Shown piece by piece: positions 1-64,000 of a stretch of 64,000 bases of DNA. Position numbers and translations under genes: made by a program. Origin of the DNA: Desulfobotulus alkaliphilus (GTDB lineage: Bacteria > Desulfobacterota > Desulfobacteria > Desulfobacterales > ASO4-4); contig NZ_VLLC01000015.1 of assembly GCF_007830435.1 (NCBI RefSeq), positions 1 through 64,000 of the forward strand, read 5' to 3'. The notes under the pieces are model-generated. The model had not been told where the DNA came from and made no database searches. It was given only the letters and a program-made list of their open reading frames with translations. The number at the start of each line of letters is the position of its first letter. Position 1 is the stretch's first letter.

Positions 1-87
1 TGCAAATAGCCACGGAGCCTTGCAACAGTACGAAGCTGCTGCAATTACAGCATTGGCAGTTCGAAATAAATTGTGCTGAATAATTAT
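1..87 (-). mobile_element. Family A non-coding element, copy A1 (partial at window edge)
   Basis: The sequence matches the left arm of family A (full copies at 34291-34636 and 58860-59206) in reverse orientation and ends with the terminal inverted repeat, reading GTGCTGAATAATTAT at 73-87. The other half lies outside the window, so its central cassette and target duplication cannot be read. It sits 12 bp from the 3' end of the lipoprotein gene at 100-654. Confidence 0.85.
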
Positions 88-99
88 ACATTTAGAAGC

Positions 100-654
100 T
101 TATTGAAAAACGGAAAGGATGTCTTTGAAATCTTCCTTTCTCTTTCTGTTTTTTCTGAGTTTTTCCCAGTCTTCCGGAAAAGCCAGTGGTGAAAACTTTG
201 TCTCAAGGCTCAAGTGAAGGTGATGATTGTCCCGGACAAAGGACACAATGCGTATGGGTTCATCAATGACACCCTCATAACGCAGGGTCAGCCGGGACTG
301 GAGATGGCAGTCAAAGGATTCACTCCGGCCTGTGACACTTCGGGTTCCTTTTTCAATGAGCAGCCTTTCCCATGCGGTTTTAAGGGCCAGCATCCTGCCA
401 TCCTCGCCGGGCTGCTCCGGAACGCTTACGCTGACAGTGAGTATTTTCCAGTTGTCTGTCCGGTATTCCTCCGGTGCAGGGAACATGCTCAGCCGACTTT
501 CCCCCTGTATACCATTTCTGTTGTCCTGTTCAAGGAGGATGAAAAAGGGACCTGTGCTTTGCCGGGGATAGGGTCTGGCACAGGAGAGGCAGAGGAACAG
601 AAGCAAAATCAGGGAAGAAAAATAAATAAGGGGTGAGTGCAGGGCTTTTTTCAT
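100..654 (-). CDS. Putative lipoprotein of unknown function
   Basis: 184 residues. The first about 25 residues are a signal peptide with a long hydrophobic run ending in LCLSCA, a plausible lipobox with Cys25 as lipidation site, so the product is probably an envelope lipoprotein. The rest is soluble, with no transmembrane segment and a basic C-terminal stretch (KLRKNRKRKEDF). I do not recognise a domain family. The ribosome-binding site is weak (an A-rich stretch before the ATG). It stands alone between mobile element A1 and a divergently transcribed LPP20-like lipoprotein gene. Existence as a gene is likely from the signal peptide; function is unknown. Confidence 0.65.
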   Translation of the reverse strand: MKKALHSPLIYFSSLILLLFLCLSCARPYPRQSTGPFFILLEQDNRNGIQGESRLSMFPAPEEYRTDNWKILTVSVSVPEQPGEDGRMLALKTAWERLLIEKGTRSVTGRSESFDCHLQSRLTLRYEGVIDEPIRIVSFVRDNHHLHLSLETKFSPLAFPEDWEKLRKNRKRKEDFKDILSVFQ

Positions 655-923
655 TTTTTTTATTTCCGAGGCTAAAGAAAAAGGATCTTTCGGTCGATGG
701 TGATTGATAACCGCCTTGCAGTCGGGTGTATTTTTGAATGGAGAAGGCTAAAAAAGCAAGAAAATCTTAAGGAACAGGAGCGTGCCATGGGCAAAGGGCT
801 GTTTTCCTGCTCCTGTTCTCTGCATAAAAAAAGTCTGAATAAAAAAGATTGTAGAAAAATAAAACATGCAGCAAAGACATGACATCAATGAACTTGCGGG
901 TAACATTCAGATCAGGAGGGTGC
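655..923. other. Divergent intergenic region with an inverted repeat
   Basis: Promoter region between two divergent lipoprotein genes. It holds a perfect 10-bp inverted repeat, GAACAGGAGC at 772-781 and GCTCCTGTTC at 809-818, with a 27-bp spacer and no T-run at the stem, so it is not a standard terminator. A 61-codon reading frame at 697-882 has no ribosome-binding site and no recognisable product, and I do not count it as a gene. Confidence 0.4.
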
Positions 924-1427
924 ATGGAAAAATCAGAGGCAAAATCATGGGGCATGTATTCAATGGCCGCTTTTCTGCTGGTCATTATGCTGGTGCCTGG
1001 TGGCTGTGCCACCCGTAATCAGGTGCTGTGGCATAAAACCGCTGCCGTGCATTCGGCCAATATTGTTCCCGGTGTGGAAGCAGAAGAAGCTGCTGCAAAA
1101 ATTGTTGTGCGGGTAAGGGGCCAGGGACTGGCACCGGAAGAAGGGTCGCCCGCCAGACGCCGCTACAATGCGGAACGGGCCGCCGTGCTGGATGGTTACA
1201 GGCAGCTTTCAGAGAGGATCGCAGGCCTTATTCTGGATGCTTACACCATGTCCGGTGAAGGGGATATGAGCCATGACAGGATTCTTGCGGAAACCCGTGC
1301 CTATCTCCGGGGAGCGCAGGTTATGGAGGTGGCCTATGCCGAAGGTATGGCAACGGCGGAAATGCGGGTTTTCCTTGCCCCGAGAACATCCATTTTCCAG
1401 TGGGACGGACGCATTGCAAACCGATAG
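924..1427 (+). CDS. LPP20-family envelope lipoprotein-like protein
   Basis: 167 residues from ATG 924, chosen because AGGAGGG sits at 914-920; an upstream frame extension to 879 has no such site. An N-terminal hydrophobic segment ends in PGGCA, a loose lipobox. The central and C-terminal part (RRYNAERAAVLDGYRQLSER, then an alternating charged/hydrophobic helix and AEMRVFL) resembles the LPP20 domain found in Helicobacter LPP20 and FlgP-type proteins, in which an N-terminal Ala/Arg-rich helix packs on a small sheet. The role is probably envelope-structural; there are no flagellar genes nearby to tie it to motility. It is followed by a strong terminator, so it is likely monocistronic. Confidence 0.65.
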   Translation: MEKSEAKSWGMYSMAAFLLVIMLVPGGCATRNQVLWHKTAAVHSANIVPGVEAEEAAAKIVVRVRGQGLAPEEGSPARRRYNAERAAVLDGYRQLSERIAGLILDAYTMSGEGDMSHDRILAETRAYLRGAQVMEVAYAEGMATAEMRVFLAPRTSIFQWDGRIANR

Positions 1428-1512
1428 TGCTGTCATGCGGATGCAAGGAAAAATTTCCGCCTGAGTTTATGCGGGATATATTGTCCGGGACAGGGGGCTG
1501 TGCTAAGAAAGG

Positions 1513-1552
1513 GCAGAAAGACCTTAAGGGTCTGTCTGCTTTTTTTGTTTTT
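1513..1552 (+). terminator. Rho-independent terminator after the LPP20-like gene
   Basis: GCAGAAAGACC at 1513-1523 pairs with GGTCTGTCTGC at 1529-1539 (one mismatch), followed directly by a T-rich run at 1540-1552. It lies 86 bp after the stop codon and 20 bp before the start of the next gene. Confidence 0.8.
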
Positions 1553-1571
1553 AAGCCCGAGGAGGGTCTTT

Positions 1572-2381
1572 ATGCCCCAGACCATGCCGTCATCCGGACT
1601 TTCACGAAAGTTTATACTGCTTCTTCTGGTTTTTCTGGCTCTGGCAGAAATGATTGCTTTGGCCGTGGCCTGGAACATGTCAGGTAAAAAATCCTGGCTG
1701 CAGGTGCAAAACAGCGAGGGTGCAATTATTTACGAAACAAGGGGAGATACCCTGACCCGCTTTGACCGTTATTATTTTGAGCAGAACTTTGGACCTCTGG
1801 AAAATTATCATACCCGGCTTGTGACCCGGGAAATACCTTTTCCCATGACTGCCTGGCTGTTTACCGCCATTGGCGTGCCTGTGGGTCTGGTTCTTTTTAT
1901 GGCATTTTTCGTGAAAGTATGGCGTTCTCTTTTTTCGGGGAAACCAGAGGATGGTGAAGAAGAAAGCCATCCTGCAAATGAAAGCTGGGGGCGTGTGGTT
2001 TCCCGCATGGACAGACCCGGCGTTTTTATGGTAGGCGGGCTGGTTTTTGTTTCTGTGCTGGCCCTCTGGGTACTGCCAGCCCTGCTTTCCCGTGCAGCCC
2101 TTTCTGCTTTGGAGCTGGTATTGCGTTTCCGCTGGATATTTGCCGTTCTTTTTACTGGAGTTTTAAGTCTTTGTTTCTGGTTTCTTTATCTGCGCTATCG
2201 CCTGGCAGCAAAGGCCATGGATGCAAGGCTGGAGCTGGAGCGGCTGCGTCTTCATCTGGAAATGGAAGCCGGACAGGTTGCGTATAAAGAAGAAAAGACA
2301 CAGCTTATATCTGACAACGGGCAGGGGAAAGACGTGGACGACAGGATACCCCCTGAGACTGTGGAGCAGCGTGTACAATAG
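1572..2381 (+). CDS. Conserved membrane protein of unknown function
   Basis: 269 residues from ATG 1572, preceded by GAGGAGGG at 1559-1566; the frame is open to 1500 but that segment runs through the terminator hairpin. Four hydrophobic helices are visible: residues about 12-33, 93-114, 152-175 and 188-208. Between helices 1 and 2 lies an about 55-residue presumably periplasmic loop. After helix 4 comes a charged coiled-coil-like tail (ARLELERLRLHLEMEAG) and an acidic disordered end. No family recognised. The gene stops 24 bp before the DHH/CBS gene, so the two are probably co-transcribed. Confidence 0.7.
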   Translation: MPQTMPSSGLSRKFILLLLVFLALAEMIALAVAWNMSGKKSWLQVQNSEGAIIYETRGDTLTRFDRYYFEQNFGPLENYHTRLVTREIPFPMTAWLFTAIGVPVGLVLFMAFFVKVWRSLFSGKPEDGEEESHPANESWGRVVSRMDRPGVFMVGGLVFVSVLALWVLPALLSRAALSALELVLRFRWIFAVLFTGVLSLCFWFLYLRYRLAAKAMDARLELERLRLHLEMEAGQVAYKEEKTQLISDNGQGKDVDDRIPPETVEQRVQ

Positions 2382-2405
2382 ACTGAATTTCAGAATGTGA
2401 GGGTC

Positions 2406-3710
2406 ATGGATATCATCACTACCCATAAAAATGCGGATTTCGATGCTGTGGCCTCCATGGTTGCGGCAACCCTTTTGTATCCGGGTGCTGTACCCGTACG
2501 GCCCAACGATCTCAATCCCAATGTGAAGGCTTTTTTATCCATTCACAAGGATATCTTTGATACCTATCTCCCCAAAGAAGCAGAACTTGATAAGGTCCGG
2601 CGTCTCATTGTGGTGGATACGGGATCATGGGCAAGGCTGGACGGGCATCTGCGCAGACTGCAGAAGAATAAGGATCTGGAACTCATCCTCTGGGATCATC
2701 ACCCGGAAGGCGATATGCAGGCCCAGTGGACCTGCAGGGAATTCATGGGTGCCACTGTAACTCTTCTGGTCAGACGTCTCCGGGAGCAGGGTATGCGCCT
2801 GACACCCATGCAGGCCACCCTCTTTCTGCTGGGGCTTTATGAGGACACGGGGAATTTAAGCTTCAGCTCCACCAAATCCGAGGATGCTTTGGCTGCGGCC
2901 TATCTTCTGGAAAACCGGGCAGATCTGAATGTTCTTTCCACCTTTCTGCGGCCTGTTTACGGAGAGCGGCAAAAGGAAATACTTTTTGATATGATACAGG
3001 CCGGAGAGTCCGCCAAGGTGGATGTGAAGGGCCACCGCATTGCCGTCAGCCGCATGGTTATAGAAGGGCATGTGGGCAATCTCTCCGTTGTTATCAATAT
3101 GTACAGGGAGATCATGAATGTGGATGCCGCCTTCGGGGTGTTCACGGATCTTGAGCGCCAGCGTACCTTTGTCATTGGCCGCAGCAAAACCGAAGATCTG
3201 AACGTAGGTTCCATCATGCGAAGCCTTGGCGGCGGCGGCCATCCTGCCGCAGGCTCGGCTATGCTGGATATGGTCAATCCCGATGCTGTGGTGGATCAGA
3301 TCATGACCCTGCTGGAAGGGAATCAGCAGAGTTCCGTTCAGTTAAGTGATCTTATGAGTTACCCTGTTACAACCGTTGAAGCCAGTATGCCCATGGAAAG
3401 GGTCTGGGAAGTGCTGGAGGAAAAGGGATGCACAGGACTTCCTGTGGTGGAGGATGGGGTCCTGACCGGTGTTATTTCCCGCCGTGATTTCAGAAAAATA
3501 AGAAAAGAGGCCCAGAAGAAGTCCCCTGTGAAAGCTTTCATGAGCCGCAATATTATTACCATAGATCCGGAAAAAAGTCCCATGGAAGCAGCCAAGGTCA
3601 TGGTGAAGCATGACATTGGCCGCTTGCCCGTAATCCGGGATGGTAAAATTATCGGCATTGTTTCCCGCTCCGATGCCATGCGCTATTTTTATGATCTGCT
3701 TCCGGACTGA
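2406..3710 (+). CDS. DHH/DHHA1 phosphoesterase with tandem CBS domains
   Basis: 434 residues from ATG 2406; an in-frame GTG at 2397 is the alternative. Order: DHH domain with motifs HKNADFDA (near the N-terminus), VVDTG, WDHH and YEDTGNLSFSST; DHHA1 domain with GGGGHPAAGSA near residue 285; then two CBS domains (about residues 315-370 and 378-430). DHH-DHHA1 proteins are Mn-dependent phosphodiesterases or nano-RNases, and CBS pairs usually bind adenine nucleotides. In many deltaproteobacteria the same DHH-CBS-CBS order continues into a tRNA nucleotidyltransferase/poly(A) polymerase head, giving proteins of about 850-900 residues. Here the protein ends cleanly after the second CBS domain and no such head follows downstream. 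Substrate unknown. Confidence 0.85.
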   Translation: MDIITTHKNADFDAVASMVAATLLYPGAVPVRPNDLNPNVKAFLSIHKDIFDTYLPKEAELDKVRRLIVVDTGSWARLDGHLRRLQKNKDLELILWDHHPEGDMQAQWTCREFMGATVTLLVRRLREQGMRLTPMQATLFLLGLYEDTGNLSFSSTKSEDALAAAYLLENRADLNVLSTFLRPVYGERQKEILFDMIQAGESAKVDVKGHRIAVSRMVIEGHVGNLSVVINMYREIMNVDAAFGVFTDLERQRTFVIGRSKTEDLNVGSIMRSLGGGGHPAAGSAMLDMVNPDAVVDQIMTLLEGNQQSSVQLSDLMSYPVTTVEASMPMERVWEVLEEKGCTGLPVVEDGVLTGVISRRDFRKIRKEAQKKSPVKAFMSRNIITIDPEKSPMEAAKVMVKHDIGRLPVIRDGKIIGIVSRSDAMRYFYDLLPD

Positions 3711-3875
3711 CGGCTTTTTTGCTATCGGATTCAGCTGATGAAAAAGGCCGATGCTATCCTCCCTGGCTCCCCTGGGCATTATTCTGTCATAGCAGGAACC
3801 ATATGCATTTTACCCGTTGATGCCGGGAATAAGCAGTTTCGGCGGGTATCTTGCCGTTCTTTCAAGCCTGCTGGG

Positions 3876-3927
3876 GCCAGAATAACCCTGATAAAATTTT
3901 GGGATATTCTGGCTTCAAAGCTTTTTT
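3876..3927 (+). terminator. Probable terminator after the DHH/CBS gene
   Basis: GCCAGAATA at 3876-3884 pairs with TATTCTGGC at 3905-3913, extended by CCC/GGG, with TTTTTT at 3922-3927 eight bases after the stem. It sits 166 bp after the stop codon. The spacer before the T-run makes it weaker than a textbook terminator. Nothing else recognisable was seen in the 372-bp gap 3711-4082. Confidence 0.5.
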
Positions 3928-4082
3928 GGGTTTATGGGTGGACATTTTTTTAAGTCCTTGGCCTTTCATAGGGGAACCTAATCAGTCTAAGGCCTTCAGA
4001 TAAAAAAAGTTACTATTTCGAGATCTGTTGTGGTATCCCCCCCGATAGGTGTGAGGGACAAACCACGAACTATCCTTATTTG

Positions 4083-4664
4083 TTATCCTTTAATTGTTTC
4101 CAACTTCTTTATGAGATCTGTTCTGGAAGGGGAACCAATGCTTCCAAATCCGAAAGGTCCTCCTTTACCATTTTCCTTGCCATGTTTTAGAAGCCATATA
4201 ACATGGTCGGGATCAGAGTATTTTTCGAACCACTTTAAAGCCTTCTCTTTGGTTAACCTGCATGCGTTTGCAAGAATATGCTCTAAATTTTGCCCGTCTT
4301 TATCTACCCACCAAATATCACGTCTCCATCGCTCGGGATGACACCAACTGAATCCTTTTAGTTTCATAGGGTGTTTCTGGCGAAAGTCACGCAAGATTTG
4401 ACCTCGAATATTGGATTCGTATTCTTTGGGCTTGATGATAATATTCTGCAAGTTGAAAAATACGCCGATGTTTAATGAGAAAGAGGCTGTATTGCTATTG
4501 AAATAGGCGGCATTTTGTGAATTTAAAAAATCTATGTGAAATATTCCAACTACCCTGTCTTTTCTGTAATAAAAAGTCGGTGCCTTGTCCACTTCAAAGC
4601 CCATCGAAGAACAGCACTCCGATATGTTGCTGGTAATTTCTTTTTTCAGTTGTGATATTGTCAT
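4083..4664 (-). CDS. DUF4304-like hypothetical protein (accessory, low G+C)
   Basis: 193 residues. The pattern of a short N-terminal helix, FYYRKDRVVGIFHIDFLNSQ, then SLNIGVFF and a tryptophan-rich middle (RWRRDIWWVD) resembles the DUF4304 family, whose function is unknown and which is scattered in accessory regions. There is no signal peptide or membrane segment, so it is likely cytosolic. AAGGGT precedes the ATG. Base composition is clearly more A+T-rich than the flanking genes, and the gene is single with long non-coding flanks on both sides, which suggests acquisition by transfer. The family call is from pattern memory and is moderate. Confidence 0.55.
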   Translation of the reverse strand: MTISQLKKEITSNISECCSSMGFEVDKAPTFYYRKDRVVGIFHIDFLNSQNAAYFNSNTASFSLNIGVFFNLQNIIIKPKEYESNIRGQILRDFRQKHPMKLKGFSWCHPERWRRDIWWVDKDGQNLEHILANACRLTKEKALKWFEKYSDPDHVIWLLKHGKENGKGGPFGFGSIGSPSRTDLIKKLETIKG

Positions 4665-4837
4665 ATACCCTTGATACTTCTGAGTAACCTAGATTTAGTT
4701 TTTTTAATTCAATAACTTAGAAAATGGTCCATTATCAATCACTGATCGAAATGAGTTTGAATCCGGCACAAGTTACTCTACGACAAGATGCCCTAACAAG
4801 GCGTGAGCTGCTCTTTAGAGAATAGAACGGGGCTTCA

Positions 4838-7800
4838 TCAGGTGTATTTTCCCACAACCCGCTTCCATTTCTCCTGAATACTGTGGATCAGGGAGTAGAG
4901 AACCGGCACCACAACCAGGGTGAGGAAGGTGGACACCATCAGGCCAAAGATTACCACAATGGCCATGGACCGCCACCATTGGGAAGACTCGCTGACAAGA
5001 GACAGGCTTAGGTTTCTGAAGTCATAGGAGATGCCCGTTACCATGGGAGTGAGTCCTAGAATGGTGGTGATGGCCGTCAGCAGCACGGGCCGCAGACGGG
5101 TGGCGCCACCGGCAATCACCGCATCCCGGACAGCATAGCCCTTTTCTTTAAGCCGGTTGATGTAGTCTATGAGAACAATGGCGTTGTTCACCACCACACC
5201 CGCCAGAGAGATCACCCCCACACCACTCATGATGATCCCGAAGGGAAGATTCAAAACCGTAAGCCCCAGAAAAACCCCCCCCAGAGAAAGAATGACCGAA
5301 GTCATGATCATCACCGGCTGGGTTACGGAGTTGAAAAGGCTGACAAGGATGAGGAAGATAAAGAGCAGGGTGGCCAGAAAGGCATTGGAGAGAAATTTCT
5401 GGGATTCCTGCTGCTCTTCTTCCTCGCCGGTGAACCGGTAGCTGTATCCATGGGGCATGGGCACTTCCTTCATCAGTCTTTCCGCATAGAGCCGTGCCGT
5501 GGCACCGGGCATTCTGCTTTCGTCCACCTCGGCCTTCACCGTTACCACGCGCTCGTGGTTGATGCGGACAATATTGCCCATGGTGCCGGCATAGTGAAAT
5601 TCTGCCAGTGTACTCAGGGGAACCAGTTGCCCGGACGGTGCTGCGATCATGAGTTTCTTTAAAACCTCGCTGCCCTTTCTGTCCTTTTCGGGCAGGCGCA
5701 CGGTGATGTCAAAATCCTCATCTCCCTCCCGGTAGGTGGACACCTCCATTCCGTTATAGGCGGTTTTCAGGGCAGACCCGATGGAGGCTGTGGAAAGGCC
5801 GAAAAGGGCGGCCTTCTGCCGGTCGATGCGGACTTCTATGGAGGGGATGGATTCGATGTAGTCGTTTTCCACATCCCGCACATGGGGTACTTTTCTTATG
5901 AGATCTTCCACCTGACGGGCAAGGGACCCCAGCATCCTGAAATCATCTCCGGTGATTTCTATATTGATGGGTGGACCTGTGGGCGGGCCTTCATCCTGTT
6001 CCTGCACGGTGATGTAAGCACCGGGAATATGCTTTACCCGCTCCCGTATGGCTTCCATGGTTTGGGGAGAGGGGGTTTTCCGTTCTTCCAGATCAATGAA
6101 CTGAATGCCGATGTGGTTCGGGCTGGTGCCGCCGAACATGGACAGGGAAGGGCCCGATACGGCCTTTGCATAGATGTGTTCGATGTTGTCAAAATCGCTG
6201 GGTCCGGAAAAGCTTTTTCCCGTGCGGGTGGTATGGGTGAGGGGAGCCAGGACGCTGGCATAGCCTTCATCGCTAATGGGGCCAAGAATTTTTTCACTGC
6301 TGAATTCTTTGCGGGCAATGGCCATTTCCGCCCTTTTTATCACATGGTCGATGTATTCCAGATCCGCACCTTCGGGCATGCGGAAGTTGACATAAATGTT
6401 TCTGGGATCCACCGAAGGAAAAAATTCCACGGGCCTTTCAAGGCCTACCCGGAGCAGCCAGAAAAAGAAGAGAAAGGCCAGCACCATGAAGGCGGTGAGA
6501 ATCATGGTGATACGATTGTCCAGCGCAATTTCCATAAGACCCCGATAGGTTTTGAGAATGGGGCCCCGGATGCGGACGGGTTCCTCGCCCCCTTCGGGGA
6601 TGGATACCCCATTGAGCTTGCCGTTTTCGGGGGTTTCTTTTCTGCCCTTTACCCGCATGAAAAAGGATGCCAGCGCCGGATTGATCACAAGGGCCACAAA
6701 AAGACTGGAAGAAAGGGTGATGATCAGGGTCTGGGGGAGGTATTTCATGAATTCTCCCATGACACCGGGCCAGAAAAGAAGGGGCATGAAAGCGGCAAGG
6801 GTGGTGAGGGTGGCTCCGATGATGGGCCAGGCCACTTCGGCGCTGGCCCGGATGGCGGCCTGAAAGCGGGGAACCCCCTGTTCCATGAAACGGTAGATGT
6901 TTTCTATGATCACGATGGTATTGTCCACCATCATCCCCAGTGCAAGGGTGAGGCTGAAAAGCACCACCATATTCAGGGTAATGCCCAGAGCATAGAGAAC
7001 GGTAAAGGTGATGAGCATGGAAAAGGGGACGGCCATGGCAACAAGAAGGGCATTGCGTCCGCCAAGGGCAAAGAAAAGGACCACCACCACCAGCACCAGA
7101 CCGGAGAGGATGTTATTTTCGAGGTCTGCCACCATGGAGCGGATGTCCTTGGCCGCATCCATGGTCTTGATGATTTCCGTACCTTCAGGCCATGACCGGC
7201 TTTCCCTTTCAATGAGCCGGTCGATTTCATCGGTAATCCCGATAATGTTTTCTCCGGAACGTTTTTTTACGGAAATATTCACAGAAGGCCTGCCGTCAAT
7301 CCGGGAACGGCTGGTTTCTTCCTTGAAACCGTCAGTGACCTTTGCAACATCCTTTAAATAGATGGGACGGTTTTCCTGGGTGGCCACCACCAGCATGAGG
7401 ATTTCTTCGGGGGTGCTGAATTCTCCGGGAACCTGAATCTGATACCGTCCATGGCCAAGGGTGATGGCACCGCCGGAAGTGTTGATGTTTTCTCTGGCAA
7501 CGGCATCCTGAAAGGCGGTGATGGGTATGCGGTAATAGGCCAGCCTGTCCGGGTCCATCTCAATGACAATTTCCCGTTCCAGTCCGCCGGTGATATCCAC
7601 CTCAAGAATACCGGGAATGGTTTCTATGGCATCCTTGAGGTCATCGGCAATTTCCTTTAAGCGGGCAATTCCCGATGTTCCGGAAAGGGAAAAAACCACG
7701 ATGGGAAATTCCGAAAAATTCACCTCAAAAACCGCCGGATCATCCTCAAGGTCCGTTGGCAGTTCGCCCTTGGCCTCGTCCACCTTGTTGCGTACATCCT

Positions 7801-8116
7801 GCAGGGCAACGTTGATATCCGTATTGGGAAGAAATTCAATGTTGATCTGGGAGAGACCCTCGGAGCTGATGGATGTAACCTTTTTGACGCCTTTCATACC
7901 CCGGAGCTTTTTTTCAATGGGTATGGTAATGCTGGTTTCAATGTCTGAGGCGGCCACCCCTTTGTAGGGTGTGGAAACAAAGACATAGGGTATGGAAATA
8001 TCCGGTGTGCTTTCCCTGGGCAGGGTATTGTAGCTGTAGCTGCCGAAAATCAGCAGCAGGCAAACAAGCACCATTATTGTGGTGCGTTTTTTGACGGCAG
8101 TTCTCGGTACGATCAT
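4838..8116 (-). CDS. RND efflux pump inner-membrane transporter (HAE1/AcrB-like)
   Basis: 1092 residues, close to the usual RND length. It shows the internal duplication of the family: an N-terminal helix (TTIMVLVCLLLIFGSYSYN), two large periplasmic loops and two blocks of transmembrane helices. The proton-relay region of TM4 reads LALGMMVDNTIVIIEN, with Asp after GMMV, and the TM10 counterpart reads VVVNNAIVLIDY. Specificity cannot be read: it lacks the metal-pump signature of CusA/CzcA-type proteins and is nearest to drug/amphiphile HAE1 pumps. It is the last gene of the tolC-adaptor-pump operon, starting 3 bp after the adaptor stop codon. Confidence 0.93.
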   Translation of the reverse strand: MIVPRTAVKKRTTIMVLVCLLLIFGSYSYNTLPRESTPDISIPYVFVSTPYKGVAASDIETSITIPIEKKLRGMKGVKKVTSISSEGLSQINIEFLPNTDINVALQDVRNKVDEAKGELPTDLEDDPAVFEVNFSEFPIVVFSLSGTSGIARLKEIADDLKDAIETIPGILEVDITGGLEREIVIEMDPDRLAYYRIPITAFQDAVARENINTSGGAITLGHGRYQIQVPGEFSTPEEILMLVVATQENRPIYLKDVAKVTDGFKEETSRSRIDGRPSVNISVKKRSGENIIGITDEIDRLIERESRSWPEGTEIIKTMDAAKDIRSMVADLENNILSGLVLVVVVLFFALGGRNALLVAMAVPFSMLITFTVLYALGITLNMVVLFSLTLALGMMVDNTIVIIENIYRFMEQGVPRFQAAIRASAEVAWPIIGATLTTLAAFMPLLFWPGVMGEFMKYLPQTLIITLSSSLFVALVINPALASFFMRVKGRKETPENGKLNGVSIPEGGEEPVRIRGPILKTYRGLMEIALDNRITMILTAFMVLAFLFFFWLLRVGLERPVEFFPSVDPRNIYVNFRMPEGADLEYIDHVIKRAEMAIARKEFSSEKILGPISDEGYASVLAPLTHTTRTGKSFSGPSDFDNIEHIYAKAVSGPSLSMFGGTSPNHIGIQFIDLEERKTPSPQTMEAIRERVKHIPGAYITVQEQDEGPPTGPPINIEITGDDFRMLGSLARQVEDLIRKVPHVRDVENDYIESIPSIEVRIDRQKAALFGLSTASIGSALKTAYNGMEVSTYREGDEDFDITVRLPEKDRKGSEVLKKLMIAAPSGQLVPLSTLAEFHYAGTMGNIVRINHERVVTVKAEVDESRMPGATARLYAERLMKEVPMPHGYSYRFTGEEEEQQESQKFLSNAFLATLLFIFLILVSLFNSVTQPVMIMTSVILSLGGVFLGLTVLNLPFGIIMSGVGVISLAGVVVNNAIVLIDYINRLKEKGYAVRDAVIAGGATRLRPVLLTAITTILGLTPMVTGISYDFRNLSLSLVSESSQWWRSMAIVVIFGLMVSTFLTLVVVPVLYSLIHSIQEKWKRVVGKYT

Positions 8117-8119
8117 GGA

Positions 8120-9250
8120 TCAGAGTTCCCCGATATCATTGATTTCTTTAATGATGTTGAGCGGCTGGCCTTCTCTGAGATCCCTCTGGCCGACCACAAC
8201 CACCCTTTCCCCTTTGGTGAGACCGGAAAGAATCTCCACCTGCCACCCCTCCTGCATACCCAGAGTGACTTCCCTCTTTTCAGCCCTTCCCTCCTTTTCC
8301 ACAAAGACAGAATGGACATCACGGGATGAAAGAACCGCATAGATGGGCAGTGTCAGGGCCATGGGCTTGCTCTGTTTGACAATGTCCACCCTTGCAAACA
8401 TGTCCGGAAGAATGATTTCTTCGGGATTGTCAATGCGGATTTCAAGATCGTACAGCCTTGCCATGCCATCTGCGGATCTGGAAAAACGGTGCAGGGTGCC
8501 TGTGAAGGTGCGGCCTTCCAGGGCATTGATACGAACGCTGAAGGTGTCCACCCTGCGGACGGCATGGATATCGGATTCGGGAACTCCCACGGTGACTTTG
8601 ACAGGGTTGAGCTGGAGGATTTCAGCCACAGGATCACCCACGGAGACAAACTGGCCGGGTTCTGCCAGCATGCGGTTAAGAACGCCATCCATACCGGCTT
8701 CTATAAGGCAGCGGTCCAGTTGTAGTCTGGCCGTTTCCATGGCAGAGCGGGTCCGTTCCAGTTCCGCAACGGCCGTATCCAGAAGGGATCTGCTGGCAAG
8801 TTTTTCGTCATACATTTCCCTAAGGCGGCTGTGGGATGCTCTGGCCGTTTCAAAGGCAGCGCTGGCCGCATTGTAGCTGTTGCGGTAGTCCCGTTCATCC
8901 AGACGGTAGAGGGCTGTTCCTGCCCGAATATAACTGCCTTCCTCTGCCAGCCGGTCAGCAACCTTTCCGGCAACCTCCGCACTGACGGTAAGACGCACCC
9001 AGGGGCTGATGATGCCGGGCAGGTTGATGCGTTCACTGATTTTGGAGGGTTGAAGAACGAGAACCACCACATTGGTTCCCCTTTCTTCCTGGGCAGATGC
9101 CGTGCTGCGTTCTTCGGCCAGCCTTTCCCCCTTGCGGGATACGGCCATGGCCATAACCGCCACAAGGATGATCATCAGCAACAGCACAAGGACGGGCATC
9201 CTTTTAAACCATGGGCTCTTGAACGGGGTGTTTTCTTCGGGCATATTCAT
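8120..9250 (-). CDS. RND efflux periplasmic adaptor (membrane fusion protein)
   Basis: 376 residues. A single N-terminal membrane anchor (PVLVLLLMIILVAVMAMAVS, residues about 14-34) is followed by a lipoyl/barrel-sandwich segment, an alpha-helical hairpin rich in Ala, Arg and Glu (about 125-190), and beta-barrel and membrane-proximal domains ending in the LTKGERVVVVGQRDLREGQP segment typical of HlyD/AcrA adaptors. It links the inner-membrane pump to the TolC-like channel. Its start codon overlaps the tolC-like stop (ATGA at 9247-9250), which implies translational coupling. Confidence 0.92.
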   Translation of the reverse strand: MNMPEENTPFKSPWFKRMPVLVLLLMIILVAVMAMAVSRKGERLAEERSTASAQEERGTNVVVLVLQPSKISERINLPGIISPWVRLTVSAEVAGKVADRLAEEGSYIRAGTALYRLDERDYRNSYNAASAAFETARASHSRLREMYDEKLASRSLLDTAVAELERTRSAMETARLQLDRCLIEAGMDGVLNRMLAEPGQFVSVGDPVAEILQLNPVKVTVGVPESDIHAVRRVDTFSVRINALEGRTFTGTLHRFSRSADGMARLYDLEIRIDNPEEIILPDMFARVDIVKQSKPMALTLPIYAVLSSRDVHSVFVEKEGRAEKREVTLGMQEGWQVEILSGLTKGERVVVVGQRDLREGQPLNIIKEINDIGEL

Positions 9251-10614
9251 GGGCTCATCACAGTGTCAGGGTTATGGTTTTTTTTGTCTTTGACGGTGTT
9301 TTTCAGTCTTCCCGTGGCATAATCCAGTGCCAGACGGGCCAGATGGGTGTCCAGACGGATTGTGGCAAGGCTGCTCTGGGCGGTCAGCATGAGACTGTTG
9401 GCATCCATGAGGTCCACAATGTTGGCAAGGCCCACTTCAAACTGGCGGCTGACCGCCTGATAATTTTCCGTGGCAAAGAGCAGCTGATCTTCAAGGGCCT
9501 GCAGGCTGCCAAGGGCTTTTTCAAGGCCGTGCCAGGCTCGCCTGACTTCCAGAGTAATATCCCTCACAAGCTGATGATACTGGAAAAGAGCCATGCGCTT
9601 TTCCGCTTCCGCTTCCCGGATGCGGGCAGGGACAAGACCGCCTGTGTACAGGGGAAGGGCCAGCTCAAGCCCTAAGGAAAGGGAGTTTGTGTCGTTGTAC
9701 TCCGAAGGCGAAGGGCGGGTATCCTGATACCGGGCAGACCATGAAAGGGTCGGCCAGAGCCCCCCCTTTTCAATGCGGATTTTATCCTCAGCCATCTCCA
9801 GACTGAGTTTCAGGGATTGTATTTCAGGCCTTGTATCCAGTGCTTTTGCAACAAGATCATCAAGGTTTTCCTCTGGGCGGTACGCCTGAAGGGCCGGAGG
9901 GGGCACGAGGCGGAAATCCGGCGGCAGACCGATAAGGGCCATGAGCATGGACCGCTGATCCGCAAGGTTTTCCATGGCAGCATTGTGGCGGCTTCTGGCT
10001 CCGGAAAGGGCCGCCTGGGTGCGCAGCAGGTCCGGCCTTGTGGTATCGCTGAGGCGAAGCCTTGTGCGGACTTCCTCCAGATGGCGCTCAAGCCTGAGGA
10101 TTTCTGCCGCCTCAATGCGGATTTCTTCTTCCGCACGGATCAGCTGATAAAAACGGCTGCCCACTTCCAGAAGGTAGGCCGTGGTAATGGCCTGAAGATT
10201 CCGGTCAGACTGGTCAATGGCTTTTTTGCTCATCTGAAGGGCCGTCCATTCTTTCCCGTTCAGGGTGATGCTCTGCCCAAGGCGCAGCCCGAAGGTATTC
10301 AGGCGGTCCGGGTCCGTATGCCCGGGGTCGGGATAATAGCTGTGTCCGGCAAAGGCTTCCACATGGGGTCGCATGGCGGATCTGGCCTGATCCTGTACGG
10401 CCCTTGCCATATGGATGGACTCCCTTGCCATGTGGATGCGGTCGGCTTCCTGCACAGCCATGGCATAGAGTTCATCGAGATGGAAAGAATGATGCTGCAA
10501 GGGTTTTGTCTCCGCATGCAGGGCAGGGGAGACAAAGAGAAAGATGAGTACTGAAACCATGGATAAAAATGCTGCAAAGGGGCACTTTACCCTGACATAA
10601 AAAGAATCTGGCAT
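9247..10614 (-). CDS. TolC-family outer-membrane efflux protein
   Basis: 455 residues from ATG 10614, chosen because it gives a normal signal peptide (basic start, hydrophobic core, cleavage after ALHA). The frame is open to an ATG at 10707, which would prepend 31 non-conserved-looking residues. The body carries the two-fold repeated helical pattern of outer-membrane efflux proteins, with long Gln/Ala/Arg-rich helices, the central LELALPLYTGG turn and a matching second repeat. It is first in the operon with the adaptor and RND pump, and a perfect palindrome at 10737-10756 lies upstream. Confidence 0.88.
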   Translation of the reverse strand: MPDSFYVRVKCPFAAFLSMVSVLIFLFVSPALHAETKPLQHHSFHLDELYAMAVQEADRIHMARESIHMARAVQDQARSAMRPHVEAFAGHSYYPDPGHTDPDRLNTFGLRLGQSITLNGKEWTALQMSKKAIDQSDRNLQAITTAYLLEVGSRFYQLIRAEEEIRIEAAEILRLERHLEEVRTRLRLSDTTRPDLLRTQAALSGARSRHNAAMENLADQRSMLMALIGLPPDFRLVPPPALQAYRPEENLDDLVAKALDTRPEIQSLKLSLEMAEDKIRIEKGGLWPTLSWSARYQDTRPSPSEYNDTNSLSLGLELALPLYTGGLVPARIREAEAEKRMALFQYHQLVRDITLEVRRAWHGLEKALGSLQALEDQLLFATENYQAVSRQFEVGLANIVDLMDANSLMLTAQSSLATIRLDTHLARLALDYATGRLKNTVKDKKNHNPDTVMSP

Positions 10615-10736
10615 CAGAGAGGCAGCGTTTTTTTTGAAAAAATACAGACAGTCTGCCGCATGTCTCTTGTCCGGTTTTCTGGCTGAGCAGGAAGGTATTT
10701 TTTGCATGGATAGGGTTGATTCTTTCTTTTAAAGAT

Positions 10737-10756
10737 TTGATAAAAATACTTATCAA
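10737..10756 (-). promoter_or_regulatory. Candidate operator upstream of the efflux operon
   Basis: TTGATAA at 10737-10743 and TTATCAA at 10750-10756 form a perfect 7-bp inverted repeat with a 6-bp spacer, 123 bp upstream of the chosen tolC-like start and 30 bp upstream of the alternative start. The size and symmetry fit a dimeric repressor site; no regulator gene is adjacent. The remaining stretch 10757-11031 shows only a small CCCCG/CGGGG hairpin near 10823-10840 and no supported gene. Confidence 0.4.
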
Positions 10757-11031
10757 TGGTAGACATTTACATCTTTAGCCCTTGTCTGGTTTTTAAGAAA
10801 AAACGGATTTCCACAGCCTGAACCCCGGTCTTTGTACGGGGCATTCGGATGAAAAGCGTTTCCTGTTTTGCTTTACATGTTTCCATCCTTGCTTTTTTGT
10901 ATGGGATTTTTTTACAGTATCTTCACTGCTCTGCTGGATATATAAAGGATGGTACTCTGGCTGTCTGTCTGAAATCTGTGAAAATTTGTAACAGAACGTG
11001 CAAAAGAGGGCCTTTTTTGGAGATAGATACC

Positions 11032-11235
11032 CTAATAATGGGGCGGTGGGTCATTGATCACACCCTGCCCGCTATTGTCTGTCAGAGACTGTAACCGACG
11101 GTCCAGCAGCTTGTAAAGATAGTGAAGGTGGTCAATCTCTTTTTGTTGGCCAAAGACCACATCACTGAGTTCCTGAATCAGTTTTTCCTGATACGCCAGC
11201 CGTGTTTCCAGTGCGATGATATCTTCTGTATTCAT
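11032..11235 (-). CDS. slyX: SlyX-family protein
   Basis: 67 residues, the normal length for SlyX. The sequence is one predicted coiled coil (IIALETRLAYQEKLIQEL, then LHYLYKLLDRRLQSL) ending in the conserved PPPHY tail. CAGGAG precedes the ATG. SlyX proteins are small soluble coiled-coil proteins of unclear role. It is monocistronic and divergent from pgsA. Confidence 0.9.
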   Translation of the reverse strand: MNTEDIIALETRLAYQEKLIQELSDVVFGQQKEIDHLHYLYKLLDRRLQSLTDNSGQGVINDPPPHY

Positions 11236-11349
11236 TGATCATTGCTCCTGTTTAATCGAATATCATTCTGTCCGGATTTTATGGTATGCTTTTTTCAAAG
11301 GACTTTACATCCCTCCGTGGTCTGTACGCTTTTACCTAATTATTAAGGT

Positions 11350-11376
11350 AGGGGCCGGAAAAAAGCCCCGGCCCCT
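11350..11376. other. Strong GC-rich inverted repeat between slyX and pgsA
   Basis: AGGGGCCGG at 11350-11358 pairs perfectly with CCGGCCCCT at 11368-11376. It lies in the divergent promoter region between slyX and pgsA and has no adjoining T-run on either strand, so it is more likely a protein-binding site or leader structure than a terminator. Confidence 0.4.
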
Positions 11377-11488
11377 GCTTGCAAAGAGACAGAGGATTGT
11401 GTAACCAAGTGATACAGAAGTCAAGCCTCAGAGGCTCCCTTTCCCCATGACTCCCATACTAACGATTGAACGATAAAGGTTTTTTCTT

Positions 11489-12055
11489 ATGATACTGGAA
11501 GATAAATCCTGGCTGGCACGCCTGCTCCATCCCAACGCACTGACGCTTTACAGGGTGGCATCGGTTCCCCTTCTGGTGGTTCTTATGCTGAGTCCCAGCC
11601 GCTGGGCTGCTTTTTTTGCAGCACTGGTTTTTTCCCTTGCGGCCATTACGGACTTTCTGGATGGTTTTATGGCCCGCCGCATGGGACTGATTTCCCAGTT
11701 CGGCAAGATCATGGACCCCCTTGCGGATAAACTTCTCATATCCAGTGCCTTTATCATGCTGGTGAGCCTTGGACGCGTGGAAGGGTGGATTGTCTGTCTG
11801 ATCATCGGCAGGGAGCTTGCCATTACAGGGCTTCGGAGTATTTTGGCCTCCAGTGGTTCGGATGTGGCTGCCACAAATCTGGCCAAATGGAAAACGGGCT
11901 TTCAGATTGGTGCCCTGATTCCGCTTCTTCTCCATTATCCTTACTTCGGATTGAATTTTCATTTGGCAGGAACCTGGGTTCTGTGGGTGGCTCTGGTGCT
12001 GACCGTATGGTCCGGCGTGGACTATGTGGTCCGTGCCCGGAAGCTTATTTTTTAA
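11489..12055 (+). CDS. pgsA: CDP-diacylglycerol-glycerol-3-phosphate 3-phosphatidyltransferase
   Basis: 188 residues, usual for PgsA. The CDP-alcohol phosphotransferase signature D-x2-D-G-x2-A-R-x8-G-x3-D-x3-D is complete in DFLDGFMARRMG followed by QFGKIMDPLADK (residues about 55-81), which carries the metal-binding Asp cluster. Several membrane helices follow. It makes phosphatidylglycerol-phosphate from CDP-diacylglycerol at the inner membrane. It lies directly upstream of tRNA-Gly(GCC) and tRNA-Cys(GCA), as in Escherichia coli where pgsA precedes glyW and cysT. Confidence 0.93.
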   Translation: MILEDKSWLARLLHPNALTLYRVASVPLLVVLMLSPSRWAAFFAALVFSLAAITDFLDGFMARRMGLISQFGKIMDPLADKLLISSAFIMLVSLGRVEGWIVCLIIGRELAITGLRSILASSGSDVAATNLAKWKTGFQIGALIPLLLHYPYFGLNFHLAGTWVLWVALVLTVWSGVDYVVRARKLIF

Positions 12056-12093
12056 AAAAGATCTTCTTTTTTGGAAAGTGTGTGTTTTTTCAA

Positions 12094-12122
12094 TTGACAT
12101 CCAGACCGGGATTTCCTAAATA
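12094..12122 (+). promoter_or_regulatory. Sigma-70-type promoter for the tRNA cluster
   Basis: TTGACA at 12094-12099 and TAAATA at 12117-12122 are separated by exactly 17 bp, and the first tRNA begins 18 bp after the -10 box. This would transcribe all three tRNA genes as one unit ending at the terminator at 12424-12449. Confidence 0.75.
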
Positions 12123-12140
12123 CAGTCCCGTTCTCACTGA

Positions 12141-12215
<75 letters not shown>

Positions 12216-12251
12216 TTAATTTTAATTGTTTTTTGTTTTACCCCCCCTTAT

Positions 12252-12326
<75 letters not shown>

Positions 12327-12334
12327 TATTTTTT

Positions 12335-12409
12335 GGCGGCATAGCCAAGTGGTAAGGCAGAGGCCTGCAAAGCCTTTATTCCCCGGTTCAAATCCGGGTG
12401 CCGCCTCCA
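12335..12409 (+). tRNA. tRNA-Cys(GCA)
   Basis: 75 nt including an encoded CCA. The acceptor stem is GGCGGCA/TGCCGCC and the loop CTGCAAA gives anticodon GCA (cysteine). It starts 8 bp after the second tRNA-Gly. Confidence 0.97.
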
Positions 12410-12423
12410 AAAAACATGAATAA

Positions 12424-12449
12424 AGATCAGCTCCGGCTGGTCTTTTTTT
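12424..12449 (+). terminator. Terminator of the tRNA cluster
   Basis: AGATCAGC/GCTGGTCT stem (one G-T pair) with a TCCG tetraloop, followed by seven T residues. It is 14 bp after tRNA-Cys. Confidence 0.85.
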
Positions 12450-12483
12450 GTTTTATGGATCTGATGCTATACGGAGGTGAGAA

Positions 12484-12813
12484 GTGAAGAATCAGAGGCT
12501 GCCAAAGGGGAAGGGCATGGTCTGTGCCGTGGGTGTGCTGGTCTTCAGAATTCACGGTTGCCGTTCCCTCAAGGAAAAAAGGGGAGCCATCCGTCCTGTC
12601 ATCTCAAAGCTAAAAAATCATTTTAATGCGGCCATTGCAGAAGTTGCCTCCCAGGATATCTACCAGCGTGCGGAGATCGGTTTTTCTCTGGTGGGTAACG
12701 AAACAGGCCATGTAAATGCCATGGCGGACAGTCTCATGGGCATGGCGGATTCCTTTGCCGGTGTGGAACTTGTGGACTCGGATTTTGAGATTTTTCACTA
12801 CAGTGAATTCTGA
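12484..12813 (+). CDS. DUF503 (YlxP-like) family protein
   Basis: 109 residues from GTG 12484, supported by GGAGG at 12475-12479; an ATG 33 bp further in is the alternative. The DUF503 signature is clear: SLKEKRGAIRPVISKLKNHF, then the conserved EVASQDIYQRAEIG. The family is a small ferredoxin-like fold often found in ribosome-maturation operons (YlxP next to rbfA in Firmicutes), but here it stands between the tRNA cluster and a histidine kinase. Function not established. Confidence 0.9.
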   Translation: MKNQRLPKGKGMVCAVGVLVFRIHGCRSLKEKRGAIRPVISKLKNHFNAAIAEVASQDIYQRAEIGFSLVGNETGHVNAMADSLMGMADSFAGVELVDSDFEIFHYSEF

Positions 12814-12994
12814 TTCCTGATTAAAAGAAAATATCTGTTTTCTTTTGGGAAAGATTTGACTTTCATCGCTGTCTGTGTTCCTTATCAATGGTTTTATGCT
12901 GGGGCTTCATGTCGGTCCGTGTAAAAAAACGTTGTTTTTTTAACGAAATCGGGCCTGGCATGTGTTTGACCTTTGTAAAGGATAATAAGATCTG

Positions 12995-15900
12995 ATGTCA
13001 TGGCTGAAAAAGAATGTAAAAGGCTGGGGCGTTCCGGCAGCGGCTTTTTTACTGATGGTTCTGGTCGCAGCGGTTTCGGTTTTACGCATGGCCGGACATA
13101 TGGAAGAGGAATTTCGGGAAGATGCCCTGCGTATGGCAAGGGTGATTGCCCACCTGCTTCCGGCAGATCCCGGTGGTTCAGGGGATATGCGTACCCTTAT
13201 GACAGCCCTTGTGGATGAAGACCCCAGAATTCTTGGCATGCGTCTCTATGGTAAAAAAGGAGATGAGGTCTGGATTGTGGCGGATGCGGCACCCAGTATG
13301 CCCTGGATTTCTGAACAGTTTTTCCTGTTTTCCCCTGAAAAAAAATATCATCTTGCAGATTTAGGGCCTTTAGCCAGCGTCTCCGGTCTTCTCCAGATTA
13401 CCACCCCCCTTTCCGAATCCCTTCAGCTGGCTTTGTTCATTGCAGAGCATCCCGGAGCCGGTCTTCCCTTTACCCTTTTGTTTGTGGGAATCTCCCTTGG
13501 TCTCTTTGTTATCCTCATTGTTTATTTTGTCTGGCAGTCCGTATGGATGCGGGGTGAGCTGAAAGCCCGCAGAAATGCCGAGATTGCCCTGTCTAGGAAG
13601 TCCCGCATTGATGAAATTTTTGCCCGCTACTCAAGGTCTTTGATTTTATCTGAAAATATGACGGAAGCCACGCTCTATGTACTGGAAGCCGCCCATGAAC
13701 TGACGGGCAGCCGTGTCGGTTATGCGGGCTATATGGATCCCCTTACGGGGCATCTGATCTGCCCTGCGGGTTCCGGGCAGCTGAATACCAACAGGGTTCT
13801 GCATGCGGAACCCCTTGAGCTGGAACATTTTTCAGGGGTATGGGGAGAAGTACTGCGTCACGGTCATCCGGTCTATGCAAGTGTGGATGGTGGCAGAAAT
13901 CTTTCCATTCCCACCCGTGATGGTCAGATGTCCGTCAGCTACCTGCTTTCCGTCCCTGCCATGGCAGGGGATCAGCTGGTGGGGCAGATTACCCTTGGAG
14001 ACGGTTATCATCCCTACACGAACACGGATCTGCGGGTGCTGGAAAAACTGGCGGATCTTTTTTCCCTTGCCATCCGCAAAATGCTGGCCATGGATGCTTT
14101 AAAGGAAAGCGAAAGCCGTTTCCGTGTTGCCTTTAAAACCATTCCCGATGCCCTTATTATGACCCGTTTCTCGGATCATACCCTGGTGGATGTGAATGAT
14201 GGCTTTGTTAAAATGAGCGGCTTCAGGGCAGAGGAAGTGCGTGGAAGAACTGCGGTGGATTTGCGTTTGTGGGTGGATCTTGCGGAAAGGGATACCTTTT
14301 TTGAGCGCATACGCAGTGAAGGGGTAGTGGAAAATTTTGAGGCCCGTTTCCGGGTAAAGGACGGCAGAACCATTCATGCGCTGATGTCGGCTTCCAGAAC
14401 CCTGCTCCATGGGTGCCCCCATATCCTGTCCGTTATCAGAGGTGTGGATCATATCCGGGAGGCAGAGCATCAGCTTCGGAAAGAGCGTTCTTTTCTGTCC
14501 AAGGTGGTGGAAACCAGTCCCTCCGGGATCCTTGCAGCCAATGCGGATGGCCGAATCGTTTTTGCCAATCAGAAGGCTGCCGAAATCCTTGGGATGGAAG
14601 TTTCTGCCATTATGAAGCGGACTCTCTTTGATGAGGTATGGGAGGTGACGGACCATGACCTGAAACCCCTGCCTGTGGAAAAAACCATCTTTTATCTGGC
14701 CAGAGAAAGCCGGAAGCCCCTTAGCAACGTCTGTCATGCAGTAAAGGGCGGCCATGGCAGACGTGTGTATCTCTCGGTCAATGCGGCATCCCTTTGGCTG
14801 GAGGATGGTTCTCTGGACATGGTTGTCGTTGGGCTGGACAATATTTCAGAGCAGGTAAAAGGAGAGCGTTCCCTTCTGGAGACAAGGGGGCGACTGCACA
14901 GCCTCCTGGCCAGTCTTCCCGTGATACTCTGGGCCATTGACGGTGAAGGACGCATCACCTTTTTTGAAGGCAAGGGAACCCAGTCCCTTGTGATGCCCGA
15001 AGGAGGGCTGGTTGGCGTACAGGTAAGGGAGCGGTATGCCGGAGTGCCCCTGATGCTCCGAAACATTGAAAAGGTGCTGGGCGGGGAAAGCGTTTCCATC
15101 ACCGTACAGATCCGGGGAAGGTATTTTGAGCTCACAGGCGTTCCACTCTGGGATGCTTCAGGCAATGTAACGGGTGCTTCGGGTGTGGCTACGGATGTGA
15201 CAGAGCGTATCCGGGCCGAGGTGGACCGCATCCGGCTTTCCGCAGCCATCGAACAGGTGGCGGAGAGTATTTTGGTCACGGACAGGCAGGCCAGCATACT
15301 CTATGTGAATCCGGCCTTTGAAAAAATTACTGGCTGGCATAAAGATGAAGTTCTGGGAAAAACCCCTGCCATTCTGAGCAGTGGCTATCATGGGAAAAGT
15401 TTTTACGAGGAAATGTGGCAGACCCTTCTTTCGGGCAGGGTCTGGCAGGGCTATATCACCAACCGAAAAAAAGACGGTTCCTGCTACGATGAAGAGGTGA
15501 GTATTTCACCCATTCTGGACAATACGGGCAGTATTATTAATTTTGTTGCCGTCAAGCGGGACGTGAGTCTGGAGCGCAGCCTTGAAAGGCAGCTCCGTCA
15601 GGCCCAGAAAATGGAAGCCATCGGAACCCTTGCCGGGGGCATTGCCCACGATTTCAATAATATTCTTTTTCCCATTATCGGTTTTACGGAGCTTGCTCTG
15701 GAGAGTCTTCCCCAAAGCCGGATAGAAAAAAAATACTTAAAAAGTATTCTGACTGCCGCCCACAGGGCAAGGGAGCTGGTATGGCAGATTCTTACCTTCA
15801 GCCGCAGGAATGATGAAAAGGAACGCAGCAGTGTTTACGTGCACTCTGTTGCGAAAGAAGCCTTGAAACTTCTGCGGGCTTCCATTCCATCCACCATTGA

Positions 15901-16735
15901 AATCCGCCATGACATTGAAAGTGGTGATGCAAGGGTTGTGGCGGACCCTACCCAGATCCATCAGGTGGTTATGAATCTGTGTACCAACGCTTACCATGCC
16001 ATGGAAGCCGGGGGTATCCTGACGGTGGAGCTGCATACCCTGAATCTTGCAGAAGACAGGGCTGCGGATCTGCATCCGGGTATCCGGCCGGGCATCTGGC
16101 AGCTGCTTTCCGTTCAGGATACGGGCTCTGGTATTGATTCTGCTACCATGGAAAGAATTTTTGATCCCTATTTCACCACCAAAGAACAGGGTAAGGGAAC
16201 AGGGCTGGGGCTGGCAACGGTCCATGGTATTGTCACGGGCTGCGGAGGTGATATTCTTGTCCGGAGTACGCCGGGAAAGGGCACGGCTTTTCTTGTGTAT
16301 CTGCCGGTGGCCGCAAAGGATGAGGATCTGCGTTCTGCGGATGATCATGAGGCTGTTATCGGTGGCAAGGGGCATGTGCTTCTGGTGGATGATGAGACCC
16401 TGATTGTGGAAATGCTTCAGGATACCCTGACAGGTCTGGGCTACGAGGTCACAGGATGCTGGTCCAGCACCGAAGCCCTTGACATCTTCCGACGCATGCC
16501 GGAGAACTACGATCTTCTCATCACGGATCAGACCATGCCGGTAATGACGGGTACGGTTCTGGCTGCTGAAATGCAGAAAATAAGGAAGGGCTTTCCCGTG
16601 ATTCTCTGTTCCGGCTTCAGTGAGACCCTTGATAAGGAAGTTCTCCGCAAAAGCGGTATTGTGGACTGTGTAATGAAGCCCGTCATACGCAAAGACATTG
16701 CAAAGGCCGTCCATATGGCCCTGCATGGGAGCTGA
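12995..16735 (+). CDS. Hybrid sensor histidine kinase (GAF, multiple PAS, HisKA, HATPase, receiver)
   Basis: 1246 residues. Two membrane helices (about residues 10-30 and 155-180) bracket an about 125-residue periplasmic sensor region. Then follow a GAF domain (about 215-365), a series of about four PAS domains (about 370-870), a HisKA box LAGGIAHDFNNILFP with the phospho-accepting His near 885, a HATPase domain with DTGSGI and GTGLGLATVHGIV, and a C-terminal receiver (about 1125-1240) with phospho-accepting Asp in LLITDQTMP. The HDFNN form of the H-box is typical of deltaproteobacterial PAS kinases. No partner output regulator is adjacent and the signal is unknown. The ribosome-binding site is poor (AAAGGA 12 bp upstream). 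Confidence 0.92.
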   Translation: MSWLKKNVKGWGVPAAAFLLMVLVAAVSVLRMAGHMEEEFREDALRMARVIAHLLPADPGGSGDMRTLMTALVDEDPRILGMRLYGKKGDEVWIVADAAPSMPWISEQFFLFSPEKKYHLADLGPLASVSGLLQITTPLSESLQLALFIAEHPGAGLPFTLLFVGISLGLFVILIVYFVWQSVWMRGELKARRNAEIALSRKSRIDEIFARYSRSLILSENMTEATLYVLEAAHELTGSRVGYAGYMDPLTGHLICPAGSGQLNTNRVLHAEPLELEHFSGVWGEVLRHGHPVYASVDGGRNLSIPTRDGQMSVSYLLSVPAMAGDQLVGQITLGDGYHPYTNTDLRVLEKLADLFSLAIRKMLAMDALKESESRFRVAFKTIPDALIMTRFSDHTLVDVNDGFVKMSGFRAEEVRGRTAVDLRLWVDLAERDTFFERIRSEGVVENFEARFRVKDGRTIHALMSASRTLLHGCPHILSVIRGVDHIREAEHQLRKERSFLSKVVETSPSGILAANADGRIVFANQKAAEILGMEVSAIMKRTLFDEVWEVTDHDLKPLPVEKTIFYLARESRKPLSNVCHAVKGGHGRRVYLSVNAASLWLEDGSLDMVVVGLDNISEQVKGERSLLETRGRLHSLLASLPVILWAIDGEGRITFFEGKGTQSLVMPEGGLVGVQVRERYAGVPLMLRNIEKVLGGESVSITVQIRGRYFELTGVPLWDASGNVTGASGVATDVTERIRAEVDRIRLSAAIEQVAESILVTDRQASILYVNPAFEKITGWHKDEVLGKTPAILSSGYHGKSFYEEMWQTLLSGRVWQGYITNRKKDGSCYDEEVSISPILDNTGSIINFVAVKRDVSLERSLERQLRQAQKMEAIGTLAGGIAHDFNNILFPIIGFTELALESLPQSRIEKKYLKSILTAAHRARELVWQILTFSRRNDEKERSSVYVHSVAKEALKLLRASIPSTIEIRHDIESGDARVVADPTQIHQVVMNLCTNAYHAMEAGGILTVELHTLNLAEDRAADLHPGIRPGIWQLLSVQDTGSGIDSATMERIFDPYFTTKEQGKGTGLGLATVHGIVTGCGGDILVRSTPGKGTAFLVYLPVAAKDEDLRSADDHEAVIGGKGHVLLVDDETLIVEMLQDTLTGLGYEVTGCWSSTEALDIFRRMPENYDLLITDQTMPVMTGTVLAAEMQKIRKGFPVILCSGFSETLDKEVLRKSGIVDCVMKPVIRKDIAKAVHMALHGS

Positions 16736-16746
16736 AGTATAATAAT

Positions 16747-16778
16747 ATGCCGATGCACCGGGGAGGATGCATCGGCAT
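16747..16778. other. Perfect 11-bp inverted repeat in a convergent gap
   Basis: ATGCCGATGCA at 16747-16757 and TGCATCGGCAT at 16768-16778, just after the kinase stop codon. On the minus strand the stem is followed by an A/T-rich ATTATTATA stretch, so it may help end minus-strand transcription from the acyl-CoA dehydrogenase gene. Confidence 0.5.
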
Positions 16779-16818
16779 ACGACTTCCGGCGGGGGCGTTG
16801 TCGGAAGCCATGATATGA

Positions 16819-16847
16819 AGCCGGGGAAAAACCCCCGGCTTTTTTTA
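16819..16847 (+). terminator. Rho-independent terminator after the hybrid kinase
   Basis: AGCCGGGG at 16819-16826 and CCCCGGCT at 16833-16840 with an A-rich loop, followed by TTTTTTT. It lies 84 bp after the kinase stop codon and 7 bp before the end of the convergent gene. Confidence 0.85.
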
Positions 16848-16853
16848 TGGGTC

Positions 16854-18656
16854 TTAACCGCCGAATCCGGCATCTTCCATGGCAACGGCAGCACCGTCCA
16901 TGACCTGAATGGCGGTGAGCCTGCCTGCGGTGATGGGGAGCTGGGTGTTGATGAAGAAACGGGCCGTGGTTACCTGGCCGTTATAGAAGGCATCGTCTTT
17001 TTTCTTCTGCCCGATTTTGGGAGCAGCGATGGCAGCCCTCCACAGAAGCATCCATGCCATGCAGAGATCACCGGTGGACTCCAGGAAAGGATGGCTGAAG
17101 GCAAAGGCATCCAGCACCTTGTCACTGCCTGCGGCCTTGCCCAGAATGGCAGCGGTTTCAGTATAGGTGTTGAAGAGTTTTTCAAGGTTTTCAGCCAAAG
17201 GTTTTACGGCTTCAATTCCTTTGGCCATGTCAATGGTTTTACGGATTTCCTCAAGGAAGGCCATGAAGGCAGCGCCTTTTTTCATGCCCATTTTACGGCC
17301 AATGAGGTCAATGGACTGGATGCCGTTGGTTCCTTCGTAAATCTGGAAAATACGGCAGTCACGTAGAAGCTGGGCCACAGGATACTCTTCGATGTAACCA
17401 TAGCCGCCATAGACCTGTACGCCGTGGGAGCATACTTCAAAGGCCTTGTCTGTGATGTATCCTTTGATGATGGGGGTGAGGACTTCCTCAAGGTTGCGGA
17501 GACGCTCTTTTTCTTCGGGGCTGTCGCTGAGCTTGTGCCTGTCCTGTACCATGCCGTTGAAATAGATCAGGCTGCGCATACCATCCACCATGCTCTTCAT
17601 GATCATGAGCTGCCGACGTACATCCGGGTGGCGTATAATGGCAGCAGGGCCTGCTTCCGGAGGATCGGTCATGTGCTTGGTCTGTATGCGCTGACGGGCA
17701 TAATCCAGGGCATACATATAGGAGGCCGTGGCATTGGCAAAACCCTGAAGGCCCACCATCTGACGGGCTTCGTTCATCATCTGGAACATGGCAGCCATGC
17801 CCTTGTTTTCTTCACCGATGAGGGTGCCGATGCATTCACCCTTGCCGCCCAGGGTGAGGGAACAGGTAGCATTGCCGTGAAGGCCCATTTTATGCTCAAT
17901 CCCGGTACAGACCACGTCGTTGAATTCTCCCGGACTGCCATCCGGTTTGATGCGGTATTTGGGTACAAGGAAAAGGGAAATACCGCGGGTGCCAGCGGGA
18001 GCGCCTTCGATGCGGGCAAGGGTGGGGTGAATGATGTTTTCCACCATGTCCTGCTCGCCACCGGAGATGAAGATTTTGGAGCCGGTGATGGAATAGGTGC
18101 CATCGGGATTACGCTTGGCTACGGATGTCAGGGCACCAACATCGGAACCGGCTTCGGGTTCCGTAAGAAGCATGGTACCGGCCCACTTGCCCGAATACAT
18201 GTTTTTAAGAACCTGATCCTTCTGCTCCTTTGTACCGAAGCTTTCCACAAGCCTGGCTGCACCGTGGGTCAGCATGTTAAAAAGCATAAAGGAGTTGCAG
18301 GCACCATAAAAATATTCATTGGCAGCAAGGCCCACGGAGGTGGGCATTCCCTGACCTCCCCACTCGGGAGAGTCACTCATGGCCAACCACTGACCATCAC
18401 AATAGGTTTTGTAGACTTTATGGTAAGGTTCAGGAACTTTGACTTCGCCTGCATCGAATACACAGCCGGGGCTGTCACTGATTTTCTGCAGGGGAAGAAT
18501 TTCTTTGATGGCCAGATTCCTGGCCTCTGTGATAATGAGATCAACGGTTTTTCGGTTAAATTCAGAAAAGCGATCATTTTTTGCAAGTTCTGCAACTTCA
18601 AACTGCTCATGGAGAACAAAATCTACATCGCGGCGGTCGGCAATCAGTTGGGCCAT
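16854..18656 (-). CDS. Acyl-CoA dehydrogenase with extended C-terminal domain
   Basis: 600 residues, longer than a classic 380-residue acyl-CoA dehydrogenase. It has the N-terminal, middle and C-terminal ACAD domains plus an about 130-residue extra C-terminal domain of the type seen in DmdC-like and many deltaproteobacterial enzymes. Visible signatures are the middle-domain TEPEAGSDVGAL flavin/substrate motif and FQIYEGTNGIQ, which carries the probable catalytic Glu near residue 440. It oxidises an acyl-CoA to the enoyl-CoA with FAD. A strong AAAGGAG precedes the ATG. It follows the CoA-transferase gene on the same strand after 309 bp. Chain-length specificity cannot be read. Confidence 0.92.
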   Translation of the reverse strand: MAQLIADRRDVDFVLHEQFEVAELAKNDRFSEFNRKTVDLIITEARNLAIKEILPLQKISDSPGCVFDAGEVKVPEPYHKVYKTYCDGQWLAMSDSPEWGGQGMPTSVGLAANEYFYGACNSFMLFNMLTHGAARLVESFGTKEQKDQVLKNMYSGKWAGTMLLTEPEAGSDVGALTSVAKRNPDGTYSITGSKIFISGGEQDMVENIIHPTLARIEGAPAGTRGISLFLVPKYRIKPDGSPGEFNDVVCTGIEHKMGLHGNATCSLTLGGKGECIGTLIGEENKGMAAMFQMMNEARQMVGLQGFANATASYMYALDYARQRIQTKHMTDPPEAGPAAIIRHPDVRRQLMIMKSMVDGMRSLIYFNGMVQDRHKLSDSPEEKERLRNLEEVLTPIIKGYITDKAFEVCSHGVQVYGGYGYIEEYPVAQLLRDCRIFQIYEGTNGIQSIDLIGRKMGMKKGAAFMAFLEEIRKTIDMAKGIEAVKPLAENLEKLFNTYTETAAILGKAAGSDKVLDAFAFSHPFLESTGDLCMAWMLLWRAAIAAPKIGQKKKDDAFYNGQVTTARFFINTQLPITAGRLTAIQVMDGAAVAMEDAGFGG

Positions 18657-18965
18657 CTGGAGTCTCCTTTTGGGGATTTTGGTGAAAGGTTTACGTTCCT
18701 TATGACACGGATCATCATTATAAATTGCATGATGGTGCTGACTTTTATTATGCCCTTCAGGCCGGACAGGGGAAATCTGGCTTCCGGATTCCTGTCCTGA
18801 TAGTATTTTCCCATCCTGAATACGGCTCTCTTAGTACGGGGAAGATAAGAATTTTCTGATCAAACGATGACTCAGACCTAAAACCATGTTTTTGATTTTT
18901 TTGCAATGCCTGTATCCATCTTCTGGATAATCTGACTTTTGGTGAAAAAAATATTTTCTTGTTTT
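18657..18965. other. Intergenic region between CoA-transferase and acyl-CoA dehydrogenase genes
   Basis: A 309-bp gap without a supported gene. I searched the minus strand by eye for a GG-N10-GC sigma-54 element and found none, so the dehydrogenase probably has a different promoter type or is read through from the CoA-transferase. Only a weak TATCCA/TGGATA hairpin near 18916-18932 is visible. Confidence 0.35.
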
Positions 18966-20342
18966 TCAAGCGGTTTTCAGCTGAAGGTTTGGACTCTGAA
19001 TTTTATGCTTCCTGTCCCCTGCACGCCAGATTCCCATCTTTTGTGCTTCTTCAACCAGTTCGTCACGAAAATCCGGGTGAGCAATGGAAATCAGGGCTTC
19101 TGCCCTTTCCCATGTGGATTTTCCCTTGAGGTTGACCTTGCCGTATTCCGTGACCACCCAATGGGATACCGTGCGGGGAACCGTGATAATGGAGCCCGGT
19201 GTGAAGGTGGGACGGATACGTGAAACCAGTTGTCCGTCCTTTCCTTTTGTGGTGGAGGAAAGGCAGATAAAACTTTTGCCGCCGGGAGCATGGTATGCGC
19301 CGAAGGTGTAGTCAAACTGCCCGCCGGTTCCGGATATGTGGCGGGGTCCTGAAGATTCACTGGAAACCTGTCCGAAAAGGTCCACTTCCACGGCATTGTT
19401 GATGGCAACCATGTTTTCATTCATGGAAATATTAGAGGGTTTGTTGACAAAATCCACGGAATAGCTGGCACAGAAGGGATTTCTGTCGAGGAAATCATAG
19501 AGTTTCCGGGAGCCAAGGGCAAAGGTATAGGCCATTTTACCGGGGCAGTATCTCGTGAATTTACAGGTGATGCGTCCGGCCTCAAACATATCCACAAAGG
19601 AGTCTGCCAGCATTTCCGTATGAACCCCCAGATCCTTAAGATCCGATTCAGCAATCATTTTACCCACGGCATTGGGCATACCGCCGATACCCAGCTGAAT
19701 GCAGGAGCCATCCCGAATTTCTTCCATAATGAGTCTGGCTATGCGGGTGTCTATTTCCGAAGGCGTGGAAGAGGGAAGCTGGAAAAGGGGTTTGTGGTCG
19801 GATTCCACTATCAGATCCACCTCATCAATGTGGATGCCCTCATTGAAGCCGCCATAGCAGTGGGGAATGTTGCGGTTGATTTCCACAATCACTTTTTTTG
19901 CTTTTTTGGCCACTGCCATTTGTATGGAGTTGGATGTGCCGAAATTGAAATATCCCCTTTCATCCATGGGTGCCACGGCCACAAGAAAGACATCGGAATC
20001 TATGATGTCATAGTAACCCGGCCCCTCATGGAAAAGGAAGGGCACATAAAAACAGTTGCCCGCATCATGGAGCTTCCTGTCTCCTCCTGAAAAATGCCAG
20101 TTGTTGTAAATGAAGCGGGTGGCTGTAGGATCAGCCTTGGCAACGGCGGCAAGTCCTGGGAAGGTCATGGCCCTGACTTTTACGTCTTCCAGTTCATTGA
20201 CCCGCTCTGCAAGGGCGGCATCCAGTGTCAGGGGAGCGCAGGCAAAATTGCCGTAATCCACCCAGTTGCCGGATTTGACTTCAGCTACGGCCTGCCCGGG
20301 GCTGCGCATTTTTTTATTATAAGATACGAGATAAGAGCTCAT
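18966..20342 (-). CDS. Acyl-CoA:acetate CoA-transferase (acetyl-CoA hydrolase/transferase family), copy 1
   Basis: 458 residues. Sequence style and length match the butyryl-CoA:acetate / 4-hydroxybutyrate CoA-transferase group: GNWVDYGNF at the N-terminus, GIGGMPNAVG (about 218-227), GVHTEM with the probable catalytic Glu at 243, VEVDLFGQVSSE and the SGTGGQFDY loop. These enzymes swap CoA between acetyl-CoA and a short-chain acid. It has a sigma-54 promoter at 20433-20449 and an enhancer-binding protein gene directly upstream. A paralogue with the same neighbourhood lies at 27011-28381. Substrate (butyrate, propionate, isobutyrate) cannot be decided from sequence. Confidence 0.88.
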   Translation of the reverse strand: MSSYLVSYNKKMRSPGQAVAEVKSGNWVDYGNFACAPLTLDAALAERVNELEDVKVRAMTFPGLAAVAKADPTATRFIYNNWHFSGGDRKLHDAGNCFYVPFLFHEGPGYYDIIDSDVFLVAVAPMDERGYFNFGTSNSIQMAVAKKAKKVIVEINRNIPHCYGGFNEGIHIDEVDLIVESDHKPLFQLPSSTPSEIDTRIARLIMEEIRDGSCIQLGIGGMPNAVGKMIAESDLKDLGVHTEMLADSFVDMFEAGRITCKFTRYCPGKMAYTFALGSRKLYDFLDRNPFCASYSVDFVNKPSNISMNENMVAINNAVEVDLFGQVSSESSGPRHISGTGGQFDYTFGAYHAPGGKSFICLSSTTKGKDGQLVSRIRPTFTPGSIITVPRTVSHWVVTEYGKVNLKGKSTWERAEALISIAHPDFRDELVEEAQKMGIWRAGDRKHKIQSPNLQLKTA

Positions 20343-20432
20343 GGATTCCTCCTTGGTGTCCCTGTGGGGTAAAAAGTCAGCTTAAATTTCTGACAGGTCT
20401 GATTGCGCCGGCATCGTGTCTGACAGCCATTG

Positions 20433-20449
20433 TTGCCATAAGCGTGCCA
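20433..20449 (-). promoter_or_regulatory. Sigma-54 promoter of CoA-transferase gene 1
   Basis: On the minus strand the sequence reads TGGCACGCTTATGGCAA. TGGCAC is the exact -24 box, and the GG-N10-GC spacing is kept, with -12 box TGGCA instead of TTGCA. It is 91 bp upstream of the CoA-transferase start codon and downstream of the sigma-54 activator gene at 20811-22838. The rest of the 468-bp gap 20343-20810 holds no supported gene. Confidence 0.75.
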
Positions 20450-20810
20450 CGGCACCTTTTTTCCGGACCATGAAAGGAGGAAGAAGGCAGGGGGAAGCCG
20501 GGGGTGTTTAATCAACCCGGTAGAAAAAGCCTGTCTTTAATTTTTTATTAATTGCCTATATTTAAATGTTATTGGAAGGTTGTGCGGTCATAAAATGATT
20601 TGATTCCCATCTTTTTTTACCGTTATGTTTTATTCTTTTTCGATGGAAGCAAGGGGTGAGGGAGTTTTTGTAGTGTTTTGGGTATTGGGGCAGGTCTAGG
20701 GTGAAATTACCACATATACCTGCTGTGTTCATGGAAATCAGGTGTAAAAACAGGGATGTTTTGAAATGTGTGGCGTTTTCACCCTATTATGGGAGGGTTT
20801 ATTGCCTTTT

Positions 20811-22838
20811 TCAGGAGAGACCATGCTGGCGCAGTTTGGTGAAAAGGGTTTTTCTGTGTATCCCCAGAGCTTCTGCCGCACGACCTTTATGCCACTGGTG
20901 CTCCTTGAGGGTACGGATAAGGATTTCCCGTTCATAATTATCCATGGCCTGACGGAGATCCATGGGAACTGTTCCGGTTGCAGGGCTGTTCTCACCGGAT
21001 AAAGCCGAAGGCTGGGTGCTTCCCGGCAAATCGATCTGTTCCAGTGTCAGATAGCGGTGGACCGTGTTTTGAAGCTCCCGGATATTGCCCGGCCAGTTAT
21101 GCGAAGTGAAAACATCTATGATCCTTGCGGGAATGGGGGGAATATGGCCGGAAGGATCAAAGGCCTTGACAAAATGATCCACAAGCAAAGGAATGTCTTC
21201 CCGTCTTTTCCTTAAGGGAGGCAGGAGGATGGGGATGATGTGGATACGGTAAAAGAAATCCTCCCGCATCAGGTTTTTCCTTACATGGTCCCTGAGGTCC
21301 CTGTTTGTGGCCGCAAGAATACGGATATTGCTGTCTTTTCGCATGGAAGCGCCCACCGGTGTATATCCGCCGCCCTCAATGGCCCGCAGCAGTTTAACCT
21401 GCAGGGAAAGGGGAAGCTCACCAATTTCATCGAGAAAAAGGGTGCCGCCATCGGCCATATCCATATAGCCCTTTTTATCACTGACGGCACCGGTGAAGGC
21501 TCCTTTCACATGACCGAAAAACTCACTTTCCATGAGGTTTTCAGGAATGGCTCCGCAGTTGACAACCACAAAGGCCTTGTCCCGTCTGTCGCTGAGATCG
21601 TGAATGGCCTGGGCCACAAGCTCCTTTCCCGTACCGGATTCTCCAAGGATGATGACATTGGCGCTGGATGCCGCAGCCTTCATGATGAGGTCATAAACAT
21701 CCTGCATTTTTGGGCTTTTTCCTATGATTTTACCAAACTTGTAGCGATCCCTGAGGCCGGAGCGCAAAAGGATGTTTTCCTTCTGCAGGCTGGCTTCCCT
21801 CTCTTTCAGTATGGTTTCTTCCTCTTTTCGTTTAGTAATATCAATGAGCATGACCTGAATGCAATCCACAAAACCTTTGCTGTCAAAAACTGGAGAATTG
21901 ACCGCATAAAACCACTGAAGGGTTCTTGTGCACTGTACTTCCATGCGCAGGGTTTCACCGGAAAAGACCCTTTCCCGGATACCCGGAGTAAAAAGGGATG
22001 CTATTCCCGGAAGGGCATCCTCACAGAGGATACCCGTGGCATCCATGCCCGTACGTTCCACAAGCAGGCGGTTCATGTAGCGGATACGCAGATCTCTGGT
22101 ATAGATGAAAATAAAGCCTTCAAAGTTTTCCAGAATGGCATTCAGCTGGGATTCACGCTGGCGCAGGGCATCTTCCGCCTGCTTTCGGGTGGTGATATCC
22201 AGAAAAGAGGCGATGCTGCGCCGGGTTCCGGCAATGACACCGACTTTCATATAAATATCCATGATGCGGCCATGGCGGTCGGTGATGCGGCATTCATATT
22301 CCGTGGGTACTTTGTTGCCGGGCTGACGGCGGCCATAGTGGTACTGCTGCATGCGGTCCCTGTCTTCGGGTACAATGAACTCCGACCATTTTTTTCTGCC
22401 GTGTATCTCTTCCCTGCTGTAGCCGGTCATTTCCTGAAACCTTGCATTGGCGCAGGTAATGGTCATATCCTCTTCAATGATGATGGTGCCGGTTCCCGTT
22501 GTTTCGAAAACGGTTTTATACATGCGCATGTGCTCATGGGTGGAAAGATTCCTGTGCAGAACCTTTGCAATGCGTCCGGTCATGTCCGCAGCCTGCTGCA
22601 GCAGGAAGGGAGAAAGGCCATGGTCTTCCGTCAGCGTCATATGGAGGGGGCCGTCCGGAATTTTTTCCGTATGGGCCATGGGAAAATGAGCACCTTCCGA
22701 TTTGACTGCATTGGGAAGAAAACGAAGGCAGGCGATGTCGAAATTTTCCTGTATGCACTTTTCCGATTCACGGAGAAAATCGTCCAGAAACCTGGCTCTT
22801 TCAGCAAGCTGCAGCAGCTGGTGGCAGAGGGGCATCAT
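20811..22838 (-). CDS. Sigma-54-dependent transcriptional activator with PAS domains, copy 1
   Basis: 675 residues: an about 100-residue N-terminal region, two PAS domains (about 105-220 and 225-340), a coiled-coil linker, an AAA+ domain with Walker A GESGTGKE (399-406), the sigma-54 contact loop GAFTGA (446-451) and Walker B TLFLDE (466-471), and a C-terminal Fis-type helix-turn-helix (about 635-672). With no receiver domain it probably senses through PAS. The start overlaps the mscS stop codon (22835-22838), so the two are coupled. The likely target is the sigma-54 promoter of the CoA-transferase gene just downstream. A shorter paralogue is at 24987-26747. Confidence 0.93.
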   Translation of the reverse strand: MMPLCHQLLQLAERARFLDDFLRESEKCIQENFDIACLRFLPNAVKSEGAHFPMAHTEKIPDGPLHMTLTEDHGLSPFLLQQAADMTGRIAKVLHRNLSTHEHMRMYKTVFETTGTGTIIIEEDMTITCANARFQEMTGYSREEIHGRKKWSEFIVPEDRDRMQQYHYGRRQPGNKVPTEYECRITDRHGRIMDIYMKVGVIAGTRRSIASFLDITTRKQAEDALRQRESQLNAILENFEGFIFIYTRDLRIRYMNRLLVERTGMDATGILCEDALPGIASLFTPGIRERVFSGETLRMEVQCTRTLQWFYAVNSPVFDSKGFVDCIQVMLIDITKRKEEETILKEREASLQKENILLRSGLRDRYKFGKIIGKSPKMQDVYDLIMKAAASSANVIILGESGTGKELVAQAIHDLSDRRDKAFVVVNCGAIPENLMESEFFGHVKGAFTGAVSDKKGYMDMADGGTLFLDEIGELPLSLQVKLLRAIEGGGYTPVGASMRKDSNIRILAATNRDLRDHVRKNLMREDFFYRIHIIPILLPPLRKRREDIPLLVDHFVKAFDPSGHIPPIPARIIDVFTSHNWPGNIRELQNTVHRYLTLEQIDLPGSTQPSALSGENSPATGTVPMDLRQAMDNYEREILIRTLKEHQWHKGRAAEALGIHRKTLFTKLRQHGLS

Positions 22839-23983
22839 TTTTGGGCATCCTGGGCAGCGGGTGGAATAAAGACCTGGGGAGCCTCGGACTCCGGCAGGTT
22901 TTCAAAGTAAATAGACCTGCTGGGGAATGCAAAGGATGTGCCTTCTTCTTCCACGATAGCCTTGATGAAAAGGGCCAGTGCTTCTTTTGCGGCCAGCCAT
23001 TCTCCCCAGACCGTGGTCCGGGTAAAGCAATAAACCATGATATCAATGGAAGAGTCGGAAAAGCGGTCAACGCGCACAAAAAGGGGAACTTCCGGCGGAT
23101 TGGCAAAGGCCGGATTTTCCAGCAGATGATTTTCTATGCGGTCCCGAATCCTCCTCAGTGCATCCAGAGTGGTGCGGTATTCAAGGCCAATGGTCCAGAA
23201 AATTCTTCTGTGGGTCATATCGGAAAAATTGGTCAGTGTATTGTCGGAAAGCCGCGCATTGGGTACAAAGACCGGAGCTCTGTCAAAACGGCGGATGCGG
23301 GTGGAGCGGAAACCGATTTCTTCAACGGTGCCTTCCACAACACCTTCCACATGAATCCAGTCGCCTTTGCCAAAGCGACGTTCTGTCAGAATCAGGATGC
23401 CGGAAATAAGATTTTTGAACAGATCTTGGGCACCCAGAGCGACGGCCACGCCAAAAAGACCGAAACCAGCAAGAACCGGGCCGACCTTAATCCCCCACAT
23501 GTCCAGAATGGTGGCGGCACCGATGGCAATAATGGCAATTTTTACGGCTTTCTGCGCCCAGTCCAAAAGGGCCTCGCCCACCTTTTCTTTCACATTGCCG
23601 AGGAGTCTGAACAGGGGAGGGACAGCGGAAAGCAGGGCCCAGAAAATCATAAAGGCTACCATGGACCGGATCAGTTTTTCAGAAAACAGAGCAGCACTGC
23701 CTTCCAGATTCAGAAAACGCAGGGCAAAAAAGATACCTAAGATAATGGGAACGAGACGTACGGGTGGTTCCAGAGAGGCAACGATTTCATCGTCCAGCCG
23801 GGTTTCTGTCTGGCTGCTCAGTTTTTTAAGGCGGTTGAGCAGCCACTGGACAACGGTACGCCGGAGCATGAGAAAAAAGATGATAATACCGGCAGCCGCA
23901 AGATAACGGGCAATGGGAATACCCATGAATCCATGATTCCATACATCAATGGTTATTGTAAAAAATTCCCTAAAGGACTCCAT
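22835..23983 (-). CDS. MscS-family mechanosensitive channel
   Basis: 382 residues from ATG 23983, chosen for the GGGAGG just upstream. Hydrophobic helices lie in the N-terminal half; the pore-lining TM3-type segment reads GFGLFGVAVALGAQDLFKN, followed by the cytoplasmic beta domain (GDWIHVEGVVEGTVEEIGFRS cut short here: GDWIHVEG...IGFRST) and an alpha/beta C-terminal domain. This is the core of MscS-type channels with one extra N-terminal helix pair. Its stop overlaps the start of the sigma-54 activator gene by 4 bp, an unusual pairing that may link osmotic or acid stress to acid metabolism. Confidence 0.9.
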   Translation of the reverse strand: MESFREFFTITIDVWNHGFMGIPIARYLAAAGIIIFFLMLRRTVVQWLLNRLKKLSSQTETRLDDEIVASLEPPVRLVPIILGIFFALRFLNLEGSAALFSEKLIRSMVAFMIFWALLSAVPPLFRLLGNVKEKVGEALLDWAQKAVKIAIIAIGAATILDMWGIKVGPVLAGFGLFGVAVALGAQDLFKNLISGILILTERRFGKGDWIHVEGVVEGTVEEIGFRSTRIRRFDRAPVFVPNARLSDNTLTNFSDMTHRRIFWTIGLEYRTTLDALRRIRDRIENHLLENPAFANPPEVPLFVRVDRFSDSSIDIMVYCFTRTTVWGEWLAAKEALALFIKAIVEEEGTSFAFPSRSIYFENLPESEAPQVFIPPAAQDAQK

Positions 23984-24170
23984 GAAACCTCCCTGTTTGC
24001 CTGCATGAACATGCAGGGATAAATTTTCGGGCAAGTATACGGTCCGGGCTTTCCAGCGTCAAGCGAGGGGACGGATATCAGCCCTGTCATTTTACAGGCT
24101 CAGTTCCGAATGGCTGAAAGATTGTGGTCATCGGATTCATTAACACTGATAATCAGTGGAATGGTATAAT

Positions 24171-24650
24171 ATGAGTGTTTTTTTTCCCTGGGAGACGCAT
24201 CTGCTGTCTTCCGATGAATTTTGGCTGATGGGGCTTTTTCTTTCTGCCTTTGTGGCGGCAACCCTTTTGCCCGGAGCTTCGGAAGTGGTTCTTGTGGCAG
24301 CCCTGCTGAATGGCAAAGACCCCGTTGCGGCAGTTCTTGCCGCTACCACGGGCAATGTTTTAGGGGCTGTTACCACCTTTTATCTTGGTAATTTTGCAGG
24401 AGAGCGGGCAGGACGTTTTCTTGGTATTTCCGAAGAAAAAAAGCAGCTGTCCGCCCGGTGGATTTCCCGCTATGGTTCATGGCTGCTTCTCTTTTCATGG
24501 GTACCCGTTGTGGGAGATCCTCTGGTTTTTGCCGCAGGTATTTTGCGAATGAGGGTTCTGCTTTTTTTGATTTTCATGGTTTTCGGAAAGCTGCTTCGCT
24601 ATATTCTGGTGGCATGGCTGACCATCGGAGCAGGTCTTCTTTATGGTTGA
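24171..24650 (+). CDS. YqaA-like VTT-domain membrane protein (DedA superfamily)
   Basis: 159 residues from ATG 24171; a GTG in frame at 24156 is the alternative. About four hydrophobic helices with the VTT/SNARE-associated motif: FVAATLLPGASEVVL, then ATTGNVLGAVTTFYLG and SWVPVVGDPLVFAAG, as in YqaA. The family is linked to lipid scrambling or transport at the membrane. It is divergent from mscS. A TATAAT at 24163-24168 ends two bases before the ATG, so either the promoter lies elsewhere or the true start is further in. Confidence 0.82.
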   Translation: MSVFFPWETHLLSSDEFWLMGLFLSAFVAATLLPGASEVVLVAALLNGKDPVAAVLAATTGNVLGAVTTFYLGNFAGERAGRFLGISEEKKQLSARWISRYGSWLLLFSWVPVVGDPLVFAAGILRMRVLLFLIFMVFGKLLRYILVAWLTIGAGLLYG

Positions 24651-24667
24651 AGCATCCTTTATTTTTT

Positions 24668-24890
24668 CTGATTACCACTGTCTTTCAGCCATATAAACCT
24701 TAATCATGGAAATTATAAGATCAGATTTTACGCATGTTAGCGGGCACCCGTAAAGGGTGCCCCTACACAAAACAGGGCCGTAAAATCCATTCGTAGGGGC
24801 AGGCCTTGCGCCTGCCCGTATTAAAGCCCGCACCATGGGCCTGACAACAACCGGACCAGCAGGCTGTGGCTGAGTCAGGGTAGTAATCAG
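24668..24890 (-). mobile_element. Family B non-coding element, copy B1
   Basis: 223 bp, the reverse orientation of copies B2 and B3, bounded by CTGATTAC (24668-24675) and GTAATCAG (24883-24890). Inside are two palindromes typical of this family: GGGCACCC/GGGTGCCC around 24743-24764 and a GGGGCAGGCC...GCCTGCCC hairpin around 24796-24818. The flanks share only a T-run, so the target duplication has decayed. Any reading frame across it is a by-product of the palindromes. Confidence 0.85.
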
Positions 24891-24986
24891 ATGGTTTTTT
24901 ATCTTTAAGTTTTTATGACGGTTTCTGACAACCGTCTTTTGCAGGCTCTGACCCATAACCCCAATGCATCAAAAAGGACGCATCCC

Positions 24987-26747
24987 ATGCAGGAAAATCA
25001 AAGGGAACACTGGCGTGACCGGGTGGAAAAAGCAGAAACGGACGCACGTTTTTACCGGATGATTTTTGAAAAGTCCACGGCCCCCACCATTGTCATTGAA
25101 TCGGACTATACCATCAGCCGCATCAATGAGCGGGTTGAGGAGCTTCTGGGATATTCCAAAGAAGAAATTGAAGGAAAGATTGAGTGGCTGCGTTTTGTGG
25201 TGAAAGAAGATCTGGAACGTATGATGCGGTATCATCATATGCGGAGAAAAGATCCCGGAGCCGCCCCCGGTGAGTATGAGTGTCGTCTCATGAACCGGGA
25301 AGGTCAGGTCCATGATATCCTGATAAAACTGGATATGATCCGGGGAACCACCACCAGCGTGGCCACCCTTGTTAATGTGACGGCGGAAAAGGCCGTTGTT
25401 AAAACACTGAGGCAGAGGGAAGCGGAGTTCCGGGCCATTGTGGAACATTTTACAGGCTTTCTTTATACCTGCCATAAGGACTATCGCTTAGCCTACATCA
25501 ATCGTCCCTTAGGGGAAAGAACCGGCATGAATCTGGACTCAGGACCCTGCTTCAAGGTGGTGTATGGCAGGGAAGATCCCTGCCCGTGGTGTGAGAATCA
25601 AGAAACCTTTTCCGGTAAAACCGTGGAAACGGAGCGGCTCGATCCTGTGGATGAGCGCTGGTATAATGTTATTACCACCCCCATCTGCGGAGAAGACGGG
25701 GAGGTACTGCTCCGGCAGACCGTCATGGTGGACATTACGGACAGAAAGATGGCGGAGGAGAGGATGCGGTCCCGGGCGGCCCTGCTCATGGAGGAAAACC
25801 AGCGGCTGAAATCCAGCCTGAAGGACCGCTACCGTTTCCATGGAATTGTGGGAAAGAGTCCTGAAATGCAGGGCGTTTATGACCGTATTCTTCAGGCCGC
25901 AGGCAGTGGTGCTGCCGTGGTGATCCGGGGAGAATCCGGAACGGGAAAGGAGCTGGTGGCAAAGGCCATCCATGGCCTGAGCCAGCGGAAAAACGGTCCC
26001 TTTGTGCCGGTGAACTGTGGTGCCATCCCTGAAAACCTCATGGAAAGTGAGTTTTTCGGTTACAAAAAAGGAGCCTTTACCGGTGCGGATACGGATAAAA
26101 AGGGGCTGCTGGAAATGTCTAGTGGGGGAACGCTTTTTCTGGATGAGGTGGGAGAAATTCCCTTGTCCATGCAGGTCAAACTGCTCCGTGCCCTGGAGGG
26201 TAACGGTTTTCGGCCTCTGGGAGGCAGAGAGCATATTTCCACAGACCTGCGGATCATTGCCGCCACCCACAGAAATATGGAAGCCATGGTGGCAGAGGGA
26301 CGGATGCGGCAGGATTTCTTTTACCGCCTTCATATTATTCCCATTTACCTGCCGCCCTTAAGGGAAAGGAAGTCGGACATATCCCTTCTTGTGGAACACT
26401 TTCTTTCTGCCATGGGCGATGAGCTCAGTTCCGGGGTGGATGCAAGGGTAATGGAGGCTTTTTTCCGTTATCCATGGCCCGGTAATGTCCGGGAACTGCA
26501 GAATGTTCTGCAACGCTATGTTACCCTTGGAACTCTGGATCTGCCGGTTTCTTCCGCAGAGGACACAAATGTTTCGGATCGTACACTGAAAGACCGTCTG
26601 GATCTGTATGAACGGGAAGTTCTTCTGGAAACCCTGAAACAGTGTGAGGGACATCGGGGACACACGGCAGACCTTCTGGGTATTGACCGAAGAACCCTTG
26701 AAAGAAAAATGAACCGGTTTAAGCTGCGGGAAAACGATACGGCATAG
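24987..26747 (+). CDS. Sigma-54-dependent transcriptional activator with PAS domains, copy 2
   Basis: 586 residues from ATG 24987 (AAAAAGGA upstream; an in-frame ATG at 24915 is the alternative). Two PAS domains (about 20-135 and 145-255), AAA+ with Walker A GESGTGKE (315-322) and GAFTGA (362-367), and a C-terminal Fis-type HTH. It is a clear paralogue of the activator at 20811-22838 but lacks about 85 N-terminal residues. Its second PAS domain carries Cys188, Cys199 and Cys202 (CFKVV...PCPWC), absent from copy 1, a possible redox or metal site. It lies upstream of CoA-transferase gene 2, which has a matching sigma-54 promoter. Confidence 0.92.
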
Positions 26748-26778
26748 TTGTCGTATTATGCGGCGCACATGCCGTATC
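26736..26778 (+). other. Stem-loop overlapping the activator-2 stop codon
   Basis: GATACGGCAT at 26736-26745 and ATGCCGTATC at 26769-26778 form a perfect 10-bp inverted repeat. A shorter alternative is ATACG-N10-CGTAT at 26737-26756, whose 10-base loop GCATAGTTGT is identical to the loop of the terminator at 26832-26869. The TAG stop codon is inside the structure. Lying about 190 bp upstream of the sigma-54 promoter, it could also be an activator-binding site. Confidence 0.55.
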
Positions 26779-26831
26779 CTTGGAGGCGCCAGTAATCACG
26801 GGATGATAGGGTGAACAATGTTTATTTTTAG

Positions 26832-26880
26832 CCGGATCCAATGCGGCATAGTTGTCGCATTGGATCCGGTTTTATATTTT
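26832..26880 (+). terminator. Terminator with conserved loop, possibly doubling as enhancer site
   Basis: CCGGATCCAATGCG (26832-26845) pairs perfectly with CGCATTGGATCCGG (26856-26869), loop GCATAGTTGT, followed by a T-rich tract. It ends transcription of activator gene 2. The ATGCG-N10-CGCAT core repeats the ATACG-N10-CGTAT motif 100 bp upstream with the same N10 and is about 85 bp upstream of the -24 box at 26934, a normal distance for an enhancer. Confidence 0.75.
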
Positions 26881-26933
26881 TTGAAATCGGATTTTTTGTA
26901 ATTTGTTCTTTAAAATCAATATGATGATATGTT

Positions 26934-26949
26934 TGGCCCGGCCATTGCA
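26934..26949 (+). promoter_or_regulatory. Sigma-54 promoter of CoA-transferase gene 2
   Basis: TGGCCC-N5-TTGCA, with exact GG-N10-GC spacing, 62 bp upstream of the ATG at 27011. One mismatch from the TGGCAC-N5-TTGCA consensus. The adjacent upstream gene encodes a sigma-54 activator. Confidence 0.85.
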
Positions 26950-27010
26950 ATACTGGATGTCAACCAAAGCGAATGCCGTCAGAAGGCGGTATCAACCAAA
27001 GGAGGACACC

Positions 27011-28381
27011 ATGGACATGCAGGCCCTTTATCGAACAAAGCTGGTATCACCGGAGCAGGCTGTTTCCATTGTACGCTCAGGACAATGGGTGGATTACGGC
27101 AATTTTCTCTGTGCACCCCTGACCCTGGATGCGGCTCTGGCCAAAAGGGCTGAAGAACTGGAGGAAGTCAAGGTACGTGCCGTGGGTTTCCCTGGCCTTG
27201 CGGCCGTTGCCATGGCCGACCCTTCGGGTGAGCGGTTTATTTATAACAACTGGCATTTTACCGGTGGCGACAGAATTCTCCATGATAAGGGCCTTTGCAG
27301 CTACATCCCCATTCTTTATCACGAAGGCCCCCGTTATTATGAACGGGATATTGAAAGCGATGTGTATATGGTACGCTGTGCCTCCATGGACAGCAATGGC
27401 TTTTTTAATTATGGTGTCGCCAATTCCGTTCAGCGGGCACAGATAGAAAGTGCAAGAACCATTATTGTTGAGGTTAACAGCAGCATGCCCGTATGCCATG
27501 GAGGATATGATGAAGCCATTCATATTTCCCAGGTGGATTTTGTGGTGGAGTCGGACAATGCGCCCATGTTTGCCCTCAAGGAACCCGCCGTATCCAGAGA
27601 AGATATGAAAATCGCAGAACACGTGGTTTCACGGATTCCCGATGGTGCCTGTCTGCAACTTGGTATTGGCGGGCTTCCCAACGCCATTGGTCGCATGATT
27701 GCGGATTCCACCATAAGGGATCTGGGTGTGCATACGGAAATGCTGGTGGACAGTTACATCGACATGTACGAGGCGGGTCGTATCTCGGGCCGCATGAAAA
27801 GGGATCTTCCCGGTAAAATGACCTATACCTTTGCTCTGGGAAGTCAGCGCCTCTATGACTTCCTGCACCATAACCCCCTCTGTGCCAGCTATCCCGTGGA
27901 TTATGTGAATGCACCCGCCCGCATTGCTTCCAATCCCAGGGCCGTATCCATCAATAATGCCGTGGAGGTGGATCTTTACGGACAGATTTCCAGTGAATCC
28001 TCAGGCATCCGTCACATTTCAGGGACCGGCGGCCAGTTTGATTTTGCCTTTGGCTGCTACCATTCCGAAGGCGGTCAGAGTTTCATCTGTCTGCGTTCTA
28101 CCACCACGGATAAGCAGGGTAATCGTAAAACCAGAATCCGGCCGACCCTGGAGCCGGGGACCATTGTCACCCTTCCCAGAACCGTCACCCACTGGGTGGT
28201 TACGGAGTACGGCATGGCCAATCTTAAGGGTAAAAGTACATGGGAGCGGGCTGAAGCCCTGATCGGCATTGCCCATCCCGATTACAGGGAAGAACTGATG
28301 CAGGAAGCAGCCAGAATGAATATCTGGAAGCGCAGGCTGCATCCTACGGGACTTTCCAGTGAGATACGCATGGCTGTATGA
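27011..28381 (+). CDS. Acyl-CoA:acetate CoA-transferase (acetyl-CoA hydrolase/transferase family), copy 2
   Basis: 456 residues from ATG 27011 (GGAGG at 27001-27005); the frame is open upstream to 26903 but that part contains the sigma-54 promoter. Same signatures as the enzyme at 18966-20342: GIGGLPNAIG, GVHTEM with probable catalytic Glu at 243, VEVDLYGQISSE and SGTGGQFDF. The two copies can be aligned throughout without gaps in the motifs but differ at many positions, so the duplication is not recent. An OFA-type carrier follows after a terminator, which suggests uptake and activation of a carboxylic acid. Confidence 0.88.
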   Translation: MDMQALYRTKLVSPEQAVSIVRSGQWVDYGNFLCAPLTLDAALAKRAEELEEVKVRAVGFPGLAAVAMADPSGERFIYNNWHFTGGDRILHDKGLCSYIPILYHEGPRYYERDIESDVYMVRCASMDSNGFFNYGVANSVQRAQIESARTIIVEVNSSMPVCHGGYDEAIHISQVDFVVESDNAPMFALKEPAVSREDMKIAEHVVSRIPDGACLQLGIGGLPNAIGRMIADSTIRDLGVHTEMLVDSYIDMYEAGRISGRMKRDLPGKMTYTFALGSQRLYDFLHHNPLCASYPVDYVNAPARIASNPRAVSINNAVEVDLYGQISSESSGIRHISGTGGQFDFAFGCYHSEGGQSFICLRSTTTDKQGNRKTRIRPTLEPGTIVTLPRTVTHWVVTEYGMANLKGKSTWERAEALIGIAHPDYREELMQEAARMNIWKRRLHPTGLSSEIRMAV

Positions 28382-28420
28382 GGCATAAGGGCTTTATAGG
28401 GTTGGCCCTTTCTCTCCTGA

Positions 28421-28482
28421 ACCGGGAATCTTCTCTCCTCCCCCCCATCTCTCCGAGCGTGGGAAGATTCCCGGTCTTTTTT
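28421..28482 (+). terminator. Terminator after CoA-transferase gene 2
   Basis: ACCGGGAATCTTC at 28421-28433 and GAAGATTCCCGGT at 28463-28475 form a perfect 13-bp stem, followed by CTTTTTT. Confidence 0.88.
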
Positions 28483-28552
28483 AAACCTTTGCCCTGAACA
28501 GAGTTTAGTGTAAAGATCTGCCTTAATCCATAAAACAATACAAGGGGGCACC

Positions 28553-29827
28553 ATGGAAACAGCTTATCAGAATGAAAAAATTCCCAACCGCTGGCTTGTT
28601 GTTGCGGGTTCGCTTCTTATGCAGCTCAGTCTGGGGGCCATCTATACCTGGAGCCTTTTCAACAGGCCGCTGGTGGAAGCCCACGGATGGACACCGGGGG
28701 ACACGGTATTCACCTTTTCCATTACCCTGGCCTTTTTCTCGGTGGCCGTTATTTTTGCGGGCAGGATACAGGATAAAATAGGCCCAAAAAAGGTGGCCAT
28801 TGTGGGTGGCCTCCTCACGGGTCTTGGTGTGGCACTGGCCAGCTTTGCCACCAATGTATATTTTCTTTATCTCACCTACGGCGTGATAGCAGGTATCGGG
28901 ATCGGTGCGGCCTATGTGACGCCTCTGGCCACCTGTGTAAAATGGTTTCCGGAAAAAAGGGGGCTGATTACCGGCCTGATCCTTGCCGCACTGGGAGTGG
29001 GGGGCATGGTCTTTAAGCCCATCATTTTAATTTTCATTACTAAATTCGGTGTGTCCCAGTCATTTCTCTACCTTGGGTGCATCTATGGTGTTCTGATTGT
29101 TGCGGGTGCCATGTTGCTTGCCGTGCCGCCCAAGGGATACCGGCCTCCGGGCTGGACACCACCCGTGAGTCAGGCTGGCGCAGCACCTGCCGGAAGCCGC
29201 CGCTTTTCAACGGGTCAGGCCATGCGTACTCCCCAGTTTTATATGCTGGTGGCCTGGATGTTTTTTGGCAGCGCCGCAGCCCTCATGATCATCAGTGTGG
29301 CCGCCAATATCGGTATGACCATGATCGGCCTGAGCCTTGCCGCAGCAGGCAATGCCGTTGTCACCATCGCCCTTTTCAATGCCTGTGGCCGTCTGGGATG
29401 GGGCTGGATTTCCGACAGATTCGGCAGAAAACCCTCCATACTGGCCAATTTTATCATGCTCAGTCTCGCCATGTTCTATATGGCCCTGATTCCCATGACC
29501 TATGCGGGCTTTCTTGTGGCCACCTGTGTGGTAGGTTTCTGTTTCGGAGGCCTTGCGGCCATGCTGCCTACCCTGACTGCGGAGTGGTTCGGTCTTGCCA
29601 ATGTGGGCAATAATTATGGTGCGGTTTTTATCTTCTACGGCATAGCGGCCCTCACAGCGCCACGGCTTTCCATTGCCATCGGTTTTGAAAGTGCATTCCT
29701 TGTGGCGGGTATCGCCTGTGTCATCGGTGCTGTGATTGCCATTTTTGCAAGGGCTCCGGGTGTTGTGAAGCAGCCGGATACTCTGGGAAGCGAAGGCCTG
29801 AAACCAAAGGTTACGGGAGCATCCTGA
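28553..29827 (+). CDS. MFS transporter, OFA (oxalate/formate antiporter) family
   Basis: 424 residues with 12 hydrophobic helices and a central loop near residue 200. The N-terminal NRWLVVAGSLLMQLSLGAIYTWSLF and ITGLILAALGVGGMVF are typical of the OFA family, carriers of small carboxylates. Placed after the CoA-transferase it is a candidate importer or exchanger for the acid that enzyme activates, though a terminator separates them and it presumably has its own promoter. GGGGG before the ATG serves as ribosome-binding site. Substrate not determinable. Confidence 0.87.
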   Translation: METAYQNEKIPNRWLVVAGSLLMQLSLGAIYTWSLFNRPLVEAHGWTPGDTVFTFSITLAFFSVAVIFAGRIQDKIGPKKVAIVGGLLTGLGVALASFATNVYFLYLTYGVIAGIGIGAAYVTPLATCVKWFPEKRGLITGLILAALGVGGMVFKPIILIFITKFGVSQSFLYLGCIYGVLIVAGAMLLAVPPKGYRPPGWTPPVSQAGAAPAGSRRFSTGQAMRTPQFYMLVAWMFFGSAAALMIISVAANIGMTMIGLSLAAAGNAVVTIALFNACGRLGWGWISDRFGRKPSILANFIMLSLAMFYMALIPMTYAGFLVATCVVGFCFGGLAAMLPTLTAEWFGLANVGNNYGAVFIFYGIAALTAPRLSIAIGFESAFLVAGIACVIGAVIAIFARAPGVVKQPDTLGSEGLKPKVTGAS

Positions 29828-29854
29828 AAAATAAAATTTCCCTGTAGCTGAATA

Positions 29855-29891
29855 AAAAAGATCCGTGGCATTTTCTGCTACGGATCTTTTT
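29855..29891 (+). terminator. Terminator after the OFA carrier gene
   Basis: AAAAAGATCCGT and ACGGATCTTTTT flank a short loop, giving a 12-bp stem with A-tract before and T-tract after, 27 bp downstream of the stop codon. It could work in both directions. Confidence 0.85.
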
Positions 29892-29903
29892 GCTGTGTGT
29901 TAT

Positions 29904-30094
29904 GAAAATATTCAGCATGGTTTATTCCGAACTGCCAATGCTGTAGTTGCAGCAGCTTCGTGCTGTTGCAAGGCACCTTGGCTATTTGCAAGTGACATTG
30001 CAATCGTTTCGGATTGCGTCACGGGCAAATAGTCTGGGTGCCTGTGCATCTATCTGACAGGTATGGTACCAGAATAATTGTTCTGAATTATTAC
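29904..30094 (+). mobile_element. Family A non-coding element, copy A2 (no central cassette)
   Basis: 191 bp. Both arms of family A are present (CCAATGCTGTAGTTGCAGCA on the left, CAGGTATGGTACC on the right), but the core reads CGTTTCGGATTGCGTCACG without the hairpin cassette found in A3, A4 and A5, so it shows the empty core. The ends are diverged (GAAAATATTCAGCA, GAATTATTAC), and no 8-bp target duplication is left, because element B2 is inserted 5 bp to the right. Confidence 0.85.
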
Positions 30095-30099
30095 TTTTT

Positions 30100-30322
30100 C
30101 TGATTACTACCCTGGCTCAGCCACAGCTTGCTGGTCAAGTTTTTGCCAGGCCTATGGTGCGGGCTTTAATACGGGCAGGCGCAAGGCCTGCCCCTACGAA
30201 TGGTTTTTACGGCCCTGTTTTGTGTAGGGGCACCCTTTACGGGTGCCCGCTGACATGCACAAAATCTGGTTATAAAATTTCTATTATTAAGGCTTGTATG
30301 GCTGAAAGACAGTGGTAATCAG
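30100..30322 (+). mobile_element. Family B non-coding element, copy B2
   Basis: 223 bp from CTGATTAC to GTAATCAG, flanked by a perfect 10-bp direct repeat ATTACTTTTT (30090-30099 and 30323-30332), a target-site duplication. The left duplication overlaps the right end of element A2, so B2 inserted after A2. Contains the GGGCAGGC/GCCTGCCC and GGGCACCC/GGGTGCCC palindromes of the family. Confidence 0.9.
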
Positions 30323-30338
30323 ATTACTTTTTATTCAC

Positions 30339-31271
30339 TTATTCTACATCGTCAAAAAGGGCGGTGCTGAGGTAACGTTCCCCCGTGCTGGGCAGAATGG
30401 TCACAATGGTTTTTCCTTGGAACTCAGCCCTTTCACCCAGGGCCATGGCCGCAGAAACAGCGGCACCCGATGAAATTCCGCAGAGAATACCACGGCTCCG
30501 GGCCAGCCATTTTGCCATGTCCATGGCCTCTTCGTCTCTCACCGGGATCACTTCGTCCATCAGAGCCGTATCAAGAATGGCAGGAATAAAACCTGCGCCG
30601 ATTCCCTGAATTTTATGGGTTCCGGCAGAACCACCGGAAAGAACCGGAGAGGATGATGGTTCTACGGCAACCACTTTAAAATCAGGATTCTTCCTTTTAA
30701 AATAGCGGCCAATGCCTGTGAGGGTTCCGCCGGTTCCCACCCCGGCCACAAGGGCATGGACATGGCCTTGTGCTGCCGCATCCATCTCAGGGGCCGTTGT
30801 TTTTTCATGGATGGCGGGGTTGGCGGGATTGGAGAACTGGTCCGGCATAAAAATTTTCCGGTTTTTTGATAAAATATCATGGGCTTTTTCAATGGCACCG
30901 GCCATGCCCGCGGCTGCCGGGGTGAGAATCAGTTCGGCTCCGAGATAGCGCAGCAGTTTTTTACGCTCAAGACTCATGCTTTCGGGCATGGTCAGGGTGA
31001 GACGATACCCCCTTGCTGCGCAGACCGCCGCAAGGGCAATGCCCGTATTCCCGCTGGTGGGTTCAAGGATGGCAGAACCCGGGCCGATTTGACCTTTTTT
31101 TTCAGCAGCACTGAGCATGGCTTCTGCAATGCGGTCCTTGACACTGCCCAGAGGATTGAAAAATTCCAGCTTGGCAAGGATTTTTGTATTCTTTTTTTTC
31201 ATGGAATCCGGTGTGATATCTACCATGGGCGTTCTGCCGATGGTGGCGGGAATATCCGGATATATATTCAT
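30339..31271 (-). CDS. cysK: Cysteine synthase A
   Basis: 310 residues, normal for O-acetylserine sulfhydrylase. The PLP lysine is Lys45 in NPLGSVKDRIA; PTSGNTG (71-77) binds the substrate, GVGTGGTLTGIGR holds the cofactor phosphate loop and GISSGAA is the C-terminal signature. It makes cysteine from O-acetylserine and sulfide in the cytosol. GGAG sits just upstream of the ATG. The start is 14 bp after the stop of the epimerase gene, so both are in one operon. Confidence 0.95.
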   Translation of the reverse strand: MNIYPDIPATIGRTPMVDITPDSMKKKNTKILAKLEFFNPLGSVKDRIAEAMLSAAEKKGQIGPGSAILEPTSGNTGIALAAVCAARGYRLTLTMPESMSLERKKLLRYLGAELILTPAAAGMAGAIEKAHDILSKNRKIFMPDQFSNPANPAIHEKTTAPEMDAAAQGHVHALVAGVGTGGTLTGIGRYFKRKNPDFKVVAVEPSSSPVLSGGSAGTHKIQGIGAGFIPAILDTALMDEVIPVRDEEAMDMAKWLARSRGILCGISSGAAVSAAMALGERAEFQGKTIVTILPSTGERYLSTALFDDVE

Positions 31272-31285
31272 GGGAGACTCCTTTT

Positions 31286-32188
31286 TCAGCCTTCAATGGC
31301 ATCCCTAAGGGCGGATTCCAAGCTGGAAAATCTGAATTTAAATCCTTCTTTTTCAAGCCTTTCCGGAGTTCCCCTCTGGCTTGCCAGAAGGATTTCTCCG
31401 AATTCTCCAAGGAACAGACGCAGGGCAAAGGACGGAACCCGGAAAAAGTCAGGCCTCTTCAGGAGTTGTGCCAGGGTGCGGGAAAAGTCTGCGTTGGTGA
31501 CAGGCTCCGGTCCCACCAGATTGTAAGGGCCTGCGCTTTCCGGATGGCTTATGAAAAAGTCCACGGCAGCAAGGATATCCTCCACATGAATCCACGGCAT
31601 CCACTGTTTTCCTGATCCTAAGGGTCCGCCCACTCCCATGCGGTAGGCGGGAATCATTTTGGAAAGTGCGCCGCCCCTGTCACCCAAGACAATGCCCAGT
31701 CGCATGCAGACCACACGAATCCCTTTTTTTTCCGCAGCCAGAGCCGCATCTTCCCATTCAACACAGAGTTTTGCGAGGAAATCTTCGCCCGGTCCATGGT
31801 CTTCACGGAGGACTTCTTCGCCGCAGGAACCATAATATCCAATGGCGGATGTGGAAATCAGGGTCTGATCTTTTTTGCCGGAGAGGGCAGAAACAAGGTT
31901 TTTTGTGGTCAGAATGCGGGAGTTGCGCATGGTTTCCATGGAAGCCTTTGTCCAGTAGTGGAAAATGCTGCGACCGGCAAGATTGATGACAAGGTCCGCA
32001 TCTGCCACCGCATTCTGCCATGGGCCGGGCAGGGTCGTATCCGCCTGAATATAGGTGAGTTGATCATGGCTGATGGAAGGGTGAGACGGGGCAAGGTCTG
32101 TCGCTGAAACATCAAAGCCTTTTTCAAGCAGGAAGGAAAGGATGCGGGTGCCCACAAATCCGGCACCACCTGTAATGAAAGCATGCAT
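31286..32188 (-). CDS. TIGR01777-family NAD(P)-dependent epimerase (YfcH-like)
   Basis: 300 residues. An N-terminal Rossmann motif (ITGGAGFVGTRI), active-site-type STSAIGYYG near residue 115 and the extended C-terminal part (GRPxF-like region PDFFRVPSFALRLFLGEFGE) identify the YfcH/TIGR01777 branch of atypical short-chain dehydrogenases, with its DUF1731 tail. Substrate unknown for the family. It is the upstream gene of a two-gene unit with cysK. Confidence 0.88.
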   Translation of the reverse strand: MHAFITGGAGFVGTRILSFLLEKGFDVSATDLAPSHPSISHDQLTYIQADTTLPGPWQNAVADADLVINLAGRSIFHYWTKASMETMRNSRILTTKNLVSALSGKKDQTLISTSAIGYYGSCGEEVLREDHGPGEDFLAKLCVEWEDAALAAEKKGIRVVCMRLGIVLGDRGGALSKMIPAYRMGVGGPLGSGKQWMPWIHVEDILAAVDFFISHPESAGPYNLVGPEPVTNADFSRTLAQLLKRPDFFRVPSFALRLFLGEFGEILLASQRGTPERLEKEGFKFRFSSLESALRDAIEG

Positions 32189-32328
32189 GGGGTTCTCCTC
32201 TGAAGGGGTTGCTGGGAAAATGGACGCTTCAAAGGTATATTGTCATGCAGCAGGGGATCCTGCAATGGAATTTTCGGGGCAAGGGGAGGGTCAGGAAGCA
32301 TTCATGCGCTGGGCTGGAGGGGTTATTT

Positions 32329-33009
32329 TCACGTGATACGGATAATGAACTCAAAGGTAAAACGGGAACTCAGGTCGGCACTTTCCTTTTCAAAGGATGA
32401 AAAATCTTCAAGGGAATCGTCATTGGCATGGTCGCAGATGGTTCTGATGCAGACAAAGGGGACATGGTTGATAAAGGCCGTATGTGCGATGGCGGCACTT
32501 TCCATATCCACACAGTCCGGCCTGTGGGCCTCCTGAATTTTTCTTTTTTTTTCAGAATCTTTGATAAAGCGCTCACCACTGACAATTTTTCCGGATTTTA
32601 CCTTTCCTGCTTCATATTCCTGCCCCATGGTTTGCAGTTCACGGAAAGCCTTTTCATCCGGAAAAAAGGCGGACTGATAGGGAAAACAGTGCTTCATCTG
32701 CCCCCTGCTCACATCATGGTGGGCCAGCTCCCTTGCAATAATGATATCTCCGATTCTGTTGTTTCCATGCATGCTGCCCGCAATGCCCGTGATGATGAGA
32801 AGATCCGGCTGAAAAAGGATGATGGCATGCTGACTGATGGCCGCAGCGTTGACTTTGCCGACACCGCACTGGACAAGATGGATGGCAGCATGGTTCATTT
32901 TTCTGAAATACCAGTCCATGCCGTTCAGATTGCCTGATTTTTCTGCCCCGAGCCTGAGGATCAGGCCTTCTATTTCCGTATACATCGCTGCGACAACCAG
33001 TAGCTTCAT
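32329..33009 (-). CDS. mtnN: 5'-methylthioadenosine/S-adenosylhomocysteine nucleosidase-like protein
   Basis: 226 residues. The phosphorylase/nucleosidase fold motifs are visible: GVGKVNAA, ITGIAGS near residue 75, SGERFI and the ribose-binding VDMESAAIAH. The catalytic-Asp region reads RTICDHAND where canonical MtnN has RxxSDxA, so the Asp is kept in a modified context. It would recycle MTA and SAH made by SAM-dependent and radical SAM enzymes. Single gene with 140 bp to the epimerase downstream. Confidence 0.82.
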   Translation of the reverse strand: MKLLVVAAMYTEIEGLILRLGAEKSGNLNGMDWYFRKMNHAAIHLVQCGVGKVNAAAISQHAIILFQPDLLIITGIAGSMHGNNRIGDIIIARELAHHDVSRGQMKHCFPYQSAFFPDEKAFRELQTMGQEYEAGKVKSGKIVSGERFIKDSEKKRKIQEAHRPDCVDMESAAIAHTAFINHVPFVCIRTICDHANDDSLEDFSSFEKESADLSSRFTFEFIIRIT

Positions 33010-33079
33010 CGTTGTTTTCCGTCGTTTGTTTTTTTGCCTGCCCTGTCAGTATACCAGAAATATCTGCAAGCGGTAAGCA

Positions 33080-33289
33080 TCATCGTAATTTCATGGGTGC
33101 ATCCTGTCTGTCCTGCACGGAGACCATGGATTCAGGGATGAGATAGCTTCTCATTTTTGAAGCAAAATAAATCAGAAGCCAGATGTCATCCTCTGTTCTG
33201 TTTCCCCGTCTGCCAACAACCCTTCCCACGCAACCGTTAAAGGGATGCCCCGGATGGTTGACCATGACCACTGTCTGCAGTTCCATCAT
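33080..33289 (-). CDS. Small KOW/SH3-like protein of unknown function
   Basis: 69 residues. The segment MVNHPGHPFNGCVGRVVG followed by a short sheet (WLLIYFA) resembles a KOW or SH3-like small beta-barrel; I do not recognise a named family. No signal peptide. A GGGATAAAA stretch precedes the ATG, a weak ribosome-binding site. It lies between the nucleosidase and the C_GCAxxG_C_C gene, all on the minus strand. Confidence 0.55.
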   Translation of the reverse strand: MMELQTVVMVNHPGHPFNGCVGRVVGRRGNRTEDDIWLLIYFASKMRSYLIPESMVSVQDRQDAPMKLR

Positions 33290-33356
33290 TTTTATCCCTC
33301 CCCGGCCAGGCTTCCTTTAACGGTTTCATGGCCGCACAGGCGTTTTTTTTGCCTGA

Positions 33357-33899
33357 TCAGTTTTCCAGATTTTCCACATTGCTGCCAAAGGGCTGGCTGG
33401 CAAGCGTATCCCTGTCCGAAAGGATGAGATCTGCGGCAATACCTGCAGTCTCTGTAATGATTTCACGGCAGTACAGGGCATGGTCGCGGCACAGCCATTC
33501 AGACTCCCACTTTCCTGCCAGTTCCCTGCACAGGGTATGGCCGAACTGTTCTTTGAAACGGTTGGGAAGCTGATTGAAAATTCTGTAGATACCGGGTTTG
33601 CCGTAAAGCTGTTCCTTAGACCGCTTTGCCACTGCCTTTTGATCCTCTCCCGGAGGCAGTTCCGTTCTGCCATGCACGGCACTGACGGCCATGACAGCAC
33701 CGACAAGGGCGCCGCAGGTATCCCCGAACAGGCCGATACCACCACCAAACCCTGTGGCGCATTTTTTGACATCCACATGCATCCCCGTGTTCACAAGGGA
33801 AAAAACAGCTTCAGTGATGCATTCTGCGCAGTTATACCCAAGGGAAAAATTTTTTCTGGCCCGCTGACGGATACTTTCTGTCAATTCTTCCTTTTCCAT
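33357..33899 (-). CDS. C_GCAxxG_C_C family cysteine-rich protein
   Basis: 180 residues from ATG 33899, preceded by GGAGG. The family cysteine pattern is visible: GYNCAE near residue 27, KCATGFGGGIG then GDTCGALVGAV, and two C-terminal Cys-containing helices (LCRELAG, LCRDHALYC). These proteins are common in anaerobes, often beside redox or transport genes, and are thought to be redox-active or metal-binding with unknown substrate. No membrane segment. Confidence 0.88.
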   Translation of the reverse strand: MEKEELTESIRQRARKNFSLGYNCAECITEAVFSLVNTGMHVDVKKCATGFGGGIGLFGDTCGALVGAVMAVSAVHGRTELPPGEDQKAVAKRSKEQLYGKPGIYRIFNQLPNRFKEQFGHTLCRELAGKWESEWLCRDHALYCREIITETAGIAADLILSDRDTLASQPFGSNVENLEN

Positions 33900-33954
33900 G
33901 ATGCGTCCTCCACGATTATACATTCTCTAAGGTTTTAAGTCGTTTTAAAAAATA

Positions 33955-34263
33955 CTATGGCCTTTTGGGAACAAAGGGGAAAAAGACGTACTCCTTGTCC
34001 TGTACCTGAAATACGGTCCGGTCCTCCTCATTTTCCGCAAGCTTTCCTTCTATGATTCGCTTGCATCCGAAATCATAGAAAATGATCTGGTGGGTGGGCA
34101 TGGCCTCTTCGCTGAGACCCTGATCCCTGTACGCTTTCTGCTGCTCTTCCGGAGAAAGCCTGCGTACCCGCAACTGCTGACAACGCTCACGGGTTTCTTC
34201 CTTGTTCTGACGGATGGCAACAACGTAGTTTCCGTAAGATTTGATGGGCATCCTGATTTCCAT
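33955..34263 (-). CDS. Hypothetical protein
   Basis: 102 residues, charged and soluble, with no recognised domain. A central helix-rich stretch (LSPEEQQKAYRDQGLSEEAM) is followed by a beta-rich C-terminal half (HQIIFYDFGCKRIIEG, YVFFPFVPK). AAGGAAGGA precedes the ATG, which supports that it is real. Element A3 is inserted 28 bp upstream of its start and may have displaced or replaced the native promoter. Confidence 0.55.
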   Translation of the reverse strand: MEIRMPIKSYGNYVVAIRQNKEETRERCQQLRVRRLSPEEQQKAYRDQGLSEEAMPTHQIIFYDFGCKRIIEGKLAENEEDRTVFQVQDKEYVFFPFVPKRP

Positions 34264-34290
34264 GTCCGTTCATCCTTCCTTATCTTTTTT

Positions 34291-34636
34291 GTAATTATTC
34301 AGCACAGCTTATTCCAAACTGCCAATGCTGTAGTTACAGCAGCTTCGTACTGTTGCAAGGCTCCGTGGCTATTTGCAAGTGACATTGCAATCGTTTCGGA
34401 TCAAAGCTTTGCAGGCCTGTGCGAAAGAAGCGGCAAACTGTCTGAGCCGCCACAAAGGCAGCGTACCAAGGCATGCCATGGTAATAAAAAGCTTATCCTG
34501 CCTGTGGCGGCGAGTTTTTGCCGCTTCCGCACAGGGCAAGAAGCTTCCGAATAAGATTGCGTCACGAGCAAATAGCCTGGGGCCTGTGCATCTGTCTTGC
34601 AGGTATGATACTTGGAAACCCGTGCTGAACAGTTAC
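34291..34636 (+). mobile_element. Family A non-coding element, copy A3 (hairpin cassette type 1)
   Basis: 346 bp from GTAATTATTCAGCACAG to the inverted end CGTGCTGAACAGTTAC, flanked by a perfect 8-bp duplication TCTTTTTT (34283-34290, 34637-34644). Between the arms, about 34401-34554, is a cassette able to fold into a long hairpin: GCCTGTGCGAAAGAAGCGGC (34415-34434) pairs with the region around GCCGCTTCCGCACAGGG (34520-34536). The same cassette occurs in A5, and A2 lacks it. No coding capacity is evident. Confidence 0.92.
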
Positions 34637-34698
34637 TCTTTTTTTAAAAAAGCATACCTTGCTCCGGTGCATAAGGATATGGCGTAAAGTAAAGGTCT

Positions 34699-35340
34699 TC
34701 AGACCAGCAGAACACCGGTCCATGTTACGCTGTCAGCTACGGGAAAAGCTGCTGTGTCCAGTCCGGCCCGCTCAAGGCTTGCCAGTACATCAATACCCAT
34801 GGCTTCCATGGATGGACGGGCTTTAAAGGGATGACGGCAGGCAGTCCCTCCGGTGAGGGCCACGCACTCATCACAGAGACGGCAGCATCCTCCTATCAGT
34901 CCCAGAGCAAAGCGGTAGCGGTACTCAAAAGCCCATTTTTCCGCCTGATTAACAAGGTGATGCAGTTTTCCGGCAGGGGCGTAGATGTCCGCTTTCCTTG
35001 TTTCATCGGGTTTGTCCGGAAGGTCCTTTTTAAAATGATCTGTTTTTAGAAGATCTGCTTTTACCTGAATGAGAATGGCCGCATTGTAACGGGCCAGTGC
35101 TTTCCGGAAAAATCCAAAGGAAGGAACAACAAGGGGAGGGCACATGAGATTTTTGCCGTAACTGTCACAGAGGGGAATCAGGCATTTCATTCGCACCCTT
35201 TCATCCACGAGAATCGCTGAGCTTTTTACGATTTTTGTGGCAAAAGCGCCTTCCTGCATCAGACGGGATGAAATGTCACTGAGAAATTCCGGGTTTTCAG
35301 GATGCACGACAGGGGCATGTGACCGGACCTGACGGGTCAT
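34699..35340 (-). CDS. DUF2284 predicted metal-binding protein
   Basis: 213 residues from ATG 35340, preceded by AAAGGGGG; the open frame extends upstream to 35514 across an intergenic hairpin. Cysteine groups fit DUF2284: CLIPLCDSYGKNLMCPP (about 52-68) and GGCCRLCDECVALTGGTACRHP (shown here as GGCCRLCDEC, then CRHP), followed by the conserved RPSMEAMGIDV. Such proteins occur in anaerobes with corrinoid and iron-sulfur metabolism. It is downstream of the cobalamin adenosyltransferase gene in the mutase operon; a role in corrinoid handling is an inference. Confidence 0.82.
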   Translation of the reverse strand: MTRQVRSHAPVVHPENPEFLSDISSRLMQEGAFATKIVKSSAILVDERVRMKCLIPLCDSYGKNLMCPPLVVPSFGFFRKALARYNAAILIQVKADLLKTDHFKKDLPDKPDETRKADIYAPAGKLHHLVNQAEKWAFEYRYRFALGLIGGCCRLCDECVALTGGTACRHPFKARPSMEAMGIDVLASLERAGLDTAAFPVADSVTWTGVLLV

Positions 35341-35362
35341 TTCTGACCCCCTTTCTTTGTTT

Positions 35363-35397
35363 CCATGGGGTCCTTCAGCAGAACAGAAGGCCCATGG
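35363..35397 (-). other. Intergenic stem-loop before the DUF2284 gene
   Basis: CCATGGG (35363-35369) with CCCATGG (35391-35397), and CCTTC (35372-35376) with GAAGG (35386-35390), stack into one hairpin. No T-run follows, so it looks like an mRNA processing or stability structure inside the operon. It ends 22 bp upstream of the DUF2284 start. Confidence 0.55.
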
Positions 35398-35407
35398 AGA
35401 GGGTTTT

Positions 35408-35965
35408 TCAGTGTTCAATGCCCGCCCTTGCCGTAACACCTTGATGGTAATGGTGTTTGATTTCCCTGACCTCACTGACCATATCCGCCAGTTCAATGAT
35501 TTCCACGGGAGCATAACGGCCGGACAAAACGAGATCCATCATGGGTGGCTTGTTTCGGATCAGTTCAACAACATCTTCCACCTCAATCAGGCCGAAATCC
35601 ATGGCCACATTGATTTCATCAAGGATGATCATCTGATATTCACCTGAGGCAATGGATTTTTCGGCGATTTTGAGTCCTTCCTGAGCCAGTTCCACATCCA
35701 GAGGTGCAGGGTTTTCCTTCATGACGAAACTGGGCAGACCGCACTGGATTGCCGTCAGCCTCTCTGAAAGGTAGTTTTCTATGGCAAGTATTTCTCCATA
35801 TTTTTCTCCCTTCATGAACTGGATGATTAAAACCCTGTTGCCGTGGCCGATGCTGCGCAGGGCCTGCCCCAGGCAGGATGTGGTTTTTCCTTTTCCATCC
35901 CCTGTAATCACAAGCACCAGTCCCCGCTTATGGCGCTCCATGGTAGCTGCTATAGATTCTTCCAT
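35408..35965 (-). CDS. cobO: Cob(I)yrinic acid a,c-diamide / cob(I)alamin adenosyltransferase (CobO/BtuR type)
   Basis: 185 residues. The N-terminal P-loop GDGKGKTT (22-29), QFMKGEK and the LDEINVAMDFGLI segment are hallmarks of the BtuR/CobO family, which transfers the adenosyl group of ATP to Co(I) corrinoids. GGAG precedes the ATG. It lies directly downstream of meaB in the mutase operon, supplying the adenosylcobalamin that the mutase needs. No other corrin-synthesis genes are in the window, so salvage is likely. Confidence 0.93.
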   Translation of the reverse strand: MEESIAATMERHKRGLVLVITGDGKGKTTSCLGQALRSIGHGNRVLIIQFMKGEKYGEILAIENYLSERLTAIQCGLPSFVMKENPAPLDVELAQEGLKIAEKSIASGEYQMIILDEINVAMDFGLIEVEDVVELIRNKPPMMDLVLSGRYAPVEIIELADMVSEVREIKHHYHQGVTARAGIEH

Positions 35966-35986
35966 ATGCTGTCACTCCGGAATAGA

Positions 35987-36016
35987 ACCCGGTTCCCTGC
36001 TGAGGAGGAACCGGGT
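35987..36016 (-). other. Intergenic stem-loop between meaB and cobO
   Basis: ACCCGGTTCC (35987-35996) and GGAACCGGGT (36007-36016) form a perfect 10-bp stem with a 10-nt loop. On the minus strand no U-run follows, so it is not a standard terminator. It sits 22 bp upstream of the cobO start. Confidence 0.6.
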
Positions 36017-36057
36017 CTGGGATTAATGGATTCTCTGGCGGATAGCCAGGCATTCTT

Positions 36058-37032
36058 TCAGGTCATTTTTTTTAAATACCGGGTAGCAATTTCTTCCGCC
36101 AGTGTGTAGGGATCTGTTTCCTTATTCACAAGCCGCCCTATCATGGCATCCAACTCGCCATTGGCCATGAGATCATTGAGTACGGGATCAAGTATGGCAC
36201 AGCGGATGGCTTCATTGAACTCCGTTGCGGCCTTTCTGGCAGACCAGTTTCCAATGAGACTTTTGCTGACAAGATGTTCGTAGTGCTCGTTGATGCTTAA
36301 TGCAAGATCGCTTACGCTCTGACTGAAACCTGATGGCTCAAAGGCGTTGTCACATTTCAGAATGGGAGGTCGCCAGCCGCCGGGAAAGGCGGATTCCGGT
36401 GCCATGTTGAGCATGGTCACCAGCTCCCTGCGGAGCTTGGAAGATCCTTCCCTTTCCGCCTTGTTGATGACAAAGATGCTGGCTATTTCCAGTATCCCCG
36501 CCTTAATGGCCTGAATGTCGTCGCCCATGCCGGGTATGAGAACCACAAGAACCGTGTGGGCATAGTGCATGATGTCCACTTCCTGCTGACCCGTACCCAC
36601 GGTTTCCACAAGAATGACATCCTTACCCATGACATCCATGATGTGGATGGCATCCCCCACAGCTCTGGAAAGTCCGCCCAGAGCCCCCCGTGTGGCAACA
36701 CTCCGCACGAAAACGCCGGGATCCTCCGCATGGCGCTGCATCCGTATGCGGTCCCCGAGAATGGCACCGCCCGTGAAAGGACTTGTGGGATCCACGGCGA
36801 TGACACCTACGGTTCTTCCCATTTTACGGAAAGCATCAATGAGTCCGTCCACCAGTGTGCTTTTGCCCGCTCCCGGCGGACCCGTCAGGCCGACAACGTG
36901 GGAGTGGCCCGTTAAGGGAAAAATATCCTTCATGGTACTGCGGGCTTCAGCCACATTGTCTTCAATATGACGGATGAGACGTGATGCAGATCTTACATCT
37001 CCGGATTGAATTTTTTTTACTTTATCGACCAT
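36058..37032 (-). CDS. meaB: MeaB/ArgK-family GTPase chaperone of B12-dependent acyl-CoA mutase
   Basis: 324 residues from ATG 37032, one bp after the stop of the B12-subunit gene; the open frame reaches 37239 but overlaps that gene. Walker A GPPGAGKS (51-58), the switch region DRIRM, and DVILVETVGTGQQEVD (base-binding and switch) are typical of MeaB. The G-protein gates cofactor loading and protects the radical mutase from inactivation. Its place in the mutase operon makes the mutase at 37564-39246 its client. Confidence 0.93.
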   Translation of the reverse strand: MVDKVKKIQSGDVRSASRLIRHIEDNVAEARSTMKDIFPLTGHSHVVGLTGPPGAGKSTLVDGLIDAFRKMGRTVGVIAVDPTSPFTGGAILGDRIRMQRHAEDPGVFVRSVATRGALGGLSRAVGDAIHIMDVMGKDVILVETVGTGQQEVDIMHYAHTVLVVLIPGMGDDIQAIKAGILEIASIFVINKAEREGSSKLRRELVTMLNMAPESAFPGGWRPPILKCDNAFEPSGFSQSVSDLALSINEHYEHLVSKSLIGNWSARKAATEFNEAIRCAILDPVLNDLMANGELDAMIGRLVNKETDPYTLAEEIATRYLKKMT

Positions 37033-37033
37033 A

Positions 37034-37438
37034 TCAGTCTCTCTTTTTGACGTTTTGTCTGAACCATTCCACGATATCGTCAAGTTTTTCTCCGGGAGTG
37101 AACAGGGCCTTGAGGCCTGCGTCATAAAGGAACTGAAAATCCTGATCCGGTATGATACCACCGCCAACCACGTCAATGTCATCGGCTCCCCGCTGCCTGA
37201 GCTGCTCCACAACGGCAGGGAAGAGGTAGCGGTGGGCACCGGAGAGACAGCTCAGGCCAACCACATCCACATCCTCCTGAATGGCTGCCGCTGCAATCTG
37301 TTCGGGGGTCTGGTGGCAGCCCGTATAAATCACTTCAAAACCCGCATCCCGAAAACAACGGGCCAGTACCCTGGCACCTCTGTCATGACCGTCCAAACCC
37401 GGTTTTGCAACCATCACACGAATAATATGTTCTGACAT
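37034..37438 (-). CDS. B12-binding small subunit of acyl-CoA mutase
   Basis: 134 residues. The cobalamin-binding motif D-x-H-x2-G is present as DGHDRG (residues 16-21; His18 the lower ligand to cobalt), followed by the GLSCLSGAH and VVGGGIIP segments that close the nucleotide-tail pocket. The length matches stand-alone B12 subunits such as IcmB (about 136). Pairs with the catalytic subunit encoded 125 bp upstream. Confidence 0.93.
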
Positions 37439-37501
37439 TATGGATATACCTCCATGCGCTCATGTCGCGTTATACAGCCAGTTTCACAAATCATGGTGAG
37501 T

Positions 37502-37537
37502 CGGGAGGCACAGGATGCCTTTTCATCCTGCCTCCCG
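37502..37537 (-). other. Intergenic stem-loop between mutase subunit genes
   Basis: CGGGAGG and CAGGATG on one side (37502-37517) pair with CATCCTG and CCTCCCG on the other (37524-37537), with a 2-nt bulge and a 6-nt loop. It is 26 bp after the large-subunit stop codon and about 63 bp before the small-subunit start, and lacks a U-run. Probably a stabilising or partial-termination structure that sets subunit ratios. Confidence 0.6.
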
Positions 37538-37563
37538 GTTTCAGGCCTCAGATATTTTTCTGA

Positions 37564-39246
37564 TCAGTAGAGACCCGGATCACGGTATTCTCCGTACACC
37601 TCGCGGTACACGTCACAGATTTCCTGTACGCTGGCGAAGTTTTTAACGGCTTCAATGCAGTGGGGCATGACATTGTCACCCTTTTTACAGGCGTTTTTAA
37701 TGTCTTCAAGGGATCTTTTGACAGCCTTGTCATCCCTTTTTCTCCGGACGGCTTCAAGGCTTTTAATCTGTTCAATTTCTACGGTATCGTCAATTTCCAC
37801 AAGGGGAATGGGTGAGGGTTCGGCGGAAACATACTTGTTGATGCCGACCATGATCTTTTCACCGGCATCAATCTGCTTCTGGAAATGATAGGCCGCATCG
37901 GCAATTTCAAGCTGGGGATAGCCCTTTTCAATGGCAGCGACCATGCCGCCCATGTCATCAATCTTATGGATGTATTCCCAGGCCTTTTCTTCCAGTTCAT
38001 TGGTAAGGGACTCAACAAAATAGGAGCCTGCCAGAGGATCAATCGTATTGGCTACACCGGTCTCCTCGGCTATGATCTGCTGGGTTCTCAGGGCGATCTG
38101 CACGGCATGATCCGATGGCAGACAGAGCACCTCATCAAGGGAGTTGGTATGCAGGGACTGGGTTCCGCCCAGTACGGCGGCAAGGGCCTGTGTGGCTGTG
38201 CGGATTACATTGTTGTAGGGCTGCTGTGCGGTGAGGGAACATCCTGCCGTCTGGGTATGGAAACGCATCCACCAGGAACGCTGATCCTGGGATTTGTAAC
38301 GATCCCGCATGGCTTTGGCCCAGATTCTTCGGGCAGCACGCAGTTTGGCGATTTCTTCGAAGAAATCACTGTGGGAATTGAAGAAGAAGGAAAGTCTCGG
38401 AGCAAAGGCATCCACGTGGAGCCCTTTGCGGCGGATGACATCTTCCACATATTCCATACCGTCCCTGAGGGTGAAGGCCAGTTCCTGCACTGCCGTGGCA
38501 CCGGCTTCACGGATATGATACCCGCTGATGGAGATGGTGTTCCAGCGGGGGACATGTTTGGCGCCGAACTCAACGGTGTCGCTGACCAGTTTTACGGAAG
38601 GGTCCGGAGGACACATGAGGGTTTTCTGGGCGATGAATTCCTTGAGCATGTCATTTTGTATGGTGCCCCCGATTTTTGTAAGGGGGATTCCTTTAAGTTC
38701 TGCTGCGGCGCAGTACATGGCCCATAAAACCGTTGCCGGTGGGTTGATGGTCATGGAGGTGGTCACCTGATCCATGGGGATGCCATCCACAAGCTGCATG
38801 AAGTCATCCAGGGTATCAATGGCCACACCGCATTTACCGCACTCGCCCCTTGCCTTGGGAGAGTCTGTGTCGTAGCCCATCAGTGTGGGGAAATCAAAGG
38901 CCGTACTCAGCCCGGTCTGTCCTTCCCTCAGCAGCATATGCCAGCGTTCGTTGGTGGTTTTTGCATTGCCCATCCCGGAAAACATTCGGAATGTCCAGTA
39001 TTTTCCCCTGTAACCCGTTGGCTGGTTGCCCCTGATGAAGGGGAACTGTCCCGGATACCCGATATCCTGTTCAAAATCCATGTGCTGAATGTCTTCGGGT
39101 CCGTAAAGGCGTTTGATTTCAAGGTCTGAGACCGTTGACCATCTGGGCTTCTGATCCGGGCCTTTGGCAATGACCTTTTTTACCTCATCTTCCCACTTCT
39201 GGCGCATCCGGCTGGAACTTTCCAGAACTTCCTTGGAAAAATACAT
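37564..39246 (-). CDS. B12-dependent acyl-CoA mutase large subunit, isobutyryl-CoA-mutase-like residues
   Basis: 560 residues, the TIM-barrel catalytic chain without the B12 domain, as in split mutases. Aligned by conserved blocks to methylmalonyl-CoA mutase, YWTFRMFSG places Phe89 where that enzyme has Tyr89, and LKEFIAQKTLMCPP places Gln207 where it has Arg207, the residue that holds the substrate carboxylate. His244 in ISISGYH is kept. Phe and Gln at these sites are what isobutyryl-CoA mutase (IcmA Phe80/Gln198) uses; 2-hydroxyisobutyryl-CoA mutase has Ile at the first. I infer isobutyryl-CoA/butyryl-CoA isomerisation rather than methylmalonyl-CoA. First gene of the operon with its B12 subunit, MeaB, CobO and DUF2284. 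Confidence 0.9.
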   Translation of the reverse strand: MYFSKEVLESSSRMRQKWEDEVKKVIAKGPDQKPRWSTVSDLEIKRLYGPEDIQHMDFEQDIGYPGQFPFIRGNQPTGYRGKYWTFRMFSGMGNAKTTNERWHMLLREGQTGLSTAFDFPTLMGYDTDSPKARGECGKCGVAIDTLDDFMQLVDGIPMDQVTTSMTINPPATVLWAMYCAAAELKGIPLTKIGGTIQNDMLKEFIAQKTLMCPPDPSVKLVSDTVEFGAKHVPRWNTISISGYHIREAGATAVQELAFTLRDGMEYVEDVIRRKGLHVDAFAPRLSFFFNSHSDFFEEIAKLRAARRIWAKAMRDRYKSQDQRSWWMRFHTQTAGCSLTAQQPYNNVIRTATQALAAVLGGTQSLHTNSLDEVLCLPSDHAVQIALRTQQIIAEETGVANTIDPLAGSYFVESLTNELEEKAWEYIHKIDDMGGMVAAIEKGYPQLEIADAAYHFQKQIDAGEKIMVGINKYVSAEPSPIPLVEIDDTVEIEQIKSLEAVRRKRDDKAVKRSLEDIKNACKKGDNVMPHCIEAVKNFASVQEICDVYREVYGEYRDPGLY

Positions 39247-40025
39247 ATGTTCACCAATCCTTTTTCTGACTTCAGGTTAACTGCACGCTGAAAGTTTGTT
39301 TCAGCATTTAGATGGACCTGCTTATTTATGCCTTATGCTGTATCCCGTCAGATGAACGGCTTGCATTTCGTCTGATTCCTGACAACAAAACATGCCTTGT
39401 ATGGGTGATCGGTGTTTTGTCCGGATTGTCGGTTAAGGTGTTGCCTGCCGGTTAAAATTCAGGATGCATCCCAAGTGATAAATTTGTATTTTGAGTTTTG
39501 TAGTGCAATGGGTATGCCAGTTTTATTTTGAAAGGATCTTCCTGCCTTAAGGCAAAGGCGTTTCACTGGTTTTGGAGGATAAGCCGCTTCTTTATCCACG
39601 CCATTTTTATATATTTGGAAGACGGTTTGCCTGTATTTCATATCGCAGACAGGTAAATTATATTTCCATATGTTTTGTATATGACGCTGCCGTAAGTGTG
39701 CATAAAACGCCACGAAACGTTACTCTCACCTTGAAAATCTCTTTTATTGAATGAAATCATGGCTTTTTAAAAATGGTTTAAAAAAAGGATGTGGCGATTT
39801 CGCACGGTTCAGGTTTTTTTTAAAAAAAATCAACGATGCGGCCACTCTTTCCATCCCGGCTAAAGGGGAGTCTGCCGGGCCTGTACGGCCTGATCGAAAA
39901 AAGGAAGTTTCAGTACAAAGGGTGCTATGGCCCTCGTTTTGCAGCCTTATCTCAAATATTGAAACAGGTATCAGGAGAGAGCTGGCCGATATGGAATCCT
40001 TTTATACTTATCTGGAAAGGGCGAG
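39247..40025. other. Long intergenic region upstream of the mutase operon
   Basis: 779 bp between the divergent mutase operon and the DUF6125-like gene. It must contain the mutase promoter, but I see no clear -35/-10, no sigma-54 GG-N10-GC element facing the mutase, and no riboswitch. Short reading frames at 39459-39713 (minus) and 39751-40029 (plus) lack convincing ribosome-binding sites or recognisable products. Base composition is somewhat A+T-rich. Confidence 0.4.
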
Positions 40026-40778
40026 ATGATGTCAGAAAAAATGGATGAAAAGCAGTCTCCGGAAGCTTCCGTCTCCATGCTTATGGATCTTTTGCACCGC
40101 AGCATGGTTCACTACGGACTCTGGTTTGCCGAAGTAAGGCACCAGCTGGGTCCGGACCGCAGCCATGGGGTGATCGCTGAGGTTTCCGATAAGGTTCTTG
40201 GCGTATATATGAACCGTTTTGCAAAGGTTCTTGGTTTTTCCATGAAAGACGGTCTTCCCGAACCCCTGCTGAATCTGCCCGAAGAAAAGAGGCTGGCACT
40301 CAGGGATGCGGTTTCCCAGAACTGGCTGGCTCTGGATGGTCTCTGGTTTCAGGGAGTGGAATTTGAACATGGCATGAACGATGCCAAGCGCTGCAATGAT
40401 TCCTGCTGGGCGCACTTTTCTCCCTTTGAAGCAGCCATGATCCGTAAAAGCCTCGGTCTTGGGAAAAACCCCGGACTGGAAGGGCTGAAAAAAGCATTGA
40501 ATTACAGGCTCTACGCCTTCATCAATGAGCAGAGCATCGAAGATACGGGACCGGACCGATTTGTTTTCCGCATGCACAAGTGCCGTGTGCAGGATGCACG
40601 TAAACGTAAAGGCCTTGAGGATTATCCATGTAAAAGTGCAGGAATGGTTGAATATCCTTTCTTTGCAAGGGAAATAGATCCCAGAATTAAGACCCGGTGC
40701 GTGGCCTGTCCTCCGGATGCCCATCCGGAAGAATGGTGGTGTGCCTGGGAATTTATTCTTGAAGGGGATAAAGCCTGA
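40026..40778 (+). CDS. DUF6125-like cytosolic protein
   Basis: 250 residues. A helical N-terminal half (LHRSMVHYGLWFAEVRHQLG) is followed by a conserved C-terminal block: CRVQDARKRKGLEDYPCKS, then AREIDPRIKTRCVACPPD and WWCAWEF. The pattern of Cys and Trp in this block fits the DUF6125 family of anaerobic bacteria, distantly like ATC-hydrolase proteins; function unknown. GAAAGGG precedes the ATG pair at 40026. A hairpin with trailing T-run lies downstream. Confidence 0.7.
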   Translation: MMSEKMDEKQSPEASVSMLMDLLHRSMVHYGLWFAEVRHQLGPDRSHGVIAEVSDKVLGVYMNRFAKVLGFSMKDGLPEPLLNLPEEKRLALRDAVSQNWLALDGLWFQGVEFEHGMNDAKRCNDSCWAHFSPFEAAMIRKSLGLGKNPGLEGLKKALNYRLYAFINEQSIEDTGPDRFVFRMHKCRVQDARKRKGLEDYPCKSAGMVEYPFFAREIDPRIKTRCVACPPDAHPEEWWCAWEFILEGDKA

Positions 40779-40792
40779 AAAAATCCTGCAAA

Positions 40793-40837
40793 GGCCGTCA
40801 TGGATAAGCAATGACGGCCATTCCCAAGAAACTTTTT
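40793..40837 (+). terminator. Probable terminator after the DUF6125-like gene
   Basis: GGCCGTCAT (40793-40801) and ATGACGGCC (40811-40819) form a perfect 9-bp stem; a run of T follows at 40831-40837, 11 bases later. It separates this gene from the riboswitch-controlled operon. Confidence 0.55.
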
Positions 40838-40883
40838 TTCAATAAGAACCCTTGAGTTTTTTCAGAGTCCATGACAGAAACGT

Positions 40884-41050
40884 TGCGTTCAGGGTGCGCT
40901 TTGCGCTTCATAGGGAATCCCGTGAAAATCGGGAACGGGCCCACCGCTGTAACCGGGGATGTTTTTTATAAAAGTGTCACTGTCCTTGAAAAGGATGGGA
41001 AGGCCATTAAAAAACAGATGATCCGGAAAGTCAGAAGACCTGCCCTGAAA
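40884..41050 (+). promoter_or_regulatory. Cobalamin riboswitch
   Basis: All core blocks of the B12 riboswitch appear in order: the AGGGTGCGC start (40891-40899), TAGGGAATCCCGTG (40911-40924), CGGGAACGGGCCCACCGCTG (40930-40949, the B12-box region), AGTGTCACTG (40973-40982), GGGAAGGCC (40997-41005) and AGTCAGAAGACCTGCC (41029-41044). It lies 240 bp upstream of btuF and would shut the uptake operon when B12 is plentiful. Confidence 0.95.
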
Positions 41051-41069
41051 GCTTTTTCCCCGACCTCTT

Positions 41070-41144
41070 GAGGATCAGAGGGCGGAAAGAATGATCCAGA
41101 CCCCTTAAGGGCGGATCCTCTGCATGAACCTTGTTTTTTCTTTT
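41070..41144 (+). terminator. Expression-platform hairpin of the cobalamin riboswitch
   Basis: GAGGATC (41070-41076) pairs with GATCCTC (41114-41120), enclosing a CCCC-rich/GGGCGG segment; a T-rich stretch begins 13 bases later at 41131-41144. It probably acts as the regulated terminator or anti-terminator, but I cannot fold the alternatives rigorously. The btuF ribosome-binding site is weak, so translational control is also possible. Confidence 0.5.
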
Positions 41145-41287
41145 GGAAAGCGTGTTCAGGCATGTGGTTTTTTCGTAAGAACGGGCATTTTCATACGGCC
41201 CATGGATTTTTACGGATATTTTCTTTCCTTCCTTCTTTTCCCCATCAGGTCCTGTAAGTGACTTTTTTTACGGTGCAGGTATCCTGA

Positions 41288-42142
41288 ATGAAAAAAAATG
41301 CTGCCCTGATCGGGATCATTCTTCTTTTTTTCCCCTTTGTTCTTTCCGCCGAACCCCGGCGCATTCTGCCCATGGCTCCCAATCTTGTGGAGGCCGTGTT
41401 TGCGCTTGGAGCGGGAGACATGGTGGCAGCCATTCCGGAATATACCTCATGGCCTCCCGAGGCACTGGATCTGCCGGTGGTAGGGGGGTACTTCAACCCC
41501 AATCTTGAGCGCATAGCCGCCATCAGGCCCGACCTTGTCATTCTGCAGGGCAGGCATGAAAAGGTGGATACATACTGCCGCAGACAGGGCATTCCCGTGC
41601 TGCGGGTGAGCATGGAAAACAGGGCTTCCATTGCACAAGGCATCCTTGCTCTGGGCAGGGCCCTGGAACGTGAAAATGAAGCCGTAAAACTTGTTGATTC
41701 TCTGGAAGCAGAGCTGGAAAAAATCCGCATACGATATGAGAGAGCCCACCCTCCCGCCGTACTCCTTGTGCTGGGAACAACACCCGGCACCCTTTCCCAG
41801 ATCATGACCGCAGGAAAAAACTCCTACCTTACCGAACTCATCGCACTGGCCGGGGGAAAAAATATTTTTGACGACCATCCCCAGAGCTATCCCTCCATTT
41901 CCAAGGAAGCCATTCTCATGCGTCAGCCGGATATCATCCTTGAACTGTTACCCGGAGAGTCCCCGCCAGCTCCGGAAGATCTTGTCAGAAAATGGCGGTC
42001 TCTTGGTCCCCTGCCTGCGGTGCGGCATGGCCGTATCCGGGCGCTTTCAGCAACCCATCTGCAGATGGCCGGTCCCCGTATTCCGGAAGCAGCGGCCCTT
42101 TTGGGGGAGGTGATGGAGGAGATGATGGCATGGGAGAATTAA
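41288..42142 (+). CDS. btuF: Cobalamin ABC transporter substrate-binding protein (BtuF-like)
   Basis: 284 residues with a signal peptide (MKKNAALIGIILLFFPFVLSA) and the periplasmic binding fold of class III binding proteins: RRILPMAPNLVEAVFALGAG, GGYFNPNLERIAAIRPDLV, a long backbone helix and a C-terminal lobe. It captures corrinoid in the periplasm and delivers it to BtuCD. First gene of the riboswitch-controlled operon; its stop overlaps btuD by 13 bp. Specificity for B12 rests on the riboswitch and neighbours, as the fold is shared with siderophore binding proteins. Confidence 0.9.
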   Translation: MKKNAALIGIILLFFPFVLSAEPRRILPMAPNLVEAVFALGAGDMVAAIPEYTSWPPEALDLPVVGGYFNPNLERIAAIRPDLVILQGRHEKVDTYCRRQGIPVLRVSMENRASIAQGILALGRALERENEAVKLVDSLEAELEKIRIRYERAHPPAVLLVLGTTPGTLSQIMTAGKNSYLTELIALAGGKNIFDDHPQSYPSISKEAILMRQPDIILELLPGESPPAPEDLVRKWRSLGPLPAVRHGRIRALSATHLQMAGPRIPEAAALLGEVMEEMMAWEN

Positions 42143-42915
42143 GGGGTGAAGCCCTTGGGTTTTCCCGGGAAAATGATTTTTTGCTCGGCCCTCTGGATGT
42201 GGAGGTTCCGCAGAAAGGGCTTTGCTGCATCATCGGACCCAATGGCGGGGGCAAATCCACCCTCCTGCAGATTCTTGCCGGCGTACTCAGGCCGGACAGG
42301 GGCAGGGTGCTGCTGGAAGGACGGCCCGTGGCACAGCTCCAGCGCAGGGAGGTGGCGGTCCGGGTGGGCTATCTTCCCCAGGCCGTACGCTCCCTCTATG
42401 CTTTCCGGACGGATGCTGTCGTGGCCATGGGCCGTTTTCCCGTGGATGGCGGGCATATCGGAAGGGCTTCGGCACGGGAGGCGGCACTGGCTGCCATGGA
42501 AAAAACCGGGATACTGCATCTGAAAGACCGTTTTATTTCCGATCTTTCCGGTGGAGAACGGCAAAGGGTGCTGCTGGCCTCTGTACTTTGCAGAAATCCC
42601 GACTATCTGCTGCTGGATGAACCGACCACAGGCCTTGATCCCCACCACGGGGCCGAATTCTTTTCCCTTCTGCAAAAAGAAACAAGGGCCAGTGCCGGGG
42701 CACTGGTGGTGAGCCATGACATCAATCTGGCCGCAGCCTTTGCGGATACTTTGATTTTTATGGATCAGGGACGGATTCTGGCCAGAGGCAAACCTGTTGA
42801 TGTGATGAATTCCGAAGTGCTTGCCAGAGCCTATGGCAGATCCATGGCCGTATGGCCCCATCCCGATGGCAGAGGTGGCAGGGTGCTGTTACCGGAGAGG
42901 AAAAAATTCCTGTGA
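42130..42915 (+). CDS. btuD: Cobalamin ABC transporter ATP-binding protein (BtuD-like)
   Basis: 261 residues from ATG 42130, supported by GGAGGAG at 42116-42122; the frame is open further upstream inside btuF. Walker A GPNGGGKST, Q-loop region YLPQAVRSLY, signature LSGGERQRV, Walker B YLLLDEPTTGLD and switch His in VVSHD are all intact. Powers import through BtuC. Starts inside the btuF 3' end and ends overlapping the btuC start. Confidence 0.92.
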   Translation: MGELRGEALGFSRENDFLLGPLDVEVPQKGLCCIIGPNGGGKSTLLQILAGVLRPDRGRVLLEGRPVAQLQRREVAVRVGYLPQAVRSLYAFRTDAVVAMGRFPVDGGHIGRASAREAALAAMEKTGILHLKDRFISDLSGGERQRVLLASVLCRNPDYLLLDEPTTGLDPHHGAEFFSLLQKETRASAGALVVSHDINLAAAFADTLIFMDQGRILARGKPVDVMNSEVLARAYGRSMAVWPHPDGRGGRVLLPERKKFL

Positions 42916-43907
42916 TTGGTAGTGCAGAAAAAATTCACTGGCTGGTCTACGGCTTTCTGGCTGCCGGGGCACTGTGTATTCTTCCATTTTTCGGGGCGGA
43001 AGCAACACCACCCGCTGCTTTTTTTGAACTTTTTTCCGGGGAAAGAAGCCTTGCTGCAGAAATTCTTCTGCATCACCGTTTTCCAAGGGTGCTGCTGGCC
43101 TTTGTCTGCGGCATGGGGCTTGCCGCCTGCGGCAGTGCCCTGCAGGTGATGCTGGAAAATCCCCTGGCAGAGCCTTTTGTTCTGGGCATTGCAGGCTGTG
43201 CCGCCGTAGGGGCTTCCATGGCCCTTTCCTTTCCTGTCTGGCTTGTGTACCTCGGCCCCTTTTCGTCTGTGCAGATCCTGGCCTTTGCAGGATCTCTCAT
43301 GGCTGTGGGGCTTTCTTTGAAACTGGCTTCCCGTTTCGGCGGTGCTGCGGAAACGGTGATCCTTGCCGGTGTCACCGTGAATATTCTCTGCGGTGCCCTG
43401 ATGATGCTGATCCGCTATTTTGTGGATCCATCAAGGCTTGTGGTCATGGACCGCTGGCTCATGGGCGGGCTGGATGTGGTGGGATGGGACAGTCTCATGG
43501 CCATGTTTCCCTTTGTAATTGCAGGAAGTCTTTTGCTTTTTCCCTTGGGTCAGGCCTTGAATCTCATGGCCGTTGATCCGGTCCTTGCAAGGGCCCATGG
43601 GGTACCCGTACGCCGGGTGCGGCTTCGCATCTGCCTTGCAACGGGATGCCTTGTGGGGGCGGCTGTGGCTTTTTCCGGTCCCATCGGCTTTGTGGGCCTG
43701 ATCATTCCCCAGGCGGTACGGAGAATTTCCGGCCCGGACATGCGGACGGGACTTTATTTTTCCGCTCTGGCAGGGGGGGCTTTTCTTGCCTTCTGCGACA
43801 TGCTGGCAAGGACTCTTGTGGCACCTACGGAAATGCCCGTGGGTATTTTAACGGCTGTAATCGGTGGCCCCGTTTTTTTGAGGATGCTCTGGAAACGCTC
43901 CCTGTAA
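42912..43907 (+). CDS. btuC: Cobalamin ABC transporter permease (BtuC-like, FecCD family)
   Basis: 331 residues from GTG 42912, which overlaps the btuD TGA (GTGA) and has GGAGAGG upstream; an in-frame ATG at 42852 would add 20 residues inside btuD. About ten membrane helices with FecCD signatures: HHRFPRVLLAFVCGMGLAAC, GSALQVMLENPLAEPFVLGI and near the C-terminus GPIGFVGLIIPQAVRRI, the coupling-helix region. Confidence 0.92.
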   Translation: MIGSAEKIHWLVYGFLAAGALCILPFFGAEATPPAAFFELFSGERSLAAEILLHHRFPRVLLAFVCGMGLAACGSALQVMLENPLAEPFVLGIAGCAAVGASMALSFPVWLVYLGPFSSVQILAFAGSLMAVGLSLKLASRFGGAAETVILAGVTVNILCGALMMLIRYFVDPSRLVVMDRWLMGGLDVVGWDSLMAMFPFVIAGSLLLFPLGQALNLMAVDPVLARAHGVPVRRVRLRICLATGCLVGAAVAFSGPIGFVGLIIPQAVRRISGPDMRTGLYFSALAGGAFLAFCDMLARTLVAPTEMPVGILTAVIGGPVFLRMLWKRSL

Positions 43908-43953
43908 GGGTGTGTTTTGACTTAAATGGATTGACATTGGAAAGGATAGGAAA

Positions 43954-44733
43954 ATGATGAGAAGACAGGCATGGATAAAAAGTCTGGTTCTGGTACTGCT
44001 GACGGGATTTCTTCCCCTTTATCTCTGGGCCCAGAATTTTGTTCCCGCAACCTTTGAAGATGTGGACCGGAAACATTTTGAAGATGGTTACTGGAACGGC
44101 AGTGATGGCAGCGGGGAAATAAGGTCTGGCACCATCTCCTTTAAAAATAATTATAATCAGGAGTGGGGTTCCTGGAGCGGCTTTGCCCTTTCGACTAAAA
44201 TCGATACTTGGACAAGAGGCTTGTCCAACCAGTACAGCGCCATAACCGGAGAAGGAATTGATGGTTCCAGCACCTATGCTGTGGGATTTTATTCTTCTTT
44301 TGATGGAGACTCTGAACTGGTTCTGGACTTTCCCCACACCCTCCCCGGTCTTTATGTGACTAACACCACCTATGCCTACTGGTCCATGAAAGAAGGGGAT
44401 CAGTATGCTAAAAAATTTGAACAGGGAGACTGGTTCAAACTGACCATAGAAGGTCGCAATTCAGCAGGCGATATAGCAGGTCGGCAGGTGGTTTATCTGG
44501 CGGATTTCCGCTCAGGTGCGTCCAGCCCTTATATTCTGGATACATGGAAATGGGTGGATCTTGCCTCCATGGGACCAGTAAAACGCCTCTCCTTTTCCCT
44601 TGAATCCACGGATGTGGGTGAGTGGGGCATGAACACCCCCGCCTACTTTGCCATGGACAATGTGGGGGGACCCCGCATCAAGGAAGCGGAAGGTTCCAGC
44701 TCCAGCTGCTTTATCAATTCTCTGGGATTTTAA
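43954..44733 (+). CDS. DUF4465 secreted protein in the B12-uptake operon
   Basis: 259 residues with an N-terminal signal peptide (SLVLVLLTGFLPLYLWA) and a beta-rich body that matches DUF4465: FEDVD at the start, WGSWSGFALSTKID, LSNQYSAITGEG, YVTNTTYAYWSM, VVYLADFRSG and the end motif NTPAYFAMDN. DUF4465 genes recur beside btuB-type receptors; I recall surface B12-binding proteins (BtuH) of this kind from Bacteroides but cannot verify it here. It is probably exported and B12-binding or receptor-associated. One bp separates its stop from the btuB start. Confidence 0.85.
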   Translation: MMRRQAWIKSLVLVLLTGFLPLYLWAQNFVPATFEDVDRKHFEDGYWNGSDGSGEIRSGTISFKNNYNQEWGSWSGFALSTKIDTWTRGLSNQYSAITGEGIDGSSTYAVGFYSSFDGDSELVLDFPHTLPGLYVTNTTYAYWSMKEGDQYAKKFEQGDWFKLTIEGRNSAGDIAGRQVVYLADFRSGASSPYILDTWKWVDLASMGPVKRLSFSLESTDVGEWGMNTPAYFAMDNVGGPRIKEAEGSSSSCFINSLGF

Positions 44734-44734
44734 T

Positions 44735-46672
44735 ATGAGTCCGGCCCGTGCTGCTCTTTTCCTGTTATTTGGCCCCTTGTTTTTTTCCTTCTGGCCCGGT
44801 TCGGCCTCTGGTGAGCCGGTTCAGCTTGAAACCCTTGTGGTGACGGCAGGCCGGGAGGATAAGGGGACGGAACGGCTTGCCAGACCCGTTCAGGTGCTGG
44901 ACAAAGAAGACCTCAGGCGCATGCCCGGTACCAGCCTCGTGGAGGTGCTGGCAAGGGAGGCGGGGCTTGTCCCCAGAGAAGGCGTGGGAAAGTCCGGAGG
45001 GCTGGACATCCGCGGCATGGGAGACACATCATCCAGCAATGTTCTGGTTTTGCTGGATGATGTTCCCATGAATGCAAGGGATCTTTCAGGTGTGGATTTT
45101 TCCACCATTGCCATGGAAGACATTGAGCGCATAGAGATCATTCGTGGCAGCGGTGCCGTGCACTGGGGCAGCGGGGCTGTGGGCGGTGTGATTCGTATCA
45201 TCACCAAAAAACCCACGGCACTTTCTGCCACCCTCTTCTCGGAGACGGGAAGCTTCGGGTACAGAAAAAACCGCATCCAGACTTCCGGAAGCAGCAGGGA
45301 TTTCAGTTTCCGTCTGTATGGCGGGCATCATGAAACCAGCGGTTACCGGGAGAACAGTGATTTTAATGTAAAGGATGCGGGACTGGATCTGCGTCTGGAT
45401 CAACAAGGTCCGTTTTCCTTTGGCCTGTCCGGCCATGTTCATGGGGATACTTATGGTCTTCCCGGTCCTGTCACCGGGGGCAGGCCCCGTAAAAGTGCCT
45501 CCACCCCCCATGATGGCGGAGAAACCTTTGAAAAAAGATTCACGGCCAGGGCAGAAGGGGACTTTGATTCCTTCGGAACCCTGAAGCTGCAGCGCAGCCT
45601 GCGGTACAGGGATCAGAAGATGGATATGACGGGCAGGCTAAGCAGCGAAGGGCGAGACAATCTGCCCGTGGACATAGAGCTTACGGAAAAAATACTGCGC
45701 ACGGACTATCACCTTCCCTTGGCCGGAAACAGCCTGCATCTGGGTTTTGATCATCTGGAAAGCCATTATATAAGAACAGATCCCGATGCCAATCTGGCCC
45801 GTCGCCACAATGGAAGAATCATTGAATATGGTGTTTTTGCAGCCAGTGATTTTGCCCTGAGGGATTCCCTGCGCCTCACGCTGGGAGGCCGCTACCATCA
45901 TGTGGATGCGGATTACCGCTATGACAGAATGGATTCTCAGGGGTGGCGACAGCACAGCCTGAGGAGTGCCACATGGACAAAGCAGGCCTGGGATGCGGGA
46001 CTTGTCTATGAAATCAACTCCGGAATCCATCTTTACACCTCCTATGCCAGCAGTTTCAGAAGTCCCAATGTGGATGAGCTGGCAAAGGCTTCAAAGGATT
46101 TGAAACCCCAGGAAACCCGACACATGGAACTTGGTTTACGGTCTTTTCAGCCAGGCCGCTTTCGGCTGGAGGCCGGGCTTTTTTCCATGGAGGCGGATGA
46201 TGAAATCTATTATGACAGTCTTCTGCAGGAAAACCGCAATTACGAAGATACAACCCTGAGGCGGGGGCTTGAAACTTCCTTAAGCCTCTACCCTTCACCT
46301 TTTTTGAGTTTTCGGCTGGACATGACCCTGATGCAGGCCCGCTTTGAAAAAAAGGACAAGGTCATTCCCCTTGTACCGGAGCGCCATGCTGGTCTGCAGA
46401 TTTCATGGGAGCCTGTGGAAGTGCTGGGATTTTATCTGGCTGGCCGATGGTTTGACAGCCGCTATGACGGCAATGACTTTGATAACAGAGAAAAAAAGCT
46501 GGATGCCTTCCATGTCTGGGATATACGGGCCCGTCTGAACAGGGCACGCTTGGAAATTTTCATGGAAATCAACAATATGCTGGATGAAGATTATGCGATG
46601 GCTGCCTATTCAGGGGCCTTTTATCCCATGCCGGGCAGGCAGTTTAAAGCGGGGGTGACCTTATGGTTTTAA
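44735..46672 (+). CDS. btuB: TonB-dependent cobalamin receptor (BtuB-like)
   Basis: 645 residues from ATG 44735. Signal peptide to about residue 26, TonB box ETLVVTA near residue 32, a plug domain with [20 protein letters not shown] and [20 protein letters not shown], then a 22-strand barrel with alternating aromatic strands and a terminal Phe (TLWF). It brings corrinoid across the outer membrane; tonB/exbBD are not in this window. The size is typical of BtuB. It has no upstream ribosome-binding site of its own and is likely translated by coupling to the DUF4465 gene. Confidence 0.93.
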
Positions 46673-46673
46673 A

Positions 46674-46728
46674 CATAAACATAAAAGGAGTCATGCATAA
46701 AAGGGGTCTGCCCCCTTTTATGTTTATG
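46674..46728 (+). promoter_or_regulatory. Competing RNA hairpins over the ribosome-binding site of the last B12-operon gene
   Basis: CATAAACATAAAAGG (46674-46688) pairs perfectly over 15 bp with CCTTTTATGTTTATG (46714-46728), taking up most of the AAAAGGAG ribosome-binding site and enclosing the ATG at 46693. A second stem, CATAAAAGGGG (46696-46706) with CCCCTTTTATG (46712-46722), uses the same right-hand strand with a 5-nt loop and would free the ribosome-binding site. The two are mutually exclusive. Confidence 0.7.
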
Positions 46729-47517
46729 CTCTTACTGCTTCTGCCCCTTTTATGCCTGGCGGGTGAGGGGCCCCATGCTCCGGAGGCGGGGAGGGCAGGT
46801 TCCACGGCCATTCCCATGGACCATGAAGGAATTATAGGATGGGCTTCGGGCTGGCAGGAGTATTTGCCCGGAGAAGCTGTGGAAGATCCATGGATGAAAC
46901 CTGACAAAGCCCTTGGCAGAGCCAGCGGCATCACTTCGGATGTGGTTTCCCTTGGATGGGGCGGCAGCCTTACCCTGACCTTTGATTATCCCATAGAAAA
47001 TAAAAAGGGGTATAACCTGGCTGTTTTTTCAAATAGTTTCAGCGATACCTTTCTGGAACTGGCCTTTGTGGAAGTTTCCACGGACGGGCAAACCTTTGTT
47101 CGTTTCCCCAACGAATCCCTTACCCAAAATCCTGTCCATGCCTTTGGCCACGTAAATCCCACCCATATTGACGGCTTTGCCGGAAAATACAGGGCTGGTT
47201 TTGGCACACCCTTTGATCTGGATCAGCTGAAGGAAGAAGATGCTGTGATTGGAGGAGAGGTGGATCTCAGCCGCATTGTTTATGTACGGCTTGTGGATGT
47301 GAAGGGGGATGGCAGCCTGAAGGACAGTTTTGGGAATCCTGTTTATGCCCCTTATCCCACAAAAATTTCCGCAGGCTTTGATCTCGATGGCGTGGCCGTA
47401 TTGTCCGGAGTGGTTCTGGAATCTTCAGAGGAAGAAAAAAAAGCCCCCCTTGTTACGGGGGGCATAGGAAATGATGCGGGGTGTTTTATGGGGCAGCTGA
47501 CGATCCCGGATGAATAG
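46693..47517 (+). CDS. Secreted or surface protein at the end of the B12-uptake operon
   Basis: 274 residues from ATG 46693, chosen for AAAAGGAG at 46683-46690. A signal peptide ([16 protein letters not shown]) precedes a beta-rich domain with [52 protein letters not shown] and a C-terminal [11 protein letters not shown]. This set of motifs belongs to uncharacterised surface proteins often coded beside TonB-dependent cobalamin receptors; I know no assigned function. The repeated acidic FDLD elements could bind calcium. The minus-strand terminator of the convergent operon lies inside its 3' end. Confidence 0.75.
47435..47463 (-). terminator. Minus-strand terminator inside the 3' end of the convergent gene
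   Basis: GCCCCCC (47443-47449) and GGGGGGC (47457-47463) form a 7-bp G/C stem; read on the minus strand it is followed by eight U residues. It would end transcription of the SRPBCC/hydrolase unit 83 bp after the last stop codon while lying within the coding sequence of the plus-strand B12-operon gene. Confidence 0.8.
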
Positions 47518-47545
47518 GGTTTTCGTGAATCCGGACTGAAAGCAC

Positions 47546-47995
47546 TTAAAAAAATAGCTGAATGGCCCCTTTTCTGTAATCAAAAACCGCTTCCAGCTTT
47601 TTTCTTATAAAGGGATGAACAGCCCTGCTGAAGGGGTCCATGGGCAGGGCATAATGGATGCGGTCTTCCATGAGAATACCCCCATCACAGGGGCTGAAGC
47701 GGTGCAGGTGATGCCAGAAACGGTAAGGTCCGAAGCGCTGCTCATCCACAAAATATTCACCCTCCTTCACATGGGTGATTTCCGTGATCCAGGTCATGGG
47801 AATGCCTGCGATGGCTTTGATACGGTATGCGAGAATCTGTCCCTGAAACATGGGGTGTCCATGGCCGGAGCGGATGTCAAAATGCATCCACTCCGGTGTG
47901 ATTTTTTCAAGGTTGCAGGGGTCGGCAAAGAAGGTCCAGATTTCTTGCATATTGCCCTTAAGAATCTGCTGCCTTTCAAGCCGCTGCAGTTTCAT
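47546..47995 (-). CDS. SRPBCC-family ligand-binding-like protein
   Basis: 149 residues. The START/Bet v1-like pattern is visible: an N-terminal strand, IWTFFADPCNLEKITPEW, a run of strands (WITEITHVKEGEYFVDEQRFGPY) and a long C-terminal helix. Such proteins bind hydrophobic ligands; in many genomes this subgroup sits beside or is fused to TIGR01777 epimerases. Its start lies 20 bp inside the 3' end of the hydrolase gene, so both are translated from one mRNA. Confidence 0.82.
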   Translation of the reverse strand: MKLQRLERQQILKGNMQEIWTFFADPCNLEKITPEWMHFDIRSGHGHPMFQGQILAYRIKAIAGIPMTWITEITHVKEGEYFVDEQRFGPYRFWHHLHRFSPCDGGILMEDRIHYALPMDPFSRAVHPFIRKKLEAVFDYRKGAIQLFF

Positions 47996-48890
47996 GGATT
48001 CCCGGTCCTTTTCGCTTTATGAAGTCAAGGATGTGTTCCGCACAGATCGCAGGCTGTTCCATGGGAACAAAATGTCCGCTTTTATCCACCACCACCAGTT
48101 CGCAGTCCTTTACCGTGCGGCTGAATCTGTCTGCGGCATCCTGAACAAAGGTGTCGGATTTTTTTCCCCGTATGGCAAGGACCGGGCATTGAACTTTTTT
48201 TGCATAGGACCAGATATCGGCAGGCACGGACTCAAAGATCTGGGCTTCCAGTTCCGGGTCACATTTTAAAATGGCCGTTTCCTCATCCACTTCCAGCAGG
48301 CCGCATTCAAGGTAGGCATCTACAAAGGAAGGATCCCAGGTTTTGAAAATACCCCGGCCTGCGGTGAAGCGGGACAGGGCTTCCTGCTTGCCCCGGAAAA
48401 CAAATTTTCTCCGCCTTGCGCCTTTGGCCAGTGGGAACTGTCCGATGAGTCCGGTCATGCGTAAAAAACCCATGAACATGAGATAACGCCGCGGCAGAAT
48501 TACCGGATCCATGAGGATAATACATGAGAAAAGTTCCGGATGTCTGGCTGCGGTGATGAGGGTGGTAACGGCCCCTAAGGAATGACCGATACCGATGACG
48601 GGGGGCTGCATCAGACTGGAGACCATGAATTCCAGATCATCGGCAAAAATCTTCCAGTGGCGTATGGGCATCTCAACGGGGGAAAGGGAGCTGCCATGGC
48701 CACGGACATCGCTGCCGATGACATGCAGTTTTTCAGACATAAGACGGATCAGGGGGTCATAGGTGCCGGCGCAGAAGCCATTGGCATGGAGCAGATGGGC
48801 CATGGGGCCTTCACCGCCCCAGTCGATATAGTGAAGGGGGCCTTTTTCCGGATGGTGGATGTAGCCCTCACCGGGTTCTGGCAGCGTCAT
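47976..48890 (-). CDS. Alpha/beta-hydrolase
   Basis: 304 residues from ATG 48890, preceded by AAGGAG. Oxyanion-hole region LLHANGFCAGTYD, nucleophile elbow GIGHSLGA (Ser near 103), acid region in the AIRGKKSDTFV segment and catalytic His in DKSGHFVPMEQP. Cytosolic, substrate unknown; resembles lactone/ester hydrolases of the epoxide-hydrolase-like group. It overlaps the SRPBCC gene and follows the MFS exporter gene by 100 bp. Confidence 0.87.
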   Translation of the reverse strand: MTLPEPGEGYIHHPEKGPLHYIDWGGEGPMAHLLHANGFCAGTYDPLIRLMSEKLHVIGSDVRGHGSSLSPVEMPIRHWKIFADDLEFMVSSLMQPPVIGIGHSLGAVTTLITAARHPELFSCIILMDPVILPRRYLMFMGFLRMTGLIGQFPLAKGARRRKFVFRGKQEALSRFTAGRGIFKTWDPSFVDAYLECGLLEVDEETAILKCDPELEAQIFESVPADIWSYAKKVQCPVLAIRGKKSDTFVQDAADRFSRTVKDCELVVVDKSGHFVPMEQPAICAEHILDFIKRKGPGIHETAAA

Positions 48891-48990
48891 GGATAATACT
48901 CCTTGTTTTTCAGATATAGGCATGGTGAACGGTTTATGATCAGAATCAGTTCAGCAAGAATAAGGATCTATCCACCTGCGGTCAAGGGTC

Positions 48991-50403
48991 TCATTTTTCC
49001 CGTCCCCGCATCCATGAAGGAATCATGGAGAAAAAGGCAATGGCGGCCCCTGCCCCCATGGCCATGCGAAAGGCATCAAGGAAGATTGTCATATTTTCCT
49101 CTGACAGTGCAGAAAGGGAGGCCCCGCCGCTTCGGCTGTCAAAAACAAAATGGAATATGGCACCGGCAAGGGCTACACCCAGCACCATGCCAAGGTTTCT
49201 GGCCGAGGCAAGAACCGCTCCGCCGGAACCCCTGTGGGCCGGGGGAACTCCGCCCATGACGGCGGCGGAGTTGGGTGAGACGAAAATAGATGTACCGATA
49301 CCCACCAGAGCCAGACGCCATGCAATATCCCATACGCCATGGGAGGCATTGAGACCGGAGAGAAGTGTCAGGCCACAGGCCATGATAAAAAGTCCTGCCG
49401 TACAAAGCAGGCGGGAACCCATGCGGTCCGAAAGAATGCCCGCAAGGGGAGAAAATACCAGCAGAAAGGCAAAGGGAATCATCAGCATTTTCCCCGTCAG
49501 GGCACTGGAGTAGCCTGCAAACAGCATGAGATAAAAGGGCATGAGAAAGACCATGAAAAAAAGACTGCAGAAGAGCAGCAGGCCACAGAGGGCAGGCAGG
49601 GCAAAAAGCCGGTTCTGAAAAAGGGAGATATGCAGCAGGGGATCTTTTTTGTTTTTTTCCGTTAAAATGAAAAGAGCCATGCAGAGGAGACTGGATACCA
49701 GTACTGTGATAAAGGAAAAGGAGCTGAATCCCCAGTCATAGCCGTGGGTGAGGGCCATGAGCAGGAGGCCGAGACTTAAGGCGGCCAGCAGGGTGCCCTG
49801 CCAGTCAAAGGAGCTGATACGGCTTTTATGGCCGGATTCACGGAGTATCATCAAGACAAGCACCGCTGCCATAAGGCCGATGGGGATATTCACATAAAAA
49901 ATGAGCCGCCAGGACCCAAGGGAAAGAAGAAAACCGCCAATGGCAGGGCCGGCGGTGAGACCGCAGGCAACAACGGCACCATTGAGTCCCAGCACCCTGC
50001 CCCGCTGGGAGTCGGGAAAGGCATCCACCAGAAGGGCAGGGGTGCAGGCCATGATCATGGCAGAACCCAGTCCCTGCAGCAGACGGGCAGCTATGAGCAT
50101 ATGAACGGTGGGGGCCATGGCGCAGAGCATGGAAGCAAGGGTGAAGACAAGAAGGCCTGTGGCATAGATACGTTTACGGCCCAGTATATCTCCCAGCCTG
50201 CCAAAGGTCAGTAGAAAACAGGTGATGGTAAGCAGATAGATCATGACCACCCATTCGGTCATGGCAAGGCTGGTGCTGAAATTTTTGAGAATGGCAGGGA
50301 GGGCGACATTCACGATACTGCTGTCCAGGGTGGACATGAAAACGCCGATGGCCACAAGGAAAAAGACCTGCCATGGCCGGTTGCTCTCTGATGCTGTCTG
50401 CAT
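48991..50403 (-). CDS. MFS multidrug transporter, DHA2 (EmrB/QacA) type
   Basis: 470 residues from ATG 50403; the frame is open to 50532, but the extra N-terminus is not hydrophobic or conserved-looking. Fourteen hydrophobic helices with DHA2 signatures: motif D1-like LDSSIVNVALPAI in helix 1, motif A GRLGDILGRKRIY, and motif C-like AVVACGLTAGPAIGGFL in helix 5. Drug/proton antiporter by family; substrate unknown. Element A4 lies 174 bp upstream of the start. Confidence 0.88.
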   Translation of the reverse strand: MQTASESNRPWQVFFLVAIGVFMSTLDSSIVNVALPAILKNFSTSLAMTEWVVMIYLLTITCFLLTFGRLGDILGRKRIYATGLLVFTLASMLCAMAPTVHMLIAARLLQGLGSAMIMACTPALLVDAFPDSQRGRVLGLNGAVVACGLTAGPAIGGFLLSLGSWRLIFYVNIPIGLMAAVLVLMILRESGHKSRISSFDWQGTLLAALSLGLLLMALTHGYDWGFSSFSFITVLVSSLLCMALFILTEKNKKDPLLHISLFQNRLFALPALCGLLLFCSLFFMVFLMPFYLMLFAGYSSALTGKMLMIPFAFLLVFSPLAGILSDRMGSRLLCTAGLFIMACGLTLLSGLNASHGVWDIAWRLALVGIGTSIFVSPNSAAVMGGVPPAHRGSGGAVLASARNLGMVLGVALAGAIFHFVFDSRSGGASLSALSEENMTIFLDAFRMAMGAGAAIAFFSMIPSWMRGREK

Positions 50404-50577
50404 TCCGCTAAGTCCTGTTTTCGGGTTAGGGGCACAAAATGGTGTGACGGGCCTGGGAACAGCCATGAAAAAGTGGCATAGTCCCAAGATTCCTTTTTTG
50501 TCAAATACAGATTTGACCTGGTGGCTTTTCATAGATGGTAATGGGGAAAAAAACAGTGTTTTTTAAGTGCTTAAAAC

Positions 50578-50838
50578 GTAACTGTTTAGCACAGCTTTCC
50601 AAGTACCATACCTGCAAGGCAGATGCACAGGCCCCAGGCTATTTGCCCGTGACGCAATCCGGCACTCAAGCTTTCAAAAGCCCATTGTTTTCATTGCAGG
50701 CTTTAGATTTATGGCTTGAGTGCCGGAATCCGAAACGATTGCAATGTCCCTTGCAAATAGCCACGGAGCCTTGCAACAGTACGAAGCTGCGGCAATTACA
50801 GCATTGGCAGTTCGGAATAAACTGTGCTGAATAATTAC
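50578..50838 (-). mobile_element. Family A non-coding element, copy A4 (hairpin cassette type 2)
   Basis: 261 bp in reverse orientation, with ends GTAACTGTTTAGCACAG and CTGTGCTGAATAATTAC, flanked by a perfect 8-bp duplication CTTAAAAC (50570-50577, 50839-50846). The arms match A3 and A5, but the central cassette (about 50657-50728) is unrelated: CCGGCACTCAAGC (50659-50671) pairs perfectly with GCTTGAGTGCCGG (50714-50726). On its complement the sequence CGGATT stands on both sides of the cassette, while A2 has it once. Confidence 0.92.
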
Positions 50839-50846
50839 CTTAAAAC

Positions 50847-51098
50847 AAATGAAAGCAGTGGTTTATGGTTTAAGGTTTTTTGAAAGCCTTAAAAAAAGTC
50901 TGGTTTTCATGCGGCCTTTATCGTAGATGAATGGAATTATGTCACGGGGAAAAATAAATTATTCTGAACAGGCTCTGAAGGATCTTATCAGATATCAAAT
51001 ATTTCATAGGAAGTGCCGCAATGGGCCAAGGGCTGGTTTTTCGCTGATGGGCAATCTGGAGTATAAAGATGCCTGAACAGGAGTGAGGAGGATTTGCA
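50847..51098. other. Leader region upstream of the AMIN-domain gene
   Basis: 252 bp between element A4 and the AMIN-domain gene. It shows a TTAAGG/CCTTAA stem near 50870-50893 without a T-run and a good ribosome-binding site at its end. No further gene or promoter could be supported. Confidence 0.35.
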
Positions 51099-51929
51099 AT
51101 GGTGAAGTGGGGATTTGCAGGTGTTGGCATACTGCTTGTTTTCATATGGAGTATCATTCTTGGCTTGCAGCTCATGGGTACCGACAACGGAACCGGAGCG
51201 ATTCTTGAGACAGATGTGAGCAAAAATTCCGGCCGTTATCTTATTTCCGTTCCAGAATCGAGAACTCAGTCCTTCGGAGATTCTCCGCCGGGATCCGAAA
51301 CTTCCATGATCCCTGTCCATGGAGGGGAAAAAAATGGGGACGACCGGATGGCCCGGAAAGAACATAAGGGCAGTGATTTTTTTTCTGCGGAAGTCTCAGA
51401 TCTGAAAGATCATGGAGTGGATGATGCGGACTCTTCTGAAGAAGTTTCTGCGGCCTTTGAAGAAATCATTGTTTGGGATGAAGCCCCTGCCGGGGAAAAG
51501 ATGTCTGACATGGACAGGATGGAAGCGGTCTCTGATCTTTCAGCTGAGGTGAAGGAAATCCGTAAAAAAGATGTGGAAGTGAAAAAAAGACCCCTTTTGA
51601 AAGAAATCCGCTTTGATGCGTCCGCCGGTCGCCTTGTGATTATCGCAGGAGCTGCCATCCATGATGTGGAAAGCTTTAGCCTTGAAAATCCCAGACGGAT
51701 TGTTCTGGATTTGAAAGGTCTGGAGTCGCCCTACAGATCAGAGCAGCGGATAGATATTGACAGTCTTCACATAACCCGTGTGCGTCACTTTGCCCACCAA
51801 GACAGGCTTCGCATTGTTCTGGATATGCAAAAGGGATGGAAGGGTTCCTACCAGACGGAACCCATGGATGCGGGCCTTGGGGTGCTTCTTGTGGCCATGG
51901 ACGGTATCCCTGAAATGCGGGCGCAGTAA
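51099..51929 (+). CDS. AMIN-domain membrane-anchored protein
   Basis: 276 residues. An N-terminal helix (GFAGVGILLVFIWSIILGLQ) anchors a long acidic, low-complexity linker (about 30-160). The C-terminal 115 residues form an AMIN domain: LKEIRFDASAGRLVIIAGA, SFSLENPRRIVLDLKGLES, RVRHFAHQDRLRIVLDMQKG. AMIN domains target periplasmic proteins to the division site, peptidoglycan or secretin complexes; here there is no attached amidase. GTGAGGAGG precedes the ATG. It is convergent with the DUF457 gene, 4 bp apart. Confidence 0.85.
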   Translation: MVKWGFAGVGILLVFIWSIILGLQLMGTDNGTGAILETDVSKNSGRYLISVPESRTQSFGDSPPGSETSMIPVHGGEKNGDDRMARKEHKGSDFFSAEVSDLKDHGVDDADSSEEVSAAFEEIIVWDEAPAGEKMSDMDRMEAVSDLSAEVKEIRKKDVEVKKRPLLKEIRFDASAGRLVIIAGAAIHDVESFSLENPRRIVLDLKGLESPYRSEQRIDIDSLHITRVRHFAHQDRLRIVLDMQKGWKGSYQTEPMDAGLGVLLVAMDGIPEMRAQ

Positions 51930-51933
51930 ATGA

Positions 51934-52386
51934 TCAGAAAAACCTGCGGTCCAGAAGAAGGTGGGAAAAAAAGCCCAGCACAAAGGCGAGGTAATAGGGA
52001 AGTACCTGCTGCCATGGCTGATGAAAAAGATAGACCGGTGCTGCCAGAATGGGCAGGGGAATGACCAGCATGGCCCACCATGAATGGGTCCAGCCCCTGT
52101 GATGCCCGATGGCGGGCAGCATGGCGCAGAAACCCAGTATGGCGGCCCATTTATACTCCCCCTTGAAAATCAGAAAAAGATCAAAAAGAATCAGAAGACT
52201 GTATACAAGATTCTGTCCCTTGGAATCCGTATCCACATCCGGCGTCAGGGATCCTATAAGACAGAGTCCCATGAGAATGGCCATGGTTTCCAGAGGTGGC
52301 CGGTACAGCTCCCAGAAAAAAAGTCCCGCAAGGCAGAGGATGCCAAGGGTAGAACCAAAACCGAGGTGCGCCTTATATCCGGGCAT
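51934..52386 (-). CDS. YdjM-like membrane-bound metal-dependent hydrolase (DUF457)
   Basis: 150 residues. N-terminal PGYKAHLGFG carries the family His; SLTPDVDTDSKGQ and GHHRGWTHSWW supply the Asp and His metal-ligand clusters; LGFFSHLLLD ends it. Several hydrophobic helices embed it in the inner membrane. The family includes E. coli YdjM; the reaction is not established. Start overlaps the neighbouring hydrolase gene by 14 bp, so they are one transcript. Confidence 0.87.
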   Translation of the reverse strand: MPGYKAHLGFGSTLGILCLAGLFFWELYRPPLETMAILMGLCLIGSLTPDVDTDSKGQNLVYSLLILFDLFLIFKGEYKWAAILGFCAMLPAIGHHRGWTHSWWAMLVIPLPILAAPVYLFHQPWQQVLPYYLAFVLGFFSHLLLDRRFF

Positions 52387-53167
52387 TCAGAGCCTTCTCC
52401 AGCAGCTCTCCCAGAGCTGCGAAATAGGGTTTGAGTCCATAATAAAAAAGTGTGTTGTGGTCGGCAACGGGAATGACAAGCATGTCAAGGGGCTGGCCCG
52501 AAGCATTTTTCTTCAGTTTTTCAGCCTGATGGATGGGGATGACATGGTCGTTTTCCCCGTGGATGATGAGGGTGGGACCAGCAAAGGACTGAACCCCCTT
52601 CAGGTTGCCGAAATCGGCATCCTCCGGAATGCCGAGGGCCCTCATATCCGCCCCCAGCAGACGGATCAGGGGCTGGGTGTCGGCAAAACCCGATTCAATG
52701 ATCAGGGCGCTAATGGATTCGGATCTTTTGGAGGCAATGTACAGAACAGCCGCACTGCCCAGGGAGCGTCCCATAAGGGCAAGGGGCCTTGCCGGGTTTT
52801 CCCTGTAAAGGGTGTCAAAGATAAAGAGGGCATCTTCCTGCAGGCTGATGGCCGTGGGCTCTCCCTGGGATCTTCCGTATCCCCTGTAATCCATCACCAG
52901 AAAATCCCATGCCAGAGCTGTGAAAAAGGGGGCCAGATCCCTGTACTCCGAGGCTATTTCTCCGTTGCCATGGAAAAAGAGCAGCAGGGGGGCTTCGGCT
53001 TGGCCACAGCTGTGATATTCACCGGAAAGTCTTATGCCTTCGGGTGTATGGATATCTTTCAGAAAGGTGGGGGGCAGGGGAGCAGGGGCATGATCGGCTC
53101 TGGGATGAAAGAGGACCCTTTGTACGGCAGGATGGTTGAGGGCAGCCAGAATATGATTGTCATTCAT
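52373..53167 (-). CDS. Alpha/beta-hydrolase (serine aminopeptidase S33-like)
   Basis: 264 residues. Oxyanion region LLLFFHGNGEIASEY, nucleophile elbow MGRSLGSAA (Ser near 135), catalytic Asp in LIIHGENDHVIP and a C-terminal His near PVADHNTLFYYG. This is the YfhR/Bem46-like subgroup acting on unknown esters or peptides. Element B3 is inserted 26 bp upstream of the start codon, between this gene and the coiled-coil protein gene on the same strand. Confidence 0.86.
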   Translation of the reverse strand: MNDNHILAALNHPAVQRVLFHPRADHAPAPLPPTFLKDIHTPEGIRLSGEYHSCGQAEAPLLLFFHGNGEIASEYRDLAPFFTALAWDFLVMDYRGYGRSQGEPTAISLQEDALFIFDTLYRENPARPLALMGRSLGSAAVLYIASKRSESISALIIESGFADTQPLIRLLGADMRALGIPEDADFGNLKGVQSFAGPTLIIHGENDHVIPIHQAEKLKKNASGQPLDMLVIPVADHNTLFYYGLKPYFAALGELLEKALNARI

Positions 53168-53193
53168 CTTTGCCTCCGGTCATAAAAGGTTAT

Positions 53194-53417
53194 CTGATTA
53201 CTACCCTGACTCAGCCACAGCTTGCTGGTCCGGTTGTTGTCAGGCCTATGGTGCGAGCTTTAATACGGGCAGGCGCAAGGCCTGCCCCTACGAATGGTTT
53301 TTACGGCCCTGTTTTGTGTAGGGGCACCCTTTACGGGTGCTAAGCTAACATGCGTAAAATCTGATCTTATAATTTCCATGATTAAGGTTTGTATGGCTGA
53401 AAGACAGTGGTAATCAG
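53194..53417 (+). mobile_element. Family B non-coding element, copy B3
   Basis: 224 bp from CTGATTAC to GTAATCAG with a perfect 10-bp target duplication AAAAGGTTAT (53184-53193, 53418-53427). The right copy of the duplication touches the stop codon of the coiled-coil gene ending at 53427. The interior matches B2 closely except near GGGTGCTAAGC, where one palindrome arm is altered. Confidence 0.92.
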
Positions 53418-53426
53418 AAAAGGTTA

Positions 53427-54317
53427 TTATTCGGTCAGCAGCTCCTGTTCAACAATGGGTGCGACTGGTGTACGGCTGCCATCGGCAGCGGGACTCCCAC
53501 CCCTTAAGGCCGCATCAAGGGCCACCTGCAGCTGCTGGAATTTTCTGTTGATACGGTTTTCGAGGGAAGCCCGTTCATTTTCGCTGCGGCGGATGATATT
53601 ATCAAGATCTGATTTTCTTGCCACATCTGCGGGTATTTCAAAATTGTTCTTCAGATTCTGCTGTTCTTTCTGAAGATTCTGCAGAAGCTGGGTATCCCTT
53701 TTTCTGGCCTGTTCCATTTCTTTTGTGCTTTTAAGAAGTTGTGCCAGTTCATTTTTCTGGTTTTCCTGAACCTGCCTCAGTCTTGTGTTTTCTCTGGTCT
53801 GTGCTGCCAGTTCAGCAGCCAGTTTTTTCCGCTCTTCCTGCTCCGCCTGGAGGGTGTTCCGGGTCCGGGTCAGGTTTTCGCTGAGGGTTTTCAGAATTCC
53901 TGCATCGGGTTTTTCCTGATTTTCCACGGATGCCAGCCGCCTGTCAAATTCTTTGATCTGACTGCTGAGGGTTTTGTTCTGTTCCTGAGCGTTTTTCCGG
54001 GTTTCCTCCATAAGCTGCTGAAGCCTGCTGAGGGCCTGTGTCTGCTGGCTCAGTATATCGGAAAGGTCTTCGAAACGGGCAGAAAGTTCAAACACCTTCT
54101 GCTCCAAAGGCTTGCTGTCGGAAAGGACGGCTGCCTGCTGCAGATGAATGGCTTTCATATCCTGCTGTACTCTGGCGTACAGGGTAAAGAGAATGCCTGC
54201 CAGAAGACCTGCCGTGACAAGAAGGGCCAGTGTCAGGCGAAAAGAGAGTCCATCCATACGCTTTTGCAGGCGTTCGGTTTCAAAGGCTGTATGATCATTG
54301 TTTTCCCGCAGGGACAT
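53427..54317 (-). CDS. Membrane-anchored coiled-coil protein of unknown function
   Basis: 296 residues. One transmembrane helix (FRLTLALLVTAGLLAGILFTL, given here only as TLALLVTAGLLAGILF, about 28-46) is followed by more than 190 residues of heptad-rich coiled coil full of Gln, Glu, Leu and Arg, and a Pro/Ala-rich tail. It may be a periplasmic or cytoplasmic structural spacer; no catalytic motif. It follows guaA by 42 bp on the same strand and may be co-transcribed with it. Confidence 0.75.
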   Translation of the reverse strand: MSLRENNDHTAFETERLQKRMDGLSFRLTLALLVTAGLLAGILFTLYARVQQDMKAIHLQQAAVLSDSKPLEQKVFELSARFEDLSDILSQQTQALSRLQQLMEETRKNAQEQNKTLSSQIKEFDRRLASVENQEKPDAGILKTLSENLTRTRNTLQAEQEERKKLAAELAAQTRENTRLRQVQENQKNELAQLLKSTKEMEQARKRDTQLLQNLQKEQQNLKNNFEIPADVARKSDLDNIIRRSENERASLENRINRKFQQLQVALDAALRGGSPAADGSRTPVAPIVEQELLTE

Positions 54318-54359
54318 GACAGAACCTTATCCTTTTTTCATTAAGATGGCAGAAACAAC

Positions 54360-55883
54360 TTATTCCCACTCAATGGTTGCCGGAGGCTTGGAGCTGATGT
54401 CATAGGCCACACGGTTGATGCCCCTGACTTCATTGATGATGCGGCTGGAAACCCTTGCCAGAAACTCGTGGGGCAGCCGGGCCCAGTCTGCGGTCATGGC
54501 ATCCTTGCTGTTCACGGCCCGTATGACACAGGTGAACTCATAGGTACGGTGATCCCCCATGACACCCACGGTCCGGACAGGAAGAAGCACCACAAAGCTC
54601 TGCCAGAGATCCTTGTAAATGCCTTCCGCCTTGACTTCTTCAAGGAGAATGGCATCGGCTTCCTTCAGAATATTTAGGCGCTCTTCGGTAATTTCTCCAA
54701 GAATCCGTATGCCAAGACCCGGGCCGGGAAAGGGCTGACGCCAGACCATCTCATCACTGAGCCCCAGCTCCTTACCGAGAATGCGCACCTCATCCTTAAA
54801 CAGATACTGCAGGGGCTCCAGCAGCTTCAGGTTCATGGTTTCAGGCAGCCCGCCCACATTGTGATGGCTTTTGATCACTGCGGAAGGGCCGCCAAAGGCG
54901 GATCTGGATTCAATGACATCGGGATACAGGGTCCCCTGACCGAGAAAGGCAGCCCCTTCAATTTTTCCGGCTTCAGCGTCAAAGATTTCAATAAAAAGAT
55001 TGCCGATGATTTTCCGCTTTGTTTCAGGGTCCGTAACTCCGGCAAGGGCTGAGAGAAAGCGTTCCCTTGCATCCACAAAGCGGATATTCATCTGGAGATT
55101 TCTGGTAAGAACCTCTTCAAGGGTTTTCGCCTCATTTTTGCGCAGAAGTCCGTTATCCACAAAAATACAGGTGAGCTGATCGCCAATGGCCTTGTGGATC
55201 AGCACCGCAGCCACCGAAGAATCCACACCGCCGGAGAGTCCCAGAACCACTTTCTGCCCGCCAACGGTCTTTTTAATATCTTCTATGGTTTCCTTTGCAA
55301 AGGAAGCCATGGTCCAGTTACGGGAACACTGGCAGATGGAAAGGAAGTTATCAATGATTTTCCGGCCCTCTTTTGTATGTTCCACTTCCGGATGAAACTG
55401 GACGCCATAGAATTTCTTTTCGGGAAAATGACAGGCGGCCACGGGCGTATTGGCCGTGTCTGCCATGCTCACAAAACCTTCGGGCAGGGTATCAATGGAA
55501 TCTCCGTGGCTCATCCAGCAGGTGCTGTCTTCAAGACCTGCGAAAAGATCCTCCCTGCTGCGGATATTTAAGGTGGCAAAACCGTATTCCCTTTTTTCAG
55601 ATTTTTTTACGGAGCCTCCAAAGGTGTCCACCATGAACTGCATGCCATAGCAGATACCCAGCACAGGAATCCCCATTTCAAAAATGGCGGGATTTACCCT
55701 TGGACTGTTTTCATCATAAATGCTGGCCGGGCCGCCGGAAAGGATGATGCCCTCGGGCTTCAGGGCCCTTATGCTTTCCACGGAAACGGAAGGGGGTTCA
55801 ATCACGCAGTAAACGGAATGCTCCCTTACCCTGCGGGCAATGAGCTGGTTGAACTGGGAACCGAAATCAATAATGAGAATCAT
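54360..55883 (-). CDS. guaA: GMP synthase (glutamine-hydrolysing)
   Basis: 507 residues from ATG 55883 (AGGAG upstream); an open extension to 55964 is not conserved-looking. Glutamine amidotransferase domain with nucleophile Cys78 in GICYGMQ and His164/Glu166 in FHPEVEH; ATP pyrophosphatase P-loop SGGVDSS at 217-223; C-terminal dimerisation domain ending IEWE. Converts XMP to GMP. The extra-domain order is standard. Confidence 0.96.
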   Translation of the reverse strand: MILIIDFGSQFNQLIARRVREHSVYCVIEPPSVSVESIRALKPEGIILSGGPASIYDENSPRVNPAIFEMGIPVLGICYGMQFMVDTFGGSVKKSEKREYGFATLNIRSREDLFAGLEDSTCWMSHGDSIDTLPEGFVSMADTANTPVAACHFPEKKFYGVQFHPEVEHTKEGRKIIDNFLSICQCSRNWTMASFAKETIEDIKKTVGGQKVVLGLSGGVDSSVAAVLIHKAIGDQLTCIFVDNGLLRKNEAKTLEEVLTRNLQMNIRFVDARERFLSALAGVTDPETKRKIIGNLFIEIFDAEAGKIEGAAFLGQGTLYPDVIESRSAFGGPSAVIKSHHNVGGLPETMNLKLLEPLQYLFKDEVRILGKELGLSDEMVWRQPFPGPGLGIRILGEITEERLNILKEADAILLEEVKAEGIYKDLWQSFVVLLPVRTVGVMGDHRTYEFTCVIRAVNSKDAMTADWARLPHEFLARVSSRIINEVRGINRVAYDISSKPPATIEWE

Positions 55884-56156
55884 CGGGATACTCCTAAAGG
55901 GAGGGAAGGGTCTGTGGAAGAAAAAAAACTGGCCTTTTTTCCAACAAATTGTCTGAAATTGCAAGATGGAATCCTTCAGGCCAGAAAGACAAAAGGAAAG
56001 CCATGGATGAAGAATTGCGAAGCTTTTGAAAATATGGTAGAAACGGCAAGTCTTGTCAAGCAGGGTTCCGGGTAAGATTTTTCAGGAACAGTCTTTGGCA
56101 TTATGCTGTTGAAATCCGGTATCTTGGAATGTGTGAGCGGATTTTTTATGATCAGA
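55884..56156. other. Divergent promoter region between guaA and efp
   Basis: 273 bp holding both promoters. No strong sigma-70 pair could be fixed; TTGTCA near 56053 followed 17 bp later by GATTTT is a weak candidate facing efp. No gene supported. Confidence 0.3.
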
Positions 56157-56183
56157 AAGCTTCCTTCCAAGGAGGCTTTTTTT
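56157..56183 (+). terminator. Terminator-like hairpin in the efp leader (possible attenuator)
   Basis: AGCTTCCT (56158-56165) pairs with AGGAGGCT (56170-56177), one G-T pair, 4-nt loop, then T residues to 56183. It lies 57 bp upstream of the efp start codon. No plus-strand gene lies between it and 51929, and the gene before it (guaA) runs the other way, so if real it would act on the efp transcript itself. Confidence 0.6.
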
Positions 56184-56240
56184 GGGGGCGGATGTATGAT
56201 CTTCCCTGTTTTTTCTGGATGAATGAAAAGGAGATGATGT

Positions 56241-56804
56241 ATGCTTGATTGTTCCGATCTTCGTAAGGGCCTTAAAATTGAGTACGAGGGTGACCCATAT
56301 GTCGTTACCCAGTTTGACTTTGTAAAGCCGGGCAAGGGGCAGGCCCTTTATAAGTGCCGCCTTAAAAATATGATAAACGGCAGCCAGTTTGACCGGACTT
56401 TCCGTTCCGGAGAAAAATTCAACAAGGCCGATCTTGAAGAGCGTACCATGGAATTTTCCTACATGGACGGAGAAAATTACTGCTTTATGAATACCACAAC
56501 CTTTGAGCAGGAATTTCTCACGCCGGAGCAGGTGTCGGAAGTCACGGACTTTCTGAAGGAAAATACGGTATGCAGTGTTCTTTTCTGGGGCAGTAGAGCC
56601 ATTGGTGTGACCCTGCCCAATTTTATCGACCTTGTGGTGACCAAAGCCGAACCCTGGGTAAAGGGGGATACCGCTTCAGGGAATTCCAAGCCTGCGGTTC
56701 TTGAAACCGGTGTATCCGTTCAGGTTCCTTCCTTTGTGGAGGAGGGAGAGAAAATACGCATTGATACCCGTACGGGCCAGTATGTGGAGCGGGTAAAGGA
56801 ATAA
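56241..56804 (+). CDS. efp: Translation elongation factor P
   Basis: 187 residues with three beta-barrel domains. The tip loop reads FVKPGKGQA with Lys32 in the position of the modified lysine of E. coli EF-P (Lys34); the C-terminal signature is [21 protein letters not shown] precedes the ATG. EF-P relieves ribosome stalling at polyproline. No epmA/epmB-type modification genes are in the window, so the mode of lysine modification is unknown. Confidence 0.95.
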
Positions 56805-56884
56805 AAAGTAAAAGGGTCAGGTTCGCAATGGCGGCCCTGACCTGCCCGATTGTACCCCAAACCTTCTCACGGATGGTGCATATC

Positions 56885-58852
56885 ATGTTTCGTTTTCAGA
56901 AAATACTGGTGGTGGATGATGATCCGGCCCTGCGGCAGATGCTCCACCGCATGCTTAGCCGTGAAGGGTATGCATGCAGTCTGGCTGCAGATGGCAATGA
57001 AGCCCTGGATGAGGTCCGCAAGGATCTGCCGGGGCTTGTCATTACGGACATCAGTATGCCCGGTATGGATGGTATCGAATTCATGAAAGCACTGCACAGG
57101 GAGCATCCTGCCCTGGATGTCATGGTCATGACGGGAATGTCCGAGCGGTATAACTATGCGGATATTGTGGATGCAGGCGCTTCGGATTATGTGAGCAAAC
57201 CCTTTGAAAGGCGGGAGCTTCTGGCCCGTATCCGTCGGGTGGAGCGGGAAAGGGAAGCCATCAGTTCCTTAAATGCCATGAATGCTTCTCTGGAGAAAAT
57301 GGTAACGGTTTCTGGCCATCTGGCTTCAAGGGCGGAAGCCGCTTCCAGGGCCAAAAGTGAGTTCCTTGCGGGAATCAGCCATGAAATCCGTACGCCCCTG
57401 AACGGCCTGATCGGTTTTGCAGATCTCCTGCTGGACACGCCCCTCAATGATGAACAGCAGGAATTTCTCAGTATTATCCGATCCAGCAGCGAAACCCTGC
57501 TGCAGCTTTTAAATGACATTCTGGACTTTGCCCGCATTGAAGCCGGAAAAGTGGCCATGGAAGAAATTCCCTATGACCTTGAGATCCTGTGTTTTGATGC
57601 CGTTGAAATGCTCCGCAGCCGTATGAATCCTGAAAAGGTTTCCCTGATTTCCCACTTTGAAGACAATGTGCCAGCCCGCCTCGTGGGAGACCCCCAGAAG
57701 CTGCGTCAGGTTTTGATCAATCTTCTGGCCAATGCCCTAAAATTTACGGAACAGGGTGAAATTACCCTTTCCGTGGGTGTAAAAAAGGAAGAAGGAAAGG
57801 GACTTACACTTGTTTTTTCCGTAAAGGATACGGGAATAGGCATTCCGGAAGGGGAGGAAGAGGCCATTTTCGGAGCATTCCGGCAGGCAGAGGGCACATG
57901 GACCCGCAGATATGGCGGTTCCGGACTGGGGCTTGCCATATGCCGCAGGCTTGTGGAAATGATGGGCGGAGACATCCATGCGGAAAACAACCCGGACGGG
58001 GGCAGCACTTTCCGCTTCAGCATCAGAGTGGGCAGGGATTCTGACGCCACCGGTGAACCAGAAAGCCTTTCTCCGGGCCTTGGCCATAAGAAAATTTATG
58101 TGGTGGATTCCCATCCAAGGCAGGCGGAAATCTGCGCCCAGTATCTGAAGGCTGCGGGAGCTGCCGTTGAAATTTTTTCCCATGAAGATGCCATCCCTGC
58201 AGATAATGTACCGGATCTGGCTGTTGTTGCCATGGAAGATCCTGAAAAGGCGAAGCATCCTTCTGAAGTTAACCGTATATTCCAGAAAATACCGGTCATC
58301 GCCCTGTCCCGTCCTGTTCCGGGCAGTGCGGGGTTTTGCAGAAATGCGGGTTATGCGGGCTATCTTACCCAGCCCGTATCAAGAACCTTTCTTGTGGAGA
58401 TGGTCAGCCGCCTGCTTGGTGAAAAACATGGTGAGGGAATGCTGACCCGGCATCGTTTACGGGAAGAGCAGAAAAAGTCATTCCGTATGCTGATAGGAGA
58501 ATCGCCTCCGGAAAATCTTCTCGGATGTCTTGCCGGTTCTTCGGGTTACCGCAAGCAGTGTTTTAGCGATGCCGCAGCCCTCCTGACGGCCTATGTTGCA
58601 GAGGATGGTCATTTTGACGGTGTTTTCATGCGTTTTTCCAGTGAAGCCATGCAGCAGACCCTTTTCCAGATCCGCCACTGGGAAAAACTTGCCGGAAAAC
58701 CCTGTGTTCCCATTTTTATTGTTTTTTCGGAGAATAAAAACAGCCTGTACACGGAAGATTACCGGAGAATCTTTTTTACGGACATTAACAATCTTCGCAG
58801 GCAGGGACTGCATGTATTTGTTGAATCCTGTCTTCAGGCATCTTCTGCCTGA
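56885..58852 (+). CDS. Receiver-histidine kinase with degenerate C-terminal receiver
   Basis: 655 residues from ATG 56885; starts at 56873 and 56828 are possible. N-terminal receiver with phospho-accepting Asp near 54 in [13 protein letters not shown] and Lys in VSKPF; coiled coil; HisKA box [12 protein letters not shown] (His near 166); HATPase with DTGIGIPEG and [15 protein letters not shown]. After residue about 400 comes a receiver-like domain ([12 protein letters not shown]) in which the Asp position is replaced ([11 protein letters not shown]) and the Lys site reads TQP, so it cannot be phosphorylated in the usual way, then about 140 residues of unknown type. Element A5 duplicated its stop codon. 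Confidence 0.9.
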
Positions 58853-58859
58853 TTATTTT

Positions 58860-59206
58860 GTAACTGTTCAGCACAGTTTATTCCGAACTGCCAATGCTGT
58901 AGTTGCAGCAGCTTCGTACTGTTGCAAGGCTCCGTGGCTATTTGCAAGTGACATTGCAATCGTTTCGGATCAGAGCTTTGCAGGCCTGTGCAAAAGAAGC
59001 GGAAAACTGTCTGAGCCGCCACAAAGGCAGCGTGCTTAAGTCTGCCATGGTAATCAAAAAGCTTATCCTGCCTGTGGCGGCGAGTTTTTGCCGCTTCCGC
59101 ACAGGGCAAAAAGTTCCCGAATAAGATTGCGTCACGGGCAAATAGCCTGGGGCCTGTGCATCTGTCTTGCAGGTATGGTACCTGGAAAACTGTGCTGAAT
59201 AATTAC
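58860..59206 (+). mobile_element. Family A non-coding element, copy A5 (hairpin cassette type 1)
   Basis: 347 bp, nearly identical to A3 in arms and in the hairpin cassette (about 58971-59124). Ends are GTAACTGTTCAGCACAG and CTGTGCTGAATAATTAC. The 8-bp direct repeat CTGCCTGA occurs at 58845-58852 and 59207-59214; the right copy abuts the element, while seven extra bases (TTATTTT) separate the left copy from GTAAC. The TGA of the left copy is the stop codon of the kinase gene. Confidence 0.9.
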
Positions 59207-59238
59207 CTGCCTGAAAAAAATGCAGAGGGTATTCTGAA

Positions 59239-60294
59239 TTATAACCCCTTTACCTGAGCGCAGCCCTGACATGGCAGGGGTACGGGGTGATTCCCATAAA
59301 AAATGCGCTCTATTCCCGGTGCCTCCATCAGCCTGCGTCTTCCCTCACTGCAATTGCCTATACCCGCATAAAGCTCCTCGTAAAATTCCTTTCTGACCTC
59401 AAACGCCCTGCAGAAATTCCGATATTTTTTACCCTGCCATATGGTTTCAAAATCATCGTCAAAAAGATTGCCCATGACTGCCATGGGAGGATGAAAGGCA
59501 TTGTGAGATATGAGGGGCAGGTAAAGGAAAATACAGGGGCTGACTGTGCCATCCGCACCGACCATCAGGCATTGTAAGGGGTCGTTGGCGCAGACGGCCT
59601 GTTCTTTGGGCTGCATCCGGGCAGGAATGTAAGGCTGACCTTTTCGTATGGAAACCCATAGGGCACGCATGGCTGCCCATCTGGAGCGAAATCCTGAAAC
59701 CACATGCTGTTTTTTGTGATCCGGGGTCGGCAGGTAGCTGGCATTGATGGCAAGACAGTCATCCAGGCCATAGCGGCTGGCCAGCCCCACTGCCAGGGGC
59801 AGCTCGTGGATATTGCTGTCCTGCTGGAGAAAACTGAGGCTGATTTTCGGTTTTTTTCCCAGCCTGTCTGCCCTAAGGCGAAAAAGGCGGACCTTTTCCA
59901 TGAGGGCATGGAGGTCGGAGTGGGGTCTCAGGGCGGCATGGGTTTCGGGGGTGGCTCCGCTAATGGAAATGGTGAGGTGTTCAAGTCCTGCTTCCAGAAG
60001 GGATTGTCCCCGTTTTTCATCCAGAAGGCAGCCATTGCTTGTGACGGAACATCGGGCACCGGCCTTTGTCAGCTCACGGATCATTCCTTCAAGTTCCGGA
60101 TGACAGAGGGGTTCCCCCCAGCCCTGAAGCTGAACGATTTCAGCACGGAGGGCCAGAGGAAGGATGCGTTTTATTTTTTCCAGAGGAAAATGGATATTTT
60201 TCCATGTGTCCGCAAAGGCCGTGCGCGGACAGGTCGGACATTTCAGGGTGCAGAAGGTGCTGGGTTCAAGCTGCAGGGCTAGGATCTTTTTCAT
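59239..60294 (-). CDS. Radical SAM protein with SPASM-like C-terminus
   Basis: 351 residues. The iron-sulfur motif CTLKCPTC (residues 15-22) follows a short strand, then GWGEPLCHPEL (SAM-binding GE motif) and SNGCLLD. C-terminal cysteines in CANDPLQC, VSPCIFLY and CQGC can ligate auxiliary clusters as in SPASM/twitch enzymes, which modify peptides or act as carriers' maturases. Substrate unknown. Its start overlaps the stop of the deacetylase-like gene upstream (ATGA at 60291-60294), so the two proteins are made together. Confidence 0.87.
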   Translation of the reverse strand: MKKILALQLEPSTFCTLKCPTCPRTAFADTWKNIHFPLEKIKRILPLALRAEIVQLQGWGEPLCHPELEGMIRELTKAGARCSVTSNGCLLDEKRGQSLLEAGLEHLTISISGATPETHAALRPHSDLHALMEKVRLFRLRADRLGKKPKISLSFLQQDSNIHELPLAVGLASRYGLDDCLAINASYLPTPDHKKQHVVSGFRSRWAAMRALWVSIRKGQPYIPARMQPKEQAVCANDPLQCLMVGADGTVSPCIFLYLPLISHNAFHPPMAVMGNLFDDDFETIWQGKKYRNFCRAFEVRKEFYEELYAGIGNCSEGRRRLMEAPGIERIFYGNHPVPLPCQGCAQVKGL

Positions 60295-61040
60295 GGCTCT
60301 GAAGCCATGCCTTCCATCAGGGCCCTTGCATTTTTTCCCAGAACCTTATGGTTGTACCCGCCTTCCAGCAGGGCAAAAAGACCGGCATTGCAGCGTCTTG
60401 ATGCTTTTTTTGCCCACCTCCCCATATCAAAATAATCTTCCGTACGAAGAAGTCCTCCCCAGTCATCCCTGTGATGATCAAATCCCGCAGAAATTCCAAT
60501 GATATCCGTTTCAAGACTTTCAAGTCTGGATTCAACATCTTCCATATAATCTTTGCGGTTGCGGGACATGGGGTTGTGCAGGCTGACCCAGGGCAGGGGG
60601 CCGAGGATATTGGTTGTGCCATCGCCAAAGTGCAGGTCAAAGTCCAGCACATGGGCCGTCTGAATCAGACCTTCGGCCTTCATGGCCAGAAGTGCCACAG
60701 CCATATTGGAGAAGTAGCAGAACCCCCAGCAGCTGTCTCTGGAGGCATGGTGGCCCGGTGGCCGGATCAGTCCGAAAACCGGTTCTTTAAAGCTCATGCG
60801 GGCAGAAAGGATGGCAGCACCTGCGGCAAGGGCTGCGATGTCAAAGACGCCTTCCCTTCTTACCTCCTCCAGAAGATCTTCGCCGTGCGCCCGGAGCAGT
60901 TCTTCCCTGGTGGCGGGCTCAGGAGAAATAAACACGGCAATATCCTCAATCTCCTGAACAATGGCCTGCATACGGCCGGGTTCGGCAGCCGGATCATGGG
61001 TATAGACTTCGTAAAATGCCGGATCAAAAACGACTTTCAT
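60291..61040 (-). CDS. Histone-deacetylase-family amidohydrolase
   Basis: 249 residues, shorter than the usual 300-370. The catalytic set is complete: RPPGHHA (His pair), GFCYFSN, zinc ligands in VLDFDLHFGDGT and AGFDHH, and the transition-state Tyr in LEGGYN. Bacterial members remove acyl groups from polyamines (AphA) or other small amines, or act in acetoin-type pathways; no acetoin genes are here. Coupled by 4-bp overlap to the radical SAM gene. Confidence 0.9.
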   Translation of the reverse strand: MKVVFDPAFYEVYTHDPAAEPGRMQAIVQEIEDIAVFISPEPATREELLRAHGEDLLEEVRREGVFDIAALAAGAAILSARMSFKEPVFGLIRPPGHHASRDSCWGFCYFSNMAVALLAMKAEGLIQTAHVLDFDLHFGDGTTNILGPLPWVSLHNPMSRNRKDYMEDVESRLESLETDIIGISAGFDHHRDDWGGLLRTEDYFDMGRWAKKASRRCNAGLFALLEGGYNHKVLGKNARALMEGMASEP

Positions 61041-61082
61041 GATTCCTCCTCCCTGGCTCAGGTCATAGGTTTATGCGGCAGC

Positions 61083-63083
61083 TCAGTCTTTCTTTTTTAA
61101 AGATGGCACCCGAAACCGCCGGACTTCTTTCAGAAAACCCTGAATGGTTTCCGGATCAGCATCCTTGTTGCCATAGCGCAGGCGGACATAATTTTCCAGA
61201 TGGGGCTGAAGCGCATCGGCAAGCTCCGGTCTGTTTTCTCTGATCCTCTTTGCATAATCCATGGGGCCTTCGTGGGGATCTCTGGGAAAACCTGCCTTTT
61301 TCATTTTCTGGCACAGAAGATTCCAGGCCAGCAGCACCTTGTCCTTTTGCTTTCCGTTCTTTAACCGGATCATAGCATATTTTGTCAGCCCGTAGATAAA
61401 CAATCCTGAAGCAAGGCTTATGGATAAAAAATAAAACAGCCCGGCACCCTGTAGCCATGCCCCCAATCGGGCAAAGAATTCCCGTTGACGGGTATGGGTG
61501 TAGGCCAGCACCTGCCTGTGCCAGAGGTGGGTGGCGCTGTCCCAGAAGAGGCCCAGAGGCCTGATTTTTCTTTCAAGCCATGTAAGATCCGTATGCCTGC
61601 CAATGCTCATGCGGTCTTCTTCGGAAAGGGAGGCGGCCATTCCCCCTTCATCCAGACGGAGGGGGGCAATCAGGGCTGTGGGATCCATCCGCTGCCAGCC
61701 TTGATTTTCAAGATAGATTTCGGTCCATGCATGGGCGTCGGACTGTTTGACCATGAGATAGGGTCCGATGGGGTTGATTTCCCCCCCCTGATAGCCGCCG
61801 ATGATCCGTGCGGGCAGTCCCGCTGCCCGGGCAAGGGTGGCAAACCCCATGGAAAAATGCTCACAATAGCCCTGTTGTGTCTCAAAAAGAAAGGCGTCCA
61901 TGCTGTTTTTTGAAGGAAGCAGGCCGGGATTCAGGGTGTAGCGGAAGGGCTGACTCTGAATCCATGAAACAAGGGCCCCAAGTCTTTGGCTTTCATCCGG
62001 GTTTTCTTTGTAAATTTTTCGGCCAAGGGCCAGAGCCTTTGGGTTTTCGTCCGAAGGCAGATAAAGATCCACGTCATCCGGTCTTTCCAGATGGAAATTT
62101 TCCTTTGAGGATTCAAGGGTGTAGCCCATGCGGCGCTGAACTTTATCCTTGTTTCGCGCAAGTCCGCCCTGCACAAGGGATACAGAGCCTGTTCCATGGG
62201 CAATGGGCCAGTCTAAGGCAAAGAGCCAGTGGTGCTGATGGGGTTCCATGATGATGCTGTAGCGTATCCACATCCGGGGGGGGGTTTCAAAATCAGGCAG
62301 GGGAGATACTTCCCTGTCCGGAAGCCATGCGCCGGATCGTACATTGCGGAAAACAATGCCTCTGAAATAGCGGCTTTCTGAAGAAGGAATGGGGCCTTCG
62401 AACTGTACACGGAAAGCCGGTTCATTGCTTTTGGCAAGGGTTGCCACACTGCCCGGCTGCAACTGATCCGAAAAACCCGTTATCCCGGAAGGAGAGGGCG
62501 TGCGGATACCCCAGAGGGGGCTTGAAAGTCTTGGAAAGGAAACAAAGAGGATAATGGCAAGGGGCGCTGCCACAAAAAAGAGGGTGGCTGCCTGCAGCAG
62601 CATTTTTTTTAAAGGTGCTTTTTCGTGGTGAATCAGGGCAAGGACAGCGTGGTTGCATATGAGGGCAAGGGCCATGTAAAGGGCCATGGCAAGGGATTCT
62701 GAAAAAAGCAGGCTGGAAAGTACCAGCAGATGGGCGATGAAAACAAGGGCAATGGCATCCCTTCTTTCTTTCAGCTCAAAGGTTTTCAGTGCTGCCATGA
62801 TGAGAAGGAGCCGGGAGCCTGCATCCTGTGCAAAGGTGCCTGCGCTTTGGGCAAGGATGATAAAAAAAAAGATCCATGTGAAAGCAAGGATGGTTTTTTT
62901 TCCGGGCAGGGGAAGATAGCCCCGGGCCATGGCAAGGCGCATCAGCCATGCAAGACAGACAAGAGCCGTCAGCCAGAGGGGTTGATGCAGAAACTGCGGC
63001 CCTGCGGATAATGCCAGTATGAAGATCAAAGGCGGCAGCAGTCTGTTTTTATCATTTAATGATAAAGGCATTTTTCTCTTCAC
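61083..63083 (-). CDS. TgpA-like membrane transglutaminase
   Basis: 666 residues from GTG 63083; an ATG at 63071 is the alternative. N-terminal membrane helices to about residue 185, an extracytoplasmic domain, then the transglutaminase core with Cys407 in QQGYCEHFSMGF, His451 in SDAHAWTEIYLE and Asp467 in WQRMDPTA, and a further helix near 555-575 before a cytoplasmic DUF4129-like tail. This is the TgpA (DUF3488-transglutaminase) family; physiological substrate unknown. It overlaps the DUF58 gene by 32 bp. Confidence 0.9.
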   Translation of the reverse strand: MKRKMPLSLNDKNRLLPPLIFILALSAGPQFLHQPLWLTALVCLAWLMRLAMARGYLPLPGKKTILAFTWIFFFIILAQSAGTFAQDAGSRLLLIMAALKTFELKERRDAIALVFIAHLLVLSSLLFSESLAMALYMALALICNHAVLALIHHEKAPLKKMLLQAATLFFVAAPLAIILFVSFPRLSSPLWGIRTPSPSGITGFSDQLQPGSVATLAKSNEPAFRVQFEGPIPSSESRYFRGIVFRNVRSGAWLPDREVSPLPDFETPPRMWIRYSIIMEPHQHHWLFALDWPIAHGTGSVSLVQGGLARNKDKVQRRMGYTLESSKENFHLERPDDVDLYLPSDENPKALALGRKIYKENPDESQRLGALVSWIQSQPFRYTLNPGLLPSKNSMDAFLFETQQGYCEHFSMGFATLARAAGLPARIIGGYQGGEINPIGPYLMVKQSDAHAWTEIYLENQGWQRMDPTALIAPLRLDEGGMAASLSEEDRMSIGRHTDLTWLERKIRPLGLFWDSATHLWHRQVLAYTHTRQREFFARLGAWLQGAGLFYFLSISLASGLFIYGLTKYAMIRLKNGKQKDKVLLAWNLLCQKMKKAGFPRDPHEGPMDYAKRIRENRPELADALQPHLENYVRLRYGNKDADPETIQGFLKEVRRFRVPSLKKKD

Positions 63084-64000
63084 CTATGGCATGGAGCATC
63101 ATGGAAAATAAATCCTCTGCGGTGTTTTCTCCCTGAAAAGCGGCCAGATGATACAGGCATTGTTCCCGGTGCTGTCTGGAAGATGCCGGTCCGACTTCCC
63201 TGTCTGGAAGACGGAGACCATAGGCCATGTTTCTGGATGCGGCCTGAAGAATGCCGTGGCAGAGCCGGGAGAGCCTTTCTTCCGTATCCATATTGTTGAA
63301 GGCATTGAAATCCAGAACAAGGCTTTTGCCTGCGCTTTCAAAATTTTTGATGTGCATACCTCTGTCTCTGGAAAAAATTTTCCAGTCAATGCGGGAAATG
63401 GGGTCTCCCGGAACATAGCTTTTGTGTCCTTCAAAATCCTCATTCCCCATGGACTGTGCTTTCCTGCCCGAAGGTTGTTTTTCTGCGCCTTTGCCTTCGG
63501 ATTCCGGCAGGGGACCAGCAAGGGGTTTGGGATATACCACGGCTTCTGTTTCGTGGGGCAGCCGGATCCATGCATAAAAAAGTCCCAGAGGTGCCCGGCA
63601 CTGGAGGGTAAGGGCCGGGAGCTGATAAATCCCCCGTGCTGCGGCAGGCAGACGGAGTTCCAGAATACCGGTGCTGCTTTTATCTATGGAAACAGGTTGT
63701 GACGTTTTTTTACGGCTGCAGAGTGTAAGGCCCGTACGCCCATGATTCCCACTGAAAAGGTGGAGACGGATACAGATGGGGTTTTCTGCAAATACCGGTG
63801 GGCATTCCATGCCTTTGATCAGGATACCCTTAAGATTTCTGTGGGTTGAAAAGGAGGAACAAAGGGCCATGGAAAAGAGAAAAAAAGTGAGCAGAAGCCC
63901 CAGATTGTTGTTTTCATTAAGGGAGGCCACAAGGGTGACAAGTAAAATGATGCCCATGAAAAGACCGGCAGGGGTGGGCAGAATGAAAATTTTTCTTTTT
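63052..64000 (-). CDS. DUF58 domain protein (5' end outside the window)
   Basis: An internal ATG at 63957 could start it, but the frame stays open to the window edge and the extra residues (FILPTPAGLF) match the conserved N-terminus of DUF58 proteins just before their first helix pair, so the true start is beyond base 64000. Helices (GIILLVTLVASLNENNNLG and the next) are followed by a beta-rich region and the DUF58 block SYVPGDPISRIDWKIFSR, with a von Willebrand-like segment after it. DUF58 and TgpA genes usually follow a MoxR ATPase gene, expected upstream outside this window. Confidence 0.88.
   Translation of the reverse strand, partial: KRKIFILPTPAGLFMGIILLVTLVASLNENNNLGLLLTFFLFSMALCSSFSTHRNLKGILIKGMECPPVFAENPICIRLHLFSGNHGRTGLTLCSRKKTSQPVSIDKSSTGILELRLPAAARGIYQLPALTLQCRAPLGLFYAWIRLPHETEAVVYPKPLAGPLPESEGKGAEKQPSGRKAQSMGNEDFEGHKSYVPGDPISRIDWKIFSRDRGMHIKNFESAGKSLVLDFNAFNNMDTEERLSRLCHGILQAASRNMAYGLRLPDREVGPASSRQHREQCLYHLAAFQGENTAEDLFSMMLHAIGEEKNAFIIK

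Follow-up and report, generated by a model that had tools for sequence, protein, structure and literature searches.

In a 64,000-nucleotide stretch of Desulfobotulus alkaliphilus DNA (the window, C16:1-64000), a non-coding sequence of 346 bp lies between two copies of the same 8-bp word, raising the questions of what moved it there and what its interior represents. The earlier note on this DNA placed it in a repeat family, family A, and took the family for small non-autonomous relatives of IS66. The present analysis points, with a probability of about 0.78, to a non-autonomous element (MITE) mobilised in trans by an IS66-superfamily transposase, with a captured, older modular hairpin as its body. 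Bacterial MITEs are usually regarded as decayed insertion sequences, and a recent review on MITEs in prokaryotes makes no mention of IS66. The interior of family A, overlooked in the earlier reading, is by contrast a conserved, swappable and covarying hairpin that is distributed far more widely than family A as a whole.

Family A copies in the window

All five family A copies previously described in the window (A1-A5), with their shared terminal inverted repeats (TIRs), are present where they had been placed. A3 as a whole occupies 34291-34636 and has TCTTTTTT on each side, the left copy of this 8-bp target duplication lying at 34283-34290 and the right one at 34637-34644; neither is assigned a strand. 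On the plus strand, A3 comprises a left arm with the terminal sequence GTAATTATTCAGCACAG (34291-34401), core B, a long imperfect hairpin which other copies lack or replace (34402-34554), and a right arm whose terminus, read inward, is GTAACTGTTCAGCACGG (34555-34636). An apex motif has its 5' half, CAAACTGTCTGAG, at 34434-34446 and its 3' half, GAGTTTTTG, at 34512-34520, again on the plus strand. A4 (50578-50838, minus strand) has arms of the A3 type, but core B is replaced by core C, a TCCGGCACTCAAG..CTTGAGTGCCG hairpin at about 50660-50727. It is bounded by CTTAAAAC at 50570-50577 and 50839-50846 (no strand assigned), so that both of the perfect 8-bp repeats reported earlier are confirmed. 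A5 (58860-59206, plus strand) is full length, with core B and clean GTAA ends, and carries no duplication. A2 (29904-30094, plus strand) is a short form with no core, a decayed left end, GAAAATATTCAGCATGG, and no duplication. A1 (1-87, minus strand) consists of the left arm alone: base 1 of contig C16 is also the first base of the window, and the copy is cut off there.

Two other features of the window may be recorded here. A second intergenic repeat family of ~229 bp, of the form TCTGATTACCACTGTC..GGTAGTAATCAGA and 91-96% identical between copies, is found at 24664-24892, 30096-30323 and 53190-53421, the middle copy adjoining A2 at 30096. A cobalamin riboswitch lies at 40875-41061 (Rfam RF00174, 109 bits).

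Copy number and insertion

In the 4.0-Mb genome the TIR pattern, with up to 2 mismatches allowed, occurs at 386 sites and its reversed control at 2; the family A TIR is therefore not a product of chance. With A3 as query, the genome yielded 40 matches of ~340 bp at 92-100% identity, and there were 284 first-look candidates. The DNA read for the copy analysis, namely contig C2 in its entirety (358,559 bp) together with numerous stretches elsewhere, contains 86 copies with both arms paired. Family A elements range from 183 to 480 bp, and 25 paired copies lie on the 358 kb of C2.

That the element inserts as a unit is borne out by the target duplications. Perfect 8-bp duplications flank 36 of the 65 copies with intact ends, where re-paired flanks would give 0.64; at least 7 of 8 bp agree in 49 of the 65 (1.25 expected), so that most of these copies carry duplications when their flanking 8-mers are tabulated, as the earlier note proposed. 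Exact duplications of 5, 6, 7, 9 or 10 bp were absent among these 65 copies. Family A inserts with an 8-bp target duplication. The duplicated targets are 75% AT, against 49% for contig C2. For the 31 copies on C2 and C16, a crude ORF call places 28 in intergenic DNA and 13 between convergent genes, where about 5-6 would be expected, an excess of about twofold; no strand bias was seen on these contigs.

Comparison of orthologous stretches revealed insertions common to this genome (G000) and that of a sister species (G002), for example one with the duplication CAGATCTT in both, and many insertions therefore predate the species split. No carriage of family A on plasmids was found. The element has the features of a MITE: TIRs with a fixed-length target duplication, small size, many copies and, as the earlier note had it, no transposase gene of its own. 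It is a real, high-copy, non-coding transposable element, present as a few hundred short, gene-less copies in this genome.

A modular hairpin body

Between its constant arms, family A carries core B, core C, both or no core. Copies with no core measure 183-191 bp, those with core B about 346 bp, those with core C about 261-273 bp, those with B and C on one side 413 bp and those with C-B-C 461-480 bp, some of these size classes including assembly gaps (N) within the hairpin. On C2, core C (the CCGGCACTCAAG hairpin) is confined to family A and its diverged relatives, apart from a weak exception at 17919. Folded in full, the element forms a single long hairpin (z -11.2). The same core is also found within diverged arms which keep GTAA ends (C2:71384, 79208, 136075 and 205861), and solo core hairpins without GTAA ends are present as well, some of them orthologously placed in different species. 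Ends and body thus differ in their history: the hairpin exists without these ends, and its apex recurs across phyla. In the mechanism proposed, the core would be an older structured element, captured and amplified by IS66-type ends in this genus, the constant arms now carrying core B, core C, their combination or neither. Separate histories make it possible to test whether selection on a mobile element can act on a structured RNA or single-stranded DNA itself, and whether short GTAAC termini are used in trans by IS66-type transposases.

Covariation across the order

A covariance model built from sequences of the genus found matches in 18 of the 389 genomes of the order, falling in families f1, f14, f35, f41 and f59; no Rfam family was matched. 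Outside the genus the outer stems are unrelated, whilst the apex AACGGCAAACTGTYTGAGG..GAGTTTTTGCCGTT is kept. In 34 sequences from the five families, in an alignment fitted to the structure (and with homology in f35 proven by apex sequence only), two-sided changes are seen at 49 of 53 pairs, and 91.6% of pair cells hold standard pairs, against 61% after shuffling and 36-46% after sliding. One stem compared by hand reads AAGCGGC/GCCGCTT, AATCGCC/GGCGATT, AATCGGC/GCCGATT and AACTGGC/GCCAGTT. G-U wobbles outnumber A-C mismatches by 71 to 26 overall, and by 8 to 2 when counted per assembly, a difference which is suggestive only (p 0.055).

Because pairing rather than sequence is conserved, and G-U wobbles slightly outnumber A-C ones, these data suggest that a folded single strand has been kept by selection, probably as RNA. 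The fitting of the alignment to the structure and the marginal per-assembly excess both count against this part of the main reading. Template switching can correct long near-perfect palindromes, and quasi-palindrome correction of this kind, acting at replication, could mimic compensatory change with no RNA involved. Such correction, or else recognition of a cruciform or of single-stranded DNA, would make the covariation a DNA effect rather than the outcome of selection on RNA, an account which the weakness of the G-U bias favours and to which we give not far short of even odds. It is less easily reconciled with the internal-loop sequences CAAACTGTYTGAG/GAGTTTTTG and GCGTTAAR/TTCAGC, which are unpaired and persist while the stems change, or with the finding that, in 12 of 13 subfamilies, RNA of the apex-bearing strand is more stable than that of its complement.

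The candidate transposase

GTAA termini and 8-bp duplications, two features related to IS66, are both found in family A. The IS66 of Frankia has ends beginning GTAA and 8-bp direct repeats (PMC11946415), and both are seen in the order to which this genome belongs. The genome contains one IS66-type transposase gene (PF03050, 67.5 bits; the NCBIfam IS66 model scores below its cut-off), an intact ORF of 533 aa on contig C66. The insertion sequence that carries it (G000:C66:2927-4832) has 25-bp perfect ends, GTAACTTCTCAATAAGTGTAGGCAT, of the terminal form GTAACTTCTCAATAAGTG. It has no target duplication itself, a point against the proposed reading. By protein search, homologues of the transposase are present in 43 of the 389 genomes of the order; for at least nine homologues, the ends are of the GTAACTTCTCAA type and perfect 8-bp duplications adjoin them. 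The resident insertion sequence adjoins an Rhs-like gene.

Standard family A ends and IS66-type ends have only the bases GTAACT..TCA in common. In four family A copies, however, an alternative right end has taken the place of the usual one, with perfect 8-bp duplications directly beyond it: those on C13 (405 bp, duplication AGAATAAT), C3 (394 bp, ATCAGATA, terminus GTAACTTCAAAAG), C45 (405 bp, AAAAGATA) and C9 (448 bp, GAAAATCT). Three of the four read GTAACTTCTGAGTAACTT (also written GTAACTTCTGAGTAAC), and are identical to the end of the resident insertion sequence at 14 of 18 bases. The constant part of family A ends is thus the outer GTAAC only, and mobilisation in trans by an IS66-type enzyme accounts best for the data. 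Family A would then be moved by a DDE transposase of the IS66 superfamily which recognises very short GTAAC termini, generates 8-bp duplications and inserts the element mostly into AT-rich intergenic DNA. In the C9 copy (G000:C9:18400-18910), the 58-bp alternative end module is tandemly duplicated at the right end.

No insertion sequence with family A's exact GTAACTGTTCAGCAC ends was found, and no PF03050 gene is detectable in the draft assemblies of the sister species G001 and G002, which have 28 and 164 TIR sites, respectively. Both results weigh against the IS66 reading and would suit an enzyme from some other, unrecognised transposase family, which the genus has since lost and whose GTAA ends and 8-bp duplications resemble those of IS66 by coincidence; a copy in another family (G079) likewise has GTAAC ends, with flanks AAATTTTT/AAACTTTT. 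We regard a lost transposase as unlikely, given the match between the resident IS66-type ends and the alternative family A ends and their identical duplication length.

The IS66-type reading, to which we return, upholds the earlier note as to GTAA ends, 8-bp duplications and mobility, and supplies one IS66-type gene with ends similar to three of the four alternative ones. It departs from the note over descent. Searched against the genome, the DNA of the resident insertion sequence matches its own ends and a 27-bp flank only, so family A does not appear to be a shrunken IS66 relative, and as judged from this comparison its interior would set it outside the class of IS66-derived MITEs. Its origin as a deletion derivative of the resident insertion sequence was rejected, there being no internal match. 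A 2.3-kb TIR pair in G002, considered as an autonomous partner, proved to be a small element on each side of a uroporphyrin-III methyltransferase/synthase-like gene, the two being separate.

Comparison with known elements

Family A is like the IS66 family in its GTAA-starting ends and 8-bp direct repeats, but it lacks a transposase, its interior does not resemble the resident insertion sequence and its TIR diverges beyond GTAACT. The BOX elements of Streptococcus are small modular hairpins with variable inner modules; in S. suis, different end modules surround one inner module, and the TIRs are weakly similar to a resident insertion sequence (PMC3049150). Family A shares this modularity, but its IS66-like ends are flanked by perfect 8-bp duplications and its core covaries across families. 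ERIC and Correia elements are, like family A, intergenic, high-copy, long imperfect palindromes, and are regarded as MITEs (PMC10969869). Their ends and sequence are unlike those of family A, and a non-exhaustive literature search found no report of a cross-phylum apex motif in them.

REP/BIME sequences with their RAYT transposases are also high-copy intergenic hairpins, whereas family A has TIRs and duplications and no association with Y1_Tnp genes. HuH enzymes are not known to make 8-bp duplications. That family A consists of REP-like hairpins copied by a RAYT (Y1 HuH) transposase, with incidental GTAA ends, is highly improbable and was rejected, for although Y1_Tnp genes occur in 10 of 10 hairpin-bearing genomes tested and some TnpA-REP genes are flanked by atypical hairpins (PMC6006769), neither the hairpin nor the apex motif is present in the examined flanks of 30 Y1_Tnp genes. 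An integron attC identity was judged unlikely from attC anatomy and dropped, the conserved motif lying at the apex and the copies being dispersed single units.

The apex motif across phyla

The apex pattern CAAACTGTYTGAG-N5-30-GAGTTTTTG is found in 7 of the 395 genomes of the phylum, with up to 21 copies each, and the control gave 0 matches. It occurs in at least 120 stretches of GTDB r220, whilst by our calculation about 1-2 would be expected by chance in the whole collection. The motif, CAAACTGTYTGAG-N-GAGTTTTTG, is found in Desulfobacterota, Bacteroidota, Firmicutes and Gracilibacteria, many of the named records being Desulfobacterota; the records that carry it include Desulfobacterales, Desulfuromonadales, Bacteroides, Adhaeribacter, Agathobacter, Syntrophomonadaceae and Ca. 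Gracilibacteria, among which the named MAGs may be mis-binned. The arms on either side of the apex are complementary at 47 of 63 loci; among 600 mismatched pairs, 9 are. A literature search on the apex sequence found nothing relevant, and in IMG/VR the motifs showed no viral carriage.

A broader reading, which we hold only tentatively and think less likely than not, is that the apex hairpin, CAAACTGTYTGAG-stem-CGAGTTTTTG, represents a structured selfish element so far unrecognised, probably RNA, which is shared by distant phyla and spreads through capture between the ends of different transposons, family A being its IS66-type vehicle in this genus.

In Bacteroidota and Desulfobulbus (L271, L283, L286 and L265), a TTTCTTTTGNTTCTTTTTCTTTG..CAAAGAAAAAGAA inverted repeat lies downstream of the apex hairpin, and the two are perhaps part of a larger element. 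In an Agathobacter MAG (L246, L249, L289 and L290), inverted-repeat arms of ~250 nt per side enclose the apex motif.
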